NCBI GenBank assembly: GCA_023954475.1
Contig: JAMLHW010000001.1
Location: 310,001 to 374,000 of the forward strand
Direction of reading: 5' to 3'
Source of the DNA: Anaerolineae bacterium
Lineage (GTDB): Bacteria; Chloroflexota; Anaerolineae; Promineifilales; Promineifilaceae
Length of the DNA: 64,000 bases
The translations under genes were made by a program, and so were the position numbers. This document shows, piece after piece, positions 1 to 64,000 of the stretch (position 1 is the stretch's first letter; each line of letters begins with the position of its first letter). The notes under the pieces were generated by a model. The model had not been told where the DNA came from. It did no database searches and saw nothing but the letters and a program-made list of their open reading frames with translations.

Positions 1-213
1 TTCGGCAAGTCCAATACGTCGCGACAAATCGGCCGAAATCGCATCACTTGTCGCCGTAATTCGGCCGATTTCATACAAATATTGCAATTCCAACCGCACA
101 ATGGGCGACATCAAAAGCTCATTTGCACTGATTAATGTTTTTGCATTTTCGCTGAGTTTGTCGATTAAACCGGCATAGAGCCAAACAATCACATGGGTAT
201 CAAGGTAAATCAA
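1..213 (-). CDS. PIN-domain toxin (VapC-like), 3' part cut by window edge
   Basis: The leftward frame starting at TTG 213 reads LIYLDTHVIVWLYAG, with the first conserved Asp of PIN-domain ribonucleases in the LDTHV motif, and continues open for 71 codons to the window edge. VapC toxins of this type cleave RNA using a Mg-binding acidic triad; only the first acidic residue and the region up to the second helix are visible here. TTG is chosen as the start because a strong GGGAGG ribosome site ends six bases upstream, inside the antitoxin gene, and the two genes overlap by 14 bp, as is usual for translationally coupled toxin-antitoxin pairs. The remainder of the gene lies outside the window, so integrity cannot be judged. 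Confidence 0.85.
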   Translation of the reverse strand, partial: MIYLDTHVIVWLYAGLIDKLSENAKTLISANELLMSPIVRLELQYLYEIGRITATSDAISADLSRRIGLAE

Positions 214-430
214 GCTTGACCTCCCATTCCATGTGAATCAAATCATCGGGATCACCGGCGATCACATCTGAGCGTTTTACCAAATTCCCTAGCTTGTCAA
301 CTTTTTCGGTAGGCACGATCTGCAGTTTTTTGCCACCTCTGCTGATCTCGAGTGGGATGCCGGTTTCTAACACTTCATCAAGCAGGTTATAGATATTACT
401 GCGCAACTCAGTTGCTGTAATTGTTTTCAT
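200..430 (-). CDS. Phd/YefM-type antitoxin
   Basis: This 76-residue protein begins MKTITATELRSNIYNLLDEV, the typical N-terminal DNA-binding fold of Phd/YefM antitoxins, followed by a basic stretch (SRGGKKLQIVP) and an acidic tail (residues about 55-76) that would wrap the toxin. A longer open frame extends upstream to 550, but the ATG at 430 is the natural start: it lies just downstream of a near-perfect promoter (TTGACA, 17 bp, TATACT on this strand) and the extension would cover the operator. It overlaps the PIN toxin gene by 14 bp and is transcribed first. Known biology of the family: the antitoxin neutralises the toxin and autorepresses the operon. Confidence 0.85.
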   Translation of the reverse strand: MKTITATELRSNIYNLLDEVLETGIPLEISRGGKKLQIVPTEKVDKLGNLVKRSDVIAGDPDDLIHMEWEVKLDLP

Positions 431-440
431 TATAATAATC

Positions 441-504
441 CGAACGTACGTGATGAATGCAACGAACGTACGTGTAGTATAAACTATGAACTGACTGATG
501 TCAA
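441..504 (-). promoter_or_regulatory. vapBC-like promoter with direct-repeat operator
   Basis: Reading leftward, the -35 is TTGACA (499-504) and the -10 is TATACT (476-481) with a 17-bp spacer, an almost perfect housekeeping promoter. Just downstream, over the expected start site near 470, lie two identical copies of CGAACGTACGTG (441-452 and 463-474 on the + strand), 22 bp apart, each carrying the palindrome ACGTACGT. Two turns of helix separate them, which fits cooperative binding of antitoxin dimers or of the toxin-antitoxin complex on one face of DNA. The function as autorepression operator is inferred. Confidence 0.8.
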
Positions 505-522
505 TACTCTTAACATAACAAA

Positions 523-579
523 AGAAGCCTAGCTTTTTCGTCCGGTGCAAACGCTACTTATAGCAAAAGCTAGGCTTCT
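523..579. repeat. 15-bp perfect inverted repeat in the divergent intergenic region
   Basis: AGAAGCCTAGCTTTT (523-537) is repeated as its exact reverse complement at 565-579, separated by 27 bp. It lies between the leftward antitoxin operon and the rightward methyltransferase gene, so it is not placed as an ordinary 3' terminator for either neighbour. The arms are followed inward by T-rich or A-rich bases. It may be a stand-alone mobile hairpin or a remnant of a small transcript. Confidence 0.7.
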
Positions 580-642
580 GAAAACTTCCGTTACAGTGTA
601 ATTGGCGCTGCATTCGGCCGAAAATCATCTATACTTGCGCTT

Positions 643-1269
643 ATGAACGTGCAAGATGCTTACAATCAATGGTCGGTCATTTACGACACGAATGACAATC
701 CCACCCGCGATCTCGACGCTGACATCACCCGCAAAGCGCTCAAGGACCTGCGCTGCAACACCATCGTTGAAGCCGGCTGTGGTACGGGCAAGAATACGGC
801 TTTTCTGGCGGAACGCGCCCATACCGTCTATGCGCTTGATTTTTCGCCGGAGATGCTTGCCAAAGCCGCTGCGCGAATTTCGGCCGAAAATGTGCGCTTT
901 GTCGAGACAGATTTAACGCAACCGTGGCCGGTCGAGAGCGAATCGGCCGAATTTGTAACCTGCAACCTTGTTTTAGAACACATCGCCGATCTCAACGACG
1001 TTTTCTCAGAAGCGGCACGTGTCCTGAGTCGCAGCGGTCATTTCTACATCAGTGAACTGCATCCGTTTAAGCAGTATCAGGGCACGGTAGCCAATTTTCA
1101 GCAGCATGGCGTGACGACCCAAATTGATGCCTTCGTCCATCACATTTCCGACTTTCTGGCGGCTGCGACAGCTAACGGATTGCACTTGCTGGAATTGGGT
1201 GAATGGTGGCACGCTGACGATGTGCAAAAGCCACCGCGATTGATCACGTTCCTGTTTGAAAAAACGTGA
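643..1269 (+). CDS. Class I SAM-dependent methyltransferase
   Basis: The 208-residue protein has the Rossmann methyltransferase core: motif I VEAGCGTGKNT (residues about 42-52), an acidic ribose-binding residue at the end of strand beta-2 (VYALDFSPEML, about 62-72), motif II/III (VRFVETDLTQPWP) and the post-core CNLVLEHIADL typical of methyltransferase type 11/25 domains. The substrate cannot be read from the sequence. A TATACT hexamer ends at 635, eight bases before the ATG, and there is no ribosome site, so the mRNA is probably leaderless. It is followed by a DNA repair-like glycosylase in the same direction, but the two do not overlap. Confidence 0.88.
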   Translation: MNVQDAYNQWSVIYDTNDNPTRDLDADITRKALKDLRCNTIVEAGCGTGKNTAFLAERAHTVYALDFSPEMLAKAAARISAENVRFVETDLTQPWPVESESAEFVTCNLVLEHIADLNDVFSEAARVLSRSGHFYISELHPFKQYQGTVANFQQHGVTTQIDAFVHHISDFLAAATANGLHLLELGEWWHADDVQKPPRLITFLFEKT

Positions 1270-1359
1270 TCCCATCGTCATGTGTGGATACCCTGTCAGG
1301 AAATGGCAGTAATCTGCACGCTAACAAGACAAACGCGATTTCACCACAAGGAGATTCTC

Positions 1360-1815
1360 ATGCCACAAGGTCCACCTGAGCAAATTGTCCTGCAATCCCT
1401 CAACGATTATCTCGAGATCATGAGCAAGTCTGTCTTCCAGTCAGGCATGTCGTGGAAGGTTGTCGAAAGCAAATGGCCAGGAACCCGTGAAGCATTTCAC
1501 AACTTCGATGTACACACGGTTGCCAACTTCAACGAACGCGATATCGAGACATTGTCGCAAGACACCCGCGTCATCCGCAACTTTCGCAAACTCAACGCCA
1601 TCGTCTACAACGCACAGCAGATCATCGCCCTGGACAAAGCGCATGGCTCATTTCAGCATTATCTACGCGCCCACGGCGATTTTGACAGCACCATGAAAGC
1701 CATCCGCAAAGATTTCAAATTCATGGGTCCGTCAGGAATCTATGTTTTTCTCTACATCGTTGGCGAACAGGTGATTCCGCACGAGGAATTTGAGCAGCGC
1801 TATCGCAAAAAGTGA
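1360..1815 (+). CDS. DNA-3-methyladenine glycosylase I (Tag)-like protein
   Basis: The protein shows the Tag family pattern: LNDYLEIMSKSVFQSGMSWKVVESKWPGTREAFHNF near the N-terminus, then the helix-rich IETLSQDTRVIRNFRKLNAIVYNAQ and the C-terminal FKFMGPSGIYVFLYIVGE, matching the family's FGFVGPT...F motif. The start is ATG 1360 because AAGGAG sits eight bases upstream; a longer frame to 1282 lacks this. At 151 residues it is shorter than E. coli Tag, and the Cys/His residues that bind zinc in that enzyme are not seen, so it belongs to the zinc-less, Tag-like branch. A role in alkylation repair is inferred from the family; specificity is uncertain. Confidence 0.8.
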   Translation: MPQGPPEQIVLQSLNDYLEIMSKSVFQSGMSWKVVESKWPGTREAFHNFDVHTVANFNERDIETLSQDTRVIRNFRKLNAIVYNAQQIIALDKAHGSFQHYLRAHGDFDSTMKAIRKDFKFMGPSGIYVFLYIVGEQVIPHEEFEQRYRKK

Positions 1816-1850
1816 CAGCCTGAATGGGAACGCGTGCTGCTGCGCTGTGT

Positions 1851-2528
1851 TTATGCAGCCGGTTCAGGCATGTCGTCGTCTAAATCGACTATTTCGGCCG
1901 AAACCATATAAATGATGCGCTCACACATATTGATTACGCGGTCCGCTGTTCGTTCCAGGCTGTATGCCATCATAATCACGTAGTTGATTTGATCGACATG
2001 GGCAATATTGTCACGCACATGGGCCATTGCGGCGCGAAAGACAACGTCATACAGTTTGTCGATTTCATCATCGTCGGCGGGAATGCGACGCGCCAGTTCT
2101 ATATCTTCAGCGGCAAAAGCTTGCAGCGCCCGGTCAAGCATACCCATCGCTAATTCGGACATGCGCTTGATATTTGCCAGCGGCTCGACCAACGGCTCAT
2201 CACCGATACGCACGGTTAACTTGGCAATCGTTTTGGCATAATCGCCGATGCGCTCCAATTCGGTAGCGATGTACAAGACGGTAGCAATGCGACGCAAATC
2301 GCCTGCCATCGGTTGTTGTGTAGCAATCACGGTGAGACAATTATTTTCCAGGTTATGGCGCTGTTCGTTGATTTTTTTGTCGGCGTCGATGAGCTTCCAC
2401 GATGCAGCGATGTCCTGGGTGGTTAGCGCGGCAACCGACATCAGCAATGCGTTGCGGGCATCGGCTCCCAGTTGCAGCAGATCGGTTCCCAATTGCTGTA
2501 ATTCGTTGTCGAACAGTTTACGTGTCAT
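1851..2528 (-). CDS. phoU: Phosphate signalling regulator PhoU
   Basis: The 225-residue protein consists of two PhoU three-helix repeats. The first reads LFDNELQQLGTDLLQLGADARNALLMSV and contains the metal-binding style E/D-xxx-D pattern around DADKKINEQRHNLEN; the second contains ERIGDYAKTIAKL and, near the C-terminus, YSLERTADRVINMCERIIYM. PhoU links the Pst transporter to the PhoR-PhoB/P signalling pair and damps phosphate uptake when phosphate is plentiful. The gene is last in the leftward pst operon, 75 bp after pstB1, and starts after a strong GGAGGGG ribosome site. No sensor kinase or response regulator gene of the Pho system lies in the window. Confidence 0.95.
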   Translation of the reverse strand: MTRKLFDNELQQLGTDLLQLGADARNALLMSVAALTTQDIAASWKLIDADKKINEQRHNLENNCLTVIATQQPMAGDLRRIATVLYIATELERIGDYAKTIAKLTVRIGDEPLVEPLANIKRMSELAMGMLDRALQAFAAEDIELARRIPADDDEIDKLYDVVFRAAMAHVRDNIAHVDQINYVIMMAYSLERTADRVINMCERIIYMVSAEIVDLDDDMPEPAA

Positions 2529-2603
2529 ATCATCCCCTCCAATGTTGCCTTGTTGAAAAGATAGTCTGGTTTCGGCCGAATCCTCACTTTGATACGTGTT
2601 ATC

Positions 2604-3386
2604 TCAACCGCGCCGCCCGGTGATATACGCTTCGGTCAGTTCCTTCTTCGGCTGTGTGAACAGACTAAACGTTTCGCCAAACTCGATCAACTCACCCAAC
2701 CAGAAAAAACCGGTGAAGTCAGAAGCACGGGCTGCCTGCTGCATACTGTGCGTCACAATCACAATGGTGTACTCATCTGCCAGTCTGCGCATCAATTCCT
2801 CCACCTGTAATGTTGCCATCGGATCGAGCTTCGAGCATGGCTCATCCATCAAGATCACTTCCGGCTTGACTGCGACCGTGCGGGCAATACAAAGGCGTTG
2901 CTGTTGACCTGGCGTCAGCTCCATAGCCGATTTTTTCAAGTCGTCCTTGACCTCGTCCCACATCACAACCGACTGCAGGGCTTCTTCGACAATTTCGTCG
3001 AGATTGCGCTCGCGGTTCAGCCCCATTACCCGTGGCCCAAACGCCACATTGTCATAAATGCTTTGTGGAAATGGGTTAGGTTTTTGAAATACCATTCCGA
3101 CGCGACGACGCAAATCGACCACATTGACACCCGGTGCATAGATGTTTTTGCCGTCGAGCAATATTTCGCCATCAGCCCTGGCTACAGAAATTGTGTCATT
3201 CATGCGGTTTAAAGAACGCAAGAAGGTCGATTTGCCGCAGCCTGATGGCCCAATCAACGCTGTAATCTGATTAGTGCGAATCGGCAGATTTAATCCAATC
3301 AGCGCCTTGAAATCACCGTAATAAAAGTCGAAATCGTTGACGAGAATTTTGTTCTCTTGGTTTGTATTACCTTCTGTTGCACTCAT
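2604..3386 (-). CDS. pstB: Phosphate ABC transporter ATP-binding protein, signature-degenerate paralogue
   Basis: A 260-residue PstB ATPase. Walker A is GPSGCGKST (about residues 46-54), the Q-loop sits in [12 protein letters not shown], Walker B is VILMDEP with an intact catalytic Glu, and the switch His is in VIVTHSMQQ. The ABC signature, normally LSGGQQQR in PstB, reads LTPGQQQR here (DNA read back on the minus strand near 2905-2930), so Ser and the first Gly are replaced by Thr and Pro. The D-loop region is CSKLDP. It follows pstB2 by three bases and shares the operon with pstSCA and phoU. The intact Walker B combined with the altered signature is the mirror image of the defect in its neighbour, which suggests that they form a heterodimer. 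Confidence 0.95.
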
Positions 3387-3389
3387 GGG

Positions 3390-4145
3390 TTATCCGAACC
3401 GTCCGGTCACGTAATCTTCGGTGCGCTGATCAGCCGGGTTGATGAAAAGGTCTTTGTCGCCAATTTCGACAAGTTCACCATTGAGCATAAAAGCAGCGCT
3501 GTCGGCGATGCGAGCGGCTTGTTGTACACTGTGTGGCACGATAATTACCGTGTATTTTTGCTTGAGAATGACGAGTGATTCTTCGACCATCGCTGTTGAA
3601 AGTGGGTCAAGGCCGGATGTGGGGTTGTCGAGCAGGATAACTTCCGGCTGCATTGCCAGACTTCGTGCCAGACAAAGGCGTTGTTTTTGGCCACCGGAGA
3701 GGGCGAAAGCGGAGTCGTCGAGCCGATCTTTTACTTCATCCCACAACGCAGCTTGCTGCAGGGCTGTGACGGTGCGGTCGTCCAGCACGGAGCGGTCACG
3801 GATGCCGGCCATGCGCAGGCTGTAGGTCATGTTATCGCGGATTGTGCCGGGCAGTGGTGTCGGTACGGCAAATACCATGCTGATTTTGCGGCGTAAGGTG
3901 ATCACGTCGGTACCTTCGGCAAAGATGTTGCGTCCGTTGAAGGTGATGGTGCCGCTGATTTGACTGCCTTCGGTGAGGTCGGATAGTCTGTTGAGCAGCC
4001 GCAGCAGTGTTGTTTTGCCGCTCCGTGCCGGACCAAACAGCACGAATACCTGATTCGGCCGAATCTGTAAATTAATCTCACGCAGCGCTCGCGTGCCGTC
4101 AGCAAACGTGTAGGAAAGTGAATCAATGACAATCTTCGGTTCCAT
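3390..4145 (-). CDS. pstB: Phosphate ABC transporter ATP-binding protein, Walker-B-degenerate paralogue
   Basis: A 251-residue PstB-like ATPase. Walker A is GPARSGKTT, the Q-loop position in ISMVFAVPTPLPG has Ala in place of the usual Gln, the signature is canonical (LSGGQKQRLCLARS), and the switch His is present in VIIVPHSVQQ. Walker B reads VILLDNP: the catalytic Glu after the Asp is replaced by Asn (checked on the minus strand near 3620-3650). ATG 4145 is chosen over the in-frame TTG nine bases upstream. A protein with this Walker B should bind but barely hydrolyse ATP by itself, while donating a good signature to a partner. Loss of the Q-loop Gln adds to the view that its own site is non-catalytic. 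Confidence 0.92.
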   Translation of the reverse strand: MEPKIVIDSLSYTFADGTRALREINLQIRPNQVFVLFGPARSGKTTLLRLLNRLSDLTEGSQISGTITFNGRNIFAEGTDVITLRRKISMVFAVPTPLPGTIRDNMTYSLRMAGIRDRSVLDDRTVTALQQAALWDEVKDRLDDSAFALSGGQKQRLCLARSLAMQPEVILLDNPTSGLDPLSTAMVEESLVILKQKYTVIIVPHSVQQAARIADSAAFMLNGELVEIGDKDLFINPADQRTEDYVTGRFG

Positions 4146-4165
4146 GAATTGCAATGCCCTCTACA

Positions 4166-5011
4166 CTACCATTCACGCCGACGACGCATTATCGTACGTA
4201 CAATCGTGGCAAACGTCGTCAACAACAAAACAACCAGCAGCAACACCAGTGCCGTGGCGTACTGAATCTCTGTCGGCATGCCCGGTACCTGCGTTGAAAT
4301 CACATACAGGTGATACGGCAGCGCCATCGTCTGATCCATGATCGATTTTGGCAATTCCGGCAAATAAAACGCCGCAACAGTAAACAGAATCGGCGCTGTT
4401 TCACCCGCAGCCCGGCTCAAGCCCAGAATCACGCCCGTGATAATGCCCGGCGTCGCGTGGGGCAGTACGTGATTGCGAATCGTTTGCCATTTCGTTGCAC
4501 CCAGACTCAAGCTCACGGTGCGAAACTCCGGCGGCACAGACAGAATTGCTTCCTCGGCCGTACTGATGACAACCGGCAGTGTCATCAAGCCCAACGTCAA
4601 CGAACCTGCCAGAATCGACGTGCCCGTACCGAGGAACAAGACAAACATGCCGAGACCAAACAATCCGTAAACAATCGACGGAATACCGGCCAGATTGACG
4701 ATAGCCAGCCGCACTTGTCGCGTTACCCAATTGTTCGGCGCGTATTCAGCCAGATAAATGGCCGCGCCGATGGCTAACGGCATGGCGACAATGGCGGTTC
4801 CCAGCGTCAGTAGAATCGTACCCAACAGCGCCGGGCCAATCCCACCCTCACGCATACCATTTGTCGGTGCGCTAGTAATGAACTCCCAACTAATCATGCC
4901 CATGCCTTGAATGATGACAAATGCAATCACGAAGACAATCGGGATGACGACGACGGCAGCGACTAGCGTAATCAGTATTGTTGCGATGTTGTTACGGCGT
5001 TCTGCGGTCAT
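4166..5011 (-). CDS. pstA: Phosphate ABC transporter permease PstA
   Basis: The 281-residue integral membrane protein has six predicted transmembrane segments and the binding-protein-dependent permease loop (EEAILSVPPEFRTVSLSLGATKWQTIRNHVLPHATPGIITG), the EAA motif that docks to PstB. The N-terminus MTAERRNNIATILITLVAAVVVIPIVFV and the GMREGGIGPALLGTI stretch are typical of PstA. The start codon overlaps the pstC stop by four bases (ATGA), indicating translational coupling. It forms the transmembrane channel together with PstC in the cytoplasmic membrane. Confidence 0.95.
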   Translation of the reverse strand: MTAERRNNIATILITLVAAVVVIPIVFVIAFVIIQGMGMISWEFITSAPTNGMREGGIGPALLGTILLTLGTAIVAMPLAIGAAIYLAEYAPNNWVTRQVRLAIVNLAGIPSIVYGLFGLGMFVLFLGTGTSILAGSLTLGLMTLPVVISTAEEAILSVPPEFRTVSLSLGATKWQTIRNHVLPHATPGIITGVILGLSRAAGETAPILFTVAAFYLPELPKSIMDQTMALPYHLYVISTQVPGMPTEIQYATALVLLLVVLLLTTFATIVRTIMRRRREW

Positions 5012-5970
5012 AGAGAACTCCCTCGTGAGCGTGACTGTTTACCTACAATCCGTGCTGCGATTGAATTGACGGCAAACGTTATCAGGAACAGCACGATGCC
5101 AATTGCGAACAGCACACTGTAATGGGTGCTGCCCTGCGCAACTTCACCCATTTCGGCCGCAATCGTCGCCGTCATGGTGCGCACCGGTTGCAGGAAAATA
5201 TTGGCTTGAAAGTTGTTGATATTCGCCGCATTGCCGGTCACCATCATTACAGCCATCGTCTCGCCGATAGCTCGGCCGATTCCCAGCATAATCGCCGTCA
5301 CTGTCCCGGTTTTAGCCGCCGGCATGACAACGCGCCAGATGGTCTGCCAACGTGTTGCACCAATTGCCAAAGCTCCGTCGCGATATTCTTTTGGTACCGC
5401 GTACAACGCGTCCTCAGCGATACTGATGATAGTCGGCAATGCCATGTAGCCTAAAATCAGCGAGCCGGTCAACGCAGTTAATCCGGTTGGTGCACCGGCT
5501 TTCTGGATAAGCGGTGCCAATACAAGCCAGCCCAGAAACCCGAGTACAATTGACGGGATACCGGCCAGAATCTCAATCAATGGCTTGAGAATATCGCGCA
5601 GCCAGGTCGGTGCGATTTCGCCGAGATAGATAGCTGTGACCAGCCCCAATGGCACGGCAATGATGACTGCGCCTGCCGTCACGAGTAGGGTACCGAAAAG
5701 CAACGGTGTGAAGCCGTATTTGCCTTCAATTGGATACCAGCGTGCGTCGGCAAAGTCACTAATCGCCACCTGTGTCAACGCGGGTAAGCCCTCTCGCAAT
5801 AGAAACAAGAAGATCAAGGCGATGATGAAAATCGCTGAGACACCGCATAGTTTGATGATAAATTCGATCACGCGCTCTTTGCGATTTGTCGAATGTTTTT
5901 CTTCATCCGGTATCTGGTGCGGCTGCCGATGCTCTTCCAATACCCGTTGTCGTGGCGTTACGACGCTCAT
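5008..5970 (-). CDS. pstC: Phosphate ABC transporter permease PstC
   Basis: A 320-residue permease with a cytoplasmic N-terminal extension of about 45 residues (MSVVTPRQRVLEEHRQ...), six membrane spans and the EAA loop EDALYAVPKEYRDGALAIGATRWQTIWRVVMPAAKTG, followed by the PstC-typical GIGRAIGETMAVMMVTGNA. The frame is open further upstream to 6033, but that would run into pstS; ATG 5970 has AGGAG six to seven bases upstream and is preferred. It is separated from pstS by 25 bases and overlaps pstA by four. Confidence 0.95.
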   Translation of the reverse strand: MSVVTPRQRVLEEHRQPHQIPDEEKHSTNRKERVIEFIIKLCGVSAIFIIALIFLFLLREGLPALTQVAISDFADARWYPIEGKYGFTPLLFGTLLVTAGAVIIAVPLGLVTAIYLGEIAPTWLRDILKPLIEILAGIPSIVLGFLGWLVLAPLIQKAGAPTGLTALTGSLILGYMALPTIISIAEDALYAVPKEYRDGALAIGATRWQTIWRVVMPAAKTGTVTAIMLGIGRAIGETMAVMMVTGNAANINNFQANIFLQPVRTMTATIAAEMGEVAQGSTHYSVLFAIGIVLFLITFAVNSIAARIVGKQSRSRGSSL

Positions 5971-5995
5971 AAAAACTCCTGTGTGGACTTGATTG

Positions 5996-6922
5996 TCAGT
6001 CCGGCAAAGGGACAAAACCCAGTTCAGCGACAATCGCCTGTCCCTCAGGCCCCAGAATCCAGTTCAGATATTCGGCAATCACGCCGGTTGGCTCACCTGC
6101 CGTATACATGTACAAGTCGCGGGCAATCGGATAGGTTCCATTGGAGGCTGACTCGACGCTGGGTTTGACATACGTCGAATCAGCAGTGGCGGCAATGTGT
6201 ATCACTTTTTCGTGCGCTTCATCGACGTATCCAAGTCCGTCGTAACCGATGGCATTTGGATTGCGCCGTACTTCGCTGGTGATACCGACTGATGACGGCA
6301 TGAACAGGGTTTGTGGCGCAAAAATATCTTCGTTGTCACTATCACCCAGACGAACGACTTCTTCGAGAAAATAGACATGGGTGCCGGAGTTGGATTCACG
6401 CGATAACAGGACGATGGTTTCATCTTGTCCGCCGACTTCTGACCAGTTGGTGATGCGACCGGTGTAGATGTCGCCCAGTTGTGCTAATGTCAATTCGGTT
6501 ACGGGATTGTCGAGATGGACGATGATCGCCAGTGCGTCGATGGCGACGACATACTCGACCGGCGTGACGCCATTGGCGATTGCTTCGTCGATTTCATTTT
6601 GCTTCATGGCGCGGCTGGCATTGGCGATGTCGACTGTGCCGTTAATCAAGGCGGCGATGCCGGTGCCGGATCCGCCGCCGGTAACTGCAATGGATGTGCT
6701 CGGATCGACCTCGCGGTACGCTTCGGCCCAGGCGAGGGCGATGTTGACGAGGGTGTCAGAGCCTTTGTTTTGGATGGAGCGTGCGGGGCCGGAATCGGCC
6801 GAAACAACACTTCCACCTCCATTTTCCTGACGACCACTGCACGCTGCTACCAGAAGCAGCACAAAGACAGTAGCCCCGGACAAAAAAAACTGCCTTAGTT
6901 TGCCTGTTATGTCCCTATTCAT
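5996..6922 (-). CDS. pstS: Phosphate-binding lipoprotein PstS
   Basis: A 308-residue extracytoplasmic solute-binding protein. The N-terminus is a lipoprotein signal with a hydrophobic core and the lipobox LVAAC at about residues 25-29. Phosphate-binding motifs are visible: NKGSDTLVNIALAWAEAY (binding Ser/Asp), GGGSGTGIAALINGTVDIANASR (the SGT loop), and LLSRESNSGTHVYFLEEV (Arg and Ser-Gly-Thr). It is the first gene of the leftward pst operon, placed about 100 bp downstream of the Pho box. High expression under phosphate limitation is expected. Confidence 0.95.
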   Translation of the reverse strand: MNRDITGKLRQFFLSGATVFVLLLVAACSGRQENGGGSVVSADSGPARSIQNKGSDTLVNIALAWAEAYREVDPSTSIAVTGGGSGTGIAALINGTVDIANASRAMKQNEIDEAIANGVTPVEYVVAIDALAIIVHLDNPVTELTLAQLGDIYTGRITNWSEVGGQDETIVLLSRESNSGTHVYFLEEVVRLGDSDNEDIFAPQTLFMPSSVGITSEVRRNPNAIGYDGLGYVDEAHEKVIHIAATADSTYVKPSVESASNGTYPIARDLYMYTAGEPTGVIAEYLNWILGPEGQAIVAELGFVPLPD

Positions 6923-6993
6923 GTATGTTGTTCTGTCGATGTGATCGACGCTTTTCAGCTCCTATGATTGATGTCATGTCGATGAACACGCAT

Positions 6994-7060
6994 ACTGTAC
7001 CTCGATTACTACAAAAGTGATTTAACAGGAGTTTAACATTTTGTTAACGTGGTTTTAACA
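6994..7060 (-). promoter_or_regulatory. Pho box: four 11-bp-phased TTTAACA repeats upstream of pstS
   Basis: On the + strand four heptamers follow at exactly 11-bp steps: TTTAACA (7021), TTTAACA (7032), GTTAACG (7043) and TTTAACA (7054). Eleven-bp direct repeats of a 7-bp half site separated by 4 bp are the known architecture of binding sites for PhoB/PhoP-type response regulators, and TTAACA-like units are the form seen for PhoP of Bacillus. The array ends where the -35 of the leftward pstS promoter should be: a TACAGT hexamer (6994-6999, minus strand) lies 21 bp further on. The regulator gene is not in the window. Confidence 0.85.
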
Positions 7061-7295
7061 ATACTGGATTTCGGCCGAAATGCGCCGGATTATCATATTT
7101 TGAAACGATCAGGTAGCATTCGACTTGACTGACGACGATGGATGAGAATGTCAGGCTTTACAAAAATACCCCTTCCAATTTGCGCCTTTACCCATTACAA
7201 TGCACTTGGCGCAGCAAATTTCTTGTCCCGACAGTAACGCGCAATCAGTTTGCACCGGGACCCTTTTTGAAATTTAACGAAGCGATTTATTGCAA

Positions 7296-8507
7296 ATGCG
7301 GGATTCCGATTACACCACCAGACGCTTGCAGACATGCGATACCAACGCGTGGGAGACGTTCCTTTCTCACCGTTTGGACATTGCCGATCTCATCGTTGAA
7401 CAGGTCACAGCGGAACAGGTTGAGACCAGACGACTGCGTTTCATAATCAAGTTGGCGGGTCACTCAGACCCGATCACCATGATTGGCAAGCAGACGACGA
7501 CTCTGGAAGCCCGTTTTTATCGCCATTTGAGTGCTCAGCTTCAGACAGTTGCTCCGCGCTGCTGGTTCAGTTCGGCCGATACGCAGTCCGGCTGGATCAT
7601 TATCGACGATGTGCCCCATGATCGCGTGCCGACAACCTGGCTCGGTGGCGACACAGAAGATGTCATACGCCAGCTAGCCCGGTTGCATACTACGTTTTGG
7701 GATCAAGGGGCGCATTTTAGTCAACACGACTGGCTGCCCAACATGATTGGTGTAGAAGAGACTTGGTTGCAGACGCGACGGCGACAATGGCTCCAGGAAC
7801 AAGCGCATTTTTACGACCGCCAATCATTGGCTTCGGCGCATGCAATTGAAACAGCCGGTGTCCTGGCTCCGACGTTGGTGCAAGCTGTGGCCGGATTGCA
7901 CACGATGCAGGCTATGGACGGCTGGGCTGATGTACTCGATATGCGTCACATGCAGGCTGCGGCTGATTTGCTCGACGATCCGGTACCCATTTTTGAGCCG
8001 TTGCGCCGGCTGCCGGTCACGCTGTTGCACGGTTATCCAGGCATTTACAATTGGCGCGTCAGTTTGTTTGACGAATGTCATCTGGTCGATTGGCAAGATG
8101 TCGTCGTTGGCCCGGCCGTGGTTGATTTGATTGTCTTTCTGGAGACGTTTGCCGCGCTCAGCCATTTTCAGGTTGACCGCACATTGACACCGGCGGAAGA
8201 GACATTGATCGACAGCTACATATTGCAGCTTTCGGCCGAAATGGGATCAAACGACGAAATTGAATTTGACGCACGTGCTGTGAGACGGGCCATTCCCGCA
8301 GCCCGCTGTCTGTACATTCTCTTTCACTGGTTCCCGCGCTTTGAAAAATGGTTCCATTGGTCGCCGGAGCACGTTTTTGCCGGGCGTCACCTCGACCCGT
8401 TTGAGCAGGAAGACATCCTCAAATCGGCTTCTGATCCCATCACCCATCTACAACCGTATCTTGCCAACACGTTTGACCGCTTCCTCAACGCGTATCACCA
8501 ACTCTAA
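7296..8507 (+). CDS. Aminoglycoside/choline phosphotransferase-like protein, catalytic Asp missing
   Basis: A 403-residue protein of the APH/choline-kinase-like fold. Visible landmarks are the small N-lobe with MIGKQTTTLEARFYRHLSAQ (the Lys and Glu of the nucleotide pocket), the VIRQLARLHTTFWDQ helix, and LVDWQDVVVGPAVVDLIVFLE, which carries the metal-binding Asp (DWQ). The Brenner catalytic motif HGDxxxxN reads HGYPGIYN (near 8029-8052), so the general-base Asp is Tyr. The protein may be a pseudokinase or use altered chemistry. The start is taken at ATG 7296; a TTG two codons upstream is possible. It is divergent from pstS. Confidence 0.75.
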   Translation: MRDSDYTTRRLQTCDTNAWETFLSHRLDIADLIVEQVTAEQVETRRLRFIIKLAGHSDPITMIGKQTTTLEARFYRHLSAQLQTVAPRCWFSSADTQSGWIIIDDVPHDRVPTTWLGGDTEDVIRQLARLHTTFWDQGAHFSQHDWLPNMIGVEETWLQTRRRQWLQEQAHFYDRQSLASAHAIETAGVLAPTLVQAVAGLHTMQAMDGWADVLDMRHMQAAADLLDDPVPIFEPLRRLPVTLLHGYPGIYNWRVSLFDECHLVDWQDVVVGPAVVDLIVFLETFAALSHFQVDRTLTPAEETLIDSYILQLSAEMGSNDEIEFDARAVRRAIPAARCLYILFHWFPRFEKWFHWSPEHVFAGRHLDPFEQEDILKSASDPITHLQPYLANTFDRFLNAYHQL

Positions 8508-8625
8508 CGCGGCTCCAACACAGTTGCCGCAACCTACGTCGCCCGCAACCGTATTGTATTATGATTGTTGTGCGCACATTGTGACGCCCTGTGCGCAATT
8601 AACGACAAACCGTTAGAGTAACCAG

Positions 8626-9126
8626 ATGCAGGTATTATTACAATCACTCGGTTTTGGCATTGCTGTCGCGTTTATCGTACTCGGTTTGATCGGCACAATT
8701 GTGCCGGCTATTCCCGGCCCGTTTTTGATCTGGTTCACGATGCTGATCTATGCGTGGCTGGATGGATTTGAAGCCATTACGCCGGCAACGATGATCGTGC
8801 TGACCGTGATCTTTCTGGTGATTGCATCGGCCGATATTTGGATGGCGATGCTCGGTGCCAAAGTCGTCGGCACATCACGTCGCGCCATGGTTTACGGCAT
8901 CATCGGCGGCATCATCGGCTTCTTTTCACCGCTCAACCTTATCGGTGCCATCCTCGGCTATGCACTCGGCGTCTTGCTGGGACAATACCAGATTCATCGC
9001 GATTGGCGCGTTGCGATCAAAGCCAGCCTCGGCGGATTAGCCGGAATCGGCGTTTCGGCCATGGTACAACTCGGCGGCGGCATCATGATGTTGATCATTT
9101 TTGCCTGGCAAGTCCTCACCAGTTGA
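8626..9126 (+). CDS. DUF456-family membrane protein
   Basis: The 166-residue protein has about four to five membrane helices with glycine-zipper-rich segments: FIVLGLIGTIVPAIPGPFLIW at the N-terminus, then GIIGGIIGFF and GAILGYALGVLLGQY, followed by AIKASLGGLAGIGVSAMVQL. This order (PxIPGP motif, two Gly-rich helices, an Ala-Gly-rich last helix) is typical of DUF456 proteins, whose function is unknown. It is followed after nine bases by another small membrane protein. Confidence 0.85.
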   Translation: MQVLLQSLGFGIAVAFIVLGLIGTIVPAIPGPFLIWFTMLIYAWLDGFEAITPATMIVLTVIFLVIASADIWMAMLGAKVVGTSRRAMVYGIIGGIIGFFSPLNLIGAILGYALGVLLGQYQIHRDWRVAIKASLGGLAGIGVSAMVQLGGGIMMLIIFAWQVLTS

Positions 9127-9135
9127 CGCTTCTAT

Positions 9136-9510
9136 ATGGATATCGAAACAATACGCACTGTTGGCATTGGGTTGTTAGTTTGCGTTGCCGTTGCCGGCAT
9201 TCTGGGTATCGCATTACTCGTCATCATGGCTGCCAAAGTGCGCCGTATGAATATTCCGGCCGATGCCAACTTCTTTGAAACGCTGCGCTTTACACCGCTT
9301 TCTGTTGCCATTGGCATTGACTTGCTCGATCTGGGCTTTGATTTTCTGGCAGCGCCCGTTTCGTGGCTGATTCTCGACTGGATGGGATTAAAGGCGTTGC
9401 GCGGTTTTGCTGCGTTTGAAGCGCTGATTCCGTTCACCGGTTTCATCCCTGTGATGACAATTGCCTGGGTTTTGGCGCGTCTGCAAGCGCCGTCGGCGAA
9501 AACGCTCTGA
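9136..9510 (+). CDS. Small integral membrane protein, function unknown
   Basis: The 124-residue protein has an N-terminal hydrophobic helix (about residues 9-31), a central amphipathic region starting MNIPADANFFETLRFTP, then two further hydrophobic stretches. Its codon use and direction match the DUF456 gene nine bases upstream, so the two probably share a transcript. I do not recognise a family. It converges on the leftward gene ending at 9584; the 73 bp between them show no clear terminator. Confidence 0.75.
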   Translation: MDIETIRTVGIGLLVCVAVAGILGIALLVIMAAKVRRMNIPADANFFETLRFTPLSVAIGIDLLDLGFDFLAAPVSWLILDWMGLKALRGFAAFEALIPFTGFIPVMTIAWVLARLQAPSAKTL

Positions 9511-9583
9511 GCGCAATGTAGCCGACAGAAATGGTTAACGTATTGGTGACAACTGCGCTCCGCTGTTGAGCATAGTTTTTGTC

Positions 9584-12500
9584 TTACGGCTCAAGAGGAA
9601 TTGTGACAAAATCGCCTGCATCGGCCGACAGGCGTGTTCCGTCTTGTGGATCGTAGAGACCAATGCGCAGAGCAAACGGTTTTGCTGACGCATCGGCCGA
9701 TAATGGTAGCAGATGCGGATCGAAGATGTATTCGCCGGGCATCCATCCGGTCATCGGCCGATTCCAGTTCGCCGGTTCCCCATCACTTTGCGCCAAAATG
9801 GTGCCGTTTTCATCGATGAGATGGACAAATACGCGATAACTCGTGGCAACTTCAGCGTCAGCACGCCACACTAACTGCACGACGCACGCTGTCAGTTCGG
9901 CCGAATGACATTCCCCCACATCGCCACCGACAAGCGTGGCCGCCGGGCTGCCGTCCGGCAGGAAAAACGGCGTATCCTGAAGTGCGCCGACTCCCGGCTG
10001 CTCAAAAATCCGCTCCGGTGCCGTGATGCTGATTTCGCTCAACGCAACGTCATCCAGCGCCAAGCGATACGTGCCACTGTCCAGGCTACCGGGTAAACGC
10101 AGCAATTGCTGGTCGCGCCACCGCATTCCCGCCGGCAAAGATGTTGCCGGCAGCTCCCAAACGTGTGCCGTTTCTCCGGCTTCATCGGTTAAGCGCAGCG
10201 AAATGGTCGTGTCGTCGGCGTCCAGTTGCTCCCAAAAAAGCGTCAGCAGCACCTGATCGCCCGGCGAGGCTTCGTTCCGATCCTGATTGATGCCGAGTAA
10301 TTGGCGACTGCCGATCAGCGCATCGAGTGGGAATTGGGGACTGAATTCGGCCGAATCACTGCCCTCAGTTACCTCAATCTGATCAATCACAACCGTCGGA
10401 CCCAGCACCGTGCCCGTCGCACCATCCATCAGGGTCAACGGCTGCAAGGTGTCAAAGTCAAAATACGTGAGTACGAGGTCATACGTACCCGGTGGCGTGC
10501 CGGAAAGCACAGCAACTTCGCGACTATCCCAGCCCCATTGGCCCGGCTGCCACGTTTGCGTCAACGGCGCGTCTTCGTAAACGCGCGGGCGCTGCGTGTC
10601 TGTATTACTCCAGACGAGGCCGTCGGCGTCGGCTAGCCACACGTTGGATTGGTAGCGGGCTGTGGGTGGTGTGACAGCCGTCCACGCCATATCGATGTCG
10701 AACGTTGCGCCGCCGGGCACGTCATCCCGGCTGAGATTGTGGCCCTCAAACCGCATCTCGTTGGCGTGAATGTTGGCCGGCTGGTCGAGCTGCGGAGTTC
10801 CGCTTCGGCCGAAAACCGTTTCCGTCCGATCCACCACCAGCAGCTTAAACCCCAACAAACCCAGCGCCACCAACACCAGCACCAGATACTCGCGATGCCA
10901 AACACGCTCCTGCCTTTCCTCCTCACCCCTTCTCCCATTCCCCATGCTCCTTGCCGCCCACACTGCCACGACCACAACCCCTGCCAGCGCCGTCACACTC
11001 AACACCGTCAGAATCGTGCGCGTCGGCGTCGTCTGCCAGCGCACGGCGATGGTGTGCTCACCCGCAGGCACCTCGAATGCGATCAAGCCTTCGGGCACAG
11101 TCGATGTAATGGAGACGGGTACGCCGTCAACGGTGGCCGTCCAGCCAGGAAAATCAAACGTCAAATAGCGCAGGGTAAACGCTTGCGGCGTCGTCAGATT
11201 GATTTCGCCCCAATTGTTGCCGTAACTGACGCCGTTTACTGTCGTTTCCGGCGGGAAAGCTGTCGCGTCAAAGCGTTGCGGTGTTCGGCCAGCCTGATAA
11301 TCAGCGAGTAATGGCGACGAGTCTGGCCGCTGCTGCACGGTGCGTGGAAAGTAGCTGCCTTCCGGATCGACGCCAACCAGACCGGTTTGAGCTTCGTACG
11401 CGTGAACGTCGTTGATGGTCGGGAACGGCTTTTCAACGCACATGGACGGGTACAACAGCGGTAACGCTTCGAGCACCAGCAACACCAGCGCACCGTAATA
11501 CATTGCGCGTATCAATGCTGTTTTTCCAATTGCCGGGACAAATAGAATGCCGCTCAACATGGCGATGGGAAGGGCCATTCGGCCGATAAAGCGCCAGGGA
11601 AACTGCACAAAATCGATCAACGGCACAGTTTCCCAAAACAGCAGCGATACCGGCAACGCCAACAACAGATAAACAGCGGCGGCGACAAGCATCATCACAA
11701 TATGGCCGCTTTGCTCCACTGTGTACGGGTGTGCGGCCCCTGCTGTGCGCCGCGCCTTCACACTGCGCATCAGCCAGATCACAACCCCGATGAGTACCAG
11801 GCCGACAGGAACCCAGCCCAGCCGAAACAACAACGGCGGATTGACTAGATTGGGATCGTCCGGTGTTACCGGCGCGAAAATTTCGCCCAGTGCAGCAAAG
11901 TTGTAGTGGAAATCGTTGTTGCGGCTGTTGGTCGATTGCTCCAATGTAACCTGACTGAGTTCCAGCAAAGCGCCGCCGGTGTAAAAAATCGTCATGCCGA
12001 GACCGAGGAGGAAAAGCAAGCCAATGCGTGCTCCGGCTGATCGCAGGCGCAGCTTGTGAATCAGGGCGATGGCGCTCAGATAGACAAGCAACGTTGGCGC
12101 AAAGATGAAGATGGAGATGTTGTGGCTGAGTGAGAGGAGGGCAAGGCTGAAGACGGAAAGGAGAAAATAGGGGATGAAGGCTGAACGATGAAGGCTGAAT
12201 TGTGATTTGTCGGCGATCAGATAGCGGCGGGATGACCAGAGGATCAGCGGCAGCAGCGGCAGGGCCAGGGACTCAGGTGAGTTGCCGCGAATGAGGGTGT
12301 CGATCAGCAGGTAGGGTGCGGTCATGTAGGCCACGGCGGAGACGATGGCGGCGTGTCGGCCGAAAATATCTCTGACCCACAAATACATGAACCAACCCGC
12401 CAGCAATAACCACAGCGCATAGGCCATGTTTTCCGCACCGGGCAGCGGCACGCCGAGCAGGTGAAAAACATACGGGATCAGTAGCGGTGGTGCTTCCCGG

Positions 12501-12742
12501 TAGATGAAAAACGGGTAACCGTAACCAAATGCAAGATCGGGCAGCCAGCGCGTGAAGAGCAGCCCGTTTTCCCAGGCGTGATTGAGCGCGGCAATGCGGT
12601 GGTAATGGAGATGGCCGTCATGGGTGCAGGGCACCGTTGTTGCACTCCACAACGGCGTGGTCATGATCAAACCAAACAGGGTCACGACCAGCAAATCTTT
12701 GGTCGTGGATGAGAGCAGTAGGCGTTTCATCTTATTGCGCAT
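9584..12742 (-). CDS. Large GT-C-type membrane protein (PTPS-related/YfhO-like) with extracytoplasmic tail
   Basis: A 1052-residue membrane protein. The N-terminal half (about residues 1-440) has roughly 12 membrane spans and an early loop CTHDGHLHYHRIAAL with Asp/His residues at the position of the GT-C catalytic loop; it resembles the family annotated as 6-pyruvoyl-tetrahydropterin synthase-related membrane proteins. Residues about 480-590 form a beta-rich domain (YLTFDFPGWTATVDGVPV) as in YfhO proteins, then one more membrane span (about 595-640). The C-terminal 400 residues are beta-sandwich modules ending in VFVHLIDENGT...GLYDPQDGTRL, shared with the two other GT-C proteins here. The gene overlaps the upstream GT39 gene by 11 bp. 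Polyprenyl-phosphate sugar transfer at the cell surface is inferred. Confidence 0.75.
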   Translation of the reverse strand: MRNKMKRLLLSSTTKDLLVVTLFGLIMTTPLWSATTVPCTHDGHLHYHRIAALNHAWENGLLFTRWLPDLAFGYGYPFFIYREAPPLLIPYVFHLLGVPLPGAENMAYALWLLLAGWFMYLWVRDIFGRHAAIVSAVAYMTAPYLLIDTLIRGNSPESLALPLLPLILWSSRRYLIADKSQFSLHRSAFIPYFLLSVFSLALLSLSHNISIFIFAPTLLVYLSAIALIHKLRLRSAGARIGLLFLLGLGMTIFYTGGALLELSQVTLEQSTNSRNNDFHYNFAALGEIFAPVTPDDPNLVNPPLLFRLGWVPVGLVLIGVVIWLMRSVKARRTAGAAHPYTVEQSGHIVMMLVAAAVYLLLALPVSLLFWETVPLIDFVQFPWRFIGRMALPIAMLSGILFVPAIGKTALIRAMYYGALVLLVLEALPLLYPSMCVEKPFPTINDVHAYEAQTGLVGVDPEGSYFPRTVQQRPDSSPLLADYQAGRTPQRFDATAFPPETTVNGVSYGNNWGEINLTTPQAFTLRYLTFDFPGWTATVDGVPVSITSTVPEGLIAFEVPAGEHTIAVRWQTTPTRTILTVLSVTALAGVVVVAVWAARSMGNGRRGEEERQERVWHREYLVLVLVALGLLGFKLLVVDRTETVFGRSGTPQLDQPANIHANEMRFEGHNLSRDDVPGGATFDIDMAWTAVTPPTARYQSNVWLADADGLVWSNTDTQRPRVYEDAPLTQTWQPGQWGWDSREVAVLSGTPPGTYDLVLTYFDFDTLQPLTLMDGATGTVLGPTVVIDQIEVTEGSDSAEFSPQFPLDALIGSRQLLGINQDRNEASPGDQVLLTLFWEQLDADDTTISLRLTDEAGETAHVWELPATSLPAGMRWRDQQLLRLPGSLDSGTYRLALDDVALSEISITAPERIFEQPGVGALQDTPFFLPDGSPAATLVGGDVGECHSAELTACVVQLVWRADAEVATSYRVFVHLIDENGTILAQSDGEPANWNRPMTGWMPGEYIFDPHLLPLSADASAKPFALRIGLYDPQDGTRLSADAGDFVTIPLEP

Positions 12743-14660
12743 CCATGCCGCCTATCGTCACCGTTCCCAACACGACCGCATCGCTGCCATCGGCCGATGT
12801 CAGGCGCGTCAATTCCGGCCAGAGATACATCCCCACCTGGAGTGTGTAAACGCCGGGTGGCATATCGGCTGCTAGCGGCACGGCATAGCTGTCGCGCACC
12901 GCTTCACCCGGCTGCCAACCGGAAGTCGGACGTGTACCGCCGCCGGGCTGGCCGTCCGTCTGCGCGACCGGCTGCCCGTTCTCATCGGTGAGATGGACGA
13001 AAACGGTGTAATCGCGTTCTATCGGCCGAATCCCTTCCCAAAACAGCGTCAACAACAACGGCTGCCCCGCCTGCACCTGATCTGATTCCAGACTGAAACC
13101 GGTCAAGCGGACGCCGTCGCCCAGCGCCATATCCAACGTCGTAGCGGGTGTTTGCGGTGCATCCAGCACATACAGCGACAGTTGCGAGCCGGGAAAACTC
13201 TGAAAGGCAGCAAAGCTGCCATTCGCGGCCAACCACGCCGCTGCCTTGCGTTCGGGATCATATTCGGCCGAATTACCGTGTTCGACCAACCACACCCGGC
13301 GGAAACCATCCGTTGCCTCGGCGAAGTACGCACCGGCATCGGCCGAATTGATAAGCTGGTCGCGTGGAATGATCGCAGCCGCCACATCGTCAGGACCATA
13401 ATAACTGTAGAGCGACTCCTGCAACGGATTATTGAGCAAAATCAGGTCGCCCGGCTGTTTTTGGGACTCGATTTGCGCCATCAGGTCGCCGTAACCTCCT
13501 TTAGCATATTGCGGGTCGAAGAAGTAGTTCTGCAATGAGATGCCGCTCGCAATGAGGATGACAGCAAATGGGATCAAGGAGAAGACGGGTCGTTTTCGGC
13601 CGAAACCAGCCACGCCCGCGCCCACCAACAAAACAAACGCCGGTATGATGACCAGCAAGTACCGTTCGTAGAAAAACGGCATGAAAGGGTTGATCAGCCA
13701 GCCGAAAGACAAGCCGACACCGAGCACGACGACGAGCAACAGTGCCACCCAACGCCGGTCACGCCACAGATAAAGTGCGCCCAGCACAGCAATGAGTACG
13801 ATGAGCCACGCATACCGGGATTCGGCCGAATCAACCGTCGTCCCCACAGCAAACGCTGCCACTGTGCGCTCTCCAATCTCGGCCAGGCGGTTCAAGGTCC
13901 ATTCCGCAAAGCGTGCGCTTACCTTGCCGCCCAGAAAGCGGCTGTGAATCCACAGCCACGGCAAAAACAGGAGTGCCATCCCACACCAGGCCAGTACCCA
14001 CGGTCGCAGCCGCTGCCACACGCCTTTTCCCGCTGCCAATGCCCAACCCGTTACAAAAAAAGCTTGTGCCAACAACATGGCAAATGCGTGGTAATGGCTC
14101 AACACACCGATCAATGAAAACAACCCATAGAGCAGCCAATGTGTTACCAAAGGCTTTTCCCCGCGCTGCGTTTGCGCAAAAAGAACGGTGAAGAAGAACA
14201 GTGATCCGCTCGCGCCGACCAGTGCCGGACCGTACATACGCGCTTCCTGGCTGTAGAAAATGAGCATGGGCGACACAACAGCGACAGCCAGCGCCCAAAT
14301 GCCCACCCAGCGACCACCCACATCACGAGCGGTGCGCCAAAGAATTGCGGTGACAAATACGCCGCAAATGACAGACAAATAGCGCAAAGCAAACGGCGTG
14401 ACGCCAATCGCGTGGCGCATGGCAAACAACAGGATGTGGTAGAGAGGCGGGTTGGTCTCAGCATCGCTGGCGATCACTTGTGATAACGGCCATCCGGACA
14501 CGGTGTAGCTCCACGCTTCGTCACCCCAAATGTCGTGCCCATCGAGCAGGAAAATGCGCAAACCATAGGCGATCAGCAGCAGCGCAATGACGATGCCGAT
14601 GTCGCGCCACGGTGTCTTGTAGCCAATTGGGCCTTGCCTTGTCTGTCCGACTCTGCTCAT
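12732..14660 (-). CDS. GT39/ArnT-like membrane glycosyltransferase with beta-sandwich tail
   Basis: A 642-residue protein. The first membrane span is followed by LLDGHDIWGDEAWSYTVSG, the DE motif of the GT-C catalytic loop, and by NPPLYHILLFAMRHAIG, typical of ArnT/PMT-like family 39 transferases. About ten further spans extend to residue 430. After a soluble loop, the last 110 residues form the module LLLTLFWEGIRPIERDYTVFVHLTDENG...GVYTLQVGMY. The frame is open to 14894, but ATG 14660 (MSRVGQTRQG) is preferred because longer versions cover the promoter region of the divergent gene at 14846. It is probably co-transcribed with the PTPS-related protein downstream and likely adds a sugar to a surface polymer or lipid. 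Confidence 0.82.
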   Translation of the reverse strand: MSRVGQTRQGPIGYKTPWRDIGIVIALLLIAYGLRIFLLDGHDIWGDEAWSYTVSGWPLSQVIASDAETNPPLYHILLFAMRHAIGVTPFALRYLSVICGVFVTAILWRTARDVGGRWVGIWALAVAVVSPMLIFYSQEARMYGPALVGASGSLFFFTVLFAQTQRGEKPLVTHWLLYGLFSLIGVLSHYHAFAMLLAQAFFVTGWALAAGKGVWQRLRPWVLAWCGMALLFLPWLWIHSRFLGGKVSARFAEWTLNRLAEIGERTVAAFAVGTTVDSAESRYAWLIVLIAVLGALYLWRDRRWVALLLVVVLGVGLSFGWLINPFMPFFYERYLLVIIPAFVLLVGAGVAGFGRKRPVFSLIPFAVILIASGISLQNYFFDPQYAKGGYGDLMAQIESQKQPGDLILLNNPLQESLYSYYGPDDVAAAIIPRDQLINSADAGAYFAEATDGFRRVWLVEHGNSAEYDPERKAAAWLAANGSFAAFQSFPGSQLSLYVLDAPQTPATTLDMALGDGVRLTGFSLESDQVQAGQPLLLTLFWEGIRPIERDYTVFVHLTDENGQPVAQTDGQPGGGTRPTSGWQPGEAVRDSYAVPLAADMPPGVYTLQVGMYLWPELTRLTSADGSDAVVLGTVTIGGMDAQ

Positions 14661-14845
14661 ATGCTGAGAAATTTGATTTCGGCCGAAACCCCACTTGAAT
14701 ACATACCCAAAACAGGTATAGTCAGGGTGCGGCAGCAGTGACGTAACACCGTCACGGTGCGTGCAAGCTGAAATTATAGCACGCCGTCTGCCATGACTTT
14801 GCACACCATTGCCTACGATCAATTTGACAACAGGAGCTTTATTCC
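14661..14845. promoter_or_regulatory. Divergent intergenic region with a CACCG/CGGTG dyad
   Basis: This 185-bp gap separates the leftward GT39 gene and the rightward choice-of-anchor-B gene and must hold both promoters. It contains one TTCGGCCGAA copy (near 14679) and a short perfect dyad CACCGTCACGGTG (14747-14759). A good AGGAG ribosome site precedes the ATG at 14846. I cannot assign -10 or -35 boxes with confidence. Confidence 0.4.
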
Positions 14846-17800
14846 ATGCCTGACCGTATTCGCTTGCGCCCAATTTTACTGGTGCCGACCGCATTATTAT
14901 TGCTTGCTCTCATTCTCATCACCTGGTTGACACCTGTGATCGGCCAATCGGCCGAAGGCGATACCCCGTCACCTGTGTTCACTGCCTACCAGCAACGCCT
15001 GCTTGCCGACCGCGAACCGAACCACGATTTGCAGCCGCTGGCGCTCACACCTTGTGAGAATGGATTTGCCGGCATATACCCGTGCGAAAACGTCGATTTG
15101 CTGGCCTTCATGCCGCTTAGCACCATCGGCGGCGGCAGCGGCAACGACATCTGGGGCTGGACCGACCCGCTCACCGGCAAGGAATACGCCTTGATGGGAC
15201 GCTCGTCCGGTACATCCTTCGTCGACATCAGCGATCCCGTCAATCCCGTCTACATCGGCAATCTGCCCACGCACACATCTAATTCCTCCTGGCGCGACAT
15301 CAAGGTTTACGCCAACTACGCTTTCGTCGTCAGCGAAGCGAGCGGACATGGCATGCAAGTATTCGATTTGACGCGCCTGCGCAGCGTTGTCTCACCCCCC
15401 GTTACGTTTACCGAAGACGCGCACTACAGCGCTTTTAGTCGTGCACATAACATCGTTATCAATGAGGATACCGGTTTCGCTTACGCGGTTGGCTCCAACA
15501 CGTGTAGCGGTGGGTTGCACATGATCGATATCAGTAACCCGCTTGTACCAGGCAATGCCGGATGCTTCAGTGCTGACGGCTACACACATGACGCCCAATG
15601 CGTCGTTTACAATGGTCCGGATGCCGCGCATCAAGGCGACGAAATCTGTTTTAACGCCAATGAAGATACGCTGACCATCGTCGATGTCACCAACAAAGCT
15701 GCACCGGTTCAATTGTCGCGCACCGGCTATGGAAACAGCGCTTACACACACCAGGTGTGGATCACGGAAGATCAAACGTACCTTCTGCTGGGTGACGAAC
15801 TGGACGAACTCAACAACGGTTTTAACACGCGCACCTACATCTGGGACATTGCCGATCTGGATGCACCGTCCTTGATCGGTCATTACAATGGCACAACAAC
15901 GGCGATTGACCATAATTTATACATCAAGGATGATCGCGCCTACGAATCAAATTACCGCGCCGGTTTGCAAATTCTTGACATTGCCGACATCGCCAACGCC
16001 AATTTGTCTCAAGTGGCCTTTTTCGATGTCTACCCATCGAGTAACAGTGCCAGTTTCAACGGAACGTGGAGCAATTATCCATACTTCGACAGCGGTGTCG
16101 TCATCGTGAGCGGCATCGAACAAGGTCTGTTTGTTTTGCAGCCGAAATTCGGCGACTTCACGCTGACCGTTGACGATCCGGCATTGAGTGTTTGCAGCAA
16201 CGGCGGCTTTGATAGTGCCATTGTCTCTTTGGATGGGGTTGACGGTTATAGTGGTGATGTCGATCTCAGCACGACAGGGCTGCCGTTTGGCACTGTTGCT
16301 GCGTTTGATCCGGAAACGGTGAGCGTGCCGGGTGACAGTACCTTAACTGTATCCTGGATGGGAACACCGCAAGGCAATTATCTCTTCTCTATCGTAGGGG
16401 ATGACGGTTCACGTAACCACTCCGTCGGAGCTTCATTAAGTGTGCTGGACGGCAACCTGACTGGTGCAGCGTTAGTGTTACCGGTCGATGGTGCGACAGA
16501 TCAACCACTGCGACCCTTGTTCGAATGGGAACCTGTTGCCAACGCTGACACATATGAGATTCAGGTTGCAATTGATGCCGGTTTTGGCACGATTGTGGCG
16601 CAGGCGTCCGGTTTGTCCGGTACGACGTTCACGCCGGGAAGCGATCTGGCCGAAGGGACAGAACATTTCTGGCGAGTGCGCGGCCACAACGATTGCGGCG
16701 ACGGTGCATGGTCGAGCACGTTTGCATTCACGACGGAAAGCGCCGGTATGGCCGGGGTCTCGATCAATCCGACAGCCTCCACCAAATCTGACTTGCCCGA
16801 CACGATTGTGACGCACACCTTTGTCGTCACCAATGACGGCACTGAGACAGACAATTTCACATTGGCCATCAGCGGCTCGGATTGGGAAACGTCCGCACAA
16901 GGAACGACTGGTGATCTGAATAGTGGTGCGTCGGTGTCGATTGATGTTACAGTCACCATTCCGCCTTTGACGCGACAGGAAGGCGATCCGGTTATTCTGG
17001 ACACCGATATGTTTACATTGACGGCAACGTCGATGACTGATTCGGGTGTTTCGGCCGAAGCGACCGGCACGACCAATGCAATCAGTTATCCGGGCGTCTC
17101 ACTTTCGGCCGATACCACTACCCAATCTGCCCTCACCGGCGGAACCGTTACCTATCAACTAACCGTCACCAACGCAGGTGATTTCACCGATACCTTCGCC
17201 ATTTCCATTGGCGAATCAGACTGGACGACGACAGCCAGCACACCCAACGTCGGCCCGTTAGCTGCCGGCGCGACCGGCACGGTCGACATCATGGTCACCG
17301 TTGGCGCAGGCGTCAGCGACAGCGTTGTCGTGACGGCTACATCGAGCCTGGACATGTTGATCAGCGACAGCGTCGTACTCATGACGGAGGCCATTCTGCC
17401 GGACGTGACCGTCACATCACCACAGGATACACAAAGTGCGACCAGCGGCGAGACGCTCACATTCACCATTGACATCGAGAACACCGGCAATGTGACAGAT
17501 ACCTTTGATCTCGCTTTCAGCGGCAATAGCTGGCCGACGTCGTTGAGCGACGCGACTGTGGGGCCGCTCACTCCGGGTGAATCGGCGTCAATTGAAGTGT
17601 ATGTCATTGTTGGATTGGATGTTTCTGACAGTGTGACCGTTTCGGCCGAATCACAATTGTCTGCTGCTGTCAGCGACAGCGTCGTTTTGTATTCACTTTC
17701 CATCACGCCGGGCGTCTCACTTTCGGCCGACGCAACGGAGCAGGCCGGTTTGGCGGGTGCTGTCATCGACTACCCACTTACCGTAACCAACAGCGGTGAC

Positions 17801-18358
17801 ACAACTGACATATTTGCTCTGTCGTTTGACGGTGCGCTGTGGGATACTGTTTTGAGCGCCGACACGGTTGGCCCGTTGGATCCCGGCCAAAGCGCCGTCG
17901 TCACCGCTACCGTCGTCGTGCCCGCAACAGGCAGTAGCGACAGCGTGACAGTGCAAGCCACTTCATCATACGTCAGCACGATCAATGACAGTGTGACATT
18001 GACGACGACGGCCTGGCGGCCCGACGTCACGGTCACCGCCCCGGTGAGCAGCCAATCGGGTGTTATAGGCGGCATGGTGACGTACACAGTCACCATCGAA
18101 AACAGCAGTAATGTGACCGACACGTATGCGTTGGCGGTGAGCGACAACGTCTGGGCCACTGCGCTTAGTGTGTCGAGCAGCGGCTCGCTTGCACCGGACG
18201 AGTCGGTTGATGTGTTTGTCACCGTGATGATCGGTGGTGGTTCCAGCGATACAGCCGTGATTACAGCAACGTCCAGCTATGATGAGACAGTTCAAGCATC
18301 TGTGTCGCTGACAACCAGTACCCATATCATCGTGATGCCGTTTGTCGCAAGACCGTAG
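14846..18358 (+). CDS. Choice-of-anchor-B exported protein with five NEW3/CARDB-like repeats
   Basis: A 1170-residue exported protein. Residues about 9-34 form a signal peptide ending near VIGQSAEG. Residues about 60-440 are LVIVD-type beta-propeller repeats (GTSFVDISDPVNPVYIGNLPT, GLHMIDISNPLVPGNAGCF, IVDVTNKAAPVQLSR) as in the choice-of-anchor-B family. Residues about 450-535 are a beta-sandwich with DLSTTGLPFGTVAAFDP, followed by a fibronectin-like domain (FEWEPVANADTYEIQVA). The last 530 residues are five repeats of about 105 residues that start PGVSLSAD or PDVTVT and contain TVTNAGDFTDTF and SDSVVVTATSS. No clear cell-wall anchor is visible at the C-terminus. A secreted or surface-associated structural or adhesive role is inferred. 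Confidence 0.85.
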   Translation: MPDRIRLRPILLVPTALLLLALILITWLTPVIGQSAEGDTPSPVFTAYQQRLLADREPNHDLQPLALTPCENGFAGIYPCENVDLLAFMPLSTIGGGSGNDIWGWTDPLTGKEYALMGRSSGTSFVDISDPVNPVYIGNLPTHTSNSSWRDIKVYANYAFVVSEASGHGMQVFDLTRLRSVVSPPVTFTEDAHYSAFSRAHNIVINEDTGFAYAVGSNTCSGGLHMIDISNPLVPGNAGCFSADGYTHDAQCVVYNGPDAAHQGDEICFNANEDTLTIVDVTNKAAPVQLSRTGYGNSAYTHQVWITEDQTYLLLGDELDELNNGFNTRTYIWDIADLDAPSLIGHYNGTTTAIDHNLYIKDDRAYESNYRAGLQILDIADIANANLSQVAFFDVYPSSNSASFNGTWSNYPYFDSGVVIVSGIEQGLFVLQPKFGDFTLTVDDPALSVCSNGGFDSAIVSLDGVDGYSGDVDLSTTGLPFGTVAAFDPETVSVPGDSTLTVSWMGTPQGNYLFSIVGDDGSRNHSVGASLSVLDGNLTGAALVLPVDGATDQPLRPLFEWEPVANADTYEIQVAIDAGFGTIVAQASGLSGTTFTPGSDLAEGTEHFWRVRGHNDCGDGAWSSTFAFTTESAGMAGVSINPTASTKSDLPDTIVTHTFVVTNDGTETDNFTLAISGSDWETSAQGTTGDLNSGASVSIDVTVTIPPLTRQEGDPVILDTDMFTLTATSMTDSGVSAEATGTTNAISYPGVSLSADTTTQSALTGGTVTYQLTVTNAGDFTDTFAISIGESDWTTTASTPNVGPLAAGATGTVDIMVTVGAGVSDSVVVTATSSLDMLISDSVVLMTEAILPDVTVTSPQDTQSATSGETLTFTIDIENTGNVTDTFDLAFSGNSWPTSLSDATVGPLTPGESASIEVYVIVGLDVSDSVTVSAESQLSAAVSDSVVLYSLSITPGVSLSADATEQAGLAGAVIDYPLTVTNSGDTTDIFALSFDGALWDTVLSADTVGPLDPGQSAVVTATVVVPATGSSDSVTVQATSSYVSTINDSVTLTTTAWRPDVTVTAPVSSQSGVIGGMVTYTVTIENSSNVTDTYALAVSDNVWATALSVSSSGSLAPDESVDVFVTVMIGGGSSDTAVITATSSYDETVQASVSLTTSTHIIVMPFVARP

Positions 18359-18438
18359 CGTGGGACGAAGGGGGTAAAATAGCACATCGGCCGATACGTA
18401 TTCACGGTAGGCTGTGTTATACTGCTGCGTTATCTAGT

Positions 18439-18467
18439 GCGTAACGGTGACATTTGCACCGTTACGC
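18439..18467 (+). promoter_or_regulatory. 11-bp hairpin in the cdaA leader
   Basis: GCGTAACGGTG (18439-18449) pairs perfectly with CACCGTTACGC (18457-18467) around a 7-base loop. It lies 95 bp before the cdaA ATG and about 20 bp after a possible -10 TATACT (18417-18422). There is no U-run, so it is not a classical terminator for the preceding gene. It may structure the cdaA 5' leader. Confidence 0.5.
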
Positions 18468-18561
18468 GCCGGTCTGTCTTTGTGCCAGGATCGTCGCCCG
18501 GCATTACAGATCAACAACGAGTGCAGCACTGACGCACGCGTGAGCAAGAGCATTCCGAGCA

Positions 18562-19398
18562 ATGGAACAGATTCAGGTTCAAATCGCTTATTATCTGGAG
18601 CGCATCAATGAATTAGGCGTATGGCTCACCGTCATCGACATTTTGGCGGTGACACTGCTGATCTTCGTTGCGTTGGTTCTCGTGCGTGGTACACGGGCTG
18701 TCCCCGTGTTGCGCGGTCTGATTGTTCTGACATTGTTGTTCATTGTCTTCGATACATTTGTGCAACTGCCCGCGCTGAAATGGCTGCTGCGCACCATTTA
18801 TCCCGCTCTGCTCGTCGCCATTCCCGTCATTTTCCAGCCCGAATTGCGGCGGGCACTGGAACAATTGGGTCGTGCCGGCGGTTTCTTTCGCTGGTTTCGG
18901 CGTGAGGATGACAACCTGCCGTTGATCAAGGCCATCAGTGATGCGTCGCGGCGGCTTTCCAATTTGCGTCACGGTGCCTTGATTGTCATTGAGCGGGAAA
19001 CGGGCATTCAAGAATACATTGACACGGGTGTCACAATTGACGCAACCCCATCGGCCGATTTGCTCATCACTATCTTTAACAAAGAAACTGTTCTTCACGA
19101 TGGCGCTGTCATTGTCAAAGATGGACGCATTGCCGCAGCAGGATGCATTATGCCACTCTCCACAAGCCTGCTATCCGACCGCAAAATGGGGCTGCGACAC
19201 CGTGCGGCATTGGGCACCAGCGAGGTGAGCGACGCCGTTTGCGTCCTTGTATCTGAGGAGTCGGGTCAAATCGCCATCGCGCACAATGGACGCATTTTGC
19301 GACGCCAGGATCCGTCACGATTGGAATCTATTCTCGGCACTTTCTTGCAGGTCGAATCGCGACCTGCCGTTCCGAAGCAGGCGGTTAGCGATGCGTAG
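18562..19398 (+). CDS. cdaA: Diadenylate cyclase CdaA
   Basis: The 278-residue protein has three N-terminal membrane helices (about residues 18-90) followed by a DAC (DisA_N) domain. The catalytic motifs are present: LHDGAVIVKDGRIAAAGC, containing the DGA loop, and LGLRHRAALGTSEVSDA-type MGLRHRAALG with the RHR motif. CdaA makes cyclic di-AMP from two ATP at the membrane; this messenger controls potassium and osmotic balance and cell wall synthesis in many bacteria. The stop overlaps the cdaR start by eight bases, the classic cdaA-cdaR arrangement. The third usual member, glmM, is replaced here by der. Confidence 0.95.
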   Translation: MEQIQVQIAYYLERINELGVWLTVIDILAVTLLIFVALVLVRGTRAVPVLRGLIVLTLLFIVFDTFVQLPALKWLLRTIYPALLVAIPVIFQPELRRALEQLGRAGGFFRWFRREDDNLPLIKAISDASRRLSNLRHGALIVIERETGIQEYIDTGVTIDATPSADLLITIFNKETVLHDGAVIVKDGRIAAAGCIMPLSTSLLSDRKMGLRHRAALGTSEVSDAVCVLVSEESGQIAIAHNGRILRRQDPSRLESILGTFLQVESRPAVPKQAVSDA

Positions 19399-20749
19399 CG
19401 CACGACTCTTGGTTACCTATCTGCCCACCTTGTTGTTGGCACTGGTACTCGGTACCATCATTTGGGCGACGGCAGTACGCGAGCCGGACCCCGTGCAAAA
19501 CGTTCTGATTCAAGTGCCGCTTGTGCCTGATATGACGCCGGAACAAATTTTGCTCAACAATTTGCCCGAAACAGTTCAAGTGCAGATTCGCGCCAAGCAA
19601 TCAATTCTGGATCAGTTGTCGGCAGGCAACTATTCGGCCGTTGTCGATCTGGCTAGTGCACCATACGGGCAAACGACCCAACTAGTCACATTGCAGCCGC
19701 CAATCGAGGGAGCCGAAGAAATTGTCTTGTTTCCGGAAGGCGTCGACGTGCGACTCGACCGGCAAATTACGCGTGACATTCCCATTATCGTCACGCCGCA
19801 GGGCAATGTTGCGCCCGGTTACGTGCGCAATGAACTCAGCCTCGACCCGCCAATGCTAAAAGTCATCGGGCCGGAATCGATTGTCACTCGTCTCGTTGAA
19901 GCACGTACAAACGTATTTCTCGACAATGCCAAGGAGACGTTTAGCGTCACGCGTCGGCCGATTTTGTATGATGATCAAGGTAATATTGTCGGTACCGGCA
20001 CGACCAACTTATCCGTTGACCCGGAGACCGTCTCCATTACGATTCCTATCGAAGAACAGGAAGGCGTGCGTGAAAAAGCGATTACGCCGCGTTGGGTCGG
20101 TGATCCGGCCAATGGCTATCGTTTGCTCAGCGTCACCGTCGATCCGATTACCGCCCTCGTATCCGGTTCGCCGGCTGTTCTGGACAATCTCATTTCTGTG
20201 CCTACGGTGGAAGTCGATGTAGATGGCTTGAAACAAACAACTGTTTCTGCCACGACGCTTGATTTGCCGGCGGGCGTTACGTGGGAAGATCCGAAACCAA
20301 TTACCGTCACGGTTGAAATCGAGCCGATCAAGACCAGCGCTGTTGTCACGAAACCACCTGAAATCCTGGCATTGGGCACAGGATTGACGGCCACGTTGGG
20401 TACAGATGAAGTCCGTGTTTTCCTGTTTGGGCCGCTGGAGATTCTCGACAGTGTTATAGATGATGTCAACGTCGTTGTTGATTTGTTTGGTCTGGGTACA
20501 GGTACATTTGTCGTTGAGCCGTCAATCATCGTGCCGGTCGAGAGCATCGAGGTGCGCTCTTTCCAACCATCGCAAATAACGGTTAGAATCAGCGAGATCA
20601 TGACAGACACAGTGACTTCGACGCTCGGTACGTTGCCGTTGCCGCTGCCGGTCACATTTTCGGCCGAAACGCCTTCACTGAGCCGTCTGGCAACCCCGTG
20701 GACACAACCCCTTATCCCGCCTTACGCCATCCTTCCGGAGCATTGGTAA
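19391..20749 (+). CDS. cdaR: CdaA regulator CdaR (YbbR-repeat protein)
   Basis: The 452-residue protein has one N-terminal membrane anchor (LLVTYLPTLLLALVLGTIIWATAV) and several extracytoplasmic YbbR repeats, recognisable by units such as IPIIVTPQGNVAPGYVRNEL...KVIGPESIV and AITPRWVGDPANGYRLLSVTVDP...VSGSPAVLD. The start is ATG 19391, eight bases inside the end of cdaA; the longer open frame back to 19247 only shadows cdaA. CdaR binds CdaA and tunes its cyclase activity. Three bases separate it from der. Confidence 0.92.
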   Translation: MRSARLLVTYLPTLLLALVLGTIIWATAVREPDPVQNVLIQVPLVPDMTPEQILLNNLPETVQVQIRAKQSILDQLSAGNYSAVVDLASAPYGQTTQLVTLQPPIEGAEEIVLFPEGVDVRLDRQITRDIPIIVTPQGNVAPGYVRNELSLDPPMLKVIGPESIVTRLVEARTNVFLDNAKETFSVTRRPILYDDQGNIVGTGTTNLSVDPETVSITIPIEEQEGVREKAITPRWVGDPANGYRLLSVTVDPITALVSGSPAVLDNLISVPTVEVDVDGLKQTTVSATTLDLPAGVTWEDPKPITVTVEIEPIKTSAVVTKPPEILALGTGLTATLGTDEVRVFLFGPLEILDSVIDDVNVVVDLFGLGTGTFVVEPSIIVPVESIEVRSFQPSQITVRISEIMTDTVTSTLGTLPLPLPVTFSAETPSLSRLATPWTQPLIPPYAILPEHW

Positions 20750-20752
20750 ACC

Positions 20753-22102
20753 ATGAACCCTTTAGTAGCCCTTGTCGGCCGACCCAATGTCGGCAAATCT
20801 ACCCTGTTTAATCGTATCGTCGGCAAACGGTTGGCCGTTGTCTCCGACGTTGCCGGCACAACACGCGACCGACTCTATGCCGACAGCGACTGGAACGGTG
20901 TGACCTTCACCCTGGTCGATACGGGCGGCATCGAATTGCTGGAAGGGTGGCACACAGAACCGCTCTCTGAGGATTCAGAGCGGTTTCTACCGTTGATCCG
21001 GCGTCAGGCGCAGGTCGCCATCGACAATGCCGACGCGATCATCCTTGTCGCAGACGGATTTGTCGGTTTGACCGCTGCTGATCGTGAAGTGGCGTCGATT
21101 CTGCTGCAAACCCGCAAACCGGTTTTTGTCGCGGCCAACAAACTGGAATCCTCCAAGCTGCGCGACAATATCTACGAGTTCTACGAAGTGGGATTGGGGG
21201 AGGTCTTCGCTGTGTCAGCGCTGCACGGTGACGGCGTGGCTGATTTGCTGGATGCGCTGGTGGAGGTGCTGCCGGAGGTCGAGGCGGAAGAGGAAGAGGA
21301 TGACTCGATCAAGGTGGCGATTCTGGGTCGGCCGAATGCCGGCAAATCGACCTTGCTCAATAAACTGCTCGGTGAAGAGCGTGCTATTGTCAGTCCCATC
21401 GCCGGAACGACGCGTGATGCCATCGACACCAAATTGGTCTGGCAAGGCCAGGAATTCACGTTGATCGATACGGCCGGTATCCGGCGACGCGGCAAGATCG
21501 GAACCGGCGTGGAGAAGTACAGCGTTTTGCGTGCGATGCGGTCACTGAAACGGGCCGATGTGGTGCTCATGCTGCTTGATGCGGAACGCGGTGTTGCCGC
21601 GCAAGACACGCACATTGCGGGCATGATTGCGGAGGAGTTACCGGGCGTCGTGGTGCTGGTCAACAAATGGGATGCGATTGAGAAGGACACTTACACGATG
21701 AATGTGGTTGAGGCTGAGATACGTGACCGGCTCAATTTCATGCCGTATGTGCCGATTCTGTTCATTTCGGCCGAAACCGGGCAGCGCGTCAACAAAATCC
21801 TGCCGGAAGTCGTTGCGGTCAATGAGGCGCGCTACCGTCGCATTGCAACCGGCGAACTCAATCGGCTCGTTCGTGACGCCGTCATGACCCACACACCGCC
21901 GCGAAAAGGTAAAAAACGCCTCAAATTTCTCTATACGACCCAGGTCAGCGTTGCGCCACCGACGATCGTTTTCTTTGTCAACGACACAGAACTGGTGCAT
22001 TTCAGCTACGAACGCTATCTCGAAAACCAGATTCGCTCTGCGTTCCCGTTTCCCGGCACGCCGCTGCGCCTGATCTTCCGCAACCGCAGTGAAGACGAGT
22101 GA
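20753..22102 (+). CDS. der: Ribosome assembly GTPase Der (EngA)
   Basis: The 449-residue protein has two tandem GTPase domains. Domain 1: G1 GRPNVGKST (residues about 8-16), G3 DTGG, G4 NKLE. Domain 2: G1 GRPNAGKST (about 193-201), G3 DTAG, G4 NKWD. The C-terminal KH-like domain follows (RRIATGELNRLVRDAV...PPTIVFFVN). The acidic linker VEAEEEEDDS between the G domains is normal for the family. G4 of domain 1 is NKLE rather than NKxD, which is often seen in Der. The protein acts in 50S subunit maturation. It starts three bases after cdaR with GGAG upstream. Confidence 0.97.
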   Translation: MNPLVALVGRPNVGKSTLFNRIVGKRLAVVSDVAGTTRDRLYADSDWNGVTFTLVDTGGIELLEGWHTEPLSEDSERFLPLIRRQAQVAIDNADAIILVADGFVGLTAADREVASILLQTRKPVFVAANKLESSKLRDNIYEFYEVGLGEVFAVSALHGDGVADLLDALVEVLPEVEAEEEEDDSIKVAILGRPNAGKSTLLNKLLGEERAIVSPIAGTTRDAIDTKLVWQGQEFTLIDTAGIRRRGKIGTGVEKYSVLRAMRSLKRADVVLMLLDAERGVAAQDTHIAGMIAEELPGVVVLVNKWDAIEKDTYTMNVVEAEIRDRLNFMPYVPILFISAETGQRVNKILPEVVAVNEARYRRIATGELNRLVRDAVMTHTPPRKGKKRLKFLYTTQVSVAPPTIVFFVNDTELVHFSYERYLENQIRSAFPFPGTPLRLIFRNRSEDE

Positions 22103-22311
22103 TGGATCCGGCCTGGATGTTGCCGATTTCAGGTAGTAAACGCACGGTTCTCAACATCGTTTTCCAAGCGCCGATCTCCCGTAGGGTATCGTGCCGCATT
22201 TCTCGCTACAATGATCTTTGGTCACTGAAAACGTCTCGCACAAAGCCCAAAGTCGCAAGCTGAACAGATTAGCTTTGTGTAATCCGTGTTATTCAGTAGC
22301 GCAGGATCACC

Positions 22312-23526
22312 ATGAAAAGAATAATTTTGCTGCTTATCATGATGTTGGGATTGGCAGCGTGTGGTCAGGAAACGGCAATCCCGCCTACCACTACGTCCAG
22401 CGCACTGCCGACGGTGGCACCAGCCACTGAGCCGCCGGCTACTGCGGCACTTCCACTACCGCCGACGGTTACGATGGCTGAGCCACCAACGCCGACAGCA
22501 GTCCCAACGGTCACGCCCACACCGACACCGGAAGCGACGGCGACACCTGAACCGATTGTGTTGTACACGGCAGAGGATTTTGCTGAAAGTGGTCGCAGCC
22601 CATTTACTGGTGAACTGCTCGATCCGCTGGTGGTGGACCGTCGGCCGATTGCCTGCAAAATATCGAACGCACCAGCGCAGTGGGTACGGCCTCAGTCGGG
22701 CTTGAATTCGGCCGATATTATCTACGAACATCTCGCCGAAGGTGTCTATACACGTTTTACGGCGCTGTTTTACGGCACAGCGCCGGAAAAAATCGGGCCG
22801 ATTCGCAGCGCCCGCCTCATCGACGTCGAAATTCCCGCCATGTACGATTCCGCTCTGTGCTTTTCGGGAGCCAGCATCGGCGTCAGCGCCAAGCTCTACG
22901 GCTCTGACTTGCGCCCGCGCCTGCTGCGCTCATGGTATCCCGGCTACTATCGCACCGGCGAGGACAAGCCGTGGGAACACACGTTTTATGCCGATCCAAC
23001 CGGATTCTGGGAAAAGCTGGATGAGCTGGAAGAAAACCACGCCCCGGAACTGAGCACCTTCATGGCGTTTGACAGCATGACGCCGGAAGGAGGGGAATCG
23101 GCCGAATACATTTCCATTGCTTATGACAAAACCGGCACATTTGTCGAATGGCGCTGGGATTCAGAGCGTGAACGTTACTTGCGCTGGGCTGACGGCGAAC
23201 AGATCATCGATGCCAACGACGGCGAGCAGGTAGCCGCTGCCAACGTCGTCACCCTCTTTGCCCCCCACGTCTACGATATGAGCATCTGCGAGCTACAGGT
23301 CGAGGACCAATGCCTTTCGCCGTCGCGGCAAATCCAAATCTGGAGTCAGGGCTTCGTTGCCGTCTACCGTGACGGGCAGCGCTTCATCGGTGAGTGGCGA
23401 CGCGCCAACCGCGAAGATATGCTTACCTTCTACGACACCGAAGGCAATCCGCTCCCGCTTGCCATTGGGCAGACGTGGATTCAGGTGTTGCCCTATCACT
23501 ACGACAATCCAGTCACCTACGAATAA
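22312..23526 (+). CDS. DUF3048 (YerB-like) lipoprotein
   Basis: The 404-residue protein begins with a lipoprotein signal (MKRIILLLIMMLGLAAC, lipobox LAAC) and a Thr/Pro/Ala-rich linker to about residue 80 that would span the cell envelope. The rest matches DUF3048: SPFTGELLDPLVVDRRPIACKISNAP, QSGLNSADIIYEHLAEGVYTRFTALFYG, GPIRSARLIDVEIPAMYDSALCFSGAS. The family is common in Firmicutes and Chloroflexota and its biochemical role is unknown. It stands alone 209 bp after der, with no recognisable partner. Confidence 0.9.
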   Translation: MKRIILLLIMMLGLAACGQETAIPPTTTSSALPTVAPATEPPATAALPLPPTVTMAEPPTPTAVPTVTPTPTPEATATPEPIVLYTAEDFAESGRSPFTGELLDPLVVDRRPIACKISNAPAQWVRPQSGLNSADIIYEHLAEGVYTRFTALFYGTAPEKIGPIRSARLIDVEIPAMYDSALCFSGASIGVSAKLYGSDLRPRLLRSWYPGYYRTGEDKPWEHTFYADPTGFWEKLDELEENHAPELSTFMAFDSMTPEGGESAEYISIAYDKTGTFVEWRWDSERERYLRWADGEQIIDANDGEQVAAANVVTLFAPHVYDMSICELQVEDQCLSPSRQIQIWSQGFVAVYRDGQRFIGEWRRANREDMLTFYDTEGNPLPLAIGQTWIQVLPYHYDNPVTYE

Positions 23527-23821
23527 GCGGCACAACCCCCGCAAATCGAACACAAGGCACGCAGACGAAATCCGTCGCAGTCACAACTGGCAGGTTGAGA
23601 TGACGGGTTTCAGTCCTGCGTGTTGTTTCAGAGCAGGTTGACGACCGTCAGTCCCCAATCAGATATCCTGTGCCCTCTTGACGTGCCACGCGATATTCGT
23701 GTATACTCCCAAGCAACTGGTATGACCTCTTACCACTTAATCACGATTTGGTTTGATGATTTGATAGTCGGTCACTTTGTTACCCAACTATCAAACTAAC
23801 CAGTCGTCCAACTAACCTGAA
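23527..23821 (+). promoter_or_regulatory. Intergenic region before the FadR-like gene: FadR-like site and inverted repeat
   Basis: This 295-bp stretch contains no gene. AACTGGTATGACCTCTT (23715-23731) resembles the operator bound by E. coli FadR (CTGGTN2-3GACC core), about 90 bp before the start of a FadR-like gene. Further down, TTTGATAGT (23760-23768) and ACTATCAAA (23787-23795) form a 9-bp inverted repeat. Either could serve autoregulation of the regulator-AGPS-GlpD operon. Assignment is by resemblance only. Confidence 0.4.
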
Positions 23822-24526
23822 ATGACTACCTGGCTTCAACCCCCCAGAACTGCTGAACTCGTTGAAAATCGGTTGATCACCGCCTTTCTTGACGGTACAT
23901 TTCCCATCGACAGTACTTTGCCTGCCGAGCGCGAGTTGGCGGTTAAACTGGGTGTGACACGGCCCACGCTGCGCGAAACGTTGCAACGCCTCGCTCGCGA
24001 CGGCTGGATCGAAATCAGACACGGCAAGGCGACCCGTGTGCGCAATTATTGGGAAGAGGGCAACCTGGCTGTGTTGGCCGCCGTCGCGCAGGCGCCTGAA
24101 TTCATGCCGCCCGATTTTGTGCCGAATTTGCTGCTGGTGCGGCGCTTGTTGGCACCGACTTATACGCGGCTGGCCTTTGAACGATCGCCGCAAATGGTGC
24201 TGGCATTGCTGGCTGATCTGGCTGATCTGGTCGATGAGCCGGAAGCCTACGCCGCTGCCGATTTTCAATTGCATCACACATTGACCATTGCGTCGGGCAA
24301 TCCTGTTTTTACGCTGATTTTCAACGGATTTGCCGGTTCCTACGAGACATTGGCTGTGCTGTACTTCAGTTTACCGGAGACGCGATCGCGGTCGCGCGCG
24401 TTTTACGATGCGTTGCGGGCGGCAGATTCGGCCGAAACTGCGCAGGCGATCATGGAACAGGTAATGGTCGAGAGCATCGTTTTCTGGGATCAAGTGGCAG
24501 GCAATAGGGCCGGAGACAAAACATGA
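23822..24526 (+). CDS. GntR/FadR-family transcriptional regulator
   Basis: The 234-residue protein has an N-terminal winged helix (residues about 8-75) with the GntR signature STLPAERELAVKLGVTRPTLRETLQRLARDGWIEIRHGKATRV. The all-helical C-terminal domain (FVPNLLLVRRLLAPTYTRLAFERSP... ADFQLHHTLTIASGNPVFTLIFNGFAGSYE) resembles the FadR_C acyl-CoA-binding domain more than the FCD metal-binding type. It overlaps the following flavoprotein gene by four bases (ATGA) and heads the operon with that gene and glpD, so it probably controls lipid-precursor or glycerol-3-phosphate metabolism. The ligand is not known. Confidence 0.85.
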   Translation: MTTWLQPPRTAELVENRLITAFLDGTFPIDSTLPAERELAVKLGVTRPTLRETLQRLARDGWIEIRHGKATRVRNYWEEGNLAVLAAVAQAPEFMPPDFVPNLLLVRRLLAPTYTRLAFERSPQMVLALLADLADLVDEPEAYAAADFQLHHTLTIASGNPVFTLIFNGFAGSYETLAVLYFSLPETRSRSRAFYDALRAADSAETAQAIMEQVMVESIVFWDQVAGNRAGDKT

Positions 24527-26115
24527 AGCGCTGGAATGGTTGGGGAGATAGCAATCGCGACTATCATTTGCCCACATCGGCCGAATCGTACCTCAAAGCC
24601 CTGATTGGCCCCGGCAAACCGCGACCCGATGCCCATCTCAAGGACGTCGTCGCCAGCGTACCCGATTCGCGCTTGCCGCAGCATCCATTGATCTCGGCCG
24701 ATCCGCTGGTACGTCTGGCCCACGCACGCGGGCAAAGCTTGCCCGACTGGGTCGCCCTGCGCTCCGGCCAAATCGATGTGTTTCCCGACGCCGTCGCTTT
24801 TCCGACGACGGATGAGCAGGTACGCCAACTGCTGGCATTTTGTCGCGAAACCGGCGCTAAACTGATCCCATATGGCGGCGGTACCAGTGTCGTCGGTCAC
24901 ATCAACCCGCTGCCCGGTGCGCGACCCGTGCTGACCGTTGACATGAGTCGTATGAATCGGCTGATCGACCTCGACGAAACCAGTCACCTGGCTGCATTTG
25001 AAGCCGGTGTGTCCGGTCCGGAACTGGAAATCCAGCTCAAGGCGCACGGCTACACGCTCGGCCATTTTCCGCAATCGTTTGAATATTCAACGCTGGGCGG
25101 TTGGATTGCGACGCGCTCCAGCGGGCAGCAGAGCTTTCATTTCGGCCGAATTGAGGATCATTTTGCCGGTGGACACGTTGAAACACCACTCGGCCCGCTC
25201 GATTTGCCGCCGTTTCCCGCCAGCGCTGCCGGGCCTGATTTGCGCCAGATGGTTTTGGGCAGCGAAGGGCGGCTCGGTTTGATCACGCGTGCGACGGTGC
25301 GCATTCGGCCGATTGCTGCTGAAGAATCATTCCATGCCGTTGTATTCCGCGATTGGCAGAGCGGCATCAATGCTGTCCGTGCCGTCGTGCAGGCGGGCGT
25401 AGCCGTTTCCATGCTGCGTCTCAGCGACCCGGTCGAAACCGACACCAATTTGCGACTCTCTGGCAAAGACCGGCTGGTGGGGTTGGCGACGCGGGCACTG
25501 AGCGCGTTTGGCTATCGCGACAGCCGTTCCATGCTGATTCTGGGTGTCACCGGCGACAAACACAGCAACGAATTGGCACGCAAACAAGTGAACTCGTTGA
25601 TCAAAGCGCACGGTGGCTTGTTGATCGGCAAAACGATTGGCGATTTGTGGCGCAAAAATCGCTTCACGACGCCCTATTTACGCAATACGCTGTGGGAGAT
25701 GGGATATGCTATCGACACATTTGAGACCGCGTTGTCGTGGAACAAGGTGCCTGACGCGGCAGCGGCGATGACGGCGGCGGCACGCGATGGTTTGCAAGAC
25801 GACGGCGAGCGCATCCATGCATTCACCCATCTCTCCCATGTCTATCGCGACGGTGCCAGCGTTTACACGACCTATGTTTTCCGACGCGGCGCGTCACCGG
25901 ACGAAACGCTGACACGCTGGCACAAGTTAAAACGCGCAACGAGTGGTGTCGTTGTGGCTCACGGGGGCACGATTAGCCATCAACACGGTGTCGGCGTTGA
26001 TCACGCGCCGTATTTATCGGCCGAAAAAGGCGAACTCGGTATTGCCATGCTCAAAAACAGTTTCAACTATTTTGATCCGGACAACATGCTCAATCCGGGC
26101 AAGCTCACTCTGTAG
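24523..26115 (+). CDS. FAD-binding oxidase, alkyl-dihydroxyacetonephosphate synthase-like
   Basis: The 530-residue protein starts MKRWNGWGDSN, as alkyl-DHAP synthases (AGPS) do, followed by the VAO-type FAD domain: FPDAVAFPTTDEQVRQLLAFCRETGAKLIPYGGGTSVVGH (residues about 87-126) and the FPQSFEYSTLGGWIATRSSGQQS motif. The C-terminal substrate domain ends with GGTISHQHGVGVDHAPYL, carrying the His pair of the AGPS active site, and LNPGKL. True AGPS exchanges the acyl group of acyl-DHAP for a fatty alcohol in ether lipid synthesis. Whether this homologue does so, or oxidises a glycerol-derived substrate, is open; pairing with a FadR-like regulator and GlpD supports lipid or glycerophosphate metabolism. 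The stop codon lies in a repeat element. Confidence 0.82.
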   Translation: MKRWNGWGDSNRDYHLPTSAESYLKALIGPGKPRPDAHLKDVVASVPDSRLPQHPLISADPLVRLAHARGQSLPDWVALRSGQIDVFPDAVAFPTTDEQVRQLLAFCRETGAKLIPYGGGTSVVGHINPLPGARPVLTVDMSRMNRLIDLDETSHLAAFEAGVSGPELEIQLKAHGYTLGHFPQSFEYSTLGGWIATRSSGQQSFHFGRIEDHFAGGHVETPLGPLDLPPFPASAAGPDLRQMVLGSEGRLGLITRATVRIRPIAAEESFHAVVFRDWQSGINAVRAVVQAGVAVSMLRLSDPVETDTNLRLSGKDRLVGLATRALSAFGYRDSRSMLILGVTGDKHSNELARKQVNSLIKAHGGLLIGKTIGDLWRKNRFTTPYLRNTLWEMGYAIDTFETALSWNKVPDAAAAMTAAARDGLQDDGERIHAFTHLSHVYRDGASVYTTYVFRRGASPDETLTRWHKLKRATSGVVVAHGGTISHQHGVGVDHAPYLSAEKGELGIAMLKNSFNYFDPDNMLNPGKLTL

Positions 26116-26165
26116 AACGGGTTGTTAACCCGTCGCTACTTATGCGGATTAACAATCCGCTCTAC
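26112..26165. repeat. REP-like double-hairpin element between the AGPS-like gene and glpD
   Basis: Two perfect 7-bp hairpins with 3-base loops stand side by side: ACGGGTT/AACCCGT (26117-26133) and GCGGATT/AATCCGC (26144-26160). They are enclosed by a 5-bp outer pair, GTAGA (26112-26116) and TCTAC (26161-26165). The whole could fold as a three-way or cruciform structure. It supplies the stop codon of the upstream gene and most of the spacer before glpD, which suggests that it inserted as a unit. REP/BIME elements of this style are usually multi-copy; only one copy is in this window. Confidence 0.75.
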
Positions 26166-26171
26166 GAAGTT

Positions 26172-27803
26172 ATGTGGACAACAGGTTGGCGCGACACAAT
26201 TTGGAGCGATCTCGACCAAAACTGGGACATCATCGTCATCGGCGGTGGCATTACCGGCGCGGGTATCCTGCGCGAGGCGGTGCGGCTTGGACTGCGCGTT
26301 TTGCTGCTCGAAAAACACGACTTTGCGTCCGGCACATCGAGCCGCTCGTCAAAGCTGGTTCACGGTGGTTTGCGCTACCTGCGCAATGCCCAGGTGCGTC
26401 TGACTTACGAATCGGTGCGCGAGCGCGAGCGGCTGCTCAATGAAGGCTATGGCCTCGTTGCACCGCTCAAATGGCTGATGGCCGACTACGAAGATGATGC
26501 GATGCCGGGCTGGATGTTCAGCGCCGGTTTGCTGGCGTATGACTTGATGGCGCTGCGCTGGGATCACAGTCATTTTTCGGCCGAAACCCTGCACCAACGA
26601 ATCCCATCCTTGCGCCGCCAAAAATTAGAAGGCGGTTTCCTCTACAGCGATGCTCAAACAGACGATGCCCGCCTGACCCTGCGCGTCATTGGCGAAGGGG
26701 TTCGTGCCGGTGGCACGGCGCTCAACTATGCCAATGTCGTCGACCTGCTGCGTGACGCAGACGGCCAAATATGTGGTGTTGCGGTTCAAGATCAAGCTCC
26801 TGACGGCAACGGACGTACAGCAGAAGTGCAAGCCGGCGTTGTCATCAGCGCGACCGGGGCGTGGGCCGATGATTTGCGCGTCAAACTCAATCGCGAGCGC
26901 AAAATTCGGCCGTTGCAGGGTAGCCATCTCACCTTTTCGGCCGAACGCATCGCTGTTCCCCATGCCATCAGTTTCATGCACCCGGTCGATAAACGCCCCG
27001 TTTTCGCACTGCCGTGGGAAGGTGTGACCATTTTTGGCACGACCGACATCGACAGCGGCACAGACGGCGCGATTCCGGACCATCCAGCGATTACGAGTGG
27101 CGAAGCCGACTATTTGCTCGAAGGTATTCGCTGGGCTTTTCCCGATCTCGATTTGAGCGAACAGGATGTAATCGGCACGTTTGCCGGTGTGCGTCCCGTC
27201 GTTGCTACCGGTCAATCTGATCCGTCAAAGGAAAGCCGCGAACACGTGTTGTGGCAGGAAGATGGTTTGCTGACCGTAACGGGCGGCAAGCTGACGACAT
27301 TCCGCGTGATGGCGCAGGCAGCGTTAAAGCAAGTGCGCAAACGGCTGCCGGTCGCGGTGAGCGTACCGAAGCAAGCGCGGTTATTTGACATGGTTTCGGC
27401 CGAATTTGTTGATCAACTGCCGCCACAAACGTGGGCACGGCTACTCGGTCGCTATGGAGCAGATACAAATGCAATGTTGTGCAGTGCTGACGTTGGCGAA
27501 TGTGAATCGATAGCCGATTTGCCGTCAGTCTGGTGCGAATTGCGTTGGGCGGCGCGGGCAGAAGGCGTCGTGCGGCTGGAGGATTTGTTGTTGCGGCGCG
27601 TGCGGCTGGGTTTCACGTTGCGCAACGGGGGGCTGGATCAAATCGGCCGAATTCGCACCATCGTTCAGCCGGAACTGGGTTGGTCAGATGCCAAATGGCA
27701 AGCTGAACTCGCCGCCTATGCGCAGACCTGGCAGCGTGCTTATGCTTATGGCGCGGTTTCAACAAAAATCGGTGTTGAACCGACAGTCAGCGGCAAGACG
27801 TAG
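26172..27803 (+). CDS. glpD: Aerobic glycerol-3-phosphate dehydrogenase GlpD
   Basis: The 543-residue flavoprotein has the N-terminal dinucleotide-binding motif IIVIGGGITGAGILREAVRLGLRVLLLEKHDFASGTSS followed by SKLVHGGLRYLRN, hallmark of GlpD. Substrate-domain motifs include RPVFALPWEGVTIFGTTDIDS and GVRPVVATGQSDPSKESREHVLW. The C-terminal helical domain (WARLLGRYGADTNAM... EGVVRLEDLLLRRVRLGFTL) is complete. It oxidises sn-glycerol-3-phosphate to DHAP and passes electrons to quinone at the membrane. An in-frame ATG at 26142 lies inside the repeat element; ATG 26172 after it is preferred. The 3' end overlaps the convergent lipoprotein gene by 58 bp. Confidence 0.93.
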   Translation: MWTTGWRDTIWSDLDQNWDIIVIGGGITGAGILREAVRLGLRVLLLEKHDFASGTSSRSSKLVHGGLRYLRNAQVRLTYESVRERERLLNEGYGLVAPLKWLMADYEDDAMPGWMFSAGLLAYDLMALRWDHSHFSAETLHQRIPSLRRQKLEGGFLYSDAQTDDARLTLRVIGEGVRAGGTALNYANVVDLLRDADGQICGVAVQDQAPDGNGRTAEVQAGVVISATGAWADDLRVKLNRERKIRPLQGSHLTFSAERIAVPHAISFMHPVDKRPVFALPWEGVTIFGTTDIDSGTDGAIPDHPAITSGEADYLLEGIRWAFPDLDLSEQDVIGTFAGVRPVVATGQSDPSKESREHVLWQEDGLLTVTGGKLTTFRVMAQAALKQVRKRLPVAVSVPKQARLFDMVSAEFVDQLPPQTWARLLGRYGADTNAMLCSADVGECESIADLPSVWCELRWAARAEGVVRLEDLLLRRVRLGFTLRNGGLDQIGRIRTIVQPELGWSDAKWQAELAAYAQTWQRAYAYGAVSTKIGVEPTVSGKT

Positions 27804-29374
27804 TCATTCTCGTCGGCCAATGTTGTGACCGTGATCGTCTCAGGCGTGATTCGGCCGATTTCCGTCGGCGTCAGCATCACCGTCGCCGTTTCGCCATCGA
27901 TTGGCAGCAACACGTCGATGGTCGGCGGCGTCTCGCCGGGAAAATAGAGCACGCCATCGTCGGCCCACAACACCCACACCGACCCCGTCGCCGCCTCAAA
28001 GCGATACGCCCACACATGCTCGCCCAAATCGATCCGCTCGGCAGTCGTATGAGTGCCGATTTTGGCGTTGACCAGTTGCAGCGCGTAGAATGCCGGGCGC
28101 GGTGAACCGGGCCGGTTGATGCGGCTGAACTCGTGAGAAGTGAACGGCAAGGCCGAACCGGCGTATTGCCGCGTTTTGCTCGTGTCCATCAGCCCCATGA
28201 ACAGCGATGTGCCCGTGCCGACCACGCCAAACGCATCCAGACCGCCGATACGCGTGCGCCAATCCTCGAAGTTGCCGATATTAATGCCGCGCAGCCCGGC
28301 CCCGGCGCTGACGACGATTTTGCGCACGAGATTGCGTGCCATCTCGGCTCGCAGCCATGCTTTTGCTTGCAGATGATCGGCCGAATTGGGATCGGCCATC
28401 GCTTGCAGCCAATGGACGACCTGTTCACGATTTTCAGGTGTAGCCGGGTGAAAATTGCTGAAGACGTAACCGAGCAACGCCGACATGCTAAACGCATCGC
28501 CGACGAGAATGGGATGATCGCCGCAACCGTTGGCATTGAGCTGTGTGCGTATCCATTCGGCCGAAAGCGGAATTTCCGTGTAGTCGCCCAAACTGTGAAA
28601 ATCAACGACATCGTACACTTTGCATGCAGACAAAATCTGCTCAATATCCGCCTTGCTTTTGCGCCCGGCAAATTGCTCGCCCAACCGTTGATCGGCCTCT
28701 TCGACCGTCTGCGCACCACTGAACGCATCTGCCATCAGCAATCCCACCAACGCGACTTCAGCATCCTGGTTGGCGTGATGGATGGCCGGAAATACGACGC
28801 GTAATAACTGCACGTATTCTTCGGCGCTGCCACCCCAGAAGCCGCTAAATTCCGCTTCGACGGCAAAGCGATTGATTGGGAAGCGCAAGCCTTCCATGTC
28901 CTGAACGCCGTCCATATCGTATCGTTCGGCTACCTGTCGCACAAACTGACCGTAGCGCTGCAAATGTTCAAACTTGGGCATCGGGTTTCTCGGTTCGAGC
29001 GGGTGCTCCGGATCAGTCGGAGCTTCTGATGCCCACGGCGAATCGGCCATGAGCACGATCTGTATCTCGCTGAAGCCCGCGCCTTGATATTCGCGCACCA
29101 GGCTGTCGAGCGTGCCCCAGTAAATCGACCCCTGCACGTTTTCCAGATTGCCCCATTTGCCGAATTCAGGGCGCAGTTTGACGCTGGTTACGCCGCTGGC
29201 GGCATACGCTTCGGCCAGGCCGGGAATGCCGTATTCGACCGCAACGGTGAATGGCGCGGCTGGTCGTGGCCCTATGGTTGGTGGTGTCGGTGTTGGATTG
29301 GGGGGAACGGTGCCTTGTCCGCACGCGAGTGTCAGGAGAAGAAACAGGAGCAAGATGAAACTGCGATGGCGCAT
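27746..29374 (-). CDS. Lipoprotein with glycoside-hydrolase-like barrel
   Basis: The 542-residue protein begins with a lipoprotein signal (LLLLFLLLTLACGQG, lipobox TLAC), then a Pro/Thr linker. Residues about 45-400 look like a (beta/alpha)8 hydrolase-like barrel: VAVEYGIPGLAEAYAASGVTSVKLRPEFGKW, EIQIVLMADSPWAS, FAVEAEFSGFWGG (possible acid/base Glu), VYDVVDFHSLGDYTEIP. The C-terminal about 120 residues appear beta-rich. A glycosidase role is only suggested; no family is assigned with certainty. ATG 29374 is chosen; the frame is open to 29410. Its last 58 bp are antisense to the end of glpD. Confidence 0.65.
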   Translation of the reverse strand: MRHRSFILLLFLLLTLACGQGTVPPNPTPTPPTIGPRPAAPFTVAVEYGIPGLAEAYAASGVTSVKLRPEFGKWGNLENVQGSIYWGTLDSLVREYQGAGFSEIQIVLMADSPWASEAPTDPEHPLEPRNPMPKFEHLQRYGQFVRQVAERYDMDGVQDMEGLRFPINRFAVEAEFSGFWGGSAEEYVQLLRVVFPAIHHANQDAEVALVGLLMADAFSGAQTVEEADQRLGEQFAGRKSKADIEQILSACKVYDVVDFHSLGDYTEIPLSAEWIRTQLNANGCGDHPILVGDAFSMSALLGYVFSNFHPATPENREQVVHWLQAMADPNSADHLQAKAWLRAEMARNLVRKIVVSAGAGLRGINIGNFEDWRTRIGGLDAFGVVGTGTSLFMGLMDTSKTRQYAGSALPFTSHEFSRINRPGSPRPAFYALQLVNAKIGTHTTAERIDLGEHVWAYRFEAATGSVWVLWADDGVLYFPGETPPTIDVLLPIDGETATVMLTPTEIGRITPETITVTTLADENDYVLPLTVGSTPIFVETAP

Positions 29375-29442
29375 GGTTTCATTGTACGCGATGAGGGCTG
29401 CGCAATTCAAGGCGATATGTCAGGTGATCGGCGGTGTCTGTG

Positions 29443-30972
29443 TCAAAGGATGTGTCTCGGCCGATATTGCAGCGCTTCAGCCAGATGTGCAGGTTGGATG
29501 TCATCCTCACCCGCCAAATCGGCAATCGTCCGGGACAGCTTGAGAATACGGTGGAATGCCCGCGCACTCAGATTCATCTGCGCCATCGCGCTTTTCATCA
29601 GCCGATTCCCCGTTTCTCCCAATTGGCAAAATTGGCGCACTTCGCTCGGCCCCATGTCGGCATTGGCGTATAAATTGCGCTCGTTGAATCGTACTGTTTG
29701 CCGCTCGCGTGCGGCTTCGACCCGCGCCCGAATCACTGTCGATGGTTCGTTGCGGTGTTTGGCCGTCAATTTCTCAAAATCGATGCGCGGCACATCGACG
29801 TGAATGTCGATGCGGTCTGACATCGGGCCGGAAATGCGTTTCTGGTAGCGGGTGATCATGCTGTTGGAGCAGGAACATTCATGGGTTGGGTCACCGTAGT
29901 AGCCACACGGGCACGGATTTTGTGCGGCGATGAGCATAAATCCGGCTGGAAATGTAACGGTTCCGGTAGCGCGTGAGATCGACACTTCGCGCGGGATACC
30001 TTCCAGTGGTTGACGCAGCACTTCGATCAGGCGTTGGCCGAATTCAGGCAGTTCATCGAGAAAGAGGACGCCGCGATGGGCCAGGCTGATTTCGCCTGGT
30101 CGTGGAAAAGCGCCGCCGCCGACGAGTCCGGCGTAGCTGATGGTGTGGTGTGGTGCGCGGAATGGACGGTGGCGTATGAGGGGCGTATCGGCCGATAACA
30201 AGCCCGCCACACTGTAAATCTTGGTCACTTCCAACGCTTCGTCAATTGACATGCGCGGCAAAATGCCCGGCATCGATTTGGCGATCAGTGTCTTGCCCGT
30301 TCCTGGGGGCCCGGTCAGCAGCGCGTTGTGTCCACCGGCAGCGGCAATCTCCATCGCTCGTTTGACGTGTTCTTGCCCCATAATGTCGGCGAAATCGGCC
30401 GAATAGACCATCTTGCCGTCATCGACCGGGGTCTGTTGCTCATAAGCGGGAATCGGCCGCAGGCCGGTCAGATGGCCGACCAACTGCGCTAAGCTCTCTA
30501 CCGGAATCACTTCGATTCCCGGCATCAACGCCGCTTCGCCCGCATTCTCAGCCGGTACAAAAACGCGTTCGTATTCCAGCGCCCGTGCCAGATGCGCCAG
30601 CAGCAACACCCCTTTCGTCGGGCGCAGCGTACCGTCCAGCGACAATTCGCCGATAAACAGGCCACCCTTGAGTTTTTCAAACCAGATCTGCTGTGACGCC
30701 GCCAGAATTCCGACGGCAATCGGCATGTCATAGGCCGGGCCTTCCTTGCGTAAATCAGCGGGTGCCAGATTGACCGTAATGCGGTTATTGCCAGGAAACG
30801 AGAGTCCGCTGTTTTTGATGGCGGCATGGACGCGGTCACGGCTTTCGCGCACAGCGGCGTCGGGCAGACCGACGGTGAGAAACGACGACATGCCACGGCG
30901 CACATCGACCTCAACTTCGACCAGTTCGGCGTCAAGGCCGACGATGGCGCAACTCATCACTTTAGCTAACAT
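29443..30972 (-). CDS. YifB/ComM-family Mg-chelatase-like AAA ATPase
   Basis: The 509-residue protein has an N-terminal Lon-protease-like fold domain ([37 protein letters not shown]), then a AAA ATPase: Walker A GPPGTGKT (about residues 222-229), Walker [11 protein letters not shown], sensor region [23 protein letters not shown] with clustered Cys, and the C-terminal Mg-chelatase-type helical domain ending [32 protein letters not shown]. ComM in Gram-negatives is a branch-migration helicase used in natural transformation. The four Cys of the zinc-like cluster are present. It is divergent from the Crp-like gene. Confidence 0.93.
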
Positions 30973-30997
30973 GCAGAAAAAGTCCTCACCTGTGATC

Positions 30998-31016
30998 CAA
31001 CACTTGACGGGTGTTG
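30998..31016. promoter_or_regulatory. CAACAC-N7-GTGTTG inverted repeat between yifB-like and crp-like genes
   Basis: CAACAC (30998-31003) and GTGTTG (31011-31016) form a perfect 6-bp dyad with a 7-bp centre in the shared upstream region of the leftward ATPase gene and the rightward Crp/Fnr-type gene. It could be an operator for either gene. It does not match the TTGNN-N4-NNCAA pattern found at nosZ. Confidence 0.35.
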
Positions 31017-31088
31017 ATTATACGGAGGATGGTCTGCATCGCCAATGTTGTAAGCACAGCAGTTATGAATATGGTACTATCAGATGCA

Positions 31089-31820
31089 ATGAATGCAGAC
31101 AGCTTGGAAATTCTGTTGAAATGTGATTTTTTATACGGTCTTTCGCACGATGCGCGACTGGCATTTCTGGCTGCCGGTCGCAAAAGGCACATTGAACCGG
31201 GTGTATTTTTGTTTAATCAGGATGAACCGGCAACTGTCTTTTATTTGTTGCTGTCTGGTATTGTGCGATTGGCGCAGGTGACGCCTGAAGGACATCAGGT
31301 GATTGTCCATCACGTCACGCCTGGGGAAGGGATTGGCATTATCGTTGTGCTCAGTAATATGCCTTATCCGGTTTCGGCCGAAACGCTCGAAGCGTGCGTA
31401 CTGCTCAGCTACGACGCTGAAACGACGCGGCAGCTCATGCTTCAATACCCTCAATTGGCGATCAATGGAATGGAATTGGTTGCTCAGCATTTTGTACAGG
31501 TTTCCGCTCGCTTTCGCGAACTGGCTACTCAGCGTGTCGAAAGGCGCATCGCCCATGCCATTTTGCGGCTCGTGCGGCAGGTTGGCGTCAGGACCGACGC
31601 AGGTATCTTGCTCGATGTCCCTCTTTCACGCCAGGATTTAGCCGAGATGACCGGCACAACCCTCTACACGACCAGTCGTGTTTTGTCGCAATGGGAAAAA
31701 CTAGGCTGGATCAAAACTGGTCGCGAACAAGTGACACTGTTACAACCGCATGAACTCGTTGCCATCGCCGAGGATTTGCCCACCAACAATCCGGTAGCCA
31801 AGTCAACGCTCCCGGGCTAA
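31089..31820 (+). CDS. Crp/Fnr-family transcriptional regulator (probable nos activator)
   Basis: The 243-residue protein has an N-terminal cyclic-nucleotide-binding-like barrel (residues about 5-120: HIEPGVFLFNQDEPATVFYLLLSGIVRLAQVTPEGHQVIVHHVTPGEGIG), a long dimerisation helix and a C-terminal winged helix (LSRQDLAEMTGTTLYTTSRVLSQWEKLGWIKTG). The recognition helix keeps the Ser-Arg of Fnr proteins, but the usual Glu is Tyr (TLYTTSR). There is no N-terminal Cys cluster for an FeS centre, so it is closer to NO-sensing DNR/NNR-like or effector-less members. Alternative start: ATG 31071. It lies 157 bp before nosZ, and a perfect Fnr-type palindrome sits between them. Confidence 0.88.
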   Translation: MNADSLEILLKCDFLYGLSHDARLAFLAAGRKRHIEPGVFLFNQDEPATVFYLLLSGIVRLAQVTPEGHQVIVHHVTPGEGIGIIVVLSNMPYPVSAETLEACVLLSYDAETTRQLMLQYPQLAINGMELVAQHFVQVSARFRELATQRVERRIAHAILRLVRQVGVRTDAGILLDVPLSRQDLAEMTGTTLYTTSRVLSQWEKLGWIKTGREQVTLLQPHELVAIAEDLPTNNPVAKSTLPG

Positions 31821-31857
31821 AGTGCTCCCCTTTCAGTTTGTTCGAAAATTCACAAGG

Positions 31858-31899
31858 TTGCGCTAGCGCAAAGAAGTAACGCCGCATCTCCGGTACACT
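31858..31899 (+). promoter_or_regulatory. Fnr-type operator and promoter of nosZ
   Basis: TTGCGCTAGCGCAA (31858-31871) is a perfect 14-bp palindrome of the form TTGNN-N4-NNCAA recognised by Crp/Fnr-family regulators. A TACACT -10 hexamer follows at 31894-31899, which puts the transcription start near 31906. The palindrome centre then lies at -41.5, the exact class II activator position. The Crp/Fnr-like regulator encoded immediately upstream is the obvious candidate to bind it. Confidence 0.78.
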
Positions 31900-31977
31900 G
31901 TTGCTATTGGGAAGTGTATCCGCAGCATGATCGTGAGTCATCCTGCACCAAGTAACAACGCACAAGGAGATGCGACA

Positions 31978-33996
31978 GTGAAACTATACAAATTTCTTAG
32001 CCGCCCGTCCACAATCCTGTTATTGGTTGTGACGGTCATTGCTGTCTTCAGCTTTGTCAGCTGTAGTGACGGCGCAGACGAAGGAGCACTGGAATCAGCC
32101 GGATTATCGGCCGATGCCAGTGCCATTGCCGAAGCCCGTGGTCTCACCCCAGACGACGTGGCAGCGGCCCTCAAGACCTACACCCCTTCCGGCGTCCATG
32201 ACGAATACATCATGTTCGCCTCCGGCGGACACGGCGGTCAGGTTTACGTCATCGGCATGCCGTCGATGCGCATTATCAAACAAATCGCCGTGTTCACGCC
32301 TGAACCCTGGCAAGGCTACGGTTACGGTGCAGAAGGCACGATGGCAGTACTCGAACAGGGCGATGTCGAAGGTACCGACATTCGCTGGGGCGACACACAT
32401 CACCCGGCTCTCAGCGAAACCGCTGGCGATTACGACGGTCAGTTCCTCTTTATCAACGACAAAGCCAACGGCCGCGTTGCCGTAATTGATCTCAAAGACT
32501 TTGAAACCAAGCAACTTGTCAAGAACCCCATCGCACTCGGTGATCACGGCGGCACTTTTGCCACCCCCGACACCGATTGGGTGATCGAAGGCGGGCAATA
32601 CGGCGCACCTCTCGGCTGGGAATACGCCTCGATCAACGATTACCAGCAAGATTATCGCGGCATGATCACGTTCTGGAAGTTTGACCGCGACGCAGGACGC
32701 ATTGACGTCGATTCATCCTTCGCCATCGAACTGCCGCCCTATTGGCAAGACCTGTGCGATGCCGGCAAGCTGGCCAGTGACGGCTGGATTTTCTGCAACT
32801 CGTTCAATACTGAAATGGCAACCGGCGGTGTCGAAGACGGTAACCCGCCGTTCGAAGCCGGTGCATCACAGAACGACATGGACTATCTGCACATTTTCGA
32901 CAAGAACAAGGCAATCGAAGTGGCTGCAGCAGGCAAAACTATCGACGTACAAGGCTTCCCGGTGATCCCGTTGGATACAGCCGTAGCGGAAGGCATCCTC
33001 TACTTTGCGCCGGAACCCAAAAGTCCGCACGGTGTGGACGTTACGCCTGACGGCAACTTCCTGACCGTTTCCGGTAAACTCGACCCCCACGTGAGCATCT
33101 ACAGTTTCGAGAAAATTCAGGAAGCCATCGCTGCCGGCAACTTCACCTATGACAATTACGGTGTACCGATTCTGGCATTTGACGATGTCGTAGAAGCACA
33201 GATCGAGGTCGGTCTTGGCCCACTGCACACGCAATACGACGACAAGGGCTATGCCTACACCAGCCTCTTCCTCGAACCGGCCGTCGCACGCTGGACACTC
33301 GGTGGCGACTTCTCTGATCTGCACGAAGAAGAAGATTGGACACTGGTTACGAAGACTCCGGTTCAGTACAACGTCGGTCACATCGCCGCCGCCGAAGGTG
33401 ACACAGTCAGCCCGGACGGACGCTATCTGGTCTCGATGAACAAGTGGGCTATTGACCGCTTTGCCAACGTTGGCCCGTTGCTGCCGCAAAACTTCCAATT
33501 GCTGGACATCAACGACCCCGGCACAAACATGCCGGTGATCTACGACTTGCCCATTCCGGATGGCGAGCCACACTATGCCCAAATCATCAAGGCCGACAAG
33601 CTCAGCCCGTGGGAAGTCTATCCGGAAATCGGTTGGAACCCTCACACCAATTCGGTTGATCCCAATGCGGTTCAACTGGGTGAGGAGCGCGTTGAGCGCA
33701 ACGGCAATGAGGTCGAAGTCTGGATGACGGCAGTGCGCAGCCACTTCACGCCGGAACACGTCAACATCAAGAAGGGCGATCATGTTGTCTGGCACATTAC
33801 CAACGTGGAACGGGCGTATGATGCGACGCACGGCTTCTCAATTCCGTACTACAACATCAACCTGAGCATTGAGCCGGGTGAAGCGGTGACGTTTGAGTTT
33901 GACGCGACTGAAGACGGTGTTTTCTCGTACTACTGCACTGAGTTCTGCTCGGCGCTGCATCTCGAGATGACCGGGTATATGTTGATCGAGCCGTAG
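31978..33996 (+). CDS. nosZ: Nitrous oxide reductase, clade II, Sec/lipoprotein type
   Basis: The 672-residue protein starts at GTG 31978, eight bases after AAGGAG; longer frames from 31927 lack a ribosome site. The N-terminus is a Sec signal with a lipobox-like FVSC, not a Tat signal, as in clade II enzymes. The beta-propeller has the His-rich CuZ motifs (ASGGHGGQVYVIG, GDTHHPALSETAGDYDGQ, LGDHGGTF, GLGPLHTQYDDKG, GEPHYAQII). The C-terminal cupredoxin carries the CuA site: C-TEF-C-SAL-H-LE-M near 33943-33975. It reduces N2O to N2 outside the membrane. It heads a nos cluster with maturation genes downstream, and has only one TCGGCCGA copy, at its 5' end. Confidence 0.96.
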   Translation: MKLYKFLSRPSTILLLVVTVIAVFSFVSCSDGADEGALESAGLSADASAIAEARGLTPDDVAAALKTYTPSGVHDEYIMFASGGHGGQVYVIGMPSMRIIKQIAVFTPEPWQGYGYGAEGTMAVLEQGDVEGTDIRWGDTHHPALSETAGDYDGQFLFINDKANGRVAVIDLKDFETKQLVKNPIALGDHGGTFATPDTDWVIEGGQYGAPLGWEYASINDYQQDYRGMITFWKFDRDAGRIDVDSSFAIELPPYWQDLCDAGKLASDGWIFCNSFNTEMATGGVEDGNPPFEAGASQNDMDYLHIFDKNKAIEVAAAGKTIDVQGFPVIPLDTAVAEGILYFAPEPKSPHGVDVTPDGNFLTVSGKLDPHVSIYSFEKIQEAIAAGNFTYDNYGVPILAFDDVVEAQIEVGLGPLHTQYDDKGYAYTSLFLEPAVARWTLGGDFSDLHEEEDWTLVTKTPVQYNVGHIAAAEGDTVSPDGRYLVSMNKWAIDRFANVGPLLPQNFQLLDINDPGTNMPVIYDLPIPDGEPHYAQIIKADKLSPWEVYPEIGWNPHTNSVDPNAVQLGEERVERNGNEVEVWMTAVRSHFTPEHVNIKKGDHVVWHITNVERAYDATHGFSIPYYNINLSIEPGEAVTFEFDATEDGVFSYYCTEFCSALHLEMTGYMLIEP

Positions 33997-34012
33997 ACAG
34001 AACTACAGCTTA

Positions 34013-34047
34013 CAGATGACAGTCATTTCCAAAATGACTGTCATCTG
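34013..34047 (+). promoter_or_regulatory. 16-bp perfect hairpin in the nosZ-nosB spacer
   Basis: CAGATGACAGTCATTT (34013-34028) pairs base for base with AAATGACTGTCATCTG (34032-34047) around a 3-base loop. It begins 16 bp after the nosZ stop codon. There is no U-run behind it, so it is more likely an mRNA-stabilising or processing structure, or a partial terminator, that would let nosZ be expressed above the maturation genes. Confidence 0.75.
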
Positions 34048-34141
34048 GCTGTAATTATCAGGTGGGTGGAGCCACTGATTCTTATTGCAAGAGGAAGTGT
34101 GAATCAATTTGAAGCACGGTTCCAAAAGCACAATTTTTGAG

Positions 34142-34798
34142 ATGACTACCATGAGTGTTTTTAAGAGATTTGTCGGACCGCGTATTCCTGAAGGCTTATC
34201 TACTACAGATCGCAGACGATTTGTTATTCCGATTGCCCTGTTTGTGGTTGCGGCGGGATTGTTGATCGTGTCTATTTTTTTACCGTACTGGGAAATGACA
34301 CTGCTGGCACCGCAATATCCGAAAGGCTTGCACCTGACGGCCTATGCCAATCGGCTGACCGGCGACATATTTGAAATCGATGGTCTGAATCATTACATTG
34401 GTATGCGGCCTCTGGATGAAGCGGCGCAATTTGAGAAGTCGGTAAGCGTGATTGGCATTGTGGCGCTGGTGATGTTGCTGTTGGCAGCGGTGTATGTCCA
34501 CACAAAATGGGTTGTGCTGCTTGTCTTACCGGCCATTCTGATGCCACTTGTATTTCTGGTCGATTTGCAGTGGTGGTTGTGGAAGTTTGGCACAGACCTG
34601 GACCCTGCCGCGCCACTCAGTTCGGCTATTAAGCCATTTGTGCCTTCGGTTTTGGGACGCGGTGTTATTGCACAGTTTGAGACAGTGGCTACGCCTGGTA
34701 TCGGCTTGTGGCTGGCAATTCTGGCTTCGATCTTGATCATTGTGGGGCTGTATTACCACCGCAAAGCGTATAAGCCGCTGGCGGATATGGCAGCTTGA
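34142..34798 (+). CDS. NosB-like membrane protein of the nos cluster
   Basis: The protein of about 218 residues has four membrane segments (about residues 22-42, 108-128, 132-152 and 190-212) and a long extracytoplasmic loop YWEMTLLAPQYPKGLHLTAYANRLTGDIFEIDGLNHYIGM. Its place directly after nosZ and before nosD matches nosB of clade II clusters such as in Wolinella, a membrane protein needed for N2O respiration but of unknown mechanism. The NHYIGM loop with His and Met could contact copper or quinone, which is speculative. Start at ATG 34142 or 34151 (MSVFKRF). Confidence 0.72.
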   Translation: MTTMSVFKRFVGPRIPEGLSTTDRRRFVIPIALFVVAAGLLIVSIFLPYWEMTLLAPQYPKGLHLTAYANRLTGDIFEIDGLNHYIGMRPLDEAAQFEKSVSVIGIVALVMLLLAAVYVHTKWVVLLVLPAILMPLVFLVDLQWWLWKFGTDLDPAAPLSSAIKPFVPSVLGRGVIAQFETVATPGIGLWLAILASILIIVGLYYHRKAYKPLADMAA

Positions 34799-34823
34799 GT
34801 ATCGGTAAAAGGACAAGCTGAAA

Positions 34824-36250
<1,427 letters not shown>

Positions 36251-36254
<4 letters not shown>

Positions 36255-37105
36255 TTGAAGTAGCCCATTTAACCAAGCGTTTCGGCCGATTACGAGCCGT
36301 CGATGATCTGTCATTCAACGTCGAAGAGGGCCAGGCTGTTGCCTTTTGGGGCGCCAACGGCGCAGGCAAGACTACCGTCATTCGCTGCCTGCTCAACCTG
36401 ATACCTTACGAAGGCGACATCACCGTCAGCGGCATCGACGTGCGGCGCAACGGCAAACAAGTACGCCAAACTGTCGGGTTTGTGCCTCAAGAGCTCAATT
36501 TTCACGACGACCTGACCATCGCCGAGACGATGACATTTTATGCCCGGCTCAAGAAAATTGAAACCGAGCACGACTTCACGCCGCTGCTCGACCGTCTCGA
36601 CCTGAGCCAACACGTCGCAAAACCGATCAGCGACCTCTCCGGTGGCATGAAACAGCGCCTTGCGCTGGCGCTGGCGCTGCAGGCCGACCCGCCGCTGCTC
36701 GTGCTGGATGAACCGACGGTCAATCTCGATATCCGCTCGCGTGACACCTTTATTCAACTGCTGTTGGAACTGAAACACGCCGGCAAGACGATGGTTTTCT
36801 CGTCGCACCGGCTGGAAGAAGTGACGGCACTGGCGGACCGGATTTTGCTGCTCGAGGCGGGCAAACTGGTCGTGGATTCACCTCCTGATCAGCTTGAACA
36901 GCAGCTTGGCTGGGAATCAACGCTGCATCTCTATCTGGCTCGCACAGCCATCCAACCGGCGCTGGACGCGTTGCAACAGCACGGCTTGCCGGTTGCCATG
37001 AACGGACGCGGTGTCCGCGTCCAGGTAGCACCGGGCAAGAAGGGCCAGGTGCTGCAGATGTTGTGTGAGGCCGGTGTCCAGGTCGACGATTTTACGGTGG
37101 AATAA
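36251..37105 (+). CDS. nosF: NosF ABC transporter ATPase
   Basis: The 284-residue ATPase has Walker A GANGAGKTT (residues about 34-42), Q-loop VGFVPQELNF, signature LSGGMKQRLALALAL, Walker B LLVLDEP and switch His FSSHRLEEV, all canonical. The C-terminal 70 residues form an accessory domain typical of NosF. It pairs with NosY to power transfer of a sulfur species or maturation factor to NosD. Start ATG overlaps the nosD stop (ATGA); two bases separate it from nosY. Confidence 0.95.
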
Positions 37106-37106
37106 T

Positions 37107-37940
37107 ATGTTAGATTTTGAAAACATTCTGGTTTTGACGCAGAAAGAGTTGTACGACGCACGGCGTAACCGCTGGTTTATGCTCTATGCGGTGGCGTTTA
37201 CGGGTTTGGCGCTGGGTTTGGCGTACATGGCGCTTTCGGGTGCGGGCAATTATGGGCTGGCGGGATTCGGCCGAACCAGTGCCAGCCTCATCAACCTCGT
37301 CCTGCTCATCGTGCCGCTGATGGGGCTGACGCTCGGTGCGCTCAGTCTGGCCGGTGAGCGGGAAAAAGGGACATTGATGTATCTCATGGCACAGCCAATC
37401 AGTCAGGCAGAGCTGTTGTTGGGTAAATTTGTCGGCTTGTCGCTGGCATTGATCGCTGCGCTGGGGATCGGCTTTGGCTTGACGGCGTTTGCAATTGCAC
37501 TCAATGGGGGTTCGGCCGAAATTGATACCTACCTCATCTTGATGGGTTTTGCCGTTGTGCTCGCCGTTGCCAGCCTCAGCCTCGGTTTTCTCATCTCCGC
37601 CGCCGTGCAGCGTGGCTCGACCGCCATCGGTCTGGCACTGTTTCTCTGGCTGCTACTCGTCTTCTTTGGCGATCTCGGTCTGATGGGCACGGCGCTGGTG
37701 CTGCAACTCGACGTACAACAACTGTTTCTGGCTGCACTGGTCAATCCGCTGCAACTGTTCAAGATCGCCGCCATTTCCGGCATTCGCAGCAACCTGGAAG
37801 TGCTGGGGCCGGCCGGCGTCTACGCCTTTCGCACATACGGCAGCGCCCTGCTGCCATTATTGCTCGGTTTACTGCTGCTCTGGGTCATCATCCCGCTGCT
37901 GCTGGCAACCTATCTTTTCAAAAAACGGGGAGTCTTGTAA
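37107..37940 (+). CDS. nosY: NosY ABC transporter permease
   Basis: The 277-residue protein has six membrane helices in the ABC-2 arrangement. It starts MLDFENILVLTQKELYDARRNRWFMLYAVAF, the amphipathic elbow helix of NosY, and contains LAGEREKGTLMYLMAQPISQAELLLGKFVGL, the coupling-helix motif of this family. ATG 37107 directly follows the nosF stop; an in-frame start at 37065 lies inside nosF and is not used. The stop codon overlaps the nosL start by one base. Confidence 0.94.
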   Translation: MLDFENILVLTQKELYDARRNRWFMLYAVAFTGLALGLAYMALSGAGNYGLAGFGRTSASLINLVLLIVPLMGLTLGALSLAGEREKGTLMYLMAQPISQAELLLGKFVGLSLALIAALGIGFGLTAFAIALNGGSAEIDTYLILMGFAVVLAVASLSLGFLISAAVQRGSTAIGLALFLWLLLVFFGDLGLMGTALVLQLDVQQLFLAALVNPLQLFKIAAISGIRSNLEVLGPAGVYAFRTYGSALLPLLLGLLLLWVIIPLLLATYLFKKRGVL

Positions 37941-38536
37941 TGAAAGAACGACAATTGCCGACGGGTAGAATCATCATCTTCTGGCTGGTAATCCTGGCAC
38001 TGGCTATCGGCCTGGCTGCGTGCAAGCAAGCCATCGATACGTCGGTAGCGCCAGAGATTATCGCCGGACAAGATGTGTGCGACCGTTGCGGCATGTTGAT
38101 CAGCGAAGAGAAATTCGCAGCCGCTTATTGGACGACAGATGGTGAACCACGCCGTTTTGACGACATCGGCGGCATGTTCGCCCACTACCACGAGGTTGGG
38201 GAGGATGTCGATACGTTTTGGGTGCACGATTATCTGACCGGTGAGTGGATTCGCGCTGAAGACGCGTCATATGTCCTCGATCCCAGCTTGACTACGCCGA
38301 TGGGGTTTGGCGTTGCCGCTTGTGCTGAGGAAGCGCAAGCCCAGGCGCTCGCTGCGGGACAGGAAGGTGCCGTTGTCGTCTCGTTTGCCGACATGATCGC
38401 CATTGCTGATGCAGGCGAGATGGAGGCGGGGTCGATGCGCCAGCACAATCCGGATCACGACCATGCTGCCGACATGGCAGACGAAGATCACATGTCCGGG
38501 ATGGAAATGGATCACGCAATGGAATCTGATAAGTAA
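37940..38536 (+). CDS. nosL: NosL copper-chaperone lipoprotein with His/Met-rich tail
   Basis: The 198-residue protein has a lipoprotein signal (LVILALAIGLAAC) and the NosL copper site CDRCGMLISEEKFAA, with the Cys-Gly-Met motif, followed by RRFDDIGGMFAHY. NosL delivers Cu(I) to apo-NosZ from the outer face of the membrane. Unusual here is a C-terminal tail of about 35 residues rich in His, Met and Asp (MRQHNPDHDHAADMADE, HMSGMEMDHAME), which looks like an additional copper-binding reservoir. The ATG overlaps the nosY stop by one base. Confidence 0.94.
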   Translation: MKERQLPTGRIIIFWLVILALAIGLAACKQAIDTSVAPEIIAGQDVCDRCGMLISEEKFAAAYWTTDGEPRRFDDIGGMFAHYHEVGEDVDTFWVHDYLTGEWIRAEDASYVLDPSLTTPMGFGVAACAEEAQAQALAAGQEGAVVVSFADMIAIADAGEMEAGSMRQHNPDHDHAADMADEDHMSGMEMDHAMESDK

Positions 38537-38601
38537 ATGAGCTAAAAGCCAAAGGCTGACAGCTAACAGCTCACGGCAAAAACAATCGAGGAGACATGTT
38601 T

Positions 38602-39036
38602 ATGAAAAGTTCAATAATTTGGTTAGGGACTCTACTTTTGGTGCTGATAATGGCGCTGGCTGCTTGCGGTGGCGATTCGGGTGGCGATAGCGCACCTGCG
38701 TCTGATGCGGGTAGCGCTGAGACATCGGCTTCGGCCGATACCAATTTGCCGACGGGTGATGTTGCTGCCGGCGAAGCCAAGTTTAACGAAGTGTGCATTG
38801 CCTGCCACGGTCCGGGAGGTGAAGGCGTCGAAGGACTCGGTAAACCGTTTACGACAAGTGATTTCGTCACCAGTCAAAGCGATGCTGAACTGCTGGCGTT
38901 TGTCAAAGTAGGCCGTCCTGTAGGTGATCCTGCTAACACGACCGGCATCGACATGCCTCCCAAAGGCGGTAATCCGGCGCTGACCGATCAACAACTCATG
39001 GATATCATCGCCTACATTCGGACATTGCACGAGTAA
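38602..39036 (+). CDS. Lipoprotein c-type cytochrome of the nos cluster
   Basis: The 144-residue protein has a lipoprotein signal (LVLIMALAACGGD), a low-complexity Ser/Ala/Asp linker to about residue 45, and one class I cytochrome c domain with heme motif CIACH and an axial Met in GIDMPPKGG. It ends IIAYIRTLHE, the normal last helix. It is likely the electron donor to NosZ, like the nosC cytochromes of clade II clusters. ATG 38602 is favoured because GAGGAG lies eight bases upstream; ATG 38596 is too close to it. Confidence 0.9.
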   Translation: MKSSIIWLGTLLLVLIMALAACGGDSGGDSAPASDAGSAETSASADTNLPTGDVAAGEAKFNEVCIACHGPGGEGVEGLGKPFTTSDFVTSQSDAELLAFVKVGRPVGDPANTTGIDMPPKGGNPALTDQQLMDIIAYIRTLHE

Positions 39037-39069
39037 ATGACAGAACAGATGGTGTGGGGAGCGTGCGCC

Positions 39070-39318
39070 ATGTTGGATGAGATCATTTTGGCTGATTTGA
39101 ATGTGGTAGACGTGATGAAACGCTGGCCGGCGACAATCGCCGTCTTCCAACAACATAAGATGGCTTGCGTCGGCTGCGCCGTGGCCCCGTTCTTCTCAGT
39201 GGCGAGAGCTGCCTCGATCTACAGTATTCCGGTTGAACAATTTGTGCAGGAGTTGGGGGAGGTGATTGCGTCGGCTGGGGTCGACACGATTTCGGCCGAT
39301 TCCAACTCCGCCTCCTGA
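39070..39318 (+). CDS. DUF1858-domain redox-disulfide protein
   Basis: The 82-residue protein consists of one DUF1858 domain: DLNVVDVMKRWPATIAVFQQHKMACVGCAVAPFFSVARAASIYSIPVEQFVQEL. The CVGC pair is the conserved feature of the family, which is also found at the N-terminus of iron-sulfur repair proteins (ScdA/Ric) and next to hybrid cluster proteins. ATG 39070 has GGGGAG at eight bases; the upstream ATG 39037 abuts the cytochrome stop without a good site. A link to nitrosative stress is inferred from the family and the neighbours. Confidence 0.85.
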   Translation: MLDEIILADLNVVDVMKRWPATIAVFQQHKMACVGCAVAPFFSVARAASIYSIPVEQFVQELGEVIASAGVDTISADSNSAS

Positions 39319-39331
39319 CCGTTTTTCCCTG

Positions 39332-40411
39332 ATGGAAAACGACAATTTACGCTATCCGGGACGGCTGATTATGCCGCTGGTGGTCGTAGCACTGCTGGCG
39401 GCATTGTGGGCCGGACTGCTGCGCCTGGGCTGGCGTTTGCCGCCGCTGCAGCCGCAATTGGCCGGAGCGCACGGACCGTTGATGGTCGTCGGTTTTCTCG
39501 GCACACTGATCGCCCTGGAGCGGGCCGTTGCGCTGCGCAAAACGTGGTGTCTGGCGGCACCGGTACTGATCGGCGTTGGTGCGCTCTTGCTGATCGTCGG
39601 CTGGGTGACGGCGGGTGCGGCATTGATGGTGTTGGGAAGTGGGGCGCTGGTGCTGGTTTCGGCCGATATGGTGCGGCAACATCCCGCCCTGCATACGTGG
39701 ACGATGGCGTCGGGTGCTGTTGCGCTGCTGGTGGGGACGTTGTTGTGGGCATTGGGTCGGCCGATTTTTGAAGCGAGCACCTGGTGGGCCGGTTTTCTCA
39801 TCCTCGTCATCGCCGGTGAACGGCTCGAATTGAGTCGGGTACTGCGCCTGACGCCGCGTCAACGCGCACTGTTTCTGATCGCCGTCGGTTTATTCGGCTT
39901 CGGTTTGATCGGTTCGCTGTTTGACTACGGCAGCGGCACGCGGCTGGCGAGTGTGGGCGTCATTGCCGTGGCGCTGTGGCTAATCGCGTTTGATTTGGCA
40001 CGACGCAATATACGCAAGAAAGGGCTGACGCGCTACATTGCAGTCAATTTACTTGTCGGCTATGTTTGGCTGGTGGTTAGCGGGGTGATTGGCGTCATTT
40101 ACACTCCGTTGATCGTCGGGCCGCTGTACGATGCGTGGCTGCACGCGTTGTTTCTGGGTTTTGTTTTTGGCATGATTTTTGCCCATGCGCCGATTATTTT
40201 GCCGGGGGTGACGGGGTTTGTGGTGGAGTATCGGCCGATTTTCTACCTGCCGCCCATTCTGCTCAACCTGTCGCTACTGTTGCGACTTGCCGGTGATTTT
40301 GCACCCAACCAAACGCTGCGTCAATGGGGCGGCCTGCTCAACGAAGTCGCCATTCTCGTTTTTGCAATGTTCATCGTGATTGCCATTTTGCGCGAGCGTA
40401 GCGTACGATAG
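39332..40411 (+). CDS. NnrS-like polytopic membrane protein
   Basis: The 359-residue protein has about eleven to twelve membrane helices. Conserved-looking His residues sit in LAGAHGPLMVVGFLGTLIALERAVAL (near residue 40) and YDAWLHALFLGFVFGMIFAHAPIILPGV (near residue 270), a pattern seen in NnrS and related heme- or copper-binding membrane proteins linked to nitrogen-oxide metabolism. It closes the nos operon, starting 13 bases after the DUF1858 gene. The assignment to NnrS is by resemblance and context. Confidence 0.65.
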   Translation: MENDNLRYPGRLIMPLVVVALLAALWAGLLRLGWRLPPLQPQLAGAHGPLMVVGFLGTLIALERAVALRKTWCLAAPVLIGVGALLLIVGWVTAGAALMVLGSGALVLVSADMVRQHPALHTWTMASGAVALLVGTLLWALGRPIFEASTWWAGFLILVIAGERLELSRVLRLTPRQRALFLIAVGLFGFGLIGSLFDYGSGTRLASVGVIAVALWLIAFDLARRNIRKKGLTRYIAVNLLVGYVWLVVSGVIGVIYTPLIVGPLYDAWLHALFLGFVFGMIFAHAPIILPGVTGFVVEYRPIFYLPPILLNLSLLLRLAGDFAPNQTLRQWGGLLNEVAILVFAMFIVIAILRERSVR

Positions 40412-40457
40412 CGTTAGAACTGCATGGGCTGTATTGAATTTCGGCCGAAAATCCAAT

Positions 40458-41390
40458 CTACCCCGTTACCGACTGTTCATATGTTGCAACTGCTTCACGC
40501 GTCGTGTACCAATTGCGCCCGCGCTTCAGCGCTTCCAACCGCCCGGTGCGTGCCAGCAAGCTTAAATACGCCTGACTGTAATTCGAGAATTCGGCCGCTT
40601 CACGCAACAATATCCAGCGCTGTTCCTCTGCTGGCGGTTCTGATCGCGGCGTACACGCTTCCAGATAGCGCGTCAGACTCTGTTCGACAGCACGACCGAC
40701 AAAGTTGACTAACGGTTTCTCCCGTCCCCGATCCGCCTGCGCCAACACGCGATAATATTGGCGTCGATATGCCTTCGCAATGACAGAGGGCGGGTAGCCC
40801 TCGCGCATCAGCAGCAAATTCATCACCGACCGGGCAGTGCGCCCATTGCCGTCGATAAACGGGTGAATGGCGACCAGTTTATGATGTGCCATTGCTGCAC
40901 GCGCAACGACGTGTAGCGACTGCGCTTCTCCGTGCAGCCATTGCTCCCAGTCAGCCATGCGACCGGGGACATCCCATGGTTCAGGCAGCATGTGCGTTGA
41001 TCCTGTGATTCGCACCGTTAATTGGCGGTAGTTTCCGGCACCTTTATCGTCAATTTGGGTGAGCACGAGTTGATGGATTTGCCGAACGTGGAACGGCGTA
41101 ACGGGCGTCTCGCTTCGGACAAGTGATTCGACGAAGTCAATCGCTTTTTGATGATTGACGACTTCGAAATGCTCGCGCAGGCTCTTGCCGCCAATCGTCA
41201 TGCCGGTTTCGAGAATCAGTCGCGTTTCTTGTAAGGTTAGCGTGCTGCCTTCAATGGCGTTTGAATTGTAAATCCATTCGGTATTGATTTGCTCCTGCAG
41301 CCGCCTGACCGCGGCTGTGGGCAGGGGGCGCAGTGCATCTAATGCCTGTTTCTTGACGCGTATGCGCTCAAAGAGTCGGGAATCGAGCAT
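40458..41390 (-). CDS. Fic-domain AMP transferase with N-terminal inhibitory helix
   Basis: The 310-residue protein carries the Fic active site HPFIDGNGRTARSV (residues about 173-186), matching HPFxxGNGR. The N-terminal helix contains the inhibitory motif (S/T)xxxE(G/N) as SNAIEGS (about residues 38-44), so this is a class II, self-inhibited Fic protein. The C-terminal 60 residues form a winged-helix-like region (LREAAEFSNYSQAYLSLLARTGRLEALKRGRNWYTTREAV) that could bind DNA. Fic proteins attach AMP or other nucleotides to target hydroxyls. ATG 41390 is used, with AAGGAG eight bases upstream. An upstream operator suggests that it controls its own gene. Confidence 0.92.
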   Translation of the reverse strand: MLDSRLFERIRVKKQALDALRPLPTAAVRRLQEQINTEWIYNSNAIEGSTLTLQETRLILETGMTIGGKSLREHFEVVNHQKAIDFVESLVRSETPVTPFHVRQIHQLVLTQIDDKGAGNYRQLTVRITGSTHMLPEPWDVPGRMADWEQWLHGEAQSLHVVARAAMAHHKLVAIHPFIDGNGRTARSVMNLLLMREGYPPSVIAKAYRRQYYRVLAQADRGREKPLVNFVGRAVEQSLTRYLEACTPRSEPPAEEQRWILLREAAEFSNYSQAYLSLLARTGRLEALKRGRNWYTTREAVATYEQSVTG

Positions 41391-41407
41391 CGTGCAGCTC
41401 CTTGTTG

Positions 41408-41454
41408 TATCGGATAGCAAAATTAAGTTTACATCCGATACTGATTTTTGACAA
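41408..41454 (-). promoter_or_regulatory. fic promoter with TATCGGAT inverted-repeat operator
   Basis: On the minus strand, TTGTCA (41449-41454) and TAAACT (41426-41431) are separated by 17 bp, forming a good promoter for the Fic gene. Perfect inverted 8-mers, TATCGGAT (41408-41415) and ATCCGATA (41433-41440), flank the -10 box: one lies in the spacer and one downstream. Binding there would block RNA polymerase. The C-terminal winged-helix-like part of the Fic protein makes autorepression plausible. Confidence 0.65.
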
Positions 41455-41581
41455 TGACCGCTGTTGAGCCTGGCACTGCATGGCCGACAATATTTGAATA
41501 TCTGCGTGGCAAGCCGACGAATGAGAACCGAGCGGGCTGTATTGAATTTCGGCCGAACTTCCTGTACCATCCGACCCCGCT

Positions 41582-44023
41582 ATGAAACACGAGTCGGATG
41601 CACAGCGCAACTATATTGGTCTCCTGATCGGCATTCTTCTCGTCGCCTTCTTCCTGCGCGTCCACACCCTAGACACCACGCCGCCCGGCATGCACTACGA
41701 CGAAGGGTTCAACAGCCTCGACGCCCTCGACCTGCTGCGTAACGGCAATTTCCAGGTTTTCTACGCCAAAAACAACGGACGTGAACCGCTGCACATCCTC
41801 GTCAACGCCCTGTTTATCGCCCTGACCGGCACAGCGCCGTGGGTGCTGCGCTACGCGACGGCACTCGTCGGCGTGCTGGCTGTGCCCATCGTCTACCGTA
41901 CGGCGCACGCTGTCGTGCCGCGTCGCGCGTGGCGCACGCCGGTCGCATTGCTGGCGGCGGCTGTGCTGGCGACGACGATTTGGCATGTCGAATTCAGCCG
42001 CTTCATTTTGCGTGCCGTCTACCTCGTGCCGCTGTCGGCGCTGGCCGTATGGCGTTTCTGGGTGCATTGGCAGCGGGGATCGCCGCCGCGCCGCTTTGTC
42101 TGGAGCGGCCTCTTTCTCGGCCTGAGCCTGTATACGTATATTCCGGCGCGACTATTGCCGGTCGTCTTTGTCATCCCGGCAGCTCTGGCACTATTGCAAC
42201 GCGATACAGGGCGACGGAAAGCGTTGGCCGGCGGCTTGATCGTAACATTGGCGACGGCCTTCCTCGTTTTCCTGCCGTTGGGTATCTATTTCGTCAATAA
42301 TCCGGAGGCGTTTGCCGAGCGCATGTCGCAAACGGTGGCGATTGAGGCGACGGATGTGGGCAGTTCGGCCGAATCGCTCACAACCAACATCATCGGCACA
42401 GCCCGCATGTTTTTCGACGCCGGCGATCGGGATTTCTGGCACAATTTGCCCGGACGCCCCGTTTTCGATCCGCTCGTCGCGATTGGGTTTGCAGTCGGCG
42501 TAATGGTCGCGTTGTGGAACTGGCGCAAGGCGTGGGCGCAGCTGTTGCTCGTCTGGCTCACCGTCATGCTGCTGCCGATGACGCTCAGCGACGATGTACC
42601 CAAGTCGATCCGGGCGATTGGGGCAGTACCGCCTGCCTTAATTCTGGCGGGAACCGGATTATGGTGGATTTGGCACAGGCTGACGCGCCGCCGACAGCTA
42701 GCGGTGGCGTGGCCGGTGTTGCTCGTCTTGTTCGTCAGCGGCAGCTTGACGGCACGCGATTATTTTCAGCGTTGGGCGGCGGTGGCTGAGGTGCGGGAAG
42801 GGTATGGTATCGAATACAATTTCGGCCGAAACATGATCGCCCTCAGTGCCGACCGTGATGTTGTCGTGCCGGGCGAGATTTTCGCCCACCCGACCATTCA
42901 ATATCTGCTCACAACCCGGTTTGAGCCGTTTACGGAGGACCAGACGCTGGCGCCGACGCGCCCAACAACATTCCTGTACCCGGACGGCGTCTGCCGCCTC
43001 AACCGCAGCATGGTGCTGCTGCATGCCGACGTGGACGGATCGGGCGTCATTCGCATCATTCACCCGCAGGATGTGCCGTTCACGCTGTGGCTGCGTGCAG
43101 CGGATGGTGAGGCGCGCTTCCTCGATGCGCAAGGCTACAATCGCGTTTACGAAATCGATGAACGAACAGATGCGGCTGTGGACGACAATGCGCAGGCGAC
43201 GGGCGCGACATTTGACAAGCAGATTTGTCTGACCGGCATGACGACCGATGAGCGCGGTTTTCGGCCGAATGAGACCGCTGCCGTCACATTGCATTGGGAA
43301 AAACTGGACCCGGACGCACCACCGGTCGTTGCCGTTGCCCATCTGATCGCGCCGGACGGCAGTGTCGCTGGCGACCCGGCGACCCAACCGCTGCCTGATG
43401 AATGGGAGCCGGGTACGACGGCGACGACGCAGCATGAATTCACATTGCCGCCCGATGCACCCAGCGGCATTTACCATATTGATGTGGAAGTGGTGGATTC
43501 GGCCGAAAAGCGCAATCTCGAACACGTCAGCGATCAGGGCGTGCCGTTTGGCCCAACCGCTCGCAGCGGCAACATCGCTGTGTTTGCACCGGCCGTTGCC
43601 CTGCAACCGCTTGCACTGACATGGGACGCACCGACGTCTATCGCGCTGACCGGCTACCAGTTACCGTCGGGCCGCACCGGTGAGCCGATTGTCATCACGC
43701 TGGCATGGGAATCGATGGCCCCAATCGCGCAAGATGCCACGGTGTTTATCCACATTGAAAATGCTGACGGCAACAGCGTGGCACAACGCGATGCGCAGCC
43801 GTTGGACGGGCATGCACCGACATCGCAGTGGCATCCGGGGGATGTCTGGTTTGACACGCACAGCATTTCGGCCGAAACCCCTTTGCCGCCCGGAACCTAT
43901 CGCGTGGCGTTCGGATTATACGATTGGATGACAGGTGATCGCTTGCCGCTCTTTGATGCTGATGGGCAGCGCGTACAAGATGACCACGTCTACATTCCGG
44001 AACCATTGATCATCCGTGAATGA
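41582..44023 (+). CDS. GT39-like membrane glycosyltransferase with two beta-sandwich modules
   Basis: The 813-residue protein has a first membrane span, then the GT-C loop TPPGMHYDEGFNSLDALDLL with the catalytic-type Asp-Glu, and NNGREPLHILVNALFIALTG, followed by about eleven more spans to residue 400. Residues about 405-530 form a soluble domain; 535-660 contain one beta-sandwich (AAVTLHWEKLDPDAPPVVAVAHLIAPDG) and 675-813 a second (IVITLAWESMAPIAQDATVFIHIENADGN... RVAFGLYDWMTGDRL). Similar modules end the two other GT-C proteins in the window. It stands alone, divergent from fic. There is no clear ribosome site before ATG 41582. Confidence 0.8.
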   Translation: MKHESDAQRNYIGLLIGILLVAFFLRVHTLDTTPPGMHYDEGFNSLDALDLLRNGNFQVFYAKNNGREPLHILVNALFIALTGTAPWVLRYATALVGVLAVPIVYRTAHAVVPRRAWRTPVALLAAAVLATTIWHVEFSRFILRAVYLVPLSALAVWRFWVHWQRGSPPRRFVWSGLFLGLSLYTYIPARLLPVVFVIPAALALLQRDTGRRKALAGGLIVTLATAFLVFLPLGIYFVNNPEAFAERMSQTVAIEATDVGSSAESLTTNIIGTARMFFDAGDRDFWHNLPGRPVFDPLVAIGFAVGVMVALWNWRKAWAQLLLVWLTVMLLPMTLSDDVPKSIRAIGAVPPALILAGTGLWWIWHRLTRRRQLAVAWPVLLVLFVSGSLTARDYFQRWAAVAEVREGYGIEYNFGRNMIALSADRDVVVPGEIFAHPTIQYLLTTRFEPFTEDQTLAPTRPTTFLYPDGVCRLNRSMVLLHADVDGSGVIRIIHPQDVPFTLWLRAADGEARFLDAQGYNRVYEIDERTDAAVDDNAQATGATFDKQICLTGMTTDERGFRPNETAAVTLHWEKLDPDAPPVVAVAHLIAPDGSVAGDPATQPLPDEWEPGTTATTQHEFTLPPDAPSGIYHIDVEVVDSAEKRNLEHVSDQGVPFGPTARSGNIAVFAPAVALQPLALTWDAPTSIALTGYQLPSGRTGEPIVITLAWESMAPIAQDATVFIHIENADGNSVAQRDAQPLDGHAPTSQWHPGDVWFDTHSISAETPLPPGTYRVAFGLYDWMTGDRLPLFDADGQRVQDDHVYIPEPLIIRE

Positions 44024-44191
44024 TTGCAGTCGGCCGTCTAGTGCGGGGGAATCGGGTATTGTTGCCGGCACAATGCGCGTCACAATCATTTTCTCATGAT
44101 TGTTAGGTGCAACCGACACTCGACTTCCCACTGAAGATTCCCGTTTCGCGAACTTTTCACCGGAAAAAAGTGTTAGAAATTGATTTTGCGA

Positions 44192-44221
44192 TTGACATCT
44201 GCTTCCCGACACGACTATACT
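44192..44221 (+). promoter_or_regulatory. Strong sigma-70-type promoter
   Basis: TTGACA (44192-44197) and TATACT (44216-44221) are separated by 18 bp. Transcription would start near 44228, almost at the ATG of a short open frame. The promoter drives either the downstream SWIM gene through an attenuator or a short stand-alone RNA. Confidence 0.8.
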
Positions 44222-44227
44222 AGAGAC

Positions 44228-44326
44228 ATGAGCATTTTTGAAAACATCCCCACAGTTATGCTCTCATTTTTTGAAGCACGCTTGCCGCGTGCTTTTTTGT
44301 TTTCTATTTCCAAAACTCAGGCTTAG
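44228..44326 (+). CDS. Possible 32-residue leader peptide
   Basis: An ATG eight bases after a strong -10 opens a frame of 32 codons that begins MSIFENIPTV, is Phe-rich and ends just before the ribosome site of the SWIM gene (stop 44324-44326, AAGGAG 44326-44331). The terminator hairpin at 44274-44298 lies inside the frame, so translation would disrupt it. This layout is that of a translated leader controlling attenuation. It may equally be a chance frame over an untranslated leader or small RNA. Confidence 0.4.
   Translation: MSIFENIPTVMLSFFEARLPRAFLFSISKTQA
44274..44298 (+). terminator. Rho-independent terminator upstream of the SWIM gene (attenuator candidate)
   Basis: AAGCACGC (44274-44281) and GCGTGCTT (44287-44294) form an 8-bp stem with a 5-base loop, directly followed by a run of six T (44293-44298). 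It sits about 50 nt after the predicted start site and 40 bp before the SWIM gene. An upstream GAGCAT/ATGCTC pair could form a competing structure. Confidence 0.85.
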
Positions 44327-44338
44327 AAGGAGATTCAA

Positions 44339-44575
44339 ATGGACTACGCGTTAATTGGAAAGATTGAAAAAGCCAAGATTTATGCTGAAGAACCGCAACG
44401 AATCCACTTTGCAGGATTTACGGTGCGTATTGACGGTGATCACAGTTATCACACGGTGAACTTCGCTAATGAGGGTGAACGATCGTGGCAATGCGATTGC
44501 GGCTTTTTCCAAACGCGCGGTTATTGTAGTCACACGATGGCCATGGAGCGTGTCCTGGGTGATATGCTCGACTGA
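44339..44575 (+). CDS. Small SWIM zinc-finger protein
   Basis: The 78-residue protein ends in a SWIM-type zinc finger, CDCGFFQTRGYCSHTMAMERVL, with the CxCxnCxH ligand pattern (residues about 57-68). The preceding 50 residues are beta-rich (RIHFAGFTVRIDGDHSYHTVNF). SWIM domains bind DNA or protein and usually sit in larger proteins such as SWI2/SNF2 helicases; a free-standing copy of this size is uncommon. It has a good AAGGAG site, a strong promoter with attenuator in front and its own terminator behind, so it is an independently regulated unit. Confidence 0.85.
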   Translation: MDYALIGKIEKAKIYAEEPQRIHFAGFTVRIDGDHSYHTVNFANEGERSWQCDCGFFQTRGYCSHTMAMERVLGDMLD

Positions 44576-44618
44576 GTCATTGTGGCCGAAGACAGGTCGC
44601 ACACACAAACCAATTGAC

Positions 44619-44651
44619 AGGGCTGCCTTTTAAGGCGGCCTTGTTTGTTTT
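44619..44651 (+). terminator. Terminator after the SWIM gene
   Basis: AGGGCTGCCTT (44619-44629) pairs with AAGGCGGCCTT (44632-44642), including two G-U pairs, followed by TTGTTTGTTTT to 44651. It lies about 45 bp after the SWIM stop codon and acts on rightward transcripts. Confidence 0.8.
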
Positions 44652-44674
44652 AGGGGCAACGTCTACATTGCGGA

Positions 44675-45397
44675 TTATGTCTGTGGTCGCAAGACGGCTT
44701 CGACCATGTATTCGCGGACGCCCAAATCGACAAAGCCGACTGATTGTGCTGCTTCGGCCGAAAAATCATCCCCTTCTTTCACCGTGAGCAGTGGAATACG
44801 CCCTTGATCGACAATGTGCCCGCTCAACGCCGCAACGATGCTCTCTGCCCATGCGGTGCGGCGTGATTTGTTATCAAAGGTCAGCGCCATGTCGGCAAAG
44901 TGGTTGATTTGCCAATTGATCGATGCGACGGCGGCGCGCTGGTTCTGATGACGGATGACGTAGCTCGGTAGGCCGTTGCTGGCGGTTTCGTGGGTGACGA
45001 GCACGTTGAGTATCGGCCGATAACGTCCCTGATCCAAAACCAGCACCTTGTATTCCTCTTCCGCAAATATGTCGAATATGCCCATCACCAGTGGCATGTA
45101 CGCTTCCGGAATATTGAGAATCAGCGGCGATCCGGGAATGAGGCTATGGTACAGAATGGCGGCGCTCTCGTCGAGATGGTGGATCGGTAACCGCATCGTT
45201 ACCAGCGGTCGAAATAAATCGTATCCCGTCCGCGATTGGCACACATACCCGATGGCGCGCGGCGCATTCGGCCGATACGTCGTGATTTGTGTGCGTGCGT
45301 CGTCGTATTGCAGCGCGTAATAAACCGCCCGCGCATCGGCCGGATCACGTTCGTCGAGCAAATGCCGCATCGCGCGGCGGCTGTCAGTCAGATTCAC
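44675..45397 (-). CDS. GNAT-like acetyltransferase
   Basis: The 240-residue protein has a poorly conserved N-terminal half (DARAVYYALQYDDARTQITTYRPN) and a C-terminal GNAT-like core of the FR47/GCN5-related type: SRRTAWAESIVAALSGHIVDQGRIPLLTVKEGDDFSAEAAQSVGFVDLGVREYMVEAVL, where the last strand and GF motif match the acetyl-CoA-binding fold. The classical Q/RxxGxG/A loop is not clear (SRRTAWAES stands in its place). The substrate is unknown. Confidence 0.6.
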   Translation of the reverse strand: MNLTDSRRAMRHLLDERDPADARAVYYALQYDDARTQITTYRPNAPRAIGYVCQSRTGYDLFRPLVTMRLPIHHLDESAAILYHSLIPGSPLILNIPEAYMPLVMGIFDIFAEEEYKVLVLDQGRYRPILNVLVTHETASNGLPSYVIRHQNQRAAVASINWQINHFADMALTFDNKSRRTAWAESIVAALSGHIVDQGRIPLLTVKEGDDFSAEAAQSVGFVDLGVREYMVEAVLRPQT

Positions 45398-45423
45398 GGG
45401 AATGGTTCACGGGATTGAGGTAG

Positions 45424-45456
45424 AGAAACCGAGTTTCTTGGAAAAACTCGGTTTCT
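45424..45456. repeat. 13-bp inverted repeat (AGAAACCGAGTTT)
   Basis: AGAAACCGAGTTT (45424-45436) and AAACTCGGTTTCT (45444-45456) pair perfectly around a 7-base loop between two leftward genes. Short hairpins of the form GAAACCGAGTTTCTT are, from general knowledge, dispersed in several bacterial genomes including Chloroflexota and cyanobacteria. It may serve as a terminator for the aldo-keto reductase gene that ends at 45465, although the U-run is weak. Confidence 0.65.
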
Positions 45457-45464
45457 GAGGGTAT

Positions 45465-46463
45465 CTACAGTTGAAACGCGCCCGGCTCCGGCTTGTTATC
45501 CAGCACCGCTTCGATCTGCGCCATCACATCATCGTCAAGCTGTTCAACGATAGCCATTGCCTTCATGTTTTCTTCGACCTGCGACACGCGTGACGCGCCG
45601 GTGATCACCGTGCTCACATTCGGATTCTTGAGACACCAGGCAATCGCCAGTTGCGCCATCGAAACGCCCAATTCATCAGCAATTGGCGTCAGTTCACGCA
45701 CCTTCTGGATGCGCGCCTGGCCCTCTTCGCTGAACACCATCTCTTTCAGCCATTCGTAGCCCGGCAGATTGACCCGTGAATCGTCCGGCACTTCGTCATT
45801 GTACTTGCCGGTGAGTACACCGGATGCCAGCGGCGACCAAATTGTCGTACCCAAACCGACCTCGCGGTAGACGCGAGCGTATTCAACTTCAACCCGTTCG
45901 CGATGGAACATGTGGTATTGTGGTTGTTCCATCGTTGGCGGAAGCAAATTGTATTGCCGGGCGATCATGTGTGCTTCCATGATCTGCTGCGCTGACCATT
46001 CCGATGTGCCCCAATAGAGCACTTTGCCCTGGCGAATCAGGTCATTCATCGCCCATACCGTTTCTTCAATGGGCGTGTTCGGGTCTGGGCGGTGGCAGAA
46101 ATAGAGGTCGAGATAATCGACTTGCAAGCGGTTCATCGCCGCGTGACATGCGTCATAAATGTGCTTGCGGCTCAGACCACGTTGGGTCGGTTTGCTACCG
46201 CCCCAATAGACTTTGCTGGAGACGATAAATGAGTCGCGTGCCCAACCCTGGCGTTGCAAGATTTCGCCCATGATTGTTTCTGACTTGCCGGCGGCATATG
46301 CTTCGGCATTGTCAAAAAAGTTGACACCGGCGTCATAGGCGGCGACCATACACGCTTCGCCGCGTTCAACATCCAGTTGATTGCCAAAAGAGACCCACGA
46401 TCCGAAAGAAAGGGCGCTGACTTGTAGACCTGATCGTCCAAGTCGACGATATTCCATATCCAT
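45465..46463 (-). CDS. Aldo/keto reductase, Kv-beta-like
   Basis: The 332-residue TIM-barrel oxidoreductase has the AKR catalytic tetrad context: [19 protein letters not shown] (Asp, Tyr), [11 protein letters not shown] (Lys) and [18 protein letters not shown] (His). The NADPH-binding end is [17 protein letters not shown]. Similarity to voltage-gated potassium channel beta subunits is suggested by [25 protein letters not shown] and by [19 protein letters not shown]. It reduces aldehydes or ketones with NADPH; the substrate is unknown. ATG 46463 is chosen, seven bases after AAGGAG. Confidence 0.93.
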
Positions 46464-46869
46464 GAATAAACTCCTTGTTGAAATGCCAATTGTCAATAGT
46501 GAACGGTGATGGAGGGATGCCTTTCACTATGTGTTTTGTTGTTAACCGTGTTCTGTGAGGCAAAAAAAAGCTCCGCATGACGGAGATTATCTGTATTGTA
46601 ACACAAAATGAGTACGAAAAAATCGGCCGAAAGTCCAGTTGATCCCCATTTGCTCTGCGTTTATCCTGATAGTTCGTCGTCATTTCCAACACAATTCCTA
46701 CCCGGGAAAGGTAAAATACAAGATTCTCGTCAACTAAACGTCCGGCAAAGGAGGTGCCGACCAGTTACGCTGATCTGAAGAAGGTGTCCTCGATTTCGGA
46801 CTGCTAGACACTGTATTTCGGAACAACAAACGCCGAAATCCCACATCCGAAATCCAATATGCAGGAGAG
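46464..46869. promoter_or_regulatory. Divergent intergenic region with a leftward terminator and a structured leader
   Basis: This 406-bp gap holds no gene. A leftward Rho-independent terminator (CTCCG/CGGAG stem with a T8 tail on the minus strand) lies at 46562-46585, within the presumed leader of the aldo-keto reductase, with a TACAAT-like -10 just upstream of it. One TCGGCCGA copy lies near 46623. On the right, two ATTTCGG arms (within 46792-46800 and 46815-46821) face two CCGAAAT arms (46833-46839 and within 46846-46854), allowing alternative hairpins directly before the ABC exporter start. Confidence 0.55.
46562..46585 (-). terminator. Rho-independent terminator, leftward
   Basis: On the minus strand CTCCG (46581-46585) and CGGAG (46571-46575) form a short stem with a 5-base loop, followed after one base by eight T (46562-46569). 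It lies 100 bp upstream of the aldo-keto reductase ATG, so it would attenuate that gene unless the promoter lies downstream. Confidence 0.6.
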
Positions 46870-48642
46870 ATGATTTTGGGCAAACTCGCCGTTTACAAGC
46901 GCTTACTCAGCTATCTCAGGCCCCATTGGAAACAAGCCATCGTCGCCTACAGTGCGTTATTGGTGGCTACGCTGCTCAATCTGTTTGTGCCGCAGGTGAT
47001 TCGGGTCGCCATCGACCAGGGATTGGCCGGTGACAGCATGCAAGCACTGTTACTCAGTGCAGCTATGATTTTGGGTGTTGCCGTGGTCAGTTCGCTGACC
47101 GGATTTGCCAACCTGTACTTTGCAGAATGGCTTTCGCACCGCGTATCTTTTGATTTGCGCAATCAATTTTACAATGTCGTCCAGAATTTACCGTTTTCGT
47201 TCCACGATCAGGCGCACACAGGCGACCTGATGAGCCGCGGTATCAGCGATGTGCAAGAAGCGCAACGCTTTATCGGCATCGGTTTTGCCGATTTGGTTGC
47301 GACGCTGCTGTTGATCGCGGGTGCCATTGGGGCGATGGTGATCATGGATTGGCAATTGGCGTTGATCGCATTGGCGCCGATTCCGATTTTGACCGTGCTG
47401 GTGATCCGTTTCGGCCGAAATGTGCGCGGTCAATTCAAGGCAGTACAGGAACAACTCGGCGTTGTCAGCCAGACAATGCAGGAAAGTCTCACCGGCATCC
47501 GCGTCGTCAAGGCATTTGCTCGCGAACCGCATGAATTGCAGAAATTCGATGCCGAAAACAATGGCTGGTTTGATACACGCTTTACGCTGATTAAAATCTG
47601 GGCCAACAACTGGCCGTTGTTCACCTTTCTCGTTGCCTTGAGCGTCTTTCTGCTCTTGTTCTTCGGTGGTCCGCAAGCGATCGACGGCGTCATTACCGCC
47701 GGCACGTTGTTTGCCATGATTTCCTACGTTCTGCTCATGGGGCAACCCGTGCAGCGGCTCGGTTTTCTCGTCAATCTGGCGGCCAGTGCCGGTGGTACCG
47801 GTCAACGCATCTTTGAAATCATGGACATGCCCAATCCGATTGCTGAACGCAGTGGTTCGGCCGAAATGGAACACGTTCACGGCGCAGTTACCTTTCGCAA
47901 CGTCAGCTTTGGTTACCGCGATCAGCAGAACACGCTTTCAGAGATTACCTTCCACACCGAACCGGACAAAGTCGTTGCCTTGATCGGGCCGACCGGCTCA
48001 GGCAAGTCGACATTGACCAGCCTGTTGCCGCGCTTTTATGATCCGCAAGAAGGCGAGATTTTGATCGACGGCATCAACATCCAATCTGTGACACTGCCGT
48101 CACTGCGGCAACACATCGGCATCGTGCTGCAAAATCCGTTCCTCTTCAGTGACACGATTGCGGCCAACATCGCGTATGGTCGTCCGGACGCGACACTTGC
48201 AGAAATCGAGGCCGCCGCCCGTGCAGCCCGCGCCCACGAATTTGTGCAGCGTTTCCCCGATGGCTACAACACACGCGTCGGCGAACGCGGTGTGACGCTC
48301 TCCGGCGGACAAAAACAGCGCGTTGCCATCGCCCGCGCCCTGTTGGCCGACCCGCGCATCTTGATTCTGGATGACGCGACGAGCAGTGTCGATACCGAAA
48401 CGGAGCATTTGATCCAGCTTGCACTGGCGGAACTGATGCGGGGAAGGACGACTTTCGTCATTGCGCAGCGGTTGCTGACGCTCAAAAGCGCCGACATGAT
48501 CCTCGTGCTGGACCACGGCCAAATTGTCGAGCGTGGCCGGCACGATGAATTGCTGGCTCAAAATGGCCTGTACAAGCAAATTTATGATTTGCAGCTCAAA
48601 GATCAGGAAGAATTTATGGCATTGCAGGAGGCACAGCAATGA
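46870..48642 (+). CDS. ABC exporter half-transporter A (degenerate ATP site)
   Basis: The 590-residue protein has six membrane helices (to about residue 310) and a C-terminal ATPase: Walker A GPTGSGKST, Q-loop GIVLQNPFLF, signature LSGGQKQR, Walker B ILILDDA and IAQRLLT at the switch. The catalytic Glu after Walker B is Asp and the switch His is Gln, so its own ATP site is degenerate while its signature is good. Its stop overlaps the next transporter gene by four bases (ATGA). The pair matches known heterodimeric exporters such as TM287/288 and BmrCD. Lipids, drugs or peptides are possible substrates. Confidence 0.93.
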   Translation: MILGKLAVYKRLLSYLRPHWKQAIVAYSALLVATLLNLFVPQVIRVAIDQGLAGDSMQALLLSAAMILGVAVVSSLTGFANLYFAEWLSHRVSFDLRNQFYNVVQNLPFSFHDQAHTGDLMSRGISDVQEAQRFIGIGFADLVATLLLIAGAIGAMVIMDWQLALIALAPIPILTVLVIRFGRNVRGQFKAVQEQLGVVSQTMQESLTGIRVVKAFAREPHELQKFDAENNGWFDTRFTLIKIWANNWPLFTFLVALSVFLLLFFGGPQAIDGVITAGTLFAMISYVLLMGQPVQRLGFLVNLAASAGGTGQRIFEIMDMPNPIAERSGSAEMEHVHGAVTFRNVSFGYRDQQNTLSEITFHTEPDKVVALIGPTGSGKSTLTSLLPRFYDPQEGEILIDGINIQSVTLPSLRQHIGIVLQNPFLFSDTIAANIAYGRPDATLAEIEAAARAARAHEFVQRFPDGYNTRVGERGVTLSGGQKQRVAIARALLADPRILILDDATSSVDTETEHLIQLALAELMRGRTTFVIAQRLLTLKSADMILVLDHGQIVERGRHDELLAQNGLYKQIYDLQLKDQEEFMALQEAQQ

Positions 48643-50555
48643 GCAATCTCAACGGCAATGCAACGCAAGCGAAACAAGATAAATTGAGCAAAGCAGAACG
48701 CGAGAGGCGGCGTCAGGAACGCGAGGCACGGATCGCCGACTTGCTGCCCGATCAGGATGACAAGCTGGGCCGCGTCTACGATGATCGCATTATGCGCCGC
48801 CTGTTTGTCTATCTCGTGCCGTACAAACGGCAGTTGATCATTTCGCTGATCATGATGTCGTTTACGGCCTTGCTCAGTGTAGTTCAGCCGTGGATTATTG
48901 GTCAGGCGATAGATGAAGGTGTGGCGAACGACGATTTTGCCGCGATGCGCCTGTTTACGATTCTGTTCCTACTGGCGGCGATTTTTGAGTTTGTTACCAA
49001 CCGCATCCGCTTTGAATTGATGGCGTTTGCAGGAACGAAGGTGGTCGCCGATGTGCGCAGTGCGCTGTTCCACCATTTGCAAAAACTGTCGCTCAACTTT
49101 CACAATAATTACAGCATCGGCCGATTGATGTCCCGTCTGATCAGCGATGTCGATGTGCTTCAGGAGTTCATCACGTGGTCGCTGACCGGCGTCACCCGTG
49201 CGTTCTTTTCGCTGACCGGCATCATCATCGCGATGCTCATTCTCGACTGGCAACTGGCGCTGATCACCTTCACCGTCTTGCCTATCATGGCGCTGATGGC
49301 CGAGGTGTATCGCAAACGTGTGCGCGTCGCCTACCGTTCTACCCGCACGCGCCTGTCACTGATCAACGGCTATCTCAACGAGTCGATTACCGGCATCCGC
49401 ATTACCAAGAGCTTCAGCCGCGAGAAACGCAACGCCGCCTACTTCGAAACGCTCAACGAATCGTATTTTGAAGCCAACGTCAATGCGACCCGATTGACGG
49501 CCATTTTCTTCCCCGGCGTCGATTTCGTCGGGTCACTGGCCGTGGCTTTGGTCGTCGCTGTCGGTGGCTGGATGGTGCTCAACGGTTACACGACGGCGGG
49601 CGTGATTGTGGCGTTTGTCCTCTACGTCAATCGCTTTTTTGACCCGATTCGCGAGTTGGCGCGGCGCTTTAACACCTTCCAGGCGACGATGGCGGCCAGT
49701 GAGCGCATTTTCAATTTGTTGGATACGGATCCGGATTTGGTGGATTCGGCCGATGCTGTGCCGTTGCCCGACATTGCCGGTCGCGTTGTCTTTGACGATG
49801 TCGAATTCCACTACAAGGAAGGCGAACCGGTGCTGCAAGGCATTGACCTGACCGCTGAACCCGGACAACGCATTGCCCTGGTCGGCGAAACCGGCGCAGG
49901 TAAGAGCACTATCATCCGTTTGCTGGCCCGTTTCTTCGATGTGACCGGCGGCGCAATTACCATCGACGGCTACGATTTGCGCGGCATCACACAAGCCAGC
50001 TTGCGGCAGCAACTCGGCATCGTCTTGCAGGATACATTCCTGTTTTCCGGCAGTATCATGGAAAATATACGTTACGGGCGGTTGGATGCGACGGATGAAG
50101 CGGTGATGGCTGCGGCAACGGCGGTCGGTGCGGATGTGTTTATCGGCCGAATGCCGGACGGCTATCAAACAGATGTCGGTGAAGACGGCGTCAATCTCAG
50201 CGTCGGACAGCGGCAAATCGTCTCGTTTGCGCGGGCATTGCTGGCTGATCCGCGTATCCTCATTCTGGACGAAGCGACGAGCAGCGTCGACACGGCGACG
50301 GAGAAGCAAATCGAACGGGCGCTGGACCGGCTAATGGTCGGGCGTACGAGCTTTGTCATCGCCCATCGCCTGAGCACCATTGTCGGCTCGGACAAAATCG
50401 TCGTGCTCGATCAAGGCCAAATCGTGGAGGAAGGGACGCACCAGGAACTATTGGCGCAGCGCGGTCGCTATTTCAATCTTTACACCATGCAGTGGGCGGC
50501 GCAAAGCGCGGCACAGAATAATGGTCAGGTCACCGGGTTGATCAACTTGAACTAA
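48639..50555 (+). CDS. ABC exporter half-transporter B (catalytic ATP site)
   Basis: The 638-residue partner has a basic, charged N-terminal extension of about 50 residues (KAERERRRQEREARIADLLPD), six membrane helices and an ATPase: Walker A GETGAGKST, signature LSVGQRQ (Gly replaced by Val), Walker B ILILDEA with intact Glu, and switch IAHRLST with His. The altered signature faces the degenerate site of subunit A; its own Walker motifs face the canonical LSGGQ of subunit A. It therefore supplies the hydrolytic site of an asymmetric heterodimer. A terminator follows 8 bp after the stop. Confidence 0.93.
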   Translation: MSNLNGNATQAKQDKLSKAERERRRQEREARIADLLPDQDDKLGRVYDDRIMRRLFVYLVPYKRQLIISLIMMSFTALLSVVQPWIIGQAIDEGVANDDFAAMRLFTILFLLAAIFEFVTNRIRFELMAFAGTKVVADVRSALFHHLQKLSLNFHNNYSIGRLMSRLISDVDVLQEFITWSLTGVTRAFFSLTGIIIAMLILDWQLALITFTVLPIMALMAEVYRKRVRVAYRSTRTRLSLINGYLNESITGIRITKSFSREKRNAAYFETLNESYFEANVNATRLTAIFFPGVDFVGSLAVALVVAVGGWMVLNGYTTAGVIVAFVLYVNRFFDPIRELARRFNTFQATMAASERIFNLLDTDPDLVDSADAVPLPDIAGRVVFDDVEFHYKEGEPVLQGIDLTAEPGQRIALVGETGAGKSTIIRLLARFFDVTGGAITIDGYDLRGITQASLRQQLGIVLQDTFLFSGSIMENIRYGRLDATDEAVMAAATAVGADVFIGRMPDGYQTDVGEDGVNLSVGQRQIVSFARALLADPRILILDEATSSVDTATEKQIERALDRLMVGRTSFVIAHRLSTIVGSDKIVVLDQGQIVEEGTHQELLAQRGRYFNLYTMQWAAQSAAQNNGQVTGLINLN

Positions 50556-50562
50556 TATCATC

Positions 50563-50591
50563 AGGACTTTCTTTCCCGCAAAGAAAGTCCT
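50563..50591. terminator. Bidirectional terminator between the ABC exporter and menF
   Basis: AGGACTTTCTTT (50563-50574) and AAAGAAAGTCCT (50580-50591) form a perfect 12-bp stem with a 5-base loop. It lies between a rightward operon ending at 50555 and a leftward one ending at 50639. The T-rich flank is modest on the + strand (TTCTCTT). Confidence 0.8.
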
Positions 50592-50638
50592 TCTCTTGCA
50601 CAGTCTCTCAAACTTCACTGTATGATAGCAGCAGCTTT

Positions 50639-52021
50639 TCAGCGCAGCGCCTTGCGGAAATTGCCCAGCTTATTTTCGATTTCCTGCCACTCCTGCTCGG
50701 GTACCGAGCCGGGGACAATCCCCGCACCGGAAAAGAGCGACAGTGTGTTGCCGTTGATCAGTCCCGACCGGATGCCGACTGAGAATTCGGCCGAATCCAC
50801 ACCAATCCATCCCACCGGAGCCGCGTACCAGCCGCGATCAAATGGCTCCAACGCCGCAATCGTGCGCAGCGCCACATCGCGCGGCAAGCCGCCGACCGCC
50901 GGCGTCGGGTGCAGCGTGGCGATAATGTCGGCATCGGTAACACCGTCTTTCAGCACACCGATGATGTGACAATGCAGGTGTTGTACCTGTTCCAATTGCA
51001 ATACACGCGTGCCGCCACTCGTATCTGTTGCCAGACACATCGCTTCTACCTGTTGCAGCACCGTGTCAATTACAAATTGATGCTCGCTGCGTTCTTTGCG
51101 GCTCGTCAAAAGCTCATGACGAAACTGCTCGTCCTCGGCCAACGTGCGTCCCCGCCGTCGCGTACCGGCCAATGCCTCACTGTGAAAACCGCGTCCCTGC
51201 CGACGATATAGTCGTTCCGGCGATGCGCCAATGAAACCGCGATGCGCGTCGAGTTGAATGCAAAAGTGAAACGCCTGCGGTGTCGCTGTGCGCAATTTAC
51301 TGAGCAAGCGCAACGGTATCAACTGGTCGTCGAACGGCACAACCGCCTTGCGTGCCAACACGATTTTCTGCATGTCACCATCGACAAAATGATTGAGTGC
51401 CGTGTTGACGTTGTGTGTCCAGCCATCGTGATCGGGAATGTTGATGCGCTCTCCCATGTGCGGCATAGGTAAAGTCGGGCCGGATGTGTCAAATTGCAAC
51501 GAGTCGAGCAATGCTAACGTTTCTGCAATGGCCGGTGCCGTCGGTTCACCGGGTGGCACGTACAAATTGCACGCAAATGTCGTGCGGTATTCGTGCCGAC
51601 GTAACTCAAGTCGTGGCAGGATGAAGCGGTACGCGCCGTATGGCTGCCATTCCGCTGCCGTTGGCGTGTGTGGATCAAAGCGCAATCCGCCCACATAACG
51701 CAGTTCCGATGGCGCGTTGACCAGCAAGCGCTGCAGCACTTCAATGGCTTCACGCGTCGAACCGTTTTCAGAATCGACCGCGTGCGCGATGCCGACACCG
51801 GCCAGAATGTCGCTGTGCTCGCGGTTGGACCAGTAGACTTTGGTCGCTATTGGCTGCTCGATTAGCCAGGCAAGCATGTCGCGACGCGGAACCACAACTT
51901 CGACGCGCAGCAAAGGGGTGGTCGCCACCGGATGCTCAGCGGCAAGGGCGTGTAATTGTTGGCGCATGGCGTCGTGAACGGGCATAGTTGGCGTTGGCGT
52001 GGTCTGGATGGAGCTGATCAT
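50639..52021 (-). CDS. menF: Isochorismate synthase MenF
   Basis: The 460-residue protein has the chorismate-utilising enzyme fold. C-terminal motifs are clear: KIVLARKAVVPF (general base Lys), RGFIGASPERLYRRQGRGFHSEALAGTRRRG (Glu of the Mg site), HLHCHIIGVL, LHPTPAVGGLPRD and YAAPVGWIGVDSAEFSVGIRSGLI. It converts chorismate to isochorismate, the first step of menaquinone synthesis; the operon partner menE favours this over siderophore synthesis. It follows menE with a four-base ATGA overlap. Confidence 0.94.
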   Translation of the reverse strand: MISSIQTTPTPTMPVHDAMRQQLHALAAEHPVATTPLLRVEVVVPRRDMLAWLIEQPIATKVYWSNREHSDILAGVGIAHAVDSENGSTREAIEVLQRLLVNAPSELRYVGGLRFDPHTPTAAEWQPYGAYRFILPRLELRRHEYRTTFACNLYVPPGEPTAPAIAETLALLDSLQFDTSGPTLPMPHMGERINIPDHDGWTHNVNTALNHFVDGDMQKIVLARKAVVPFDDQLIPLRLLSKLRTATPQAFHFCIQLDAHRGFIGASPERLYRRQGRGFHSEALAGTRRRGRTLAEDEQFRHELLTSRKERSEHQFVIDTVLQQVEAMCLATDTSGGTRVLQLEQVQHLHCHIIGVLKDGVTDADIIATLHPTPAVGGLPRDVALRTIAALEPFDRGWYAAPVGWIGVDSAEFSVGIRSGLINGNTLSLFSGAGIVPGSVPEQEWQEIENKLGNFRKALR

Positions 52022-53097
52022 TGCTGCGTTGCCATCCTGTCGGCAGCGACTGCGAACGCCGTCTGACGATCGACTTTACCGCTGCGCGTTTCCGGAAAAT
52101 GGGGTAAGAAGATGATCTGGCGTGGCAGTTCGTAACGGTGTAGTTGGCCGGATTGCAGCAGAGCGGTGTGGAGATCGATTTCGGCCGAATCCTCACCCTC
52201 AATTACCGCCACAACCTGTTCTCCGAACGTTGCATCCGGCATACCGCCGACCACCACGCGCCGATTTTCGCCCAAAACGGTGTGCAACGCCGCTTCTACC
52301 CGCTCCGCCTGCACCTTGTAGCCGCCGCTGTTGATGACATTGTCGATGCGTCCCAGCCAGCGGAACCGACCATCCGACAGCAACTCGACGCGGTCATTGG
52401 TGACAATCGTTTTGCCGCCGGACAAAATCGACGTGATGGTCAGGCATTGCCGTTCGTCCAGCCCCAATTTGACTTCGGCAAACGGGACGAAATAAGCGTC
52501 GGGATGTGGTCCATTGAGACGGCGCAGCGCAATGTGACTGACAGTTTCAGTCATGCCATAGCTGTTGTAGACGGCGGCATTGAGGGATTGCAGGTCGTGT
52601 TCCAGCGACGGCGTGACCGCTGCTCCGCCGATGATGATCGCCTGCATATGATCGGCGATAATGCGTTGCGGTGAGTTGAGGATTGCTTGCATTTGCATGG
52701 GAACGACGGCGGTAAAATCGAAGCGGGTTTCGGCCGAAAACGCTGCCAACGGGTTGCGGCGTGGTGGGACAACGGTCACCGCCAGATCCAGTTCCATGCC
52801 GCGCACGAGCATCATCACACCGGCGATGTAGTCCGTGCTGAGACAGACCAGCGCCCGGTCACCGACTTGCAAGCCGAGCGCCGCACCGGTGAAATGGGCG
52901 CTGGCACGCATTTGCTCGCGTGACACTGTGATGGGCCTGGGCTTGCCGGTGGAGCCGGAGGTGTGCAAGGCAAAAGCCGTTTGTCCGGACAGCCAGGTTC
53001 GACAAAATGCGACGGCTGGATGCGATTCGGCCGAAGCCACTCCACCTGCCAACTCGTCAGCACGATAGGTGCGTTTGTTTATCGTCAACGAAAACAT
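52018..53097 (-). CDS. menE: o-Succinylbenzoate-CoA ligase MenE
   Basis: The 359-residue acyl-CoA synthetase has the P-loop-like ALHTSGSTGKPRPI (residues about 43-57), the YNSYGMTETVSHIAL motif, and the C-terminal WLGRIDNVINSGGYKV hinge and ETRSGKVDR with the catalytic Lys near 345. It is short for the superfamily but normal for MenE proteins of this kind. It activates o-succinylbenzoate to its CoA thioester in menaquinone synthesis. The other men genes are not in the window. Confidence 0.92.
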   Translation of the reverse strand: MFSLTINKRTYRADELAGGVASAESHPAVAFCRTWLSGQTAFALHTSGSTGKPRPITVSREQMRASAHFTGAALGLQVGDRALVCLSTDYIAGVMMLVRGMELDLAVTVVPPRRNPLAAFSAETRFDFTAVVPMQMQAILNSPQRIIADHMQAIIIGGAAVTPSLEHDLQSLNAAVYNSYGMTETVSHIALRRLNGPHPDAYFVPFAEVKLGLDERQCLTITSILSGGKTIVTNDRVELLSDGRFRWLGRIDNVINSGGYKVQAERVEAALHTVLGENRRVVVGGMPDATFGEQVVAVIEGEDSAEIDLHTALLQSGQLHRYELPRQIIFLPHFPETRSGKVDRQTAFAVAADRMATQQ

Positions 53098-53374
53098 GAT
53101 CTTAAATGAAGAAGGCGGAGAGATGGATGAAGGGTGAAAGCAAGCATTTCCGCCTTTGTTCTGAATGTTTAGTAAATTTTGAACGTTGTTAACGCTCGTT
53201 TGTGATTATAGTCGCCTCAACGGGTTTTGCAATCAGGTATATGGTATCTAACCCGCCATTTATGCGGTGAACTCGCATCGGTGACCGCTTCAATCCACCA
53301 CCTTTTCATGCTACAATGAGCATAGTTAGGAGCCTGGCTCAATCATACCAATCACCAGCGCAGCATAGCACGCA
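53098..53374 (+). promoter_or_regulatory. Upstream region of the SIR2/STAND operon
   Basis: This 277-bp region lies between the divergent menE gene and the conflict-system operon. A TACAAT -10 candidate (53313-53318) is embedded in a small dyad, ATGCT-N6-AGCAT (53309-53324), so a repressor could cover the -10. The match to a -35 (CTTCAA region, about 18 bp upstream) is weak. AGGAG near 53330 is too far from the ATG at 53375 to act as its ribosome site. The menE promoter must lie in the left half; I cannot place it. Confidence 0.4.
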
Positions 53375-54445
53375 ATGAAGTTAAAACCCAATCACTTTCA
53401 AGCCATCGTGGATGTATTCATTGATGCTTTCAACCTGAATATGCTGGAAGCATTGATGCGCGGCAAACTCAATGAAGATTTGGACGCCCTTGTCAACACA
53501 AGGAGTAGTCTCACAGAGATCATCGCCGAGTTGTTGCAGTGGGCTGAGCGCGAAAACCGCGTGCAGGAACTCCTTGAAAAAGCTGGTGAGGAAAACGCAA
53601 CGAATCGACGGCTGGCGGAAATCATCGGTGACTTTGACGCGTCTTACTTTATGTCGGCCGAAGAGGAAAGCGCAGACGCATTCCCCTGGCTTGAAATCGA
53701 ACCGGAACTGGTCAAAGTAGAAGCCGGCCCATTTTGGATGGGCAGCGATGCCGCCGATGATGTTTCGCTGTTTGAAATGCCACGTCATGAAGTCATTCTG
53801 CCGACCTATCACATTGGGCGTTATCCGGTGACAAACGCGCAATACGCGCATTTCATCGCTGCCAGCGGCCATGCTGCACCGCAACGGGTCGGCTGGTTTG
53901 GTATCGAGCCGCCACCTGATAGATTGCAGCATCCTGTCAGCGGCATCAATTGGTACGATGCAACTGCGTATTGTGATTGGTTATCTGCACAAACGGAAAA
54001 TCACAGGTGCTATGGCTTGCCGTCTGAAGCGGAGTGGGAAAAAGCAGCCCGTGGGCAAGATGGTCGTATCTTTCCATGGGGTGACGTATGGGATGCGACA
54101 CGATGTAACAACGGAAGTGACATGACAACACCAGTGACGCAGTACGAAACGGGCATATCTCCCTACGGCTGTTTTGATATGTGCGGTAACATCGCCGAAT
54201 GGACGCGGACGTTGTGGGGTACCGATTGGCGCAATCCGACTTTTGCTTATCCGTATAGTCTGGAAGATGGTCGCGAGACATTGGCGGCCGATGCACTGAC
54301 GTATCGTGTTTATCGTGGCGGGAATTACACGGCAGACGTGGCGCAGTTGCGTTGCAGTGCTCGGAGTTGGTATATGCCCGATCATCATGATAAGCAGCGC
54401 GGTTTTCGCGTGGTAGTAACTCTGGATTCGGCCGATGGCAATTGA
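53375..54445 (+). CDS. EAD1-like adaptor fused to an FGE/SUMF-like (C-type lectin fold) domain
   Basis: The 356-residue protein has two parts. Residues about 1-85 are all-helical with the pattern of effector-associated domain 1 (FIDAFNLNMLEALMRGKLNEDL... LTEIIAELLQWAERENRVQELLEKAGEENATNRRL), a small adaptor domain of NTPase-based conflict systems. Residues about 112-352 are an FGE-sulfatase domain (WMGSDAADDVSLFEMPRHEVILPTYHIGRYPVTNAQYAHF, GLPSEAEWEKAARGQDGRIFPWG, MCGNIAEWT, VYRGGNYTADVAQLRCSARSWYMPDHHDKQRGFRV). The paired catalytic Cys of true formylglycine-generating enzyme are absent (TADVAQLRC), so it is probably a binding or sensor module. Its 3' end overlaps the SIR2-like gene by 11 bp. 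Confidence 0.82.
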   Translation: MKLKPNHFQAIVDVFIDAFNLNMLEALMRGKLNEDLDALVNTRSSLTEIIAELLQWAERENRVQELLEKAGEENATNRRLAEIIGDFDASYFMSAEEESADAFPWLEIEPELVKVEAGPFWMGSDAADDVSLFEMPRHEVILPTYHIGRYPVTNAQYAHFIAASGHAAPQRVGWFGIEPPPDRLQHPVSGINWYDATAYCDWLSAQTENHRCYGLPSEAEWEKAARGQDGRIFPWGDVWDATRCNNGSDMTTPVTQYETGISPYGCFDMCGNIAEWTRTLWGTDWRNPTFAYPYSLEDGRETLAADALTYRVYRGGNYTADVAQLRCSARSWYMPDHHDKQRGFRVVVTLDSADGN

Positions 54446-55469
54446 AACAGCAACTAACGGTAACAATAGTATTTCGTGGCCGCTGCTGCTACGGGCGCTG
54501 CGCGGCGGCAAAGCCATCCCACTCATCGGCAACATGGTCAGCATGGAGCACATGTTTGGGCAACTGGACATCGGTGAGGCCTGGGCAGCGGCTGTTAAAT
54601 TCCCATTCCGCGACCGTGAACCGGAACGGATTGCACAATATTTGAGTGTGCTTTCCGGCTATGAAGTCGAAGCCAAAGACCAATACCTCGACTTTCTCAA
54701 AACGCTGTTGTTCCGGCAAGCGCAGGCTGAACAACCGAATGGCACGCCGAATCCATTTTTGGACACCCTCAAAGACGAACTGCCGCGATTGACCGTGTCC
54801 AAATCGGCCGAACGCCTCGGTTTCGCCGTGTTCAAAAACGAGCCTGACAATCCTTTCTCTATTTTGGCAAAATTGCCCTTTCCGATCTATTTGACCACCA
54901 GTTACCATACATTGCTCGAAGACGCGTTGCGCGCTGTAGGCAAGACACCGCGCCAGGGTATCTACAGTTGGTCTGACGATCTGGAAGGGTACGCGCAGCA
55001 ATTGCCTTTTGACCCGATGCAGAGTCGCGAAGAACTGCTGGAACAGCGCATACAGAACCCGCTTGTCTTTCACCTGCACGGCATCGACTCTGATAGCGCG
55101 TCTTTGGTGTTGGCGGAAGATAATTTTTTTGAGTTTTTCGAACACATTTCGCACGATTTGGAGCGTGCGCAGGGCTTGCCGCCGGAAGTACAGCAAGCAA
55201 TGGCGTTATCTTCCCTGATCATGATCGGCTACGACGTGCATAGCTGGCCGTTCCGCGTTGTCTTTCGCGGGCCGGTGCGTGCCATCCTAAACCAGAAGCA
55301 GCCGCCCGGCCTGTCAATTCAGATGAAACCACAGCCGGAAGCCGGTATTGAAGATGTCGAAGCGGTAAAACGTTATTTCGACGTCTATTTTTCCAACAAC
55401 CGCTTTAATATTTACTGGGGTGATGTGCAATCGTTCACGCGTGAATTGTGGACACAATGGGAGCAATAA
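54435..55469 (+). CDS. SIR2-like effector protein
   Basis: The 344-residue protein follows the SIR2-like pattern of bacterial conflict systems: a Gly-poor LIGNMVS in place of the usual GAGxS loop (residues about 30-37), YLTTSYHTLLEDALRAV at the position of the TTNYD motif (about 151-167), VFHLHGIDSD (about 208-217) with the catalytic-type His, LVLAEDNFFEFFEHIS, and LIMIGYDVHSWPFRVVFRG. In NAD-cleaving defence proteins the TTNYD Asn and the HG His act in catalysis; here Asn is Ser and Asp is His. The protein may be a weakened or differently specific NADase. It is coupled on both sides by gene overlaps, and its start codon overlaps a TCGGCCGA copy. Confidence 0.8.
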   Translation: MAIETATNGNNSISWPLLLRALRGGKAIPLIGNMVSMEHMFGQLDIGEAWAAAVKFPFRDREPERIAQYLSVLSGYEVEAKDQYLDFLKTLLFRQAQAEQPNGTPNPFLDTLKDELPRLTVSKSAERLGFAVFKNEPDNPFSILAKLPFPIYLTTSYHTLLEDALRAVGKTPRQGIYSWSDDLEGYAQQLPFDPMQSREELLEQRIQNPLVFHLHGIDSDSASLVLAEDNFFEFFEHISHDLERAQGLPPEVQQAMALSSLIMIGYDVHSWPFRVVFRGPVRAILNQKQPPGLSIQMKPQPEAGIEDVEAVKRYFDVYFSNNRFNIYWGDVQSFTRELWTQWEQ

Positions 55470-58400
55470 TGGAGTCGGCAACAGCGACTAACCCTTATGT
55501 TGGGCCACGGGCGTATCGTCGTGATGAAGCCCATCTCTTTTTCGGCCGAGAACAAGAGGCGGCTGAATTGCTCTCGCTGGTGGTGTCACAACATGTCGTC
55601 GTCTTCAATGCGCAGTCAGGTGCGGGTAAAAGCTCGCTGCTCAATGCGCGTCTTGTGCCGCAATTGGAGCAGGAAGGATTCTCGGTTCTGCCGATTGGCC
55701 GCATCAGCGGCGCGTTGCCGGAAGGCGTAGCTGACGACGATGTCACCAACATATTTGTCTACAATCTGCTGCTCAGCCTGCAAGGTGAGGAACAAGTCGC
55801 AACCGAATTGGCGCAGACGTCTTTGCGCAGTTATTTAGAGAAAACACAATCGGCCGAAACGAGCGCCCGTGTCCTGATTATCGACCAGTTTGAGGAGATC
55901 TTTACCGCACATCTGGACCGCTGGCAAGATCGCAAGGTCTTCTTCCGGCAATTAGGCGCGGCTGTCAGACACGATCCGCTACTCTGGGTTGTATTGACCA
56001 TGCGCGAGGATTTTGTCTCCGGACTGGATCCGTTCGCTGAGTCGATTCCCGGCAATTTGCGCGTGCGTTACTACATGCAGCGCTTACGTGCGCTGGCCGC
56101 CGACGGCCTGGCAGTTGCGCAATCTGCGCTCGATGTGGTCGAAGCCCCGGCGCGTATCGGTGGCCGTCCATTCGATGAGGGCGTTGCTGCCATCTTGATC
56201 CGGAATTTGAGCCGCGTAACCGGACGTGATCCCACAGAGACACAGGCAGGCGAATATCTGGAACCGTTGCAGCTACAGGTCGTCTGTCAACAATTGTGGG
56301 AAATGGTCGGCAATGATCCTGATTGCGCTGATCCTGATTGCACTATTTCGGCCGAACACGTCAACAGCCTCGATGTCAACACCGCACTCGGCCGATTCTA
56401 CGACGATACAATTGCCGCCGTCATTGCCAATCCTGCCGTCGATGCTTCGGAAAGCGTCATTCGCAACTGGTTTGAAAACGAGTTGATTACCGAAGGTGGC
56501 ACGCGCGGCACAGTCTACCAAAACGAAGAAACGGGCAAAACCGGCACGCTGGACAATGCCGTTGTCGCTGCACTGGCCGGCAACTATTTGCTGCGTCTTC
56601 AGGAACGGTCGCGGGGCATTTGGGTCGAAATTGTGCATGATCGCTTTGTTCGGCCGATACGCAACTCCAACGCTGCTTGGCGACAGCAACAGACGCCTCT
56701 CTATCAGGATGCCCTGGCCTGGGATCGGGCGGAAGACGAGGCTAAAGCCGCCCTGCTCTATACCGGCAGTAAGCTCGAAGGCACGCTGGCAGGCGTCAAC
56801 CCGGACCGGCTGGAAGATGTGGAACGCAATTTTCTCGACGCCGGTCGACGTGAGGATGCTATCTTGCGCACGCGCCGCCGTAACCGCAACTTGCTACTGT
56901 TGATTGGTGGCATTGCGTTGGCAAGCGCGATTGTCATTGGTGTCATCAGCTTCGCGTTGGTGCAAACGCGTACCGAACGCCGTCGGGCTGTGCAACAGTC
57001 GGTAGCGGCTCGGGCGCTGCGCATTGCCGACCGCACGCAGGACAATACACTCGGTGCGCTGCTGGCAATTGAAGCATTCTTGCTGGAAAAAGAAACGGGC
57101 GATTCGGTGCGGGATCAGGTTGACCTTACGCTGCGAACGTTGCTGGGCGAACAAGGTTTGCTGGACGTCTTGCGCGACCACGATGGCGTGGTGCGCGAGT
57201 TGCGTTTCAGTGCAGATGGGCGCTGGCTGGCGTCTGTAGGGGATGATGACACGATTTTGGTCCGCGATATGTGGGCGGAGACAGATAATGATCCGCTGCG
57301 CCTGACGGAGCATTCGGCCGATGTGCGTTCCGTCGATTTCAGCCCGGATGGACAGTGGATGGTTTCGGCCGACCACGAAGGCGGTGTCATTTTGTGGCAA
57401 CTGAGCTTGAGTGAACCGGAATCGGCCGATGATAGTGTAGTCGTCATACCAACCGCCACCTTTTTCCTGGACCGGGGTGCTGTGCAGTCGAGAAGCGATA
57501 GTCGTCTGGAAGCCACGCCCATCCCGCTGCCGCCCTCCCACACGACCAGCGTGCGCTCCGTCACCTTCAGCCCGGACAATCGCCATTTTGCCACTGCCGG
57601 TGACGATGATGCCATCCGTTTGTGGGATGTGGAAAACTCGGACGCCGCGCCGCTGCTGTTGCCGGCGCCGGACACGAGCGAAAAACGCTGGCGCCACATC
57701 GCATTCAACCCGGACGGGACAATGTTGGGTGGCGCCAATGTCAACGGCAATGTTTATTTGTACGATTCGGCCGATTGGTCAGCGCCACCGCGTGAATTGG
57801 TGGGCCATAATTCCACCGTCTATGGTGTCGCATTCAGTCCGGACAGCCAGCTAATGGCGACCATCGGTTTTGCTGACGACACCGTACGCTTGTGGGATAT
57901 TCGTTCATTGCAGGAAGCTCGGCTCATCAAAACGTTGCGTGGCCATACTGATAGCGTGACCGGTATTGCCTTTGCCCCCGATGGCCGCACACTGGCATCG
58001 AGCAGCTACGACCAGACCATCATTCTCTGGGATGTCGGTGATCCGGAAAACGCCGTGCCCGTGCGCCAAATCAAAGCCGCTGACGATTCGCTCGAACGGA
58101 TCACATTTAATCCGATCACAGGCGTGTTGGTTTCCGGTGGACACGACAATATGGTGCGCATTTGGGACACTGAGCAGCTGATCACGACCGAGGCAGAGCC
58201 GCGTATTCTGATCGATAATGATGCCTGGATCAATGAGTTTGCCGCCGATGCCGAACGCCAATTGATAGCGACGGCCGATACGGATGGCGTCGTTCGGTTG
58301 TGGGATGTCGGCGCTTTGCCAAAGGAACTGGCGGCATTGACGGGACTGGAACCGACTGGAGTGGGGGAAAGTGTTTGGTCGCTGGCGTTGAGTCCGGACG

Positions 58401-60211
58401 GGCAAACCCTGGCCCTTGGTACGCACGATGGATCGCTGCAACTGCGGAATGCAGCGGATTCGGCCGAGATCGCCACAGCAAGGCACGCTCATGACAGCGA
58501 GATCCGCGATGTCGCTTTTGATCCCGCTGGTACATTGCTGGCGTCAGCAGGCACGGATGGCACAGTCCAATTGAGGGCCAGCGACGATCTGTCTGCTCCG
58601 TTGTGGTCGTCATCCGCGATTTCACCGACTGTCGTAACGGATGTCATCAACGCGGTGGCATTTCATCCGGATCGACCCATCATGGCTACCGGCAGCGATG
58701 ACGGGCGCGTGGTGTTGTGGGATGTTGCTGATTCGGCGATGACTGTGCCGTTTGCCGTCATTCCGCTGGCGCTCGTAGATGGTGAAGTAAATGGTGTGAC
58801 GGATGTGGCGTTTAGCCCGACGCAGCCGCTGCTGGCTGCTGCTGAGCGTGATGGACGCTTTACCTTGTGGGACATCAGCCGTCTCAGTCGCCCGCGCATT
58901 GTGTCACAGTGGCATGGGCCGGACGGAATTTTGCTCGAATTCAGCCCGGATGGCGCGTTGTTGGCGACGAGTGGGAGCGATAATGATGTCACATTGTGGG
59001 ACGTTTCCGATCCGGCTGCGCCGAAGTTGGTGCAGACGCTGCCGGGACACACATCGCGCTCATGGTATGTGGCGTTTAGCAACGATGGCTTGCAATTGGC
59101 GTCTGCTTCGGCCGATGCCACGGTGCAGATTTGGGATCTGAGTGGCGCGGCCAAACCACAGTTGATCGACAGGCTGGTGGGGCATGATAAGTGGGTGCGA
59201 GGCGTTGCGTTTTCGGCCGACGGCAACACGCTTTACACAGCAGGAGATGATCAAACACTGCGTACCTGGTCGTTGCGCGACGACAGACCCGGCCCAACAG
59301 CCTATGTCTGGACGGTCGACATCGCCACCGAGCGTTCCTTGCTCGCTGCGGCCGGTTTCGATGGCCACCTGTACCTCTGGGACATTGGCGACCCCGCCGC
59401 TCCACAACCGGTCGCTGTGCGCTGGGGGCAGGGAACCGGCATTCACGATCTGGAATTCAGCCCGGACGAGCGCTTCATCGCCGCCGGAACCGACGATGGA
59501 AAAGTGGTCGTGTGGAATATTTCTGATCCCACCAATCCGATGTTGACAGCGCTCAATACGACAGAACACACCGATGCCGTGCAGGGGGTCGTATTTCGGC
59601 CGGACGGTCGTTGGTTGGCGACTGCCGGCGACGACGAAACCATTGTCCTGTGGGAAGTGGACGCATCCGGCGTGATTTCGCCCGTCAATTCGTTGACAGG
59701 CCATTCGGAATGGATCAGCGGACTGGCGTTCAATGGCGACGGCACGTTGCTGGCTTCTTCGGCCGATGACAAAACGGTACGTGTATGGGATGTCACTGAT
59801 CCGAACACTGCATCCGAGAAGTTTGTGTTACAGGGACACAAACGCGGCGTGCGCGATGTCGCTTTTGCGCCGACTGCTGACGGCAATGATCTGGTCTCAG
59901 GTGGTGTCGACAACATAGTGCTGTTGTGGGACCTTGATCTACCTGACCCCAATTTCTATCCATTCACTCTCAGTGGACATAGTGATTGGGTTTGGTATGT
60001 AGCCTTCAGCGATGATGGACGCTACGCGTTGACGGCGGGACGCGATGGAACGGTGCGGCGCTGGACTGCGCAGATCGAGGATTTGATTGATCTCGTGTGC
60101 GGGCAAGTGACGCAGTCTGGTTTAACCGAGCAGGAGCAGAGAGATTATTTGCCTGGTGAGGGGCGTGAGCAGACCTGTCCGGTAGATTGGGAAGCTTTTC
60201 GGGAACGCTAG
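55469..60211 (+). CDS. Membrane-anchored nSTAND NTPase with 21 WD40 blades
   Basis: The 1580-residue protein starts at ATG 55469, which overlaps the SIR2 stop (TAATG) after GGGAG. Residues about 8-30 read NPYVGPRAYRRDEAHLFFGRE, the N-terminal mark of nSTAND1 NTPases. Walker A is QSGAGKSS (about 49-56), Walker B VLIIDQFEEIF (about 135-145), and LTMREDF follows as sensor. A winged-helix-like region continues to about 440; a membrane helix (LLLLIGGIALASAIVIGVISFAL, about 474-496) and a short coiled segment lead to WD40 repeats from about 565 to 1540. I count 21 blades, enough for three seven-bladed propellers. It is likely the sensor and switch of the conflict system made with the two preceding genes. 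Confidence 0.88.
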   Translation: MESATATNPYVGPRAYRRDEAHLFFGREQEAAELLSLVVSQHVVVFNAQSGAGKSSLLNARLVPQLEQEGFSVLPIGRISGALPEGVADDDVTNIFVYNLLLSLQGEEQVATELAQTSLRSYLEKTQSAETSARVLIIDQFEEIFTAHLDRWQDRKVFFRQLGAAVRHDPLLWVVLTMREDFVSGLDPFAESIPGNLRVRYYMQRLRALAADGLAVAQSALDVVEAPARIGGRPFDEGVAAILIRNLSRVTGRDPTETQAGEYLEPLQLQVVCQQLWEMVGNDPDCADPDCTISAEHVNSLDVNTALGRFYDDTIAAVIANPAVDASESVIRNWFENELITEGGTRGTVYQNEETGKTGTLDNAVVAALAGNYLLRLQERSRGIWVEIVHDRFVRPIRNSNAAWRQQQTPLYQDALAWDRAEDEAKAALLYTGSKLEGTLAGVNPDRLEDVERNFLDAGRREDAILRTRRRNRNLLLLIGGIALASAIVIGVISFALVQTRTERRRAVQQSVAARALRIADRTQDNTLGALLAIEAFLLEKETGDSVRDQVDLTLRTLLGEQGLLDVLRDHDGVVRELRFSADGRWLASVGDDDTILVRDMWAETDNDPLRLTEHSADVRSVDFSPDGQWMVSADHEGGVILWQLSLSEPESADDSVVVIPTATFFLDRGAVQSRSDSRLEATPIPLPPSHTTSVRSVTFSPDNRHFATAGDDDAIRLWDVENSDAAPLLLPAPDTSEKRWRHIAFNPDGTMLGGANVNGNVYLYDSADWSAPPRELVGHNSTVYGVAFSPDSQLMATIGFADDTVRLWDIRSLQEARLIKTLRGHTDSVTGIAFAPDGRTLASSSYDQTIILWDVGDPENAVPVRQIKAADDSLERITFNPITGVLVSGGHDNMVRIWDTEQLITTEAEPRILIDNDAWINEFAADAERQLIATADTDGVVRLWDVGALPKELAALTGLEPTGVGESVWSLALSPDGQTLALGTHDGSLQLRNAADSAEIATARHAHDSEIRDVAFDPAGTLLASAGTDGTVQLRASDDLSAPLWSSSAISPTVVTDVINAVAFHPDRPIMATGSDDGRVVLWDVADSAMTVPFAVIPLALVDGEVNGVTDVAFSPTQPLLAAAERDGRFTLWDISRLSRPRIVSQWHGPDGILLEFSPDGALLATSGSDNDVTLWDVSDPAAPKLVQTLPGHTSRSWYVAFSNDGLQLASASADATVQIWDLSGAAKPQLIDRLVGHDKWVRGVAFSADGNTLYTAGDDQTLRTWSLRDDRPGPTAYVWTVDIATERSLLAAAGFDGHLYLWDIGDPAAPQPVAVRWGQGTGIHDLEFSPDERFIAAGTDDGKVVVWNISDPTNPMLTALNTTEHTDAVQGVVFRPDGRWLATAGDDETIVLWEVDASGVISPVNSLTGHSEWISGLAFNGDGTLLASSADDKTVRVWDVTDPNTASEKFVLQGHKRGVRDVAFAPTADGNDLVSGGVDNIVLLWDLDLPDPNFYPFTLSGHSDWVWYVAFSDDGRYALTAGRDGTVRRWTAQIEDLIDLVCGQVTQSGLTEQEQRDYLPGEGREQTCPVDWEAFRER

Positions 60212-60308
60212 GCATCGTTTGCGTCCACCGTAACGTCACCTGGTTAAACCCGAAATCAGCACAGTGCAGCGCGCGTCATTAAAATCGGGCTTATCGGCCA
60301 AACCACCA

Positions 60309-60743
60309 TCACCCCCCACCGTTTCGCACAAACTCCGGCAAATGCCCCGCCGCGATAAAGTCGAGCAGCGCATCGAGATCAGGCAACACCTTGCGCGCCG
60401 TGAAGCGGATCGCCCAGTGATGATGCAGCGGCGACACCGCAATGATCGGCACGCCGTTCTGATACGCTTGCCACATTTCCATCGCTGTGCCCATGCTCGC
60501 CGTCGGCAAATACGCGATTAACGCGTCAGTTTTACCCGCCTGCTGCAAGTGGGTGTGAAACGTGCGGAACGCCGTTTCAGCGTCAAAATCGACGCTACCT
60601 GGACTGAGCGCCCACGGGTCGTAGACGCGAGCATCCGGCACATGTTCGGTAATCGCTCGCGTGATGCGTACGCGGTACGATTGATCGTCGATCAAATGGT
60701 CGCGGCGCACCCCTTGCATGACGCCGGCGATAAAAATCTGCAT
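60309..60743 (-). CDS. Nucleoside 2-deoxyribosyltransferase-like protein
   Basis: The 144-residue protein resembles the NDT-like Rossmannoid family: MQIFIAGVMQG at the first strand, then ARVYDPWALSPG, and DALIAYLPTASMGTAMEMWQAYQNGVPIIAVSP, where the Glu of SMGTAMEM corresponds to the family's catalytic Glu. The family cleaves or exchanges N-glycosidic bonds of nucleosides; many members are uncharacterised. It converges on the STAND gene with 97 bp between and starts 12 bp after the CBM-like gene that precedes it. Its pairing with the SIR2/STAND operon may be chance. Confidence 0.7.
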   Translation of the reverse strand: MQIFIAGVMQGVRRDHLIDDQSYRVRITRAITEHVPDARVYDPWALSPGSVDFDAETAFRTFHTHLQQAGKTDALIAYLPTASMGTAMEMWQAYQNGVPIIAVSPLHHHWAIRFTARKVLPDLDALLDFIAAGHLPEFVRNGGG

Positions 60744-60754
60744 TATTAACTCGC

Positions 60755-61858
60755 TTAACGCCGCAACAGAACAGCGCCGCCCAATCCGACCAACAGTAGC
60801 AAACCGGCTCCCATCAGAATCAATCCGACAGGCGCTGAATCATCGCTTTCGGCCGAATTAGTCTCTCCCGTAATCGTCGGTGTAGATGTCGGTTGTACCT
60901 CGGCGACAGCAGCCGCAGTGGCTGTTGGCTCAACGGCGGTAGTCGGCGGCATGTCAGTCGGCGGCAGTGGCGTAGCGGTTGGCGGTAGCGGTGTTGCTGT
61001 CGGCAAAGGTGTCGCCGTCGGTTCCGGCGTATCCGTTGCTGGTGCAGGCGTTGGCGTGTCTGTTGCCGGAACGGGCGTATCCGTCGGTGGCGTATCGGGT
61101 GTATTTGTAGGAACCGGTGTATCCGTTGCAGGACCCGGCGTATTCGTCGGCAGCGGCGTCGCTGTCGGCGGCGGGCCAACCAACGTCACACTGGCCGCAT
61201 CGAAATAGAGATCGTTATGTGTGTTGGCAAAGTCAGGCGATGATCGCGTGTAGACCGTAATCACATCGTTTTGCGCCGTCACATCGATGCTGACCGGGCA
61301 CCAATTGTCGATGACACAGGTCATCGATACCTCGCCTGACCAGACAACGGTTGGCGGTGCACTGCCGACTGCACCGGGCCACGCTGCACCGGTCGGGTCA
61401 ATGCCGATGTGCAGACGCGGGTTAGCCGGGCCTACTGACGTATCGCCGGTCGGCTCGGTTGAAGACCAGACTTGTGTCCAGATGGAAAAGCGGTAAGTTT
61501 GTCCCGGTGTGACGCCGAAAACTTGCTGGTACATTCCGGCGTAATGCGATTTGTAGAATGTGAAATATTGTTGTGCCCGTTCCCCGTCGACAACGCGCGT
61601 AGGGAAAAATTGGCGTTCGGCCGGTTTGTATTCCGGTTGTGCCCAAATAGGCTCGTGATTGCCGTCCTCGACCCACCACGGCGTCCAGTTGGCCGCCATT
61701 TGCGCCGTGCCGTATTGGGGTAACCAGGCGGAGTAGTTGCCCTCAAAACTGGGATTTTGCAGCAGATTTGTCTGTGCATGGGCCGGACGCACTGGGTAGC
61801 TCACGGCAATGAAAGCCAAAGCGATCAACAAGATAAGCAGTCGCAAGTAACGTTGCAT
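60755..61858 (-). CDS. Surface protein: CBM-like domain, Thr-Pro linker, C-terminal anchor
   Basis: The protein has a signal peptide (LRLLILLIALAFIAVSYPVRPAHAQ), one beta-sandwich (TNLLQNPSFEGNYSAWLPQ... QVFGVTPGQTYRFSIWTQVWSS... NDLYFDAASVTLVGPP, about 200 residues) like carbohydrate-binding modules, a linker of about 100 residues built from Thr-Pro-Ala-Asp repeats, and a C-terminal membrane helix (LILMGAGLLLLVGLGGAVLLRR). It would display a glycan-binding domain away from the membrane. The frame opens at TTG 61891; ATG 61858 gives a normal signal peptide and is used, though no ribosome site is clear for either. Confidence 0.82.
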   Translation of the reverse strand: MQRYLRLLILLIALAFIAVSYPVRPAHAQTNLLQNPSFEGNYSAWLPQYGTAQMAANWTPWWVEDGNHEPIWAQPEYKPAERQFFPTRVVDGERAQQYFTFYKSHYAGMYQQVFGVTPGQTYRFSIWTQVWSSTEPTGDTSVGPANPRLHIGIDPTGAAWPGAVGSAPPTVVWSGEVSMTCVIDNWCPVSIDVTAQNDVITVYTRSSPDFANTHNDLYFDAASVTLVGPPPTATPLPTNTPGPATDTPVPTNTPDTPPTDTPVPATDTPTPAPATDTPEPTATPLPTATPLPPTATPLPPTDMPPTTAVEPTATAAAVAEVQPTSTPTITGETNSAESDDSAPVGLILMGAGLLLLVGLGGAVLLRR

Positions 61859-61900
61859 AAGTGTCTTGAACAGGCGTAAATGAGTACGCAAGCTCCTGTT

Positions 61901-63373
61901 TTATTGTGTTTCGGCCGAATCATCGTCCTGATCGGCAGTTTTGTGAGATTCGGCCGAATCAGTCAATGCAATTTTAGCCGGGTCAATTGTACCAACACCG
62001 AGCGGGTTCCATTTCTGCGCTAACTCACCGCTTCGCAGACGATGTTCTGCGCCACCCCGCGCACGCGTCTCATCAAACCCTTCCGGCGCGATAAACATCT
62101 GTTGTCCTTCCAGCAAGCGCAACACACCGGCCTGACCCGGCTCCGGACGCCGTTCGATCTGAGCATCTTGAGCGTCGATCTCGTGTGGATCGTAGTCCAG
62201 CGGTTCCTGGTAAGTCGTGATAAACCCTTCAAAGTTGCGCAGCACCGTTTTACCCGGCGCCTGTGATAGCACATAGTTGGGCTGCACGGGAATCTTGCCG
62301 CCGCCGCCCGGTGCATCGACGACGTAGGTCGGCACGGCGTAGCCGGACGTGTGGCCGCGCAATCCTTCAATGATTTCAATGCCCCTTGACACCGTCGTGC
62401 GCATGTGGCCGGAACCTTCCACCAGGTCACATTGGTAGAGATAGTAGGGACGCACACGAATTTTGACGAGTTCGTGGACGAGTTTGCGCTGGATGTGAAC
62501 CGAATCATTGACCCCGGCCAGTAGCACGCTTTGGTTGCCCAGCGGCACACCGGCACGTGAAAGACGTGCGGTAGCTGCGGCTAACTCCGGCGTGATTTCC
62601 TTGGGATGGTTGACGTGTATGTTGATCCACAACGGGTGGTATTTCTCAACCGTGGCGCAAAATTCTTCGGTGACGCGCATAGGCAGGAAAACAGGGACAC
62701 GTGAGCCGATGCGCACGATTTCGATGTGCGGAATGGCGTGCAGGCGTTCCAGAATCATCTCGAAGATTTTGGGAGACAACACCATCGGGTCGCCGCCGGA
62801 AAGCAGGACATCGCGTACCTGTGGCGTTTTTTCCAGATAGTCAATCTGCGCCTCAAACTCGGCGCGGCTGAATGTCTGTGTCGGATCGCCGACGATGCGG
62901 CTGCGTGTGCAGTAACGGCAATAGCTGGCACATTGCGTGGTGACGAGCATGAGTACGCGGTCCGGGTAGCGATGAACGAGGCCGGGTACGGGTGAATGTT
63001 TGTCTTCGGCGAGTGAATCTTCCATCATTGACTGGAACGGCACCATTTCGGCCGAAGTCGGGATCACTTGCTTGCGTACGGGACAGGTTGGGTCGTTGGG
63101 ATCGATCAGGCTGGCAAAGTAAGGTGTGATGTCGACGCGAAACAATCCACTGGCGCTCAGTGCCGTACGCTCAGAGTCGGTCAGGTTGATCACTTTGCCC
63201 AATTCATCAACGCTATTGAGACGATTCGCCATTTGCCAACGCCAATCCATCCATACCTCATCCGGCACTTCACTCCAGTATGGCGCGCGCGTGTAGACAC
63301 GGTCAGTCAACGGTTGATCCGGATCGCGGGGCGGGCGATATGGCTTGGCAGGTTGGTATTTGGCAGAATTCAT
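61901..63373 (-). CDS. kamA: KamA-family lysine 2,3-aminomutase (radical SAM)
   Basis: The 490-residue protein contains the radical SAM motif C-ASY-C-RY-C (near residues 146-153) preceded by VLMLVTTQ, the KamA motifs LSGGDPM and QSVLLAGVND, and PLP-binding Lys context VVDAPGGGGKIPV. Asp residues that hold the lysine side group in the Clostridium enzyme appear in YQCDLVEGSGHMRT and VVDAPGG. It interconverts L-lysine and beta-lysine using SAM, PLP and a 4Fe-4S cluster; beta-lysine can serve as an osmolyte precursor. The partner acetyltransferase AblB is not seen. A C-terminal acidic tail of about 60 residues is extra. ATG 63373 has GGAG upstream. Confidence 0.9.
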   Translation of the reverse strand: MNSAKYQPAKPYRPPRDPDQPLTDRVYTRAPYWSEVPDEVWMDWRWQMANRLNSVDELGKVINLTDSERTALSASGLFRVDITPYFASLIDPNDPTCPVRKQVIPTSAEMVPFQSMMEDSLAEDKHSPVPGLVHRYPDRVLMLVTTQCASYCRYCTRSRIVGDPTQTFSRAEFEAQIDYLEKTPQVRDVLLSGGDPMVLSPKIFEMILERLHAIPHIEIVRIGSRVPVFLPMRVTEEFCATVEKYHPLWINIHVNHPKEITPELAAATARLSRAGVPLGNQSVLLAGVNDSVHIQRKLVHELVKIRVRPYYLYQCDLVEGSGHMRTTVSRGIEIIEGLRGHTSGYAVPTYVVDAPGGGGKIPVQPNYVLSQAPGKTVLRNFEGFITTYQEPLDYDPHEIDAQDAQIERRPEPGQAGVLRLLEGQQMFIAPEGFDETRARGGAEHRLRSGELAQKWNPLGVGTIDPAKIALTDSAESHKTADQDDDSAETQ

Positions 63374-63640
63374 GGCAGTGTGCTCCAGAAGTGAATAAGG
63401 ATGAAGGCTGAAGGTGGAAAATCTTAAGTGATCAATCCATGTGACAACAGTGTGATGTGTCCTGAACAATTATCAATCTAGTGGCGTTCATCCAGTGTGA
63501 TGTGTGGCCGAATTGTACGCAGGATTGTGGCTTTGAGCAATGATGCACACGCCTGTCTCACCACCGGCACAGGAGCGAAACGCTGTGCGCAAATTGCTTT
63601 TACTGCTACTATCCTGCAACCCAAAGACGCGCGAGGAGTT
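63374..63640. promoter_or_regulatory. Divergent intergenic region before the last gene
   Basis: This 267-bp gap separates kamA and the rightward DUF2785-like gene. It contains GATGAAGGCTGAA (63400-63412), a 13-mer also present twice near 12173-12199. No promoter boxes are clear; GAGGAG (63632-63637) is the ribosome site of the right-hand gene. Confidence 0.4.
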
Positions 63641-64000
63641 ATGCTCACGGAACACGAATTGAAACAACGTCTACAACCGGTCGCCGAAAATGATTACACC
63701 ATTGCCGACAACGAGACGGCATTTGCGCTGGCGCTGGATATGATGCCCCATGTCGGTTCGGCCGATGCGGAATTGCGCGACGAGTTGATCTACGTGACGC
63801 TGGCGTGGTGGCTGGAACGGGGCGTCCTCACCGACGCGCAACAGCGTGAGCTGCTGACCATCTTGCGCGACGATGCCCACTTGTTTTACCGTTTGGGAGA
63901 ACAAGAAACCGATACCGTTTTAACGCGCTCGTTCTCGGTGCTGCTCATTGCCGGATTGATATACCGGCAACGCCACGCACCGTACTTGACTACAAACACA
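63641..64000 (+). CDS. DUF2785-like protein, 5' part only
   Basis: An open frame of 120 codons runs from ATG 63641, three bases after GAGGAG, to the window edge. It begins MLTEHELKQRLQPVAEND and is helical, with LRDELIYVTLAWWLERGVLTDAQQRELLTIL and TDTVLTRSFSVLLIAGLIYRQR. This pattern resembles DUF2785 proteins, alpha-helical proteins of unknown function often found in Bacillus and other Gram-positives. The 3' part is outside the window. Confidence 0.72.
   Translation, partial: MLTEHELKQRLQPVAENDYTIADNETAFALALDMMPHVGSADAELRDELIYVTLAWWLERGVLTDAQQRELLTILRDDAHLFYRLGEQETDTVLTRSFSVLLIAGLIYRQRHAPYLTTNT

Follow-up and report, generated by a model that had tools for sequence, protein, structure and literature searches.

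The window analysed here, a stretch of 64,000 nucleotides from an Anaerolineae bacterium (Promineifilaceae, Chloroflexota), contains a nos locus, encoded entirely on the + strand and preceded by a gene for a Crp/Fnr-superfamily regulator, hereafter P0001. The first nos gene, nosZ (31978..33996), encodes a Sec-dependent (clade II) nitrous-oxide reductase (TIGR04246, 835 bits with a cut-off of 625) and is followed by a gene for a membrane protein of unknown family (34148..34798), nosD (34824..36254; PF05048, TIGR04247), genes for a nosF-like ABC ATPase (36251..37105; PF00005) and a nosY-like ABC permease (37104..37940; PF12679), nosL (37940..38536; PF05573), a cytochrome c gene (38596..39036; PF00034) and a gene for a DUF1858 redox-disulfide protein (39037..39318; PF08984, TIGR03980), a typical neighbour of NnrR that is also found in Azospirillum. 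The multi-pass membrane protein encoded next (39326-40408) is NnrS-like by eye; it was not confirmed as NnrS, with no Pfam or NCBIfam match and no BLASTP match to the Azospirillum NnrS. For nosZ, the most plausible start codon is GTG 31978, which is preceded by the ribosome-binding site AAGGAG (31964..31969) and gives a lipoprotein-like N-terminus, MKLYKFLSRPSTILLLVVTVIAVFSFVSC; the ATG at 31927 has no ribosome-binding site and was rejected, so that the leader is about 72 nt long.

Between the regulator gene and nosZ lies a perfect 14-bp palindrome, TTGCGCTAGCGCAA (31858..31871, read from the window sequence), which is the predicted regulator site by its sequence, footprint and spacing. Exactly 22 nt past it is the -10 hexamer TACACT (31894..31899, + strand); if transcription starts 7 nt past this hexamer, at 31906 (+ strand), the palindrome is centred at about -41.5. 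A search for sigma-70-type promoters on the + strand found none, and there is no -35 box; the promoter therefore looks activator-dependent. Class II CRP/FNR promoters, at which the protein acts as an activator, classically have a site at -41.5 and lack a -35 box, and the nosZ promoter, judged from the inferred start, appears to follow this pattern. A sequence-only reading of this DNA had described a mismatch-free palindrome at -41.5 before nosZ and a Crp/Fnr-family gene ending 37 bp upstream of it; the coordinates, the 22-nt spacing to TACACT and the end of the ORF at 31820 bear out both statements. A second identical 14-mer (G000:C3:154952; L008:1501) is intergenic and lies ahead of an unknown ORF of secreted type; TAGCAT follows it at 24 nt, so that the 22-nt spacing is missing, and it was set aside.

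The regulator gene (31071..31820, + strand, start assumed at ATG 31071) encodes a protein of 249 amino acids with cNMP_binding and HTH_Crp_2 domains (Pfam); an NCBIfam search with P0001 gave no family above cut-off, and its description as NnrR-like draws on Pfam, its clade and the helix alignment. The recognition helix, GTTLYTTSR, spans residues 195-203, equivalences to CRP and FNR being those of a sequence alignment. P0001 shares with DNR/NNR, FNR and FixK2 the Crp/Fnr fold, sites at -41.5 and a 14-bp TTG...CAA palindrome. It differs from FNR in that it has two cysteines only, C18 and C108, and lacks the N-terminal cysteine cluster that FNR requires for its [4Fe-4S] centre, and in that Y199 takes the place of the Glu (FNR 209, CRP E181) seen in the aligned FNR sequence; DNR/NNR and FixK2 also have Glu at this position. 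The half-sites differ as well: DNR/NNR and FNR read TTGAT and FixK2 reads TTGA/C, whereas the P0001 site has TTGCG. T201 (window 31671-31673), within TLYTTSR, is replaced by V, A or I in the relatives that were compared.

Within its own genome, the nosZ site is near chance, which is insufficient as proof. In the 5.12 Mb genome, the bare palindrome pattern has 21 matches, almost always within ORFs, compared with 11 for the reversed control; the only palindrome with a -10 element at 22 nt is the one at nosZ, compared with two control matches; and composites with one mismatch allowed number 10 compared with nine. Being this close to the reversed control, the counts make the site unprovable from one genome, and bare motif counts are uninformative as evidence. 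On such counts, the palindrome could be a chance match or have another role, for example, as a hairpin in the 3' region of the regulator gene.

The comparative evidence decisively places the site beyond chance. NosZ homologues are encoded in 84 of the 396 genomes of the class, and 75 usable nosZ upstream regions, from several families, formed the footprint sample. The palindrome, defined as TTGC[G/A]-N4-[C/T]GCAA, is present in 25 of the 75 regions, and the composite (palindrome, 22 nt, TAnnnT) in 24, with about two thirds of the regions lacking the motif within the searched stretch; 200 first-order Markov resamplings of the same regions yielded a mean of 0.5 palindromes and not a single composite. 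The -10 element is 22 nt away in 24 of the 25 nosZ palindrome cases and in 56 of the 64 sites downstream of a regulator gene, any other spacing accounting for at most four cases, and the flanks of the palindrome (T before, AGA after) are conserved as well. For the family, the simulations and the fixed spacing at 24 nosZ promoters refute a chance origin or an unrelated role, and for the nosZ site of the window we regard such an explanation as scarcely credible.

The site is linked to the regulator. Relatives of P0001 (E <= 1e-30) are encoded in 117 of the 396 genomes; nosZ follows the regulator gene at up to about 3 kb in 24 loci, every one of which has the composite in the intervening stretch. 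A regulator is encoded in 22 of the 24 genomes with a motif-bearing nosZ, compared with about 33 of 60 motif-free ones (hand tally; Fisher p 0.0018). When the regulator gene is away from nosZ, the composite precedes nirK-, nrfH-, DUF1858- or DUF2249/hemerythrin-type genes; the products of the targets include copper nitrite reductase-like proteins (TIGR02376, 286 and 220 bits for partial queries, cut-off 296) and NrfH (TIGR03153, with one score above the cut-off and one below it). It is solely through this promoter linkage that control of nitrogen-oxide genes by these regulators is suggested. The same composite was also seen before nirK-type copper nitrite reductase genes at six loci of other Chloroflexota (L122, L126, L130, L132, L135 and L083) and, at L100, before an octaheme hydroxylamine/hydrazine dehydrogenase-like gene with an adjacent NnrR-like regulator.

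The sequence-only reading had called the palindrome Fnr-type, which we revise to NnrR-like because the half-site TTGCG is that of the published NnrR motif, ctTTGcgnnnncgCAAag (Rodionov et al. 2005, PMC1274295); the window site, TTGCGCTAGCGCAAAG, and the 24 composites at nosZ conform to this motif. Sites of NnrR-dependent genes in Bradyrhizobium include TTGCGTCGGCGCAA and TTGCGCTATCGCAA (PMC6710368), and NnrR is known in Sinorhizobium meliloti (PMC4064527). The closest annotated relatives of P0001 outside Chloroflexota are alphaproteobacterial; among these, the Azospirillum protein is encoded next to NnrS, DUF1858 and DUF2249 genes, and the one from S. meliloti pSymA, the record of which bears no locus name, is taken to be NnrR. 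The alphaproteobacterial NnrR proteins (Rhodobacter, Bradyrhizobium, Sinorhizobium) are 38-48% identical to P0001 and share with it the motif ctTTGcgnnnncgCAAag and the helix T-L-[H/Y]-T-x-S-R; DUF1858/DUF2249/NnrS neighbours and nitrogen-oxide targets are common to them and the Chloroflexota regulators. The motif, the helix (TTL[H/Y]T-SR), the neighbour genes and the targets all match those of alphaproteobacterial NnrR. The alphaproteobacterial relatives have the helix GTTLHTVSR, compared with GTTLYTVSR as the usual Chloroflexota form, and the NnrR-type proteins with TTLHTVSR go with TTGCG sites; P0001 differs in having Y rather than H at helix position 181 and in apparently being dedicated to a single clade II nos operon.

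In phylogenetic analysis, P0001, the S. meliloti protein and other alphaproteobacterial NnrR-type proteins form one clade (support 96/97), from which the long-branched outgroups, E. coli FNR, CRP and the paralogues of P0001 from its own genome, are excluded (DNR was not part of this tree). The classical His-helix NnrR proteins, together with two Planctomycetota proteins, form a subclade (97/95) that excludes P0001, which groups with Chloroflexota proteins. P0001 is a member of an NnrR-like clade that spans several phyla, and its place there is not within the classical His-helix subclade. NnrR-like regulators are also present in Acidobacteriota, Planctomycetota, Latescibacterota, Desulfobacteria and Myxococcota, several of them with a TTGCG site nearby.

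The combination of Tyr in place of Glu with TTGCG in place of TTGAT had been read as a possible matched change of specificity. The substitution is present, but because it is family-wide (with His in proteobacterial NnrR and Phe in some proteins), Tyr199 marks the family and was rejected as a local change; the finer matched change lies at T197, T200 and base 5 of the half-site and is found in relatives rather than in the genome studied here. Many relatives in the family of the window have TTGCA-N4-TGCAA sites with the helix GTN[LIVA][YF][NQ]VSR, and others have TTGCG with GTTLYTVSR; L058, L061, L065, L070, L074 and L084 are among the loci where a GTN.Y[NQ]VSR helix was seen beside TTGCA-N4-TGCAA. 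Among 61 regulator loci, 32 of the 33 with a T197-type helix have a TTGCG site and the remaining one is mixed; of those with an N-type helix (N at 197 with N/Q/S at 200), 22 have TTGCA, four have mixed sites and two have TTGCG. No other column of the protein shares as much mutual information with the site as T200 and T197. In four genomes (G181, G290, G403 and G160), the two helix types occur together, and each has a matching site close by. The closest nosZ relatives, in G378 and G388 (NosZ 87-91% identical), have TTGCA sites, and the adjacent regulator of G388 is N-type, compared with the T-type helix and TTGCG of the genome studied here. The two exceptions, L270 and L278, are sister loci with an N-type helix and a TTGCG site about 10 bp past the regulator gene. 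In both genomes there is another regulator locus that also has a TTGCG site; its helix is clearly T-type in G403 and unreadable in G402, and this second regulator could be the owner of the site at L270/L278. Downstream of the TTGCG site at these two loci, a DUF1858-like gene and a -10 element, CATAAT, at 22 nt were observed.

On a wider tree of 87 rows, the helix changes about three times and the site four to five times. The two to three independent helix-site pairs almost always change in the same direction; with so few pairs, the co-evolution test did not reach significance. With about three origins, the switch at T197/T200 is therefore suggestive, not significant, on the tree. We nevertheless think it fairly likely that, in Chloroflexota NnrR-like regulators, the replacement of T197 by N and of T200 by N/Q/S turned the G at base 5 into A, and TTGCG into TTGCA, with the promoters changing along and the two versions kept separate in some genomes. 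Asn/Gln at the corresponding CRP positions 179 and 182, together with A at base 5, would fit Asn/Gln-adenine contacts.

Taken together, these observations lead us to propose, with a probability of roughly 0.87, that the palindrome serves as operator in an activator-dependent (class II) nos promoter and is bound by the NnrR-like regulator encoded upstream. A P0001 homodimer would bind TTGCG-N4-CGCAA at -41.5 and recruit RNA polymerase to a promoter with a -10 element only. In CRP and FNR, R185 and R213, respectively, read the G of TTG, and E181 and E209 read the neighbouring pair; P0001 keeps the arginine (R203) and has Tyr for the Glu, and base 4 of its half-site is C, not A. By analogy, R203 would read the G of TTG, Y199 would stand in for the Glu that reads the TTGAT of FNR, and T197 and T200 would help to fix the fifth base as G. 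The signal would be NO or a related nitrogen oxide; NO itself is the default guess, carried over from NnrR. The footprint, the linkage and the helix-site correlation strongly support what had been proposed from the sequence, namely, that the adjacent regulator, with a specificity unlike that of FNR, acts as an activator from a site at -41.5.

Another Crp/Fnr protein, such as a global anaerobic regulator, might bind the site, the adjacent gene being a bystander: the genome encodes further Crp/Fnr-like proteins, and the motif is a generic palindrome of the Crp/Fnr type. These proteins, however, are merely 25-27% identical to P0001, the site accompanies every one of the 24 regulator-nosZ neighbours, regulators away from nosZ adjoin composites before other nitrogen-oxide genes, and base 5 follows the helix of the adjacent regulator itself, paralogues within one genome included, all of which makes such a bystander role unlikely. 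Still less probable, in our view, is repression of nosZ by the regulator through the palindrome: a Crp/Fnr regulator of Nitrosophilus has a negative effect on nosZ, inferred from expression correlations (PMC11539149), but here the -41.5 centre without a -35 box, the near-invariant spacing and the lack of a + strand sigma-70 promoter argue for activation by the NnrR-like protein.

A literature search, in which subscription papers were thinly covered, found no paper on NnrR or on nosZ promoters and their control in Chloroflexota; an NnrR-type nosZ regulator is apparently new to this phylum, the kind itself being known from proteobacteria, beyond which NnrR-like control would be extended. Crp/Fnr regulators are likewise linked to clade II nos genes in Wolinella (NssA/NssB) and, as homologues of these, in Nitrosophilus; they differ from P0001 in the sites searched (TTGA-N6-TCAA) and in a DNA-binding domain described as Dnr-type (PMC11539149). 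For many Chloroflexota, the present analysis offers concrete, testable candidates for the promoter and operator of nosZ and for its regulator. Clade II N2O reducers, Chloroflexota included, are sinks of the greenhouse gas N2O. A search of the genome for NirK and NrfA found neither (NirS and Nor lay outside this search), so that N2O reduction may be the sole process under the NnrR-like protein; in that case, one may ask which signal is sensed. The linked changes of helix and operator would constitute a natural specificity switch, and this TTGCG/TTGCA part is the likeliest to interest specialists. Rodionov et al. emphasise CRP positions 180 and 181 (PMC1274295); if the switch is real, T197 and T200 would add a recognition rule at positions 179 and 182.

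What the first reader, a model, noticed from the sequence alone, without database searches (positions are those of the whole stretch)
44192..44575. Strong promoter, attenuator-like leader and a free-standing SWIM protein
TTGACA-18-TATACT drives a leader that holds a 32-codon Phe-rich frame, an internal Rho-independent terminator and, just upstream of it, a possible competing GAGCAT/ATGCTC stem, all before a 78-residue SWIM zinc-finger protein with its own terminator. This is a self-contained, conditionally expressed unit, or alternatively a short RNA of about 70 nt with a separate downstream gene. A SWIM domain as a protein of its own is unusual.
Basis: partly seen in the sequence, partly recalled or inferred. 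Interest (0 to 1): 0.65.

Follow-up and report, generated by a model that had tools for sequence, protein, structure and literature searches.

The report
Peptide-gated switch before SWIM zinc-finger gene
A small zinc-finger gene found across most of the bacterial phylum Chloroflexota sits behind a built-in stop signal that begins right where a tiny upstream peptide gene ends, so whether ribosomes translate that peptide probably decides whether the zinc-finger gene is switched on.

Summary
Relatives turn this into a conserved regulatory unit. The SWIM gene is mostly single-copy (250/297 genomes of the class, 160/201 of the phylum). In 44 family leaders the first ATG lies 6-7 nt after the -10 box (probably leaderless), and its stop falls within -15..+10 nt of the terminator stem in 40/44 (other frames 0/44 and 8/44; shuffles average 9.7). 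A short frame ending at a terminator precedes 90/145 SWIM genes but only 6/644 other genes. No antiterminator or amino-acid run is conserved. The stem carries a locus-specific GCACG/CGTGC core (73/118 versus 6/302 elsewhere). Best reading: a pyrBI-like attenuator, in which a ribosome at the end of the leader frame masks the terminator and lets polymerase reach the SWIM gene. Signal and SWIM function are unknown. The window is a variant whose leader frame runs through the terminator to the SWIM ribosome-binding site. The GAGCAT/ATGCTC stem does not overlap the terminator and is not conserved.

The parts
44192..44221 (+). sigma-70 type promoter TTGACA-18-TATACT
   Evidence: 11/12; a promoter of at least 10/12 at the same place in 102 of 108 analysed loci
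44228..44326 (+). leader reading frame (uORF), 32 codons; its A is at the canonical +1 position, 6 nt after the -10 box; the stop lies at the SWIM ribosome-binding site
   Evidence: ATG offset 6 in 39 and 7 in 5 of 44 family loci
44230..44263 (+). GAGCAT/ATGCTC stem inside the leader frame; specific to this window, does not overlap the terminator
44273..44302 (+). intrinsic terminator (stem 44273-44295 plus U-tract) with the conserved GCACG/CGTGC core
   Evidence: core in 73/118 SWIM terminators and 6/302 others
44327..44332 (+). Shine-Dalgarno AAGGAG of the SWIM gene, directly after the leader-frame stop
44339..44575 (+). 78-aa free-standing SWIM zinc-finger protein (CxC...CxHxxA)
   Evidence: zinc ligands C52, C54, C63, H65 in 59 of 59 aligned proteins; predicted fold pLDDT 90.6
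44616..44645 (+). terminator after the SWIM gene
   Evidence: terminator-like site within 150 nt after SWIM in 54 of 78 named loci

Best explanation
The 44192-44338 leader is a translation-gated transcription attenuator for the SWIM gene. Transcription starts at or next to the leader ATG, so the leader frame is probably translated as a leaderless message. In nearly all family relatives the frame ends on the 5' arm of an intrinsic terminator; in the window it runs through the terminator and ends at the SWIM ribosome-binding site. A ribosome that is on, or has just reached, the end of this frame covers the 5' arm when RNA polymerase has copied the 3' arm. The hairpin then cannot form and polymerase continues into the SWIM gene. 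If no ribosome is there in time, the hairpin forms and a short RNA of about 70 nt is released. Because the terminator lies within about the first 100 nt, where ribosomes usually lag behind polymerase, the default is probably 'off', and read-through should follow slow or paused polymerase or a ribosome that lingers. Shown here by comparison: the conserved frame, its coupling to the terminator, the lack of a conserved antiterminator, the lack of another promoter. Inferred: the start site, the ribosome block, the direction of control, the default state. Unknown: the signal, and what the SWIM protein does.
For: Frame test in 44 family leaders: no in-frame stop before -15 in 44/44, first stop at -15..+10 of the stem in 40/44; frames +1 and +2 give 0/44 and 8/44; shuffled leaders average 9.7, maximum 18 in 1000. 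A 26-nt ribosome footprint centred on the stop would cover at least 4 nt of the stem in 36/44, and in 4 more, the window included, the frame runs into or through the hairpin (footprint size from passages of PMC13236596). uORF ending at a terminator: 90 of 145 SWIM genes, 6 of 644 other genes in the same loci. Outside the family, 27 of 48 such frames have a Shine-Dalgarno-like 4-mer, 6.4 expected. No second promoter in 101 of 103. Pairing of the leader with the terminator 5' arm is at chance (9.33 observed, 9.45 shuffled in the family). In E. coli a terminator 5 bp after a stop codon falls from about 90% to under 10% efficiency, and suppression ends when the distance exceeds 27 nt (passages and abstract of PMC4824070); a closely following ribosome suppresses the pyrL terminator (passages of PMC5021804).
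Against: No expression data. The window is one of four family exceptions whose stop is not at the start of the hairpin. Codon evidence is weak: pooled pN/pS 0.56 from non-independent pairs, and several pairs near 1. Terminators in the first 100 bp of a coding region often work in spite of ribosomes (abstract of PMC4824070), so the block needs pausing, and no pause site was identified. 55 of 145 SWIM genes did not pass the automatic test, and several lineages (L211-L213, L216, L218) show no recognisable leader. Conserved stem sequence is not explained by a pure ribosome block.
Confidence: 0.62

Rival explanations
1. Classical or antibiotic-type uORF attenuator (ilvB, whiB7 type): a ribosome stalled inside the frame frees an antiterminator, so stalling, not completion, turns the SWIM gene on.
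For: The order uORF - terminator - small metal-binding protein resembles whiB7 (passages of PMC11550727). The window has a stable upstream stem.
Against: No segment pairing with the terminator arms above chance in 41 family and 44 other leaders; no conserved regulatory codon run; no conserved upstream structure.
Confidence: 0.12
2. The leader is mainly a small-peptide or small-RNA gene with its own terminator; SWIM is expressed by constant leaky read-through without control by translation.
For: Leaky terminators are common (recalled). N-terminal codons of the frame are alike in places (MSG, MRVF).
Against: Peptide sequence is hardly conserved while its stop stays at the hairpin; family frames from 10 to 34 codons keep this coupling.
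Confidence: 0.16
3. The conserved GCACG/CGTGC hairpin is a binding site (as RNA, or as a DNA palindrome) for a protein, possibly the SWIM protein itself, which stabilises or blocks the terminator: autogenous control laid over the uORF.
For: Core in 73/118 SWIM terminators against 6/302 elsewhere in the named loci; a stricter hairpin pattern found only at the SWIM locus in 6 of 6 relatives, and at 2 places in the own genome. Invariant basic residues K8, K11, R21 in the SWIM protein.
Against: No binding data; the stem may be conserved only because paired changes are slow; no solved relative found by sequence or fold.
Confidence: 0.1

Closest known systems
pyrBI (pyrL) attenuator of E. coli
   Same: Leader frame overlaps or abuts an intrinsic terminator; a closely following ribosome suppresses it; no antiterminator needed (passages of PMC4824070 and PMC5021804). 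In the window the frame passes the terminator; in pyrBI the terminator also lies within the leader frame.
   Different: Leader frame leaderless by prediction in this family; in most relatives the stop is at the start of the hairpin; the controlled gene is a SWIM protein, not pyrimidine synthesis; UTP control not tested; stem sequence conserved.
whiB7/wblC uORF attenuator of actinobacteria
   Same: uORF, intrinsic terminator, then a gene for a small metal-binding protein (WhiB as a metal-binding protein is recalled).
   Different: whiB7 uses an antiterminator and is induced when uORF translation is disrupted (passages of PMC11550727); no antiterminator found here. Proteins unrelated.
ilvB1/ilvBNC branched-chain amino-acid attenuators
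   Same: uORF plus terminator in a short leader.
   Different: They need regulatory codons and two exclusive folds (passages of PMC13236596); neither is conserved here.
Leaderless uORFs of mycobacteria (Cys-rich candidates)
   Same: Leaderless short frames in front of a gene, proposed as attenuators (passages of PMC4633059).
   Different: No Cys runs here; here the stop-to-terminator distance is what is conserved.
Shu2/SWS1 SWIM proteins
   Same: CXC...Xn...CXHXXA motif (passages of PMC6316741): met in the window and, with A68, in 56 of 59 aligned proteins.
   Different: Free-standing 78-aa bacterial protein, no known recombinase partner; relation by motif only.

Membership tests
SWIM zinc finger (Pfam PF04434) | CxC...CxH zinc-binding signature above the Pfam gathering score | tested here: met
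   28.0 bits against 19.6, E 1.6e-6; ligands invariant in 59/59
Shu2/SWS1 family | CXC...Xn...CXHXXA motif | tested here: met
   C52, C54, C63, H65, A68; motif definition from PMC6316741
Shu2/SWS1 family | binding to a RecA/RAD51 paralogue and function in recombination | not testable with these tools
   no conserved gene neighbour to suggest it
pyrBI-type ribosome-suppressed attenuator | leader frame whose ribosome can overlap the terminator | tested here: met
   geometry in 40/44 family loci; translation itself is inferred
pyrBI-type ribosome-suppressed attenuator | terminator inside the leader frame, stop codon downstream of it | tested here: inconclusive
   true for the window (stop +51); 3 further family loci have stops at +24 to +35; not for the other 40 of 44
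pyrBI-type ribosome-suppressed attenuator | nucleotide-sensitive polymerase pausing in the leader | not tested
   needs in vitro transcription
whiB7 / ilvB type attenuator | antiterminator that excludes the terminator | tested here: not met
   leader-arm pairing at chance in 41 + 44 leaders (contiguous helices only)
amino-acid attenuator | run of regulatory codons | tested here: not met
   no common residue run by inspection; Phe 29/750 in the other family frames
Rfam families | match at gathering score | tested here: not met
   0 matches in the window

The most novel reading that the evidence does not exclude
A phylum-wide autogenous switch: the SWIM protein recognises the sequence-conserved hairpin in its own leader, and the leaderless uORF ribosome competes with it, so that the cell sets the SWIM level by comparing ribosome supply with SWIM protein at a single terminator.
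Probability: 0.1. Interest if true: 0.78.

Novelty: new variant of a known kind. Interest (0 to 1): 0.57.

Why it matters
It would be a translation-gated attenuator kept across an ancient phylum in front of a nearly universal protein of unknown function. My paper searches found nothing in print on it. The minimal design (start codon at +1, stop codon on the terminator, no antiterminator) would be a clean natural test of how ribosomes suppress intrinsic terminators near a promoter. It also gives a handle on what a free-standing SWIM protein does, since whatever switches the leader on is likely to be what the protein answers to.

Tried and rejected
GAGCAT/ATGCTC as an antiterminator: rejected, no overlap with the terminator and no conservation. 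A general antiterminator: leader pairing with either terminator arm is at chance. Upstream structure as a pause hairpin: a first run with plain shuffles suggested structure (mean z -1.05); with dinucleotide shuffles and representatives it shrank to -0.48 in the family, 0.11 in others, -0.04 in controls, so I do not claim it. Phe or other amino-acid sensing: no conserved run. Function from neighbours: apart from the SWIM gene itself and an antisense frame of it (22 loci), no gene family lies near SWIM in more than 20 of 80 named loci; the commonest is a putative membrane protein about 450 nt downstream on the same strand. Function from fusions: long open frames around SWIM in GC-rich genomes are not fusions. 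Fold search: the single-sequence model was poor (pLDDT 40); the model from 59 sequences is good (90.6), but Foldseek and VIA gave nothing above noise (best E 0.56, best Z 2.9); no PDB sequence match. NCBIfam gave only a weak partial match to a Snf2 helicase model. Rfam: none. The second hairpin-pattern hit in the own genome (C12:342472) has no SWIM-like gene near it; not followed further. Two placeholder regions of 10 bases were useless.

Rows dropped: of the 47 family genomes with a match, G021 is a partial match and was not fetched; of 46 fetched loci, L053 was not found by my frame search and L010 has only 11 nt upstream, leaving 44. Of 110 distinct upstream regions, L070 and L137 gave no hairpin, leaving 108; automatic hairpin choice was visibly wrong in a few of these outside the family (for example L062, L063, L113). 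Several relatives outside the class that show the architecture by eye (L172, L180, L181, L182) were missed by the automatic terminator test; the test was not tuned afterwards.

Full report
What is there. The window reads TTGACA-18-TATACT (44192-44221), six bases, then ATG at 44228, which opens a frame of 32 codons ending in TAG at 44324-44326; an intrinsic terminator stem lies inside that frame at 44273-44295; AAGGAG (44327-44332) follows, and the SWIM gene starts at 44339 and ends at 44575, with a terminator at 44616-44645. The protein matches the Pfam SWIM finger above its cut-off. The window belongs to a Chloroflexota genome of the Anaerolineae: the named contigs with the closest SWIM proteins are MAGs called Chloroflexi, Anaerolineae and Ardenticatenaceae.

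The protein. It has one match in each of 47 of 52 genomes of the family (17 of 17 good ones), and is present in 51 of 56 of the order, 250 of 297 sampled genomes of the class and 160 of 201 of the phylum; some lineages have two copies. In 59 aligned proteins the four zinc ligands, K8, K11, Y15, R21 and E70 are invariant and the alanine of CXHXXA is kept in 56. With that alignment the fold is predicted with confidence (pLDDT 90.6: helix 3-17, three strands, zinc knuckle, helix 64-77), but no solved structure resembles it clearly. Its neighbours are not conserved and no fusion was found in the 8 longest frames looked at.

The leader is conserved and is read as a frame. In the window's family the first ATG after the -10 box lies 6 nt (39 loci) or 7 nt (5 loci) downstream in all 44 analysable loci, which puts its A at the canonical start of transcription; these messages are therefore probably leaderless. 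From that ATG the frame is open up to 15 nt before the terminator in 44 of 44, and its stop falls within -15..+10 nt of the stem in 40 of 44; frame +1 gives 0 of 44 and frame +2 gives 8 of 44; shuffled leaders give 9.7 on average and never more than 18. These loci are related, so the numbers are not independent, but the frames range from 10 to 34 codons and still end at the hairpin. Outside the family the frame often has its own ribosome-binding site: 27 of 48 have a Shine-Dalgarno-like 4-mer, 6.4 expected, and typical peptides begin MRVF or MSG. Substitution pattern adds little (pooled pN/pS 0.56).

Control genes. With one and the same script, a short frame ending at a terminator within 130 nt upstream was found for 90 of 145 SWIM genes (39/44 family, 35/65 named others, 16/36 further class and phylum loci) and for 6 of 644 other genes in the named loci. 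By eye, after the fact, the same layout is seen in distant members: L171 and L172 (genomes of about 1.5 Mb, of Dehalococcoides size, inferred), L181, L182, L187. In L185, as in the window, the frame runs through the hairpin and ends at the SWIM ribosome-binding site.

The SWIM gene depends on read-through. The distance from hairpin to SWIM start is 47 nt at the median (103 loci with less than 130 nt), and a second promoter of at least 9/12 is found in 2 of 103 and not in the window. So either the terminator is leaky or it is controlled.

How it is likely to work. No segment of the leader pairs with either arm of the terminator above chance and no upstream structure is conserved, so the two-fold switch of whiB7 or ilvB is unlikely. 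What is conserved is the place of the stop codon. A 26-nt footprint around the stop (size from PMC13236596, passages) would cover at least 4 nt of the stem in 36 of 44, and the frame runs into or through the hairpin in 4 more. In E. coli a stop codon 5 bp before a terminator cuts termination from about 90% to under 10%, the effect ends beyond 27 nt, and it needs translation; terminators in the first 100 bp of a coding region work unless pausing couples the ribosome to polymerase (PMC4824070, abstract and passages); the pyrBI leader is the known case (PMC5021804, passages). I therefore propose a pyrBI-like attenuator: termination by default, read-through when the ribosome reaches the end of the leader frame in time or stays there. 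The signal is not known.

What this does not explain. The stem of the terminator is itself conserved: GCACG with CGTGC in 73 of 118 SWIM terminators but in 6 of 302 terminator-like sites elsewhere in the named loci; a stricter pattern is found only at the SWIM locus in 6 of 6 relatives, and at two places in the own genome. This points to recognition of the hairpin or of the DNA palindrome by something; the SWIM protein is the obvious candidate, untested.

A further layer. In an estimated 45% of 93 non-redundant upstream regions a 13-bp element GTAGGnnAATCGT lies before the -35 box, most often 2-3, 12-13 or 23-24 bp away, that is, in steps of about one helical turn, as expected for an activator site; together with the promoter it is found only at the SWIM locus in the 4 of 10 genomes that match the pattern. 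The window lacks it (best score 6.8 against 12-19 for good sites).

Novelty. The mode of action would be a known kind; the combination (leaderless frame, stop on the terminator, no antiterminator, conserved stem, SWIM gene, phylum-wide) I did not find in print. Searches: 'SWIM zinc finger' with Chloroflexi (0 papers), 'zinc finger SWIM' with Dehalococcoides (0), 'SWIM zinc finger' with bacteria and small protein (2, of which I read passages of one), Chloroflexi with transcription attenuation and leader peptide (0). Only open-licence PubMed Central papers were searched.

Noticed in passing
relatives L012, L016-L022, L026, L044-L048, L066, L086, L116 and others; absent in the window (44120-44190): Conserved element GTAGGnnAATCGT upstream of the SWIM promoter at distances of about 2-3, 12-13 and 23-24 bp from the -35 box (helical phasing): probable activator site.
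   Followed up: partly
L211, L212, L213, L216, L218: GC-rich lineages whose SWIM gene has no recognisable terminator or leader frame.
   Followed up: no
genomes of family f20 and some others: Two SWIM matches per genome instead of one; not compared.
   Followed up: no
PMC5552922: A SWIM zinc-finger protein (Deide_18730) is listed among radiation-response genes of Deinococcus deserti (passage); a lead towards DNA damage, not a test.
   Followed up: no
44083-44104: Inverted repeat ACAATCA...TGATTGT downstream of the upstream glycosyltransferase gene, without a clear T-tract.
   Followed up: no
44675-45397 (-), 45465-46466 (-), 41582-44023 (+): Neighbours: weak FR47-like acetyltransferase match (19.5 bits, below the Pfam cut-off), aldo/keto reductase, PMT_2 glycosyltransferase; the SWIM gene converges with the first of these.
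   Followed up: no
44228-44251 and L126: Window leader peptide start MSIFENIP resembles MRVFEKIP of a distant relative; may be chance.
   Followed up: no
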